A stretch of 24,514 bases of DNA from an uncultured Bacteroides sp. (GTDB lineage Bacteria; Bacteroidota; Bacteroidia; Bacteroidales; Bacteroidaceae), in assembly GCA_900546355.1 (NCBI GenBank), contig URCM01000044.1, positions 1-24,514 of the forward strand, read 5' to 3'. The position numbers and the translations under genes were made by a program. This document shows, piece by piece, positions 1 through 24,514 of this stretch. The first letter of the stretch is position 1; each line of letters begins with the position of its first letter. The notes below the pieces were generated by a model. It was given only the letters and a program-made list of their open reading frames with translations. It searched no databases and was not told the DNA's origin.

Positions 1-59
1 GGATACATCAAGCCAAGAAAAACTTTTTGGAGAAATTCAAAACAGCTTCTAAGTGCACT

Positions 60-95
60 GAAAATCCAGTTTCAGTGCACTGAAACTGGATTTTC
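60..95. terminator. 36-bp perfect palindrome, probable terminator of surE-lpxB
   Basis: Positions 60-77 are the exact reverse complement of 78-95, centred on GTGCAC. The stem core CCAGTTTCA/TGAAACTGG is flanked by AAAAT on one side and ATTTT on the other, so a transcript from either strand would end a hairpin with a short U tract. It lies 23 bp beyond the lpxB stop codon on that gene's transcription side, which favours a terminator, possibly bidirectional. The 12-mer AGTGCACTGAAA also occurs at 52-63 as well as at 74-85, so the palindrome may instead belong to a dispersed repeat family. Confidence 0.6.
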
Positions 96-118
96 TATGC
101 AATGAAACCAGCATGAAA

Positions 119-1270
119 CTACGCATACAGTTTTTTCTTATAAGCTTTCAGCGCTTCTATCATCTGAGTGGCTGCCCGCTCCGAAGCCCCCGCTTCTCCC
201 AATACCTGTATCAAGCGATTGTAATCATCCAGCATCCGCCCGCGCTCTTTTCCTCCCGGTAATATCAACGAAAGTCCACGCACGATAGTGCCGACACGCA
301 TATCACCTGCCACCAACTCAGTTACGACTTCTTTCCCGGCTATCAGATTGACCAACGACACAAAGGGAACTTTTAACACGACCCGACGCAACAAAGAAAC
401 CAACTTGCCTGCAGCCGTATAGTAACATACGACCTGTGGCACACGGAAAAGTGCAGTCTCAAGAGTAGCCGTACCCGATGTAACCAGTGCTGCCGTAGCA
501 TGGGCAAGCAACCGGTAAGTCTCCCCGAAAACAATTTCAGTATCCGCATCAATGTATTGCCGGTAAAATTCAGGCTCAATACCTGGCGCGCCCGCCACTA
601 CAAACTGATAATCGGGAAAACTACGTGAGGCCCGTATCATCAATTGCAGATTATCTTTAATTTCCTGCCTCCTGCTTCCGGCGAGCAAAGCGATTATCGG
701 TTTCTTTCCCCACCCGTGCGACAAGACAAATTCGTCAAACGTTTCTCCGTAACCTTTCCGGAAGGCAGCAACGGCATCTACACACGGATTGCCTACATAA
801 TGAATAGGATATTGATGTTTCCGATAAAACTCCACTTCAAACGGAAGAATGGAAAACATCCCGTCGACATCACGCTTTATATTCTTTATACGGTATTCTT
901 TCCACGCCCAAATCTTCGGAGAGATGTAATAGAACACCGGAATCTGCGTATGAAGCTTGATATATTGCGCTATCTTCAAATTGAAACCCGGATAATCCAC
1001 CAGAATCAGGACATCAGGATTCCATGCCTCCACATCGCTTTTACAAAAATCCATATTGCGGAGAATCGTACGCAAATGCAGAAGCACAGGAACAAACCCC
1101 ATGTAGGCTAACGATTTATAATGACGCACACAAGTTCCTCCCACATTCCTCATCAAGTCGCCTCCGAAAAAGCGGAATTCGGCTTTCGGGTCTTCCGCAA
1201 GCAACGCACGCATCAGGTTGGACGCATGCAAGTCGCCCGACGCTTCTCCGACAATCAGATAATATTTCAT
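119..1270 (-). CDS. lpxB: Lipid-A-disaccharide synthase
   Basis: LpxB is a family GT19 glycosyltransferase that condenses UDP-2,3-diacylglucosamine with 2,3-diacylglucosamine 1-phosphate to form the lipid A disaccharide on the cytoplasmic face of the inner membrane. The 383-residue length is normal for the family. Visible signatures are the N-terminal GEASGDLHA (residues 8-16), SPKIWAW (117-123), GNPCVD (160-165), GSRRQEI (198-204) and a late SGTATLE segment of the sugar-nucleotide-binding half. Its ATG overlaps the surE stop codon as ATGA, so the two are almost certainly co-transcribed and translationally coupled. A 36-bp palindrome lies just downstream. No frameshift or missing motif is seen. 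Confidence 0.96.
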   Translation of the reverse strand: MKYYLIVGEASGDLHASNLMRALLAEDPKAEFRFFGGDLMRNVGGTCVRHYKSLAYMGFVPVLLHLRTILRNMDFCKSDVEAWNPDVLILVDYPGFNLKIAQYIKLHTQIPVFYYISPKIWAWKEYRIKNIKRDVDGMFSILPFEVEFYRKHQYPIHYVGNPCVDAVAAFRKGYGETFDEFVLSHGWGKKPIIALLAGSRRQEIKDNLQLMIRASRSFPDYQFVVAGAPGIEPEFYRQYIDADTEIVFGETYRLLAHATAALVTSGTATLETALFRVPQVVCYYTAAGKLVSLLRRVVLKVPFVSLVNLIAGKEVVTELVAGDMRVGTIVRGLSLILPGGKERGRMLDDYNRLIQVLGEAGASERAATQMIEALKAYKKKLYA

Positions 1271-2040
1271 ACGTTAAAGTCCCACGTTTTCAGTTCACGC
1301 ATCACCGTATAAGCGGTCACATCGATTTGAGTAGGCGTTATAGCCACATAATTATGCCCCAACGCCCAATGATCCGTATCTTCCGCATCCGGTTCCAGAT
1401 TCTTGTATTCACCGGTCAGCCAGAAATAATTTCCTCCTCTCGGATGGTCGGCTTTCACAAATTCACGCGTCCACACACCATGCGTCTGACGACATACCAG
1501 TACCCCTTCCAAATCTGCGGTATCAGGGAAATTCACATTCAGGCAAATCCCTTCGGGAAGCCCCTTTGCCAAAGTTTCCTCAACGATACGCTTCACATAA
1601 GGCAAAGCCGGGGTAAAATCGGCATCCGCACTATGATTGCAAAGCGAAAAACCAATCGAAGGGATACCTTTCAAGCATCCTTCGATAACCACTCCCATCG
1701 TTCCCGAATAGTGCACATTCACCGAAGAATTGTCGCCGTGGTTAATACCGCCTATCACAAGGTCGGGAGTACGGGGCACAATGGCGTGCAATGCCAGCTT
1801 GACACAGTCCACCGGAGTACCCGAACACTTATATACCGACAAACCCGGCTCCTGCTGGAGCAAAGCATAAAGCACCGGAAAAGCAGAAGTGATGGCACCT
1901 GCCGAACCCGAACGAGGTCCGTCGGGAGCCACTACAATCAAATCACCTACGGGACGCAAAGCCCGCACCAACTCGTGTATTCCTTTTGCGTTCACACCGT
2001 CATCGTTCGACAACAGCAACAGAGGTCTTTTCTTTGTCAT
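1267..2040 (-). CDS. surE: 5'/3'-nucleotidase SurE
   Basis: SurE is a metal-dependent phosphatase acting on nucleoside monophosphates, in some species also on polyphosphate, and is linked to stationary-phase survival. The N-terminal SNDDG (residues 11-15) supplies the metal-binding Asp pair, GPRSGSAGAIT (41-51) matches the conserved Ser/Asn-rich active-site loop, and GGINHGDN is the conserved Asn segment. I start it at the ATG ending at 2040 (MTKKRP), giving 257 residues. An upstream in-frame ATG at 2077-2079 adds 13 residues but lies inside a consensus -7 promoter box, so it would not be on the transcript. It is the first gene of a two-gene unit with lpxB, overlapping it by 4 bp. Confidence 0.95.
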   Translation of the reverse strand: MTKKRPLLLLSNDDGVNAKGIHELVRALRPVGDLIVVAPDGPRSGSAGAITSAFPVLYALLQQEPGLSVYKCSGTPVDCVKLALHAIVPRTPDLVIGGINHGDNSSVNVHYSGTMGVVIEGCLKGIPSIGFSLCNHSADADFTPALPYVKRIVEETLAKGLPEGICLNVNFPDTADLEGVLVCRQTHGVWTREFVKADHPRGGNYFWLTGEYKNLEPDAEDTDHWALGHNYVAITPTQIDVTAYTVMRELKTWDFNV

Positions 2041-2076
2041 ATATACCTTATATATTATAAGTACATTTCGTGTCCG

Positions 2077-2107
2077 CAAAGTTACAATATTTTGCCCAAT
2101 GCACCAA
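2077..2107 (-). promoter_or_regulatory. surE-lpxB promoter
   Basis: Read on the minus strand, TAACTTTG (2077-2084) matches the Bacteroidales -7 consensus TAnnTTTG exactly, and TTGG (2104-2107) sits 19 bp upstream as a -33 element. Transcription should begin near 2070, giving a leader of about 30 nt before the surE ATG at 2040. Confidence 0.7.
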
Positions 2108-2173
2108 TATGCAGCCTGTGCAATTCTGCCTTACCGTCCGGCAGCATGAAATAAAGCCGTATACATCCGTTAA

Positions 2174-2278
2174 TTTTACACAAGCAGATATTAAACTTCG
2201 TATCCACACACCGGATTTACACAAAAATCGCTATCTTTGCCCGGTGAAGTTATTAACAGGAGCGGCGAGTTATCAACA
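2174..2278 (+). promoter_or_regulatory. Cluster of DnaA-box-like 9-mers upstream of parA
   Basis: Four same-strand 9-mers each differ at one position from the DnaA box TTATNCACA: TTTTACACA (2174-2182), GTATCCACA (2200-2208), TTATTAACA (2250-2258) and TTATCAACA (2270-2278). A fifth, ATTTACACA (2215-2223), has two differences. They lie in the 317-bp surE/parA divergent gap, which also holds the AT-rich stretch 2041-2066. parAB often lies near the chromosome origin, so this could be an origin segment or a DnaA-responsive control region. That is inference; no box is a perfect match. Confidence 0.4.
2232..2239 (+). promoter_or_regulatory. Candidate parA operon -7 box
   Basis: TATCTTTG fits the TAnnTTTG consensus exactly. 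The expected -33 position (about 2207-2212) has no TTTG or TTG, so the promoter is either weak or activator-dependent. It would give a leader of about 110 nt that contains the last two DnaA-box-like sequences. Confidence 0.45.
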
Positions 2279-2357
2279 GTTTTGCAAAATGTTGCAAGAA
2301 TGAGACATACTATCTCGCCAATTATTTGTTACTTCGCAATCAGATAAACTGATTAAT

Positions 2358-3128
2358 ATGGGAAAAATTATTGCTTTAGCCAACCAGAAAGGCGGTGTAG
2401 GCAAAACTACGACCACTATTAACTTGGCTGCATCATTGGCTACACTCGAAAAGAAAGTATTGGTAGTAGACGCAGATCCTCAGGCAAATGCCTCTTCCGG
2501 ATTAGGAGTAGACTTGAAAGACATCGACTGCTCTATCTACGAATGTCTGATTAACCAAAGCGACATACGGGAGGCCATTTACACGACCGATATTGACGGA
2601 CTGGACATCGTGCCCTCGCACATCGACCTGGTGGGAGCAGAAATTGAAATGCTGAACTTAGAGAACCGCGAGAAAATCATGAAAAAGGCGCTGGCGCCCA
2701 TGGCAGGAGAATACGATTACATCCTGATAGACTGCTCGCCTTCTTTAGGACTGATTACAATCAACGCATTGACTGCCGCCGACTCGGTCATTATCCCTGT
2801 GCAATGCGAATATTTCGCACTGGAAGGAATCAGCAAATTGCTGAACACCATACGGATTATCAAGACGAAGCTGAACCCGTCGTTGGAAATAGAAGGATTC
2901 TTGCTGACTATGTTCGATTCACGCCTGCGTTTAGCGAACCAAATCTATGACGAAGTGAAACGGCATTTTCAGGAATTGGTGTTTAAGACAATCATCCAGC
3001 GCAACGTAAAACTAAGCGAAGCGCCGAGCCACGGAATCCCAGCCATCTTATATGACGCCGATTCCACGGGAGCCAAAAACCATCTGGCACTTGCCAATGA
3101 AATTATTAACAAAAACCAAAAACAGTAA
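2358..3128 (+). CDS. parA: Chromosome-partitioning ATPase ParA (Soj family)
   Basis: ParA is the DNA-binding ATPase that moves ParB-parS complexes during chromosome segregation. The deviant Walker A motif KGGVGKTT is at residues 11-18, with the signature Lys 11 and catalytic Lys 16. VVDADPQAN (36-44) is the A' motif and [10 protein letters not shown] is Walker B. The 256-residue length and the absence of an N-terminal DNA-binding extension are typical of chromosomal Soj-type ParA rather than the longer plasmid form. parB follows after 24 bp, and two more genes continue in the same direction. The start codon precedes the usual MGKII-type beginning and needs no adjustment. Confidence 0.96.
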
Positions 3129-3152
3129 CGACCCGTAACTACAGAAAAAAAC

Positions 3153-4052
3153 ATGGCGGTACAAAAGAAATATGCATTAGGAAGAGGACTTGATGCCTTG
3201 ATTTCCACCAATGAGGAAATCAGGACATCGGGGTCGTCTTCCATCAACGAAATAGAACTGGACAAGATTTCGGTCAATCCCAACCAGCCGCGCCGCGAAT
3301 TCGACCCGATTGCCCTACAGGAACTGGCTGACTCGATAGCGGAAATAGGCATCATACAACCCATCACCTTGCGCCAGTTGAGCGAAGACTCCTACCAAAT
3401 CATCGCAGGAGAACGACGCTACCGGGCTGCCATACAGGCCGGACTGAAAACCATCCCCGCATACATCCGCACAGCCGATGACGAGAACGTAATGGAGATG
3501 GCACTGATAGAAAATATCCAACGGGAAGACCTCAACGCTTTGGAAATAGCGCTGGCATACCAGCACCTCATCGAACAATACGGATTGACGCAAGAAAGAC
3601 TGAGCGACCGTGTCGGGAAAAAACGTGCTACCATTGCCAACTACCTGCGCCTGCTTAAACTACCGGCGCCCATCCAGGTAGCACTGAAGAACAAAGAAAT
3701 AGACATGGGACATGCCCGTGCCTTACTGGCATTAGACGACCCCAAAACGCAAATACGCATCTTCAATGAAATCATCGCGCAAGGCTACTCGGTACGCAAG
3801 GTAGAAGAAATCGTGAAAGCCCTCTCGGCAGGTGAAAGCGTAGAGTCGGGCGGAAAAAAGATAACCCCTAAAGGAGCCAAGCTGTCGGAAGAATACACCC
3901 TGCTGCAAAACCATCTGTGCTCGTTCTTCGGAACCAAAGTGCAGCTATCGTGCAGCAACAAAGGAAAAGGAAAAATCAGCATCCCTTTCAACAGCGAAGC
4001 CGACCTTGAACGGATTATGGAGATATTGGATTCGATACAACCTAAAGAATAA
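3153..4052 (+). CDS. parB: Chromosome-partitioning protein ParB (Spo0J family)
   Basis: ParB is the CTP-dependent clamp that loads at parS sites and partners ParA. The N-terminal GRGLDALI (residues 10-17) is the usual ParA-interacting peptide. GERRYRAA (86-93) is the arginine-rich CTP-binding motif and ENIQREDL (120-127) is the second conserved box. A helix-turn-helix follows at about 145-170, and a short C-terminal segment after residue 270 probably dimerises. At 299 residues it has normal length. It sits 24 bp after parA and 12 bp before the DUF5683 gene. I found no parS-like site (TGTTTCACGTGAAACA or close) in the window. Confidence 0.95.
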   Translation: MAVQKKYALGRGLDALISTNEEIRTSGSSSINEIELDKISVNPNQPRREFDPIALQELADSIAEIGIIQPITLRQLSEDSYQIIAGERRYRAAIQAGLKTIPAYIRTADDENVMEMALIENIQREDLNALEIALAYQHLIEQYGLTQERLSDRVGKKRATIANYLRLLKLPAPIQVALKNKEIDMGHARALLALDDPKTQIRIFNEIIAQGYSVRKVEEIVKALSAGESVESGGKKITPKGAKLSEEYTLLQNHLCSFFGTKVQLSCSNKGKGKISIPFNSEADLERIMEILDSIQPKE

Positions 4053-4064
4053 AAACGGACAGAC

Positions 4065-4859
4065 TTGGAAAAGCAATCGTTTACATACCTGATTATCTAT
4101 GTATTCCTGTTCGGCTTCTTATTCGGCGGAAGTATGGATACGTATGGACAGCGCGCCCGCAAGCACCGCGAAGGCATACTGAAAGCCGACTCTATACGAG
4201 CGCAGAACCGTGCGGACAGCCTGGCGTTGCTCGACACGCTGGCATGGGAAAACCAACGGATTACCGACCTGGAAACTCCGGTAGACACAGCACTACTCGC
4301 CCATAAAAGTGACTCCGTCCAACAACAGGCTCCCCCCATAAAGCTCAAGAAAAAGAAATGGATTCCGAAAGCGAACAATGCTATCTGGCTTTCGCTTGCC
4401 ATACCGGGCGCAGGACAGATATACAACCACAAATACTGGAAGCTGCCTATCATCTACGGCGGATTCGTGGGATGTATCTATGCCCTGACGTGGAACGGGC
4501 AAATGTATAAGGATTACTCGCAGGCATACCAGGATATCATGAGCGACAACCCTGCCAACGACAGCTATATGGAAATGATGCCTGCCGGCTGGACACAAGA
4601 AATGGTACTCAATGACCTCAGTTATTGGCAAGAAACCTTCAGGGGGCGTAAAGACATGTACAGGCGACAGCGTGACCTGAGTATCTTCGCTTTCATCGGT
4701 GTATATTTGCTTTCGGTGATTGACGCGTATGTAGATGCCGAGTTGTCCAGCTTCGACATATCCGAAGACTTAAGTATGGAATGGCAGCCTGCCCTGTTTA
4801 ACGACGCACGCTGCGGATTGCCCCAAGGCATCGGCGTGCAATGCAATATTAAATTTTAG
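4065..4859 (+). CDS. DUF5683 domain membrane-associated protein, TTG start
   Basis: This is a Bacteroidales protein of unknown function, 264 residues. It begins with TTG 12 bp after the parB stop. That start gives a hydrophobic signal segment (about residues 8-22) ending in TYGQ before a basic stretch, which looks like a Bacteroidales signal peptide; the first ATG, at 4134, would remove it. A Lys-rich linker precedes the domain, which opens with WIPKANNAIWLS and the glycine-rich AIPGAGQIYN, followed by two more hydrophobic helices. The family is often found between parB and a lytic transglycosylase gene in this phylum, as here. An envelope role linked to division or cell-wall work is inference from context only. 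Confidence 0.82.
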   Translation: MEKQSFTYLIIYVFLFGFLFGGSMDTYGQRARKHREGILKADSIRAQNRADSLALLDTLAWENQRITDLETPVDTALLAHKSDSVQQQAPPIKLKKKKWIPKANNAIWLSLAIPGAGQIYNHKYWKLPIIYGGFVGCIYALTWNGQMYKDYSQAYQDIMSDNPANDSYMEMMPAGWTQEMVLNDLSYWQETFRGRKDMYRRQRDLSIFAFIGVYLLSVIDAYVDAELSSFDISEDLSMEWQPALFNDARCGLPQGIGVQCNIKF

Positions 4860-4863
4860 AATC

Positions 4864-6102
4864 ATGAAAAAACTGTTTATTGGAATATTAAGCTTATTAG
4901 GAACTTCCGCCCTTTACGCGCAGCAGACGGAAAAAAGCATCACCGTCCGCTCGGCATCGGGAACCGAAGAAGTCATCGACCTGCCTGCCGGTATGATATC
5001 CGAAACCGACAGCCTCTACCTCGACTGGATTTCGAAGAATTACATCCACATCGGAGAGAACTGCACCCTGACCGCCGACAATCCGGAAGTAAGCGACTCC
5101 GTTTATTTGGACCGCCTGAAACGCATTCCTGCCATCATCGAAATGCCATACAATGAAGTGGTACGTGAATTTATCGACATGTATGCCACTCGCTTGCGAC
5201 AGAAAGTAGCATTCATGTTGAGTGCCAATAACTTCTATATGCCCATCTTCGAAGAAGCGCTCGACCTCTACAACCTTCCTTTAGAACTGAAATACCTGCC
5301 GGTCGTCGAGTCGGCGTTAAACCCGATAGCAAGCTCCAGCCAAGGAGCCGTAGGCTTATGGCAATTCATGCTGAACACCGGAAAAATCTATGGATTGAAA
5401 GTGACGAGTTTAGTAGACGAACGGCGCGACCCGGTAAAGTCGACATACGCTGCAGCCCGTTACCTGAAAGACCTTTACGACATCTACCATGACTGGAATC
5501 TGGTGCTTGCCGCCTATAACTGCGGCCCCGGCATCATCAATAAAGCCATCCGCCGTGCCGATGGAGAAAAAGACTTTTGGGCACTTTATAACTATTTGCC
5601 CAAACAGACCCGCGGATACGTACCCGCTTTCATCGCTGCCAATTACATCATGACCTACTATTGCGAACACAACATCAGCCCGATGGAAATGAAAATGCCC
5701 GAAGGAACAGATACCATACATATATCCCGTCCCCTTCACTTACAGCAAGTATCGGCTGTATGTGACATTAGCCTCGACGAACTGCGGGCTCTCAATCCGG
5801 AATTCAAGAAAGATATCATCCCCGGCAATGAGCACCCATACGCGTTGCGCCTGCCCAGCAAAATGATAAGCAGCTTCATCGATTTGGAGGACAGCATTTA
5901 CAATTACAAACCGAACACGTATCTCACACGGCGCAATACCGTAGACATCCCTGCCCCCAAAGCCGTATACCACCGCATCCGCAACGGAGAAACCCTGGGC
6001 GGTATTGCCCGTAAATACGGAGTCAGTGTATCCCAGCTACGAAAGCTGAACGGCATACGTGGAAGCAACATCCGTGCGGGAAAATCCATCCGCATTCGAT
6101 AA
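4864..6102 (+). CDS. MltD-like lytic murein transglycosylase with LysM domain
   Basis: This enzyme cleaves the MurNAc-GlcNAc bond of peptidoglycan with 1,6-anhydro product formation. Residues 1-19 are a signal peptide (cleavage after LYA). A GH23/SLT domain spans about 130-260, with the catalytic Glu at 149 in VVESAL, then GAVGLWQF (161-168) and LAAYNCGPG (215-223). Around 280-330 there is a degenerate LysM-like stretch, and the last 45 residues (YHRIRNGETLGGIA onward) form a clear LysM domain for glycan binding. It is 412 residues, with fewer LysM repeats than E. coli MltD. It starts 4 bp after the preceding gene and probably closes the parAB operon. The product is periplasmic or outer-membrane associated. 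Confidence 0.92.
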   Translation: MKKLFIGILSLLGTSALYAQQTEKSITVRSASGTEEVIDLPAGMISETDSLYLDWISKNYIHIGENCTLTADNPEVSDSVYLDRLKRIPAIIEMPYNEVVREFIDMYATRLRQKVAFMLSANNFYMPIFEEALDLYNLPLELKYLPVVESALNPIASSSQGAVGLWQFMLNTGKIYGLKVTSLVDERRDPVKSTYAAARYLKDLYDIYHDWNLVLAAYNCGPGIINKAIRRADGEKDFWALYNYLPKQTRGYVPAFIAANYIMTYYCEHNISPMEMKMPEGTDTIHISRPLHLQQVSAVCDISLDELRALNPEFKKDIIPGNEHPYALRLPSKMISSFIDLEDSIYNYKPNTYLTRRNTVDIPAPKAVYHRIRNGETLGGIARKYGVSVSQLRKLNGIRGSNIRAGKSIRIR

Positions 6103-6111
6103 TTTATCAGA

Positions 6112-6147
6112 AAAAAGTCCTTTCTTCTTGCAAAATTAAGGATTTTT
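6112..6147 (+). terminator. Possible weak terminator of the parA-mltD operon
   Basis: AAAAAGTCCTT (6112-6122) pairs with AAGGATTTTT (6138-6147) with one bulged G, leaving a 15-nt loop and a U-rich 3' end. It falls just after the transglycosylase stop codon but overlaps the -33 and spacer of the next promoter, so the call is tentative. Confidence 0.35.
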
Positions 6148-6157
6148 CCTAATTTTG
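6128..6157 (+). promoter_or_regulatory. rel promoter
   Basis: TAATTTTG (6150-6157) matches the Bacteroidales -7 consensus, and TTG (6128-6130, within CTTG) is 19 bp upstream. Transcription should begin near 6164, leaving a leader of about 20 nt with AGAGGG at 6171-6176, six bases before the ATG. This is one of the few Shine-Dalgarno-like sites in the window. Confidence 0.65.
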
Positions 6158-6182
6158 CACTATTCATTTAAGAGGGACTACC

Positions 6183-8459
6183 ATGACTGACGAAAAATTA
6201 ACTCAAGAGCAAGCTGACGAAAAGCTGATAAACGACGCTTTTCAGGAATTGTTGGACCGATATTTGGAAAGCAGACATCGCAAGAAAGTAGAAATTATCA
6301 CCAAAGCTTTCAACTTCGCCCGGCAAGCGCACAAAGGGGTAAGACGCCGGTCGGGTGAACCTTATATCCTTCACCCCATAGCCGTGGCCCGCATTGCCTG
6401 CGTTGAAATCGGATTAGGCTCCACCTCCATTTGCGCAGCCTTGCTCCACGATGTGGTAGAAGATACAGACTATACCGTAGAGGATATAGAAAACCTCTTT
6501 GGCCCTAAAATCGCGCAAATCGTAGACGGGCTTACCAAAATATCGGGAGGTATCTTTGGCGACCGTGCGTCGGCGCAAGCAGAAAACTTCAAGAAACTGC
6601 TTCTGACGATGAACGACGACATACGTGTTATCCTTATCAAGATATCCGACCGCCTGCACAATATGCGTACACTTGGTTCCATGCTTCCCAGCAAACAATA
6701 TAAAATTGCAGGCGAAACATTGTATATCTATGCCCCCTTGGCCAACCGGTTGGGGCTGAACCGCATCAAGACCGAACTGGAAGACCTGAGCTTCAAGTAT
6801 GAACATCCCGAAACTTATCAGGAAATCCAAAACAAGCTGCAAGCCACACAAGCCGAACGGGAAAGCCTGTTTACCGAATTCACGGCTCCTATCCGCGAGC
6901 AACTGGACAAGATGAACATTCCGTACCGCATCATTGCACGCGTAAAGTCTCCTTACTCTATCTGGAACAAGATGCAGGCCAAACATATTACGTTTGAAGA
7001 AATCTACGACATCCTGGCGGTACGCATCATCTTTACTCCACGCAGCCAGGAAGAGGAACTGAATGACTGCTTTAACATCTACGTTGCCATTTCACGCATC
7101 TACAAACCCCACCCTGACCGCCTGCGCGACTGGGTGAGCCACCCGAAAGCCAATGGTTATCAAGCCCTCCATGTCACCCTTATGAGTAACAAGGGGCAAT
7201 GGATTGAAGTACAAATCCGAAGCGAACGGATGAACGATGTAGCCGAACAAGGCTTCGCAGCCCACTGGAAATATAAAGCAGGAGGAGGTAGTGAAGACGA
7301 AGGCGAACTGAGCAAATGGCTGAAAACCATCAAAGAAATATTAGACGACCCTCAACCCGATGCATTGGACTTCTTGGACACAATCAAGCTGAACCTGTTC
7401 GCGTCCGAAATATTCGTATTCACGCCGAAGGGAGAAATCAAGACGATGCCACAAAACTGTACCGCGCTCGACTTTGCATTCTCTATCCATACATTCTTGG
7501 GCAGCCATTGCATCGGCGCCAAAGTCAACCATAAATTAGTGCCACTCAGCCACAAGCTGCAAAGCGGGGACCAAGTGGAAATCCTGACTTCGAAATCTCA
7601 AAAGGTACAACCATCATGGATTAACTTCGCCACCACCGCTAAAGCAAAAGCCAAGATACAAGCCATCTTGAAACGGGAACGGCGTGAGCAACAACTGAAG
7701 GGCGAAGACCTGATTGCCCAATTCTTTCAAAACGAAGGGTTGCCGGCTAATGACGAAAACATCCGCAAATTATGCGAAAAACATCAGGTAAAGACCTACG
7801 AAGAATTAGCGTTGGCGGTAGGCCAAGGCGTATTCACCTTAGGAGACCCCGACAAGAACGAACTGAAAGAAAAAACAAATTCGACCAACTGGAAAAAATA
7901 CATCAGTTTCGCGTTTGGAGGAAACAAACAAAAGAACACTAAACAGCAGGATAAAACCGAACCGCAACCACTCAATATCGACAAGAAGTCTATTGTAAAA
8001 CTAACTCCCGACGCTATCCAGAAAAATTACATCCTGGCAGACTGCTGCAAGCCTATCCCTGGCGACGATGTACTGGGATATATCGACGACAACAACCGCA
8101 TTGTCATCCATAAACGCCAGTGTCCCATTGCCGCCCAACTGAAAACCAGCTTCGGCAACCGTTTGATTGCCGTACAATGGCAAACGGGAAAAGCGTTGGT
8201 ATTCCCCGTAAACATCTACATCAAGGGACTGGATGAAATAGGTATACTGAACAAATTGACCGAAGTGATTTCGCAACAACTGAACGTTAACATCCATAAG
8301 CTGAATATCGAATCGGAAGAAGGGATTTTCGAATCGCGCGTCCAGCTTTATGTGCACGACGTAAACGATGTCAACACCATTTGCAACAATCTGAAAAAAA
8401 TCAACAATATCAAGAAAATAACCCGCATTGACGATTTCAATGACGAGATTGTCGACTGA
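6183..8459 (+). CDS. rel: Bifunctional (p)ppGpp synthetase/hydrolase (RelA/SpoT family)
   Basis: A long RSH protein of 758 residues, normal for the family. The N-terminal HD hydrolase domain has intact metal-binding residues (His 89-Asp 90, Glu 93-Asp 94 in LLHDVVEDT). The synthetase domain contains ANGYQALH and the catalytic Glu of EVQIRS (about residue 342), followed by EQGFAAHWKYK. A TGS domain begins near 405 (EIFVFTPKGE). A Cys-Cys zinc-finger-like domain holds CCKPIPGDD at 621-629, and a C-terminal ACT domain spans about 675-750. Both catalytic centres look functional, so the enzyme should both make and degrade (p)ppGpp. It has its own promoter and a terminator shared with the convergent merR gene. 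Confidence 0.96.
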   Translation: MTDEKLTQEQADEKLINDAFQELLDRYLESRHRKKVEIITKAFNFARQAHKGVRRRSGEPYILHPIAVARIACVEIGLGSTSICAALLHDVVEDTDYTVEDIENLFGPKIAQIVDGLTKISGGIFGDRASAQAENFKKLLLTMNDDIRVILIKISDRLHNMRTLGSMLPSKQYKIAGETLYIYAPLANRLGLNRIKTELEDLSFKYEHPETYQEIQNKLQATQAERESLFTEFTAPIREQLDKMNIPYRIIARVKSPYSIWNKMQAKHITFEEIYDILAVRIIFTPRSQEEELNDCFNIYVAISRIYKPHPDRLRDWVSHPKANGYQALHVTLMSNKGQWIEVQIRSERMNDVAEQGFAAHWKYKAGGGSEDEGELSKWLKTIKEILDDPQPDALDFLDTIKLNLFASEIFVFTPKGEIKTMPQNCTALDFAFSIHTFLGSHCIGAKVNHKLVPLSHKLQSGDQVEILTSKSQKVQPSWINFATTAKAKAKIQAILKRERREQQLKGEDLIAQFFQNEGLPANDENIRKLCEKHQVKTYEELALAVGQGVFTLGDPDKNELKEKTNSTNWKKYISFAFGGNKQKNTKQQDKTEPQPLNIDKKSIVKLTPDAIQKNYILADCCKPIPGDDVLGYIDDNNRIVIHKRQCPIAAQLKTSFGNRLIAVQWQTGKALVFPVNIYIKGLDEIGILNKLTEVISQQLNVNIHKLNIESEEGIFESRVQLYVHDVNDVNTICNNLKKINNIKKITRIDDFNDEIVD

Positions 8460-8460
8460 C

Positions 8461-8524
8461 TTTATTTTCCCCGGCTTTGCACAGACGAATCCTATTTTCA
8501 TCTCTGTAAAGCCGAGGAAATAAA
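8461..8524. terminator. Bidirectional terminator between rel and merR
   Basis: The arm 8461-8485 (TTTATTTTCCCCGGCTTT then GCACAGA) pairs with 8503-8524 with small bulges and one mismatch. The core is CGGCTTT/AAAGCCG, and A/T tracts close both outer ends. It sits exactly in the 71-bp gap between convergent stop codons, so it can serve both genes. Confidence 0.8.
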
Positions 8525-8530
8525 AAAACA

Positions 8531-8878
8531 TCAGGTCAGGTAATCCAGTTCTTTCCGGATACTTACCAATTCCGCACGGATTTGCTTGAGGCGGTTGACC
8601 AGTTCCGTGGTATTGCGCACTCCTTCTTTATTCTGTTTCAACTGCTGCTTGGCTCCCGCCAGTGTCATCCCCTTCTCTTTTACCAGATAATAAACCTGGC
8701 GGATAAACTCAATATCTTCTTTCGTATATTGGCGTATCTTCCCGCCCGCACGCTTGGGGGCAATGCTCGGAAACTCCTTTTCCCAATAACGGATAAGCGA
8801 CTCGTTCACCCCGAACATTTCCGCGACCTCGCGGATGGAATAATACAACTTCAACTGCTTGTCTTGCTTCAGTGCCAT
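8531..8878 (-). CDS. MerR-family transcriptional regulator
   Basis: A small 115-residue DNA-binding protein. The N-terminal winged helix-turn-helix reads YSIREVAEMFGVNESLIRYW (about residues 13-32), followed by the wing (GGKIRQYTKEDIEFI) typical of MerR proteins. The remainder is a helical segment that should form the antiparallel dimer coiled coil. There is no C-terminal effector domain and no cysteine cluster, so a metal-sensing role is not supported. It follows the M23 peptidase gene by 22 bp on the same strand and probably shares its transcript. This peptidase-MerR pairing next to alaS appears to be a common Bacteroidales arrangement (from memory). Its target is unknown. Confidence 0.9.
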   Translation of the reverse strand: MALKQDKQLKLYYSIREVAEMFGVNESLIRYWEKEFPSIAPKRAGGKIRQYTKEDIEFIRQVYYLVKEKGMTLAGAKQQLKQNKEGVRNTTELVNRLKQIRAELVSIRKELDYLT

Positions 8879-8900
8879 ACCTGTTCCCTCCTTTCATGCA

Positions 8901-9869
8901 TCAATCGAATACCTTGCCATGATTGGCAGCTATCTGAATCATCTTATCATAATCATCTGCGTCCAAATCCATAAAATAATAATTCACCGGATTCATAATC
9001 TGTCCTTTCAGGTGTACTTCGTAATGCAAGTGCGGACCCGTGCTTTTCCCGGTAGTCCCCACTTCACCGATGATTTCACCCCTCACCACTTTCTGCCCCA
9101 CACGGACTTTAATCTGGTTGAGATGCGCATAGCGGGTCACGTAACCGAAACCATGGTCGATGATGATGCACTTGCCATACAGCCCCTCCCAACCTGCGCT
9201 TTTCACCGTACCGTTTCCGGTCGCGTAAACCGGCGTACCTACATTAGCCGAGAAATCCATTCCCGCATGAAACTTTACCGTTTTATATATAGGGTCAACA
9301 CGCGTGCCATATCCCGAAGCGGTCTGCTTCAAGTCTTTATTCGATACAGGCTGGATGGCGGGCACACACATCAGCATTTCATCATGGTTCTTACATAAAT
9401 CCAGTATCTCGTCGAACGACTTCGACTGGATATACACCTGCCTTTCCAGCACGTCCATCTTCTGCGTCGTATTCACCACCAACTTGGCGTTCGCCAGTTC
9501 CATCAGTTCCTCGTAACGGTTTGTTTTCCCGTAATTGGCATTACGCACGGCATCGGGCACCGGATCGGCTTGCATAATTACCCGATACAGGTTATCATCC
9601 CTTTGCCGAAGCTGCTGCATCACGCCTAATGCCTCATCCAGCCGTGTCGACAAAATGTGGTACTGTGCGGTCAGACGGGAATTTTCTGTCCGCAAGTCTT
9701 TTTCCGAAGGCGAACCGAAAACCATCAGCAACAAGATAAAACACCCTGCCCCTAGCCCCATGCCGACAAACAGGTTGCGCAGATAACTCATCATGCGCTG
9801 ACGCATCGTAGGATAAATACGGTCGTATGTACGCGTCTTCGGATTGTATATATAGTAGACTTTACGCAT
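8901..9869 (-). CDS. M23-family (LytM-type) murein endopeptidase, membrane-anchored
   Basis: A predicted zinc peptidase acting on peptidoglycan cross-links. Order of parts: about 30 cytoplasmic residues, one transmembrane helix (about 33-51, no cleavable signal), a coiled coil from about 55 to 90, then a C-terminal LytM domain. The zinc-site residues are all present: His 201 and Asp 205 in FHAGMDFS, His 249 in RYAHL, and His 282 in GPHLHYEV, so it should be an active enzyme rather than an EnvC-like degenerate activator. The length, 322 residues, is typical. It is transcribed divergently from alaS and lies upstream of merR in a likely two-gene unit. Confidence 0.94.
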   Translation of the reverse strand: MRKVYYIYNPKTRTYDRIYPTMRQRMMSYLRNLFVGMGLGAGCFILLLMVFGSPSEKDLRTENSRLTAQYHILSTRLDEALGVMQQLRQRDDNLYRVIMQADPVPDAVRNANYGKTNRYEELMELANAKLVVNTTQKMDVLERQVYIQSKSFDEILDLCKNHDEMLMCVPAIQPVSNKDLKQTASGYGTRVDPIYKTVKFHAGMDFSANVGTPVYATGNGTVKSAGWEGLYGKCIIIDHGFGYVTRYAHLNQIKVRVGQKVVRGEIIGEVGTTGKSTGPHLHYEVHLKGQIMNPVNYYFMDLDADDYDKMIQIAANHGKVFD

Positions 9870-9921
9870 TCAAATCGCTGTTTTTGAAGAAAATTAATAG
9901 GCAAATCTTCAAGTTTTGCCC

Positions 9922-9929
9922 CAAACGTA
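9922..9929 (-). promoter_or_regulatory. -7 box of the M23 peptidase-merR promoter
   Basis: On the minus strand this reads TACGTTTG, an exact TAnnTTTG match. It predicts a start near 9915 and a leader of about 45 nt before the ATG at 9869. No good TTTG is seen at the -33 position. Confidence 0.5.
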
Positions 9930-9952
9930 GCGACAAAAATAATAAAACCGAT

Positions 9953-9960
9953 TATCTTTG
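9953..9960 (+). promoter_or_regulatory. -7 box of the alaS promoter
   Basis: TATCTTTG matches the Bacteroidales -7 consensus exactly and is followed by GC, as at the parA candidate. The -33 region is not a clear match. The predicted leader is about 40 nt. Confidence 0.5.
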
Positions 9961-10004
9961 CAAATCGATTTTGAGAATATTAACGACAAGATAATAAGAG
10001 TTAT

Positions 10005-12623
10005 ATGTTGACAGCTAACGAAATCCGCGACTCATTCGTAAAATTCTTTGAGTCAAAAGGACATCAGATTGTGCCTTCGGCACCGATGGTCATCAAAGAC
10101 GACCCCACACTGATGTTCACCAACGCCGGTATGAACCAGTTTAAAGACATCATCCTGGGCAACCATCCGGCAAAATACAAACGCGTGACCGACTCGCAAA
10201 AATGCCTTCGCGTAAGCGGAAAGCATAACGACCTGGAAGAAGTAGGCCACGACACCTATCACCATACCATGTTCGAAATGCTCGGCAACTGGTCGTTCGG
10301 CGACTATTTCAAGAAAGAAGCCATCAGCTGGGCATGGGAATTCCTGGTAGACGTATTGAAAATCAACCCCGGCATCCTCTATGCCACCGTGTTCGAAGGA
10401 AGCCCCGAAGAAGGACTGGAACGCGACAATGAAGCGGCAGGATACTGGGAACAATTCCTTCCCAAAGACCATATCATCAACGGCAACAAGCACGATAACT
10501 TCTGGGAAATGGGCGATACGGGACCTTGCGGACCTTGCTCGGAAATCCACATCGACTTGCGCTCGGAAGAAGAAAAAGCAAAAGTACCCGGACGTGAATT
10601 GGTGAACAAAGACAATCCGCAAGTCATCGAAATCTGGAACCTCGTGTTCATGCAATACAACCGGAAAGCCGACGGAAGCCTGGAACCGCTGCCTGCCAAG
10701 GTAATCGACACGGGTATGGGCTTCGAACGCCTCTGCATGGCATTGCAAGGAAAGAAATCCAACTACGACACCGATGTGTTCCAACCCATCATCAAAGTCA
10801 TCGGCGATTTGACCGGCACTACTTACGGCAAAGACCCGAAGGTAGACGTAGCCATGCGGGTAGTGGCAGACCACATCCGCACCATCGCTTTCTCCATCAC
10901 CGACGGGCAACTTCCCTCCAATGCCAAGGCAGGCTATGTCATCCGCCGTATCCTGCGCCGTGCCGTACGCTACGCCTATACATTCCTGGGACAGAAACAA
11001 CCCTTCATGTTCAAACTCGTCCCCGTACTGATAGAAAATATGGGACAGGCTTACCCCGAACTGAAAGCGCAACAAACGCTTATCGAAAAAGTCATCAAGG
11101 AAGAAGAAGAAGCTTTCCTGCGGACGTTGGAAACCGGTATCCGCCTGCTCGACAAGGTGATGAACGACACCAAGGCTGCCGGAAAGACTGAAATCAGTGG
11201 GGTCGACGCCTTTACATTATACGATACCTTCGGATTCCCGCTCGACCTGACCGAACTGATTCTTCGCGAAAACGGCATGACGGTCAATGAAGAGGAGTTC
11301 AACGCAGAAATGCAGAAACAAAAAGAGCGTGCCCGCAACGCCGCAGCCATCGAAACCGGCGACTGGGTCGTACTGGAAGAAGGCGAAACAAAATTTGTCG
11401 GCTACGACTATACCGAATACGAAACCCGCATTTTGCGCTACCGCCAAATCAAGCAGAAAAACCAGACACTCTATCAAATCGTGCTGAGCGAAACACCGTT
11501 CTATGCCGAAAGCGGTGGCCAGGTAGGTGACACGGGTGTATTGGTCAGCGAATTCGAAACCATCGAAATCATCGACACAAAGAAAGAAAACAACCTGCCG
11601 ATTCATATCGCCAAGCAACTCCCCGAACACCTGGACGCTCCGATGATGGCTTGTGTAGATACCGACAAACGTGCCGCCTGCGCCGCCAACCACTCGTGTA
11701 CGCACTTGCTCGACGAAGCGTTGCGTCAGGTGTTGGGTACACACGTCGAGCAGAAAGGTTCGCTGGTCACTCCGGATTCATTGCGTTTCGACTTCTCACA
11801 CTTCCAAAAGGTCACTCCCGAACAGCTGCGTGAAGTAGAACACCTGGTGAACGCTAAAATCCGTGAAGACATCCCGCTGACCGAATACCGCAACCTTCCG
11901 ATAGAAAAGGCCAAGGAGTTGGGAGCCATCGCACTCTTCGGCGAGAAGTATGGCGACGAAGTGCGCGTCGTACAGTTTGGTTCGTCCATCGAATTCTGCG
12001 GCGGTACCCACGTATCGGCTACAGGTAAAATCGGTATGGTGAAAATTCTTTCCGAAAGCTCGGTAGCTGCAGGCGTACGCCGCATCGAAGCCATCACCGG
12101 CGCCAAGGTAGAAGAAATGATGGATACCATCCAAGACACCCTCAATGACTTGAAGACTCTCTTCAACAACGCTCCCGACTTAAAAGCCGCCATATCCAAG
12201 TATGTAGACGAAAACGCCGGACTGAAGAAACAAATGGAAGAGTTCATGAAAGAACGCGAAGCGAACGCCAAGGCAAGACTTATCGACACTGCCAAGGAAA
12301 TACACGGAGTAAAAGTCATCAAAGCCATACTGCCGATGCGTCCCGAAGCCATCAAGAACATTGCGTTCCAACTGAAAGGACAGTTCCCCGAAAATCTCTT
12401 CGTAGTCATCGGAAGCATTTTCGGAGACAAACCGATGCTGACAGTCATCATGAGCGACGACCAGGTAAAAACCGGACTGAACGCCGGCCAACTGGTACGC
12501 GAAGCTGCTAAACTCATCCAAGGAGGTGGAGGCGGACAGCCTCACTTCGCCACTGCCGGAGGAAAGAACCCCGACGGACTGATTACCGCAGTAGATAAAA
12601 TCATCGAACTGGCCGGATTCTAA
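10005..12623 (+). CDS. alaS: Alanyl-tRNA synthetase
   Basis: This cytoplasmic class II synthetase charges tRNA-Ala. The 872-residue length fits the full bacterial architecture. The catalytic domain opens with the conserved [11 protein letters not shown] and continues to the tRNA-binding helical region ([19 protein letters not shown]). The editing domain carries the zinc ligands His 563 and His 567 (HSCTH) and Cys 665 and His 669 (CGGTH). The C-terminal C-Ala domain ends in the glycine-rich [19 protein letters not shown]. It is a single gene between its own promoter and an 18-bp inverted repeat after the stop. Long open frames on its minus strand are codon-bias shadows. Confidence 0.98.
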
Positions 12624-12663
12624 CCGACCGTGCATGGATAGCACACAGACGACTCAGATAAAT

Positions 12664-12733
12664 ACAGAAAGACCACCGATTATTTTTCTATGCACCCATG
12701 GCATAAGCAAATATAAATCGGTGGTCTTTCTGT
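12664..12733 (+). terminator. 18-bp perfect inverted repeat downstream of alaS
   Basis: ACAGAAAGACCACCGATT (12664-12681) is the exact reverse complement of 12716-12733. The 34-nt loop contains a nested hairpin, TATGC (12689-12693) with GCATA (12701-12705). It lies 40 bp after the alaS stop. The A-rich/T-rich base of the stem suits a terminator, although no U tract follows it. Confidence 0.6.
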
Positions 12734-12760
12734 GTCCGGCTATATAACTGCGATACCGGT

Positions 12761-12821
12761 ACGATTACTAATCGTACACGTGAACGATTACTAATCGTAC
12801 AGCGCGACGATTACTAATCGT
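12761..12821. repeat. Three identical 15-bp palindromes on a 23-bp period
   Basis: The sequence ACGATTACTAATCGT occurs unchanged at 12761-12775, 12784-12798 and 12807-12821. Each copy is a perfect palindrome with 7-bp arms around a single C. The two 8-bp spacers are ACACGTGA and ACAGCGCG, sharing only their first ACA or so, so the palindromes are conserved while the spacers are not. The spacing puts successive sites about two helical turns apart, as expected for cooperative binding of a dimeric protein. No gene overlaps them. They lie between the alaS terminator and the pilus operon promoter, about 370 bp from the latter. Operator, iteron or mobile-repeat identity cannot be settled here. Confidence 0.9.
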
Positions 12822-13187
12822 GTTTACGGTGCAGTTATATCCGATAACCGAAGCAAAAACATTTCTACCGGATTTCGGACAACTCCATTGGTCTGCGAAA
12901 AATATCCCGGTGTATGCCCCTCCCTCTCTTGTCCTCTTAGGGAACGGATGTGAAGAAGCCCGCAGACATTCATGCGGACGTTTCCGGGATGTATGCGATA
13001 CCTCCCTACATGGGCTGTTTGCCGGATATTCTTGGGTGATTTTCCGTCAATCATTTCCTACATCATTGGTACATCAGTCTGGTATTCTGTTTCATACCGT
13101 TTCCAAGGGACAGCGACCAACTTCCTGTCTTCGCCACACCCCCATACAAGAATTTTATTATATTTTTAAAAAAATCAATTCAAATAA
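12822..13187. other. Non-coding interval with no recognised feature
   Basis: About 365 bp between the palindrome array and the pilus promoter. A frame running 12820-13197 on the plus strand could encode 125 residues, but it is rich in Cys, His and Ser, has no recognisable family, no ribosome-binding region and no promoter, and begins inside the last palindrome. The last 40 bp are A/T rich and lead into the promoter. I see no tRNA, rRNA or known riboswitch. A small RNA or binding region for pilus regulation is possible but not shown. Confidence 0.4.
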
Positions 13188-13230
13188 TTGGATGTGAAAA
13201 ATATTATATCTACATTTGTGGCGACAAATG
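13188..13230 (+). promoter_or_regulatory. Pilus operon promoter with overlapping dyad
   Basis: TTGG (13188-13191), 19 bp, then TACATTTG (13211-13218) is a good Bacteroidales -33/-7 pair. CATTTGT (13213-13219) and ACAAATG (13224-13230) form a perfect 7-bp inverted repeat around GGCG, covering the -7 box and the expected start near 13225. This could be an operator or a 5'-end hairpin. The leader to the first ATG at 13353 is about 130 nt and holds a small hairpin, GTATC-CTT-GATAC, at 13310-13322. No other consensus promoter is seen before the later pilus genes. Confidence 0.7.
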
Positions 13231-13352
13231 ACAGACAGGACGAAGAAAGCCCAGTAGGGAATGTTATCGGAGGGAAAGCATACAAAGATACGACAGAAAC
13301 CGCACTTTTGTATCCTTGATACAGAAAAAAAATAAGAAAAATCAATATAATT

Positions 13353-13928
13353 ATGAAACACTTAGCTTGTATCCTTCTATTCTTTGTCGGGCTTTCGGCT
13401 TCGGCACAGAAAGTGGCTGTAAAGACGAATGTGTTATACGATGCAGCAGCCACTGTTAATGCTGGAGTAGAAATTGGTCTTGCGCCGAAATGGACGTTGG
13501 ATGTATCAGGAAACCTGAATGCATGGGATATGTCTCATGGACGCAAATGGAAACACTGGTTTGTACAGCCCGAAGCACGCTACTGGCTTTGCGACCGTTT
13601 TATGGGTCATTTCCTTGCCGTACATGCACACGGAGGGCAATTTAACATCGGGAACCTGAAGAATGACATTTCTTTCTTGGGCACAGATTTTTCCAAACTC
13701 TCCGACAGCCGTTATCAGGGATGGTTTGCCGGAGCTGGCATTGCCTATGGGTATGCCCTTCCGTTAGGAAAACATTGGAATGCCGAATTCGAAATTGGCA
13801 TCGGTTATGCTTATTCACACTACGACCGTTTCGAGTGTGAAGGCTGTGGACAAAAGGTCGAAGAAGGCAAGCATCATAACTACTTCGGACTTACCAAGGC
13901 AGCCATCAGCCTGGTCTACTTATTCTGA
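13353..13928 (+). CDS. DUF3575 family outer-membrane protein of the pilus operon
   Basis: A 191-residue protein with an N-terminal signal peptide (cleavage near SASAQ, residue 19) and alternating hydrophobic and aromatic strands that suggest a small outer-membrane beta-barrel. The mature start KVAVKTNVLYDAA and the C-terminal LVYLF, an aromatic end typical of barrels, fit DUF3575. Members commonly head FimA/Mfa-type pilus operons in Bacteroidales, but their biochemical role is unknown. An ECEGCG pair of cysteines near residue 160 is unusual for this class and could form a disulfide. It is the first gene after the operon promoter, and the DUF3868 gene follows 74 bp later. Confidence 0.85.
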   Translation: MKHLACILLFFVGLSASAQKVAVKTNVLYDAAATVNAGVEIGLAPKWTLDVSGNLNAWDMSHGRKWKHWFVQPEARYWLCDRFMGHFLAVHAHGGQFNIGNLKNDISFLGTDFSKLSDSRYQGWFAGAGIAYGYALPLGKHWNAEFEIGIGYAYSHYDRFECEGCGQKVEEGKHHNYFGLTKAAISLVYLF

Positions 13929-13964
13929 CAACAATATTAATAAAGAAGAAAGACGTAATGTCTG

Positions 13965-13999
13965 AATTCTTCATTCCTCATTCTTAATTCTTCATTTAT
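13965..13999 (+). repeat. Five-unit heptamer tandem repeat before the DUF3868 start codon
   Basis: Five consecutive 7-bp units of consensus (A/C)ATTC(T/C)T begin at 13965, 13972, 13979, 13986 and 13993. Units 1 and 4 are identical and the last is degenerate (CATTTAT). The array ends three bases before the ATG at 14003, so it occupies the whole ribosome-binding region of that gene. The 11-mer AATTCTTCATT is repeated 21 bp apart within it. Copy-number change would alter the initiation region, not the reading frame. Confidence 0.8.
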
Positions 14000-14002
14000 A
14001 CG

Positions 14003-15412
14003 ATGAAACAGTTAACGATTCTTTTCATGGCACTGTGCTTTGCCTCCCTACGTGCGGAAACCACCCCCGATGGCATTGCCGACAATGTTACATTGTCGAA
14101 AAACGGTGCGTTCATGCTGATAGAAATGGACATCGACCTCACACAAGTAGAGGTAACCTCCAACGAAGCCCTTCTCCTTACCCCGCAGTTGGTAAAAGAA
14201 GACAAAACGAAAGACTTGCCGGCAATCGGCATCTACGGACGTAAGCGGTATTTCTACTACAACCGCAACCGGCTGTTGCCTTCAGAAGCCTCGAGCGAAA
14301 TCACCATCAAAGCATCGCAGAAACCCGACACACAACACTACCGCACACTGATTGACTACGAGCCATGGATGGACGGGGCGCAGCTCCAGCTCCGTACCGA
14401 GACCTACGGATGCTGCCAGGAAGTATTGGCAGACGGCAGTATGGTGCTGGCAAGCTACAACGAACCAAAGTTTGTTCCGCAATACGTTTACGTACAGCCT
14501 GAAGCAGAAGTCGTAAAAACCCGTTCACTCAGCGGCTCGGCATTCATCGACTTTCCTGTATCACGCACCGAAATCAAGCCCGACTACCGCAACAACCGTG
14601 TAGAACTGGCCAAAATACGTGCCACCATCGACTCGGTGCGCAACGATGCAGATATACGTATCACCGCACTTTCCATCAAAGGCTACGCCTCACCCGAAGG
14701 TTCGTATGCCAACAACAAACGCTTGGCAAGCGGACGTACACAGTCACTCAAGGAATACGTGGCAGGGCTGTATCATTTCAATGATACCCTTATCTCCACT
14801 TCATACGAAGCGGAAGACTGGGCAGGGTTGCGCAAATACGTGGAGCAGTCTTCCTTGCCCCACCGCCAAGAGATACTGGACCTGATAGACAGCGACCGTG
14901 AACCGGACAACAAGGAATACAGGATAAAGAAGGAATATCCCGAAGATTACGCCGTGTTGCTCCGCGACTGCTACCCGGCATTGCGCCACTCCGATTATCG
15001 CGTAGAATATATAATCCGCAGCTTCAGCAGTGCCGACGAGATACGTCCACTCATCCAGTCGCAACCGCAGAAACTAAGCCTGCAGGAATTCTACCTCGCT
15101 TCGCAAGGGATGGAACCAGGCAGTGAAGAATTCAACAAGATATTTGAAACGGCGGTACGCATTTATCCCGACGATGAAACGGCAAACCTGAATGCGGCAA
15201 ACACGGCGATGGCAGAAGGCAACCTCAATGCAGCCTCGCAGTATCTGGACAAGGCAGGCAACTCGCCTCAAGCCATCTACGCACGTGGCATCTACGCCAT
15301 ACTGACGGAGAATTATGCCGAAGCGCAGCACCTGCTGCAAGATGCACAAAACGCCGGAATAACAAAGGCAACCGAAGCACTTGAATATACAAAATATAAA
15401 AATGAACAATGA
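14003..15412 (+). CDS. DUF3868 / OmpA-like / TPR protein of the pilus operon
   Basis: A 469-residue exported protein. Residues 1-18 are a signal peptide. The N-terminal part to about 150 matches the DUF3868 type, with strand-rich sequence and YGRKRYFYYNRNR. From about 178 to 290 there is an OmpA-like domain: GYASPEGSYANNKRLASGR (227-245) resembles the peptidoglycan-binding N-x2-L-x3-R pattern. The C-terminal 100 residues are alanine-rich paired helices resembling TPR units. It likely contacts the cell wall and supports pilus assembly or anchoring, but no reaction is known. Its base composition is high (31 of 60 G+C at 14641-14700), like the housekeeping genes and unlike the pilin that follows 26 bp later. 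Confidence 0.84.
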   Translation: MKQLTILFMALCFASLRAETTPDGIADNVTLSKNGAFMLIEMDIDLTQVEVTSNEALLLTPQLVKEDKTKDLPAIGIYGRKRYFYYNRNRLLPSEASSEITIKASQKPDTQHYRTLIDYEPWMDGAQLQLRTETYGCCQEVLADGSMVLASYNEPKFVPQYVYVQPEAEVVKTRSLSGSAFIDFPVSRTEIKPDYRNNRVELAKIRATIDSVRNDADIRITALSIKGYASPEGSYANNKRLASGRTQSLKEYVAGLYHFNDTLISTSYEAEDWAGLRKYVEQSSLPHRQEILDLIDSDREPDNKEYRIKKEYPEDYAVLLRDCYPALRHSDYRVEYIIRSFSSADEIRPLIQSQPQKLSLQEFYLASQGMEPGSEEFNKIFETAVRIYPDDETANLNAANTAMAEGNLNAASQYLDKAGNSPQAIYARGIYAILTENYAEAQHLLQDAQNAGITKATEALEYTKYKNEQ

Positions 15413-15438
15413 TTATTAACTCTTAAAGTAAGCGAAGT

Positions 15439-17052
15439 ATGAAACTTAGAAATTTAATGTGGGGAGCATGTGCCTGCATATTTGCAGCAGGTTGCTCTAA
15501 TGACGATGTTGTTGTGGATAAGGGCAACACTGTAGAAAGTACAGGCAATGCCTATATGAAAGTTCGCATTGCCATGACCGGGAATCCTTCAAGCAGAGCT
15601 ACGTCTGGTGATTATGATTATGGAACTACGGAGGAACAAAGCATTAATAATGTGTTCTTTATGTTTTACGATGATGAAGGCAACTGGGTTGCTGATGGTA
15701 AACTGCAAGAAACTGTTACAGTAAATCCTTCTGAAGGCGAGAATAACCCTGTTGAAGCGATTGCTGAAGCTGTGTTAGCTTTGGAACTGAAAGAAGGCGA
15801 GGAGTTCCCGACCCAAGTGGTTGCTTATGTAAATATGAAAGATGAGCAAGCCAATTTAAGCGGAAAAAGCATCACAAAGGTAAAAGAAGAAGTTGCAAAT
15901 TCTGTATGTACGGCTGCTGAGGGCAAATATAGCAATTTTGTAATGACTAATTCAACTTATTTAAAAAACGGTGTAGAAAAGATTGGTACCGATGTAGCAA
16001 GAGATCAATTCTTTGAAAAGGAAGATGCTGCAAAGGAGGCAGATCCGGTAGAAATTTATGTAGAAAGACTGGCTGCTAAAGTTACTGTTTTAAATAGTAC
16101 TCCAACCATTAGCGATATTGAAGCAGGTGACTATACCTTGACTTTTGTACCTGAAGGATATGCTATCAGTGGCTTAAACACATCCGAATATTATTTAAAG
16201 CATATTCAAACGGGATGGAGTAGTTGGAGTTGGTTTAATGCACCAACTGATTTCCGTTGTTTTTGGGCAGAAGATCCTAACTATGACAAGAATGCAACTA
16301 TTACATATACCAATTATAACGAGAGCAAGGTTGCATTGGGCACAGCGCAATATTGTATGGAAAATACAATGACCGCTGATTATGCAAACTTCAACAATTC
16401 AACATTCTTGATTTTGGTAGGTTATTATGTAGTAAAAGACAGTGAGGGCAATACCGTGGATTTGGCTGTAAACAGTGACGGTTATCTTTACATGTATGCA
16501 GGAACTGCTTATATGGCTGAAGACTTGAAAGAACGTTTGCTTGAACAAGCAGCCGATAATGAATTGGCTTGGGTAACAACAGACAGTGGCAAAACATATA
16601 CCCAAGCTGATGCAAGTGCCTATGAAATAGTCCGTAAAGGAACAAATACTGTCACTTTAGCATTGAAAGAAAATACAGGAACTACTTATTATACTCAGCA
16701 AGCTGAGGACACATATACTGAGATTACCAATATAGCAACGTTTAATGAAGAGTTGTCTACATATTTAGAATACTTCGGTTCTGTAGAAGCTTTTGAAAAT
16801 GGTAAAGCTTCTTACGCGAAACTCATTGAACACTTTGGCGGAACTCAAGCAAATGATATGACCGGTGCTATCGGTGTTGTTCGTAACCACAGTTATCAAA
16901 TCACTGTAACACAAGTTAGCGGCTTGGGTGAAGGTGTATTTAATCCGGCAGAAGATATTATACCGACAGATACGGAGAAAACTTATTATGTAGGTGCGGA
17001 AATGAATATCTTAAGTTGGAAAACTGTTTCACAAACAGTAAGTTTCGATTAA
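15439..17052 (+). CDS. Mfa1-like major fimbrial subunit (type V pilin) precursor
   Basis: A 537-residue lipoprotein precursor, close in length to Mfa1 of Porphyromonas gingivalis. The lipobox FAAGC puts the lipidated Cys at 19. Ser-Arg-Ala (Arg 53-Ala 54) lies 34 residues later and is the likely maturation site; in P. gingivalis an Arg-specific protease cuts here to free a donor strand for polymerisation. An N-terminal fimbrillin domain contains YVERLAAKVTV. The C-terminal part has GVVRNHSYQITV (Arg 482, Tyr 486) and the terminal strand YYVGAEMNILSWKTV. The coding DNA is A/T rich (21 of 60 G+C at 15601-15660). Being first of the subunits and followed by hairpins suggests it is the abundant shaft protein. 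Confidence 0.82.
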   Translation: MKLRNLMWGACACIFAAGCSNDDVVVDKGNTVESTGNAYMKVRIAMTGNPSSRATSGDYDYGTTEEQSINNVFFMFYDDEGNWVADGKLQETVTVNPSEGENNPVEAIAEAVLALELKEGEEFPTQVVAYVNMKDEQANLSGKSITKVKEEVANSVCTAAEGKYSNFVMTNSTYLKNGVEKIGTDVARDQFFEKEDAAKEADPVEIYVERLAAKVTVLNSTPTISDIEAGDYTLTFVPEGYAISGLNTSEYYLKHIQTGWSSWSWFNAPTDFRCFWAEDPNYDKNATITYTNYNESKVALGTAQYCMENTMTADYANFNNSTFLILVGYYVVKDSEGNTVDLAVNSDGYLYMYAGTAYMAEDLKERLLEQAADNELAWVTTDSGKTYTQADASAYEIVRKGTNTVTLALKENTGTTYYTQQAEDTYTEITNIATFNEELSTYLEYFGSVEAFENGKASYAKLIEHFGGTQANDMTGAIGVVRNHSYQITVTQVSGLGEGVFNPAEDIIPTDTEKTYYVGAEMNILSWKTVSQTVSFD

Positions 17053-17062
17053 CAATTCCGTT

Positions 17063-17161
17063 CTTGCGGATTTGCAATCCGCAAGCATAAAAGATAAGGA
17101 ATTGCAATCCACTTAATAATATCAATTTATAAAAGGATTTGTGAATAAGGATTGAAAATCC
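17063..17161 (+). repeat. Degenerate GGATT/AATCC hairpin repeats after the pilin gene
   Basis: CTTGCGGATT (17063-17072) and AATCCGCAAG (17076-17085) form a perfect 10-bp stem with a 3-nt loop 10 bp after the pilin stop. Related 13-mers follow: GGATTTGCAATCC (17068-17080), GGAATTGCAATCC (17098-17110) and GGATTGAAAATCC (17149-17161). Without a U tract the first hairpin looks more like an mRNA 3'-end stabiliser or attenuator than a full terminator, and the following genes have no promoter of their own. Confidence 0.65.
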
Positions 17162-17184
17162 GACATAACAGATAATCCATAAAA

Positions 17185-17259
17185 ACTTGTAGGGGCGAGG
17201 TCAGCTCGCCCGAAAACATCAACAAGCATTCAGGGCAGGCAACCCCTGCCCCTACAAGT
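17185..17259. repeat. 75-bp two-hairpin element with 12-bp terminal inverted repeats
   Basis: ACTTGTAGGGGC (17185-17196) is the exact reverse complement of 17248-17259. Inside are two further hairpins: GGGCGAG (17193-17199) with CTCGCCC (17205-17211), and GGGCAGG (17233-17239) with CCTGCCC (17245-17251), each with a 5-nt loop. The whole folds as a three-way junction. Elements with TGTAGGGGC/GCCCCTACA ends are scattered through many bacterial genomes (from memory), so this is probably a non-autonomous, REP/MITE-like repeat that landed between pilin and anchor genes. It has no coding capacity. Confidence 0.75.
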
Positions 17260-17306
17260 AAACTTGATAAATAACACCGAAGAGTTATCAACTAAAAAAG
17301 AAAACA

Positions 17307-18350
17307 ATGAAAGTGCTGGCTAAAATGAAGAAAATACAAATGTGGAAGCAATGCCTGTTCGGACTTGCCGCAAGCTTTGCCCTGACAGCTTGCGACGGTA
17401 TCTACGATGATGAAGGCGACTGCTCCACACAGTATAGCGTGCAGTTCGTTTACGATCGCAACATGAACTTTGCCGACGGCTTTGCGCATGCGGTAAAGCG
17501 AGTGTCGCTTTATGCTTTCGACGAAAGCGGACGGCTGGTTTATGAAAAGACGGAAGCAGGCAGCGCGCTCTCGCAAGCCGGCTACCGAATGGACTTGAAC
17601 GATATAGAACCGGGAACGTATGACTTTCTGGTATGGGCAGAAGGAGCGGAAACAGATGATACATTTACATTCCCCAACGTGCAGCGCAATGTCACCCGAC
17701 TGGACGACCTGACCTGCTACATGAACCGGGAACACGATGCCGAAGGCAATGCCATTGTCGACCATGACTTGGTTCCCCTCTTCCACGGTATCGCTACCGA
17801 CCAAGACTTTACCGAGAACCCCGGAGGCGAACGCTGCGCTACGATTCAACTGACCAAGAATACCAATGTAGTACGCATCGTGCTGCAACACCTCTCGGGA
17901 GAAACCGTAAATGCCGACGATTTCGAGTTTACCATCACCGATGATAACGGATGGATGGCTGCCGACAATTCATTGATAGAGGATGAGATACTGACCTACA
18001 AGGCATGGAGTGTTTACGATGGAGAAGCCGCCTTGGGAGACCCTGAAAGCAAAGCAGTCACTTCGGTAGGAGCAGCCATAGCCGAACTGACCATAGGAAG
18101 ACTGATGACCGACCACCGCCCGATATTGACTATAAGCAACAAGGCTGGCGAAACTGTTCTATCCATTCCGCTGATAGACTACTGCCTGTTGGTAAAAGGA
18201 AACTATAATCGCAATATGAGCGATCAGGAATACCTCGACCGTCAGGACGAATACAACATGACGTTCTTCCTCGACGAAAACGACCGCTGGGTAAACTCCA
18301 CCATTTACATCAACTCGTGGAAGGTAGTGCTTGGCTCGATAGAAGTATAA
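17307..18350 (+). CDS. Mfa2/FimB-like fimbrial anchor lipoprotein
   Basis: Mfa2 and FimB proteins cap the pilus base, hold it on the outer membrane and limit its length. The 347-residue product has a lipobox ALTAC with Cys 29, followed by DGIYDDEGDC, the Cys-rich start typical of the family. The C-terminus, IYINSWKVVLGSIEV, also matches. Unlike the four other lipoproteins of the operon it has no Ser-Arg-(Ala/Thr) site after the lipobox, consistent with remaining lipid-anchored. I keep the ATG at 17307 because an A-rich leader precedes it; an internal ATG at 17325 is possible. The gene is G+C rich (31 of 60 at 17461-17520) compared with its neighbours. Confidence 0.88.
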   Translation: MKVLAKMKKIQMWKQCLFGLAASFALTACDGIYDDEGDCSTQYSVQFVYDRNMNFADGFAHAVKRVSLYAFDESGRLVYEKTEAGSALSQAGYRMDLNDIEPGTYDFLVWAEGAETDDTFTFPNVQRNVTRLDDLTCYMNREHDAEGNAIVDHDLVPLFHGIATDQDFTENPGGERCATIQLTKNTNVVRIVLQHLSGETVNADDFEFTITDDNGWMAADNSLIEDEILTYKAWSVYDGEAALGDPESKAVTSVGAAIAELTIGRLMTDHRPILTISNKAGETVLSIPLIDYCLLVKGNYNRNMSDQEYLDRQDEYNMTFFLDENDRWVNSTIYINSWKVVLGSIEV

Positions 18351-18371
18351 ACAAGGAAAGGATAGGTACGT

Positions 18372-20165
18372 ATGAAGATTCGTTTTATTTCTTATTTGAC
18401 AATCGTGCTGGCAGCACTCCTGTTGGGCGCATGCAACAGCATCATGGACGATGAAGTCTGTGCAGACCAGCCGTCCACAACAGCCACACCCGTACAAATA
18501 GGCTTCACGCTGACCACAGGCAGCGTGTCTTCGCGTGCGATACCGGAAGAGGAAGAAGCTGGTACAGGGTATGAAAACTACATTGATGTAGAAGGCAAAG
18601 ATTTCCGTATCTTGTTGTTTGATGCAAATAATGATACCTATCTTACGACATTCGAGCCGACCAGCATCCGTCCGGCAGACAATTCGCAATATCCACAAAC
18701 TTATTATGTAGAGGGTGAATTGGATCAAACATATAGCAATTTTAAGTTAGTAGTATTGGCAAACTGGGGAGAAAGCACTTATCCGACAAACTTGGTAGAA
18801 GGAACAACAACGATTGAAAACGTATGTACAACATCTGCATCCACATTCTCTTATACAGCACCATTTACTCCTTCCGCAACACAAAAGATTCCGATGTACG
18901 GAGTCAAAACTTGCAATACGACATTACGCCCAGACCTGTTGACCGACTTAGGTCAAGTAGACTTGCTCCGTGCCATGGCGAAAATAGAAGTGACTTGCAG
19001 TGCAGATGAGTTTAAGCTAAGCGAAGTAAAACTTCACAGATATAACACAAAAGGATATTGTGCACCGACAGGTATATACGATGATACGAAAAAGGATTGG
19101 GAATATGACGAAGATGAAGTATGCAAACACGAAGTTCATATTCCAGCAGACGCACTGACAGAATCTGATTTAGTATTTACAAAAACGGAAAATGGCTTCA
19201 TCGCATACGTACCGGAATTTGATAATAACCCGGCAGAAAGAAATTACATCGAAGTAACTTTGCAACATGAAGACGGAAGCGAAGTGACGCTAAATAGTGA
19301 CCCTTACATTTACTTTTGTGAATACGATACAGAAACAGGTACCCCCACGAATAACACAGACTTTAATATAGTCCGCAACCACTGGTATAAATACGATATT
19401 ACCAGTGTAGACGATGGCAAATTAATCTTCCAGTATCGGGTAAGTTTATGGAATGTAGTGAAATCTGCTATTGGCTGGAATCCTACTGATCGTGATTTTT
19501 TATTAGCGGCTTGGAATAATGAAGAAGGAAATAAAGAAAAAGCGGAAACAGATGCAACGATTGGAGATACAGAAGCCGTTTATTGTTATGTATGCAATCC
19601 GGGCTATAATGAAGAGGATAAGCAATATCATACCTTAAAAGACGGTACTTCGGGAGCCGCTTTTAGTTTCACTTTGCAAGTTCCTGCAGGTGCCACATGG
19701 AAAGGATATTTAACGAATGACGAAGATTTTTATTTTAGTTATAGTCAATATTGGGATGGAACAAAACACGCTGTATCTACAGGAATAGCACGTAAAGATG
19801 AATATCAAATAAAAATACAAGCTCGTCATGCTTGGACAGAGTATGAAGATGGGAGTGTGCCCAGTTTTGATGCTCCAAATACAGAAGATGGAAACAGATT
19901 CGATGATTTACAAGGCAAGGGAGGTATATATACTGATTTTTATATCATAGTATCTCCTGATGGAAATGAGTCAAACGACTATAAACTTAAAATTAATCCG
20001 AATAATGCGGTCAAGGAAGACAAAACCTATTATAAAAACAGACGTCGTTTTGCCGGTCCGGATGAATATCATGTAAGAATCTGGCAATTGAAAGCAAAAG
20101 ACGGAATCGCTAATTACGGTGAATTATTCGAAGAAAGTGAAGACATTAAAGGATTTCGAAAATAA
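18372..20165 (+). CDS. FimA/Mfa-like accessory fimbrial subunit, lipoprotein
   Basis: A 597-residue precursor with lipobox LLGAC (Cys 21) and Ser-Arg-Ala (Arg 55-Ala 56) 34 residues later, so it should be processed and assembled like the pilin. The first domain has the fimbrillin pattern DLLRAMAKIEVTC and IVRNHWYKYDIT (Arg 335, Tyr 339). The remaining 250 residues form an extra, strand-rich, aromatic domain I cannot assign. It begins 21 bp after the anchor gene. Composition changes inside the gene, from 33 of 60 G+C at 18421-18480 to 21 of 60 at 19681-19740, which suggests that its distal part was exchanged. A minor or sub-tip component like Mfa3/Mfa4 or FimC/FimD is the likely role. Confidence 0.72.
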   Translation: MKIRFISYLTIVLAALLLGACNSIMDDEVCADQPSTTATPVQIGFTLTTGSVSSRAIPEEEEAGTGYENYIDVEGKDFRILLFDANNDTYLTTFEPTSIRPADNSQYPQTYYVEGELDQTYSNFKLVVLANWGESTYPTNLVEGTTTIENVCTTSASTFSYTAPFTPSATQKIPMYGVKTCNTTLRPDLLTDLGQVDLLRAMAKIEVTCSADEFKLSEVKLHRYNTKGYCAPTGIYDDTKKDWEYDEDEVCKHEVHIPADALTESDLVFTKTENGFIAYVPEFDNNPAERNYIEVTLQHEDGSEVTLNSDPYIYFCEYDTETGTPTNNTDFNIVRNHWYKYDITSVDDGKLIFQYRVSLWNVVKSAIGWNPTDRDFLLAAWNNEEGNKEKAETDATIGDTEAVYCYVCNPGYNEEDKQYHTLKDGTSGAAFSFTLQVPAGATWKGYLTNDEDFYFSYSQYWDGTKHAVSTGIARKDEYQIKIQARHAWTEYEDGSVPSFDAPNTEDGNRFDDLQGKGGIYTDFYIIVSPDGNESNDYKLKINPNNAVKEDKTYYKNRRRFAGPDEYHVRIWQLKAKDGIANYGELFEESEDIKGFRK

Positions 20166-20167
20166 CT

Positions 20168-21334
20168 ATGAGTATGAAAATAAATACACTACATATATTA
20201 TTCGCTCTGCTAAGTGCTGTGGGAACACTACTTTCTTCCTGTACAGAAGAAGCTTCGTTTGTTCCATCTGACGAAGATAAAGCGGGTCGTGTTATCCTTT
20301 CTTACTCTGTAACAGGAAATACGCTTTCGCGTGCTCCTGAAGCTGGTTGGAATGATGGATGGAATGAAAACGAAGTGGATAGATTGGATTTGTTTATCTT
20401 CCGTGATGAAACCTTTATTAAGCATTACGGAGAAAATTTGCAGGTAACGGCAAATCAAGATACAAATAAAGAGCAAAATTATCACGACTGGTCAATTCCT
20501 GCTTCGGAATTATCACCGAATGATATTCAGTCGGGTGATAATGTTTATTTAATAGCAAATTGTTCTACTGTAATGCTGAATGGTGAAGAAAAGAATTTAG
20601 CAGGAATCACAAGTTTGACAGATTTGCAAGCCGCATCTATCGGTAATCTGACATGCAACGAAAAACAAGACAACTTTATCATGACAGGAACAGCTGTTGT
20701 CGGAAATAAAACAGGCAATGATATAGAAATCAAAGTGGATTTATATCGCGCAGCTGCGAAAATCCGTCTTTCTTTTTCAGAAAATAGTAAATCTGATTGG
20801 TCAGACGGTATCGCATACCGTTTTGTTCAATATACTCAATCTTCTGCTCTATTGAAAGAAAGCGATGATACTTATTTATCTACGGTTCAACTGCATACCT
20901 ATCCGTCAGAAAATACAGACGAAGAATGGATTGATAGAGACAACACAGATACCTATTATGCACCTGAGGAGCAATTGGTTCTTTATTCTTATGTAAACAA
21001 TTGGTATCAAGAGAAAGAAGATGAGTTATATGGTGAGATTCCCATTGATAAAACAAAACAAACTTACATCATCTTGTATGCACCATACGGAGATGACGGC
21101 AAAAAATATTATTACAAAGTCCCCGTCAATTATCAATTGCCTGAAGATAACGATGCCATCACTCCGGATGAAAGCTACAAAGACCTTTATCGCTTACAAC
21201 GAAATTACCTCTACGACATAACCGTAAAGATAGACCGTGAAGGCGGATCTAAAAGAGAGCCGGTAGAAGTACCCTTAACAGTTGTGGTTGAACCATGGGA
21301 AGAAAAAACTATAAATGTTCCTGCATTTGAATAA
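20168..21334 (+). CDS. FimA/Mfa-like accessory fimbrial subunit, lipoprotein
   Basis: A 388-residue precursor starting 2 bp after the previous stop codon, so probably translationally coupled; an in-frame ATG at 20174 is an alternative. The lipobox LLSSC gives Cys 25, and Ser-Arg-Ala (Arg 55-Ala 56) follows 30 residues later. The fimbrillin-type core includes DRLDLFIFRDE, LYRAAAKIRLSF and RLQRNYLYDITVKI (Arg 345, Tyr 349), and the chain ends soon after the strand VPLTVVVEPWEE. Its compact size, with no extra C-terminal domain, suggests an adaptor between shaft and tip. Base composition is A/T rich like the adhesin gene 4 to 16 bp downstream. The exact position in the pilus is inferred. Confidence 0.72.
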   Translation: MSMKINTLHILFALLSAVGTLLSSCTEEASFVPSDEDKAGRVILSYSVTGNTLSRAPEAGWNDGWNENEVDRLDLFIFRDETFIKHYGENLQVTANQDTNKEQNYHDWSIPASELSPNDIQSGDNVYLIANCSTVMLNGEEKNLAGITSLTDLQAASIGNLTCNEKQDNFIMTGTAVVGNKTGNDIEIKVDLYRAAAKIRLSFSENSKSDWSDGIAYRFVQYTQSSALLKESDDTYLSTVQLHTYPSENTDEEWIDRDNTDTYYAPEEQLVLYSYVNNWYQEKEDELYGEIPIDKTKQTYIILYAPYGDDGKKYYYKVPVNYQLPEDNDAITPDESYKDLYRLQRNYLYDITVKIDREGGSKREPVEVPLTVVVEPWEEKTINVPAFE

Positions 21335-21350
21335 TTAAATGATGTGTGTT

Positions 21351-24300
21351 ATGAAAAAGATAAGATATATTTTATTGACACTCCTTTGTGTTGTCGGAAT
21401 AACATCCTGTCAGGACGAGTTGATAGAAAAAACTTCCTCAGGAAGAGCGGATGTGAACAAACCTGTCAAAGTAAATTTGAAATTCAGTGTGCCTGATGTA
21501 GATGAAGTTAATCTGTCACGTACCAATTACGATAACTCGGATTTAGGCGATCTTCATCTTTTCATTTTTGATGGTAATACCTTTTTAAATGATGAAAGTG
21601 TGACTTCTGCCAATATTCAAAGAACAAATAATGCCAGTAAAAATGAATATACCATAAATGCCACCTTATATGAAGGTGAACAGACCGTTTACGCAGTAGG
21701 AAATGTTATCACACAGACTAACTATTGGCAAAACCCGGTTTCAGATTTACAAACAGCTGCTGCAAAAGGCAGGGAAGCGTTTCTTAATACATTATACAAT
21801 GTACGGCAAGATGTTGTAAGCGGTGGTTTTGTCACATTCCCAGGTAATTATCGTCCTTTGGCAGGAAGTGGTGATATAACCGTAGCTGATGGTTCATCCA
21901 GCGGAATTATTTCTATGAAACGTGAAGTAGCCCGTATCAAGTTGAATGTGAACATGAATTACACTGTAACTGAAAAAGGCGAACGCAATGGAAACAAAGT
22001 CACGTTTACACCACAGAGTTATTCGGTTTACAATGTAGCAAGCAAAGGTTATGTCATGGAAACGGAAGACGGAAATACACAGCGCACTACTATTACCGAT
22101 GGTTTCTATGCCGTAGAAAATATGACCAACTTCAATGTAAGTGACGGTGAAGTAGCAACGATTGGAGACGGATTCAATATTCCAGAAAATCTACAACAGC
22201 CTAAACAGCAAGGAACAACTTATGCCGAACGTGACAAGTGGTTTGAAGAGGGAAAAGAACCTGGAGCAGATGATGATGCAAAAGAGTGGACATATGCTCC
22301 TCAATACGCTACATATATTGTAATAAAGGGCAATTATGTAGAGACTGATGCATCCGGCAATGTAATTTATTCAGCTGCACCGTCTTATACATTCCATTTA
22401 GGCGACTGGAGTAACAATGAATTTGGAAATTTCAATGTGGAACGTAATACAATCTATACTTACACGGTTTCGATTCACGGTGTAGAAAATATGGTTGTGG
22501 AAGTTGAAAGGAAAGAAGAAAATCAACCGGGTGCAGAAGGTGATGTAATTGAATTAGGAGAAGGGTCAGAAATATTCAATTTGGATGCTCATTACGAGCA
22601 AGTATATGTAGAATATAACTTGTCAGACATAGCTGATAACATAAAAAACAGTAGCATTTCTTCGGATGAGATAAACAATGCCATAGCCACAAACTTTATG
22701 CTTTCTATCCACTCACCCATGAATACCAAATCGGGGGCAGAAGAATTGGTTACACCTTATACGGATAATGAGGCGGATGCAATGAATGGAATAGACAACG
22801 AATGGATAAAATTCTATTCACAAAATAGTAGAAAAACTCTTTCTACTTATACCAGTACGAAAGGTGATAACAATCAATACTTGCTTTCTCCATGGGATGC
22901 TTGCAAGAAAATGGGTGAAGCTGTAAAAAATTTGATAAACAACGAGAATGAGGATCCTTCTGTTACAGGATTGCGTACATACCTTGAGAATGGTGATTAT
23001 TATGCATGTTTCACTGTTTTTGTAGACGAGTATTTCTACACAGAAGATTTAGAGGGCAACAAAGTGTCATGGGAAAAATTTACAAGAGCCGAGCCTCGTA
23101 CTTTATTGATTGCCAGTGATTGGGATGCCAGCCCAGATGGAAATACAACGTATGCCAAAGCCCGTACCTATATCTCACAGGCTTCTATCCTGACATTCTA
23201 CAATACGGCAGCTGCCCAAAACACCAATGCATTGGGTATAGAGTCTTATAATGAATATGGCGTGATTAACGGATTTGGAGAGTCGGCCAGTTCATATGAT
23301 GAGAAAATTAAGACTGACGATAACGAAACCAATGGACGTGCCAATATGCTATTGGATATTGAAAATTTAGGATGGTATGCTATTCCGTTCATGCGGATTG
23401 GATACCTTTCAGACAATACTGAAACTGGACATAAGTGGGAAAAACTTATTGATAGTGATAAAACCAAGAGTGCATATTATGCTTGTTTGTCCCGTAACCG
23501 GGATTTAAACCGCGACGGTAAAATAGATGATGATGAAGTACGTTGGTATTTGCCTGCCCGTTCGCAATACTTACGTATGGGTATCGGTGCAAACTCGTTT
23601 AATACGGAGGTTCAGCTTTATAATGGAAATAAAAATGATTTAGGAGATAAAGATGAAGAAGGAAATATATATCCTCAAAATCAACTTGATAAAGGAACCT
23701 TGTATTATTCCAATACCCCTTATACTAAAGGTGATCATCAAGATGCGTGGGAACTTTATTGGGCAGTAGAAGTAGGAGCATACGGTTCAAATTGGGATCC
23801 AAAGGAGCAAACTACTAAATATGGTGAAAAAGCCCAAATACGTTGTGTTCGCAATTTACCGAGTAATCAGATTGTAGAGCAGGATTCATACGGTGATAAA
23901 GCACTGGCAGGTCCTGTCTATGGAGAACTAAAGGAATTACAAAGTGGAAATTACATATTTTATTTCGGTAATCGTATGGCAAATGGCATTAATCGTACGA
24001 GTCCTTATAATGGTCCCTATAGGGAGCATAATGAAATGAGTGAACAGAACAGATTGTATGAAGCTTTTGTTATTGCAAGGGATTATCTTCCAGAAAATAA
24101 TTATTCTGCAAGTAATGCCGCTTCCTATTATGATAATCCATGTAGAAAGTATTCTGAAGGCGATTATATATCTCCTGGAAGTGAGACAGACGACAGATGG
24201 CGTACACCGAATTTGAATGAGTTAACCGTTATGTCAACGGTTGCGAACGAGTTAGGATTAAAACAAAACACCATGTCAAGTACGACATTCTCCAACAGTA

Positions 24301-24434
24301 ATGTACGTGGACTGTTCTATTATAATGGTTCTATGATTTCAGCTTGGGATCCTAATTCTGGAAGTGGAAGTATCCGTTGCGTCCGCGATGCTACCCCAGA
24401 AGAAATAGCCGAAGTACGACAAACTGGAAATTGA
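21351..24434 (+). CDS. DUF4906-type large fimbrial lipoprotein, candidate tip adhesin
   Basis: The largest subunit, 1027 residues from the ATG at 21351 (MKKIRY); ATGs at 21339 and 21342 would add four or three residues. The lipobox GITSC gives Cys 20 and Ser-Arg-Thr (Arg 57-Thr 58) follows. The N-terminal fimbrillin-like region has MKREVARIKLNV and NVERNTIYTYTV (Arg 365, Tyr 369). Later, DLNRDGKIDDDE (718-729) is a canonical EF-hand calcium loop, followed by RWYLPARSQYL and ending IRCVR (830-834). A second related unit has RWRTPNLNEL and IRCVR (1008-1012). These resemble DUF1566/FISUMP or C-type-lectin-like folds. Position last in the operon and large size fit a tip adhesin; the ligand is unknown. 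Composition is very A/T rich (17 of 60 G+C at 21601-21660). Confidence 0.76.
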   Translation: MKKIRYILLTLLCVVGITSCQDELIEKTSSGRADVNKPVKVNLKFSVPDVDEVNLSRTNYDNSDLGDLHLFIFDGNTFLNDESVTSANIQRTNNASKNEYTINATLYEGEQTVYAVGNVITQTNYWQNPVSDLQTAAAKGREAFLNTLYNVRQDVVSGGFVTFPGNYRPLAGSGDITVADGSSSGIISMKREVARIKLNVNMNYTVTEKGERNGNKVTFTPQSYSVYNVASKGYVMETEDGNTQRTTITDGFYAVENMTNFNVSDGEVATIGDGFNIPENLQQPKQQGTTYAERDKWFEEGKEPGADDDAKEWTYAPQYATYIVIKGNYVETDASGNVIYSAAPSYTFHLGDWSNNEFGNFNVERNTIYTYTVSIHGVENMVVEVERKEENQPGAEGDVIELGEGSEIFNLDAHYEQVYVEYNLSDIADNIKNSSISSDEINNAIATNFMLSIHSPMNTKSGAEELVTPYTDNEADAMNGIDNEWIKFYSQNSRKTLSTYTSTKGDNNQYLLSPWDACKKMGEAVKNLINNENEDPSVTGLRTYLENGDYYACFTVFVDEYFYTEDLEGNKVSWEKFTRAEPRTLLIASDWDASPDGNTTYAKARTYISQASILTFYNTAAAQNTNALGIESYNEYGVINGFGESASSYDEKIKTDDNETNGRANMLLDIENLGWYAIPFMRIGYLSDNTETGHKWEKLIDSDKTKSAYYACLSRNRDLNRDGKIDDDEVRWYLPARSQYLRMGIGANSFNTEVQLYNGNKNDLGDKDEEGNIYPQNQLDKGTLYYSNTPYTKGDHQDAWELYWAVEVGAYGSNWDPKEQTTKYGEKAQIRCVRNLPSNQIVEQDSYGDKALAGPVYGELKELQSGNYIFYFGNRMANGINRTSPYNGPYREHNEMSEQNRLYEAFVIARDYLPENNYSASNAASYYDNPCRKYSEGDYISPGSETDDRWRTPNLNELTVMSTVANELGLKQNTMSSTTFSNSNVRGLFYYNGSMISAWDPNSGSGSIRCVRDATPEEIAEVRQTGN

Positions 24435-24465
24435 TTTGGAATAATATTTTTTATATCTCTCCTAA

Positions 24466-24497
24466 AATCCGCAAGCAATCTCAATGGCAATCTCAAT
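24466..24497 (+). repeat. Short repeats after the candidate adhesin gene
   Basis: AATCCGCAAGCA (24466-24477) is identical to 17076-17087 after the pilin gene. It runs into two direct copies of GCAATCTCAAT (24475-24485 and 24487-24497) on a 12-bp period. The window ends 17 bp later, so the full element is not visible. Confidence 0.55.
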
Positions 24498-24514
24498 TGC
24501 AGTAAAGAGCTTGA

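What the first reader, a model, noticed from the sequence alone, without database searches (positions are those of the whole stretch)
12761..12821. Triplicate perfect palindrome with exact 23-bp phasing in the gap before a pilus operon
Three unchanged copies of a 15-bp perfect palindrome on an exact 23-bp period, with spacers that differ, imply selection or recent duplication of the palindrome itself. About two helical turns between centres suits cooperative binding of a dimeric regulator. They are isolated in a non-coding interval, about 370 bp from the pilus promoter, with no gene to explain them. Alternatives are an iteron-like replication or segregation site, a roadblock after alaS, or a small mobile palindrome family.
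Basis: partly seen in the sequence, partly recalled or inferred. Interest (0 to 1): 0.7.

Follow-up and report, generated by a model that had tools for sequence, protein, structure and literature searches.

The report
Scattered palindrome arrays with HU partner
Three identical mirror-image DNA motifs spaced exactly 23 bases apart turn out to be one copy of an array type scattered through the genomes of some gut bacteria, and in several of them the same kind of array sits just in front of a gene for one branch of HU-like DNA-packaging proteins, which suggests, without proving it, that this protein recognises the arrays.

Summary
In detail: three copies of ACGATTACTAATCGT on an exact 23-bp period (12761-12821), inside a ~100-bp imperfect palindrome. 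The pilus link is not supported. Cores are sharply conserved while spacers and flanks drift. The new result is a candidate partner gene: in a 61-genome genus sample the 4 genomes with arrays are the same 4 that carry a homologue (60% identity or more) of one HU-HIG (PF18291) protein. Nine such genes, grouped in one tree clade, all have a 23-bp array upstream, seven with the last core 69-71 bp from the ATG. A genome with two array classes has two such genes; one with a variant palindrome at its gene has it elsewhere too. Best reading: dispersed binding-site arrays of an HU-like dimer, analogous to REP/RAYT. Binding is inferred; several array-bearing genomes, mainly of the rumen-type subclass, show no such gene; the window's own genome is not held.

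The parts
12740..12842 (.). whole element: left cap, three palindrome units, right cap; imperfect palindrome centred on 12791
12740..12750 (.). left cap CTATATAACTG, exactly 23 bp from the first core. Such caps mark a subset of the family: 21 of 58 AC/GT-type arrays with full flanks have a TATA.[CT]TG cap on at least one side, 2 on both
12761..12775 (.). palindrome unit 1 ACGATTACTAATCGT (core GATTACTAATC 12763-12773)
12776..12783 (.). spacer 1 ACACGTGA
12784..12798 (.). palindrome unit 2 (core 12786-12796)
12799..12806 (.). spacer 2 ACAGCGCG, close to family spacers such as ACAGCGTG
12807..12821 (.). palindrome unit 3 (core 12809-12819)
12832..12842 (.). right cap CAGTTATATCC, mirror of the left cap, 23 bp from the third core

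Best explanation
The array is one satellite copy of a dispersed family of protein-binding arrays found in some Bacteroidaceae. Each 23-bp unit is a palindromic site GATTA[C/G]TAATC with short flanks (ACG..CGT here). The inferred binder is a dimeric HU-like protein of one HU-HIG clade (PF18291), filling successive sites about two helical turns apart. One array sits just upstream of the HU-HIG gene itself (inferred autoregulation); the rest are scattered copies, spread partly by transposon-like copying. Shown here: the family, its architecture, conservation of cores, dispersal, and genomic coupling to the HU-HIG clade, with co-varying array type in some genomes. Inferred: binding, dimer cooperativity, autoregulation, the role of the caps, and any chromosome-level role. 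The window copy has no evident special role for alaS or the pilus operon.
Against: No binding was tested. The window's genome is not held, so its HU-HIG gene is unseen. In the family sample 5 of 9 array-positive genomes (G007, G009, G039, G061, G183) have no homologue of at least 60%; the same holds for G005 (40%), G006 (32%) and G008 (28%). G006 and G007 are of the AC/GT type seen in the window, with 6 and 13 cores; G008 has 124 cores. In the AA/TT class only G687 (149 bp) was seen with an array within 300 bp of an HU-HIG gene; in G009 and G039 the array is ~0.5 and ~0.9 kb away. S and W classes alternate inside the clade (G002 S, G033 W) and G293 joins it on a long branch. G033 showed no dispersed array in 132.5 kb (~5%) sampled. 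Parts of the family look like ordinary MITEs.
Confidence: 0.57

Rival explanations
1. The arrays are a miniature mobile element (MITE/REP-like hairpin family) moved by some transposase; the HU-HIG gene is only a passenger or the place where one element happened to be captured.
For: In G001 nine copies (and one each in two other genomes) share roughly 105-220 bp, mostly at 85-94% identity, and at least L045 and L073 show matching ends GGRTCRRTCYGAA..TTCAGACYGA(A)TCC; W copies in G269 share up to ~320 bp; patchy distribution; array-bearing genomes without the HU-HIG clade gene; even spread in G269 (KS p 0.38 on a truncated list).
Against: The conserved part is the array core, not terminal repeats; copies have unrelated outer flanks; no consistent target-site duplication was seen by eye; core conservation at orthologous sites with drifting flanks; the 69-71 bp spacing to the ATG in seven genes of 62-100% identity to the query; a variant palindrome at a divergent HU-HIG gene and elsewhere in that genome.
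Confidence: 0.24
2. The array acts as RNA: transcribed hairpins that stabilise or terminate messages.
For: Strong folding on both strands; the window copy follows a terminator hairpin.
Against: No orientation bias: 45 codirectional, 24 convergent, 20 divergent of 89 classified intergenic arrays, as expected for 2:1:1; the spacer profile is the same in both orientations; the centre is flipped C/G in 32 of 212 neighbour-unit comparisons (a unit can count more than once) against 8 changes to A/T; no Rfam match at gathering scores in the window.
Confidence: 0.08
3. A local operator for a pilus regulator, as first proposed.
For: The array lies between alaS and a fimbrial (DUF3575, FimA-type, Mfa2) operon; G269 has one array ~1 kb from a DUF3575 gene.
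Against: Dozens of arrays at unrelated genes; no core in the 30 post-alaS loci examined.
Confidence: 0.03
4. A dispersed chromosome-organising site read by some other, unidentified protein, the HU-HIG gene being merely one of its targets.
For: Wide, even spread and core selection fit any dedicated DNA-binding protein; eight of the 14 array-bearing genomes searched have no close HU-HIG homologue.
Against: Presence of the HU-HIG homologue and of arrays coincide in the genus sample, and array type co-varies with the gene in G269 and G293.
Confidence: 0.08

Closest known systems
REP/REPIN elements with RAYT transposases (PMC2817692, abstract seen; PMC3733652, passages seen)
   Same: Many dispersed intergenic palindromes, some at the associated gene, gene and repeats co-evolving and co-occurring (as those papers say).
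   Different: No GTAG tag in the unit; none of the 8 Y1-transposase loci returned (of 10 matches) has an array core; the associated gene here is HU-fold, not a transposase; units are tandem at a fixed 23 bp.
BrickBuilt MITE of Porphyromonas gingivalis (PMC4596501; abstract, passages and the section on secondary structure seen)
   Same: Bacteroidales, intergenic, tandem units of 23 nt, flanking leader/tail, predicted stem-loops.
   Different: Its unit consensus AGAYCATARTATCCTCTCRTRTG does not contain GATTANTAATC; whole-unit repeats without spacers; ends like IS5-family elements; no HU-HIG link in what I saw.
HU-HIG proteins (PF18291)
   Same: The partner genes belong here by Pfam score and by HU fold.
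   Different: I know of no reported sequence-specific target arrays; a PMC search for the term HU-HIG listed one paper, on a B. vulgatus strain and gluten, seen only in the listing.
Dispersed palindromes read by dedicated proteins (ParB-parS, MatP-matS, SlmA sites; recalled, from no call)
   Same: Many chromosomal palindromes for one dimeric protein.
   Different: Tandem phased arrays, a patchy host range and an HU-type candidate protein.

Membership tests
REP/REPIN-RAYT | GTAG (or similar) tag beside the hairpin | tested here: not met
   No conserved tetranucleotide beside the palindrome in the profile of 258 spacers.
REP/REPIN-RAYT | Y1 transposase gene flanked by the repeat | tested here: not met
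   Y1_Tnp in 6 of 14 array-bearing genomes and 2 of 16 without two-unit arrays or not found to have them (G297 counted with the latter); no GATTANTAATC in the 8 Y1 loci returned of 10 matches.
BrickBuilt MITE | tandem 23-nt units in intergenic DNA | tested here: met
BrickBuilt MITE | BrickBuilt unit consensus and terminal repeats (GAGACCTTTGCA type) | tested here: not met
   Consensus and TIR as printed in PMC4596501; absent from window 12740-12842 as read.
MITE in general | terminal inverted repeats with target-site duplication | tested here: inconclusive
   TIR-like ends in a G001 subset; no consistent duplication seen; the window copy has only the caps.
HU-HIG (partner protein) | Pfam PF18291 above its curated cut-off | tested here: met
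   60.6-81.1 bits against a cut-off of 26.2, 6 of 6 proteins.
HU/IHF fold (partner protein) | HU fold over the domain | tested here: met
HU-HIG as array-binding protein | sequence-specific binding to GATTANTAATC arrays | not testable with these tools
   No binding assay possible.
Pilus-operon operator | array conserved at orthologous alaS-pilus loci | tested here: not met
   0 of 30 post-alaS loci with a core; pilus loci of other genomes were not surveyed one by one.

The most novel reading that the evidence does not exclude
HU-HIG proteins, a Bacteroidota expansion of the HU/IHF superfamily, are sequence-specific partners of their own dispersed palindromic arrays: such a protein has a private palindrome repeated at 22-23 bp upstream of its own gene and at satellite sites, so that one genome can hold several independent HU-array systems. 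Besides GATTANTAATC and GGTTAWTAACC arrays, G687 has a second HU-HIG gene with an unrelated 22-bp array (CTCTATAGAG) 165 bp upstream that recurs on another contig, and an HU-HIG gene of G689 has a 22-bp GACTCGTGAGTC array 266 bp upstream; a few other HU-HIG loci show 22-bp arrays further off.
Probability: 0.4. Interest if true: 0.9.

Novelty: new variant of a known kind. Interest (0 to 1): 0.68.

Why it matters
HU-type proteins are usually thought of as weakly specific DNA benders. A clade whose members each travel with a matching phased palindrome array would be a new kind of sequence-addressed HU system in gut bacteria, would give a testable function to HU-HIG paralogues, and would offer a non-transposase parallel to REP/RAYT pairs. 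It also shows that the striking array beside this pilus operon is probably not a pilus operator.

Tried and rejected
Rejected: chance; pilus or alaS operator; known RNA family (no Rfam match at gathering scores in the window; at E up to 5 in 12500-13400 only five sub-threshold matches, none over the array); REP/RAYT; BrickBuilt; iteron-type replication site (dozens of chromosomal copies). A universal 23-bp palindrome architecture: 0 period-23 pairs in 400 kb each of G241 and G253, both without two-unit arrays. Three IMG/VR hits of the first pattern (L001-L003) have periods 24, 24 and 30 and were set aside; L003 looks like a coding repeat. L050 and L115 (period 18) were not counted as 23-bp. 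Context counts used an ad hoc ORF caller: of 120 arrays, 18 at locus edges and 13 inside a called ORF (81-268 aa, mostly short) were left out of the orientation test. Tree: of 33 HU-HIG loci tried I used 23; ten were left out, one because no ORF was found and others because the script picked a wrong frame or a neighbouring ORF or because they were more divergent; G137 (48%, only 108 bp held upstream) is one of them and could not be tested. PDB sequence search for the HU-HIG protein found one irrelevant match at E 0.19.

Errors of mine, corrected: I first took L063, a contig of equal length, for the window (note); it is a different genome. In one search the script mis-chose the G269a start codon and printed 98 bp; the distance is 265 bp. 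I had counted G297 as array-bearing from weak DNA matches; one search found no two-unit array there. On rechecking the array in L340 lies downstream, not upstream, of its HU-HIG match, and the G009 array is ~0.5 kb from the gene. After these mends I lowered the best explanation from 0.60 to 0.57.

Literature: ten PMC searches. Exact-string searches for core variants gave no relevant paper among those listed (2 of 2; 10 of 35 listed). Subscription papers are not covered; a paper on HU/IHF clades by Burroughs, Aravind and colleagues is recalled, not read. Novelty is claimed only within these searches.

Full report
Observation. The window holds three exact copies of ACGATTACTAATCGT at 12761, 12784 and 12807, period 23, found nowhere else in the window with up to 3 mismatches; none of 100 shuffles reached the same number of matches. 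They form the middle of a larger imperfect palindrome, 12740-12842, whose outer caps lie in the same 23-bp register. alaS ends at 12623 and is followed by a terminator-like hairpin; a fimbrial operon (DUF3575, DUF3868, Fimbrillin_C/FimA, Mfa2) starts at 13353.

A dispersed family. All 120 titles name Bacteroidales or a group within it. Counts of GATTASTAATC in nine of these genomes were 83, 113, 16, 9, 10, 6, 13, 124 and 32, against 0-1 for the reversed control. Two-unit arrays with C/G centres were found in 9 of 251 sampled genomes of the family (A/T-centre arrays were not asked for), and with any centre in 1 of 393 sampled genomes of the order (the centre genome itself) and 4 of 61 of one genus. 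Of 118 distinct arrays, 13, 56, 42, 3 and 4 have 2, 3, 4, 5 and 6 units, up to 3 mismatches allowed per added unit. Context of 120 arrays by an ad hoc ORF caller: 45 codirectional, 24 convergent, 20 divergent, 18 at edges, 13 inside a called ORF (chi-square of the 89 against 2:1:1 p 0.83). In the single-contig genome G269 (4,242,803 bp) 30 array positions were listed before the list was cut; they spread evenly (KS p 0.38).

What is conserved. Units come in two main flank types, AC..GT (as in the window) and AA..TT, and with a C/G (S) or A/T (W) centre. Spacers are variable, tend to a central GC and show the same profile in either orientation. For 117 arrays I looked at the 233 units next to the pair that the search required: 103 have no mismatch, 13 one, 4 two, 2 three; the other 111 resemble background or caps. 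In 212 comparisons the centre of an exact neighbour unit is the same in 172, flipped C/G in 32 and A/T in 8. At orthologous sites of two related species (L006/L010, L008/L029, L011/L032, L024/L087) most cores persist while spacers and flanks have diverged; these loci were all found through the array search, so arrays lost on one side are not seen. TATA.[CT]TG caps as in the window are a subset feature: 21 of 58 AC/GT-type arrays with full flanks have one on at least one side, 2 on both; they are common in G269, while G002 copies have other inverted flanks. Some copies are spread by transposon-like copying: nine in G001 share ~105-220 bp, with inverted-repeat ends visible in at least two, and W-class copies in G269 share up to ~320 bp.

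Not the pilus operon. None of the 30 post-alaS loci examined, one from each of 30 genomes (58 of 61 genus genomes had a match; up to 1.5 kb held past it), has a core. In G269 alaS and the best DUF3575 match are ~40 kb apart; one array lies ~1 kb 5' of that gene.

A partner gene. Clustering 456 ORFs within 1.5 kb of arrays, the family in most genomes was a ~150-aa protein starting MIKYSLVMRG or similar: 7 loci in 6 genomes, each with the array on its 5' side. The next cluster, sensor/regulator-type proteins at mixed positions, had 9 ORFs in 5 genomes. Six of six HU-like proteins tested are PF18291 HU-HIG (60.6-81.1 bits, cut-off 26.2). The right flank of several W copies in G269 is the truncated 5' end of this gene. 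Of 15 genomes searched with the L020 protein (14 array-bearing, plus G297, which proved to have no two-unit array), genes of at least 60% identity occur in G001, G002, G003, G004, G269 (two) and G298; all seven have an array upstream, as does a 40% homologue in G005. In the genus sample such homologues occur in exactly the 4 array-bearing genomes of 61 (p 1.9e-6, uncorrected for kinship). In the 251-genome family sample they occur in G001, G002, G003, G004 and G033; G033 had no C/G-centre pairs but its gene has a GATTAWTAATC array upstream. In a tree of 23 chosen HU-HIG proteins nine form one clade (100/100): these eight genes and G293 at 48%, which joins on a long branch; without it the group has 90/91. 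All nine have a 23-bp array upstream. Among the other 54 of 63 non-redundant HU-HIG loci, two have a 23-bp array within 300 bp (G005, G687) and two a 22-bp array of other sequence (G687, G689); 4 of the 63 loci hold less than 300 bp upstream. The Fisher value (9 of 9 against 2 of 54, 2e-9) ignores kinship and how the loci were chosen. The distance from the last core to ATG is 69-71 bp in seven of the nine, 265 in G269a, and in G293 131 from a degenerate fourth unit or 154 from the last perfect one.

Co-variation. G269 has two clade genes, one beside an S and one beside a W array, and both classes elsewhere. G004 has mostly W arrays (97 two-unit matches with any centre, 4 with C/G centres) and a W array at its gene. 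G293 has AAGGTTAWTAACCTT units on a 23-bp period upstream and related arrays at two other places in 800 kb sampled, one of three perfect units and one of four units of which two are perfect; the reversed control gave none, and G241 and G253 none in 400 kb each (3 in G269, whose W arrays fit the degenerate pattern). Outside the clade, a second HU-HIG gene in G687 has a 22-bp array CTCTATAGAG 165 bp upstream, seen again at L018:61-114; six other G687 loci tested had none. A uniform scan found 9 period-23 and 2 period-22 arrays in 199 kb of HU-HIG loci (plus a simple-repeat artefact in L306), against 1 (period 21) in 107 kb of alaS loci, 0 in 25 kb of Y1 loci, 1 (period 22) in 400 kb of G241 and 0 in 400 kb of G253; the HU-HIG set includes the clade genes, so this is not an independent test.

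Against. Eight of the 14 array-bearing genomes searched have no homologue of at least 60%: G005 (40%), G006, G007, G008, G009, G039, G061, G183. G006 and G007 are of the AC/GT type; G008, with 124 cores, has one 28% hit without an array. In the AA/TT class only G687 was seen with an array within 300 bp of an HU-HIG gene; in G009 and G039 it is ~0.5 and ~0.9 kb away. G692 and G693, AC/GT type, were searched only with the L027 protein and showed no GATTANTAATC array at their HU-HIG loci. Many of these are fragmented metagenome assemblies. S and W alternate within the clade. G033 had no dispersed array in 132.5 kb. The window's genome is not held.

Conclusion. The array is real, and it is a member of a dispersed palindromic array family rather than a pilus operator. 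The genomic coupling with one HU-HIG clade, including co-varying palindromes in G269 and G293, makes an HU-HIG dimer the most likely reader. That step needs a binding experiment.

Noticed in passing
window 12986-13010: Degenerate REP-type hairpin with a GTAG tag (reverse strand). The intact hairpin GGGCGTATGCGATACGCCC is in 6 of 20 sampled 20-kb pieces of G269, which also has a Y1 transposase of RAYT-like size (C1:3112897, 172 aa).
   Followed up: partly
   Followed up: partly
G269, e.g. C1:1473211-1473255: Another palindromic repeat family: CGGATTTGTAATCCG-type sites and their mirrors, some 29-34 bp apart.
   Followed up: no
L339 (G689), L316 (G693), L331 (G692), L333 (G061), L340 (G006): 22-bp-period palindromic arrays of other sequences in HU-HIG loci (GACTCGTGAGTC 266 bp upstream; TATCCAAGGATA ~0.7 kb; AGGATNATCCT ~0.7 kb; AAGGACTAGTCCTT ~0.5 kb; GAGTTGGGCAACTC downstream of its match); not found in the few other held loci of those genomes that were checked.
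   Followed up: partly
L326 (G009) and L333 (G061): What look like corresponding HU-HIG loci carry a 23-bp GATTACTAATC array in one and a 22-bp GGACTAGTCC array in the other, with similar sequence next to the array: possible array turnover at one site.
   Followed up: no
L002:5729-5763 and L001:10339-10373: IMG/VR viral contigs with GATTACTAATC-type cores at a 24-bp period.
   Followed up: no
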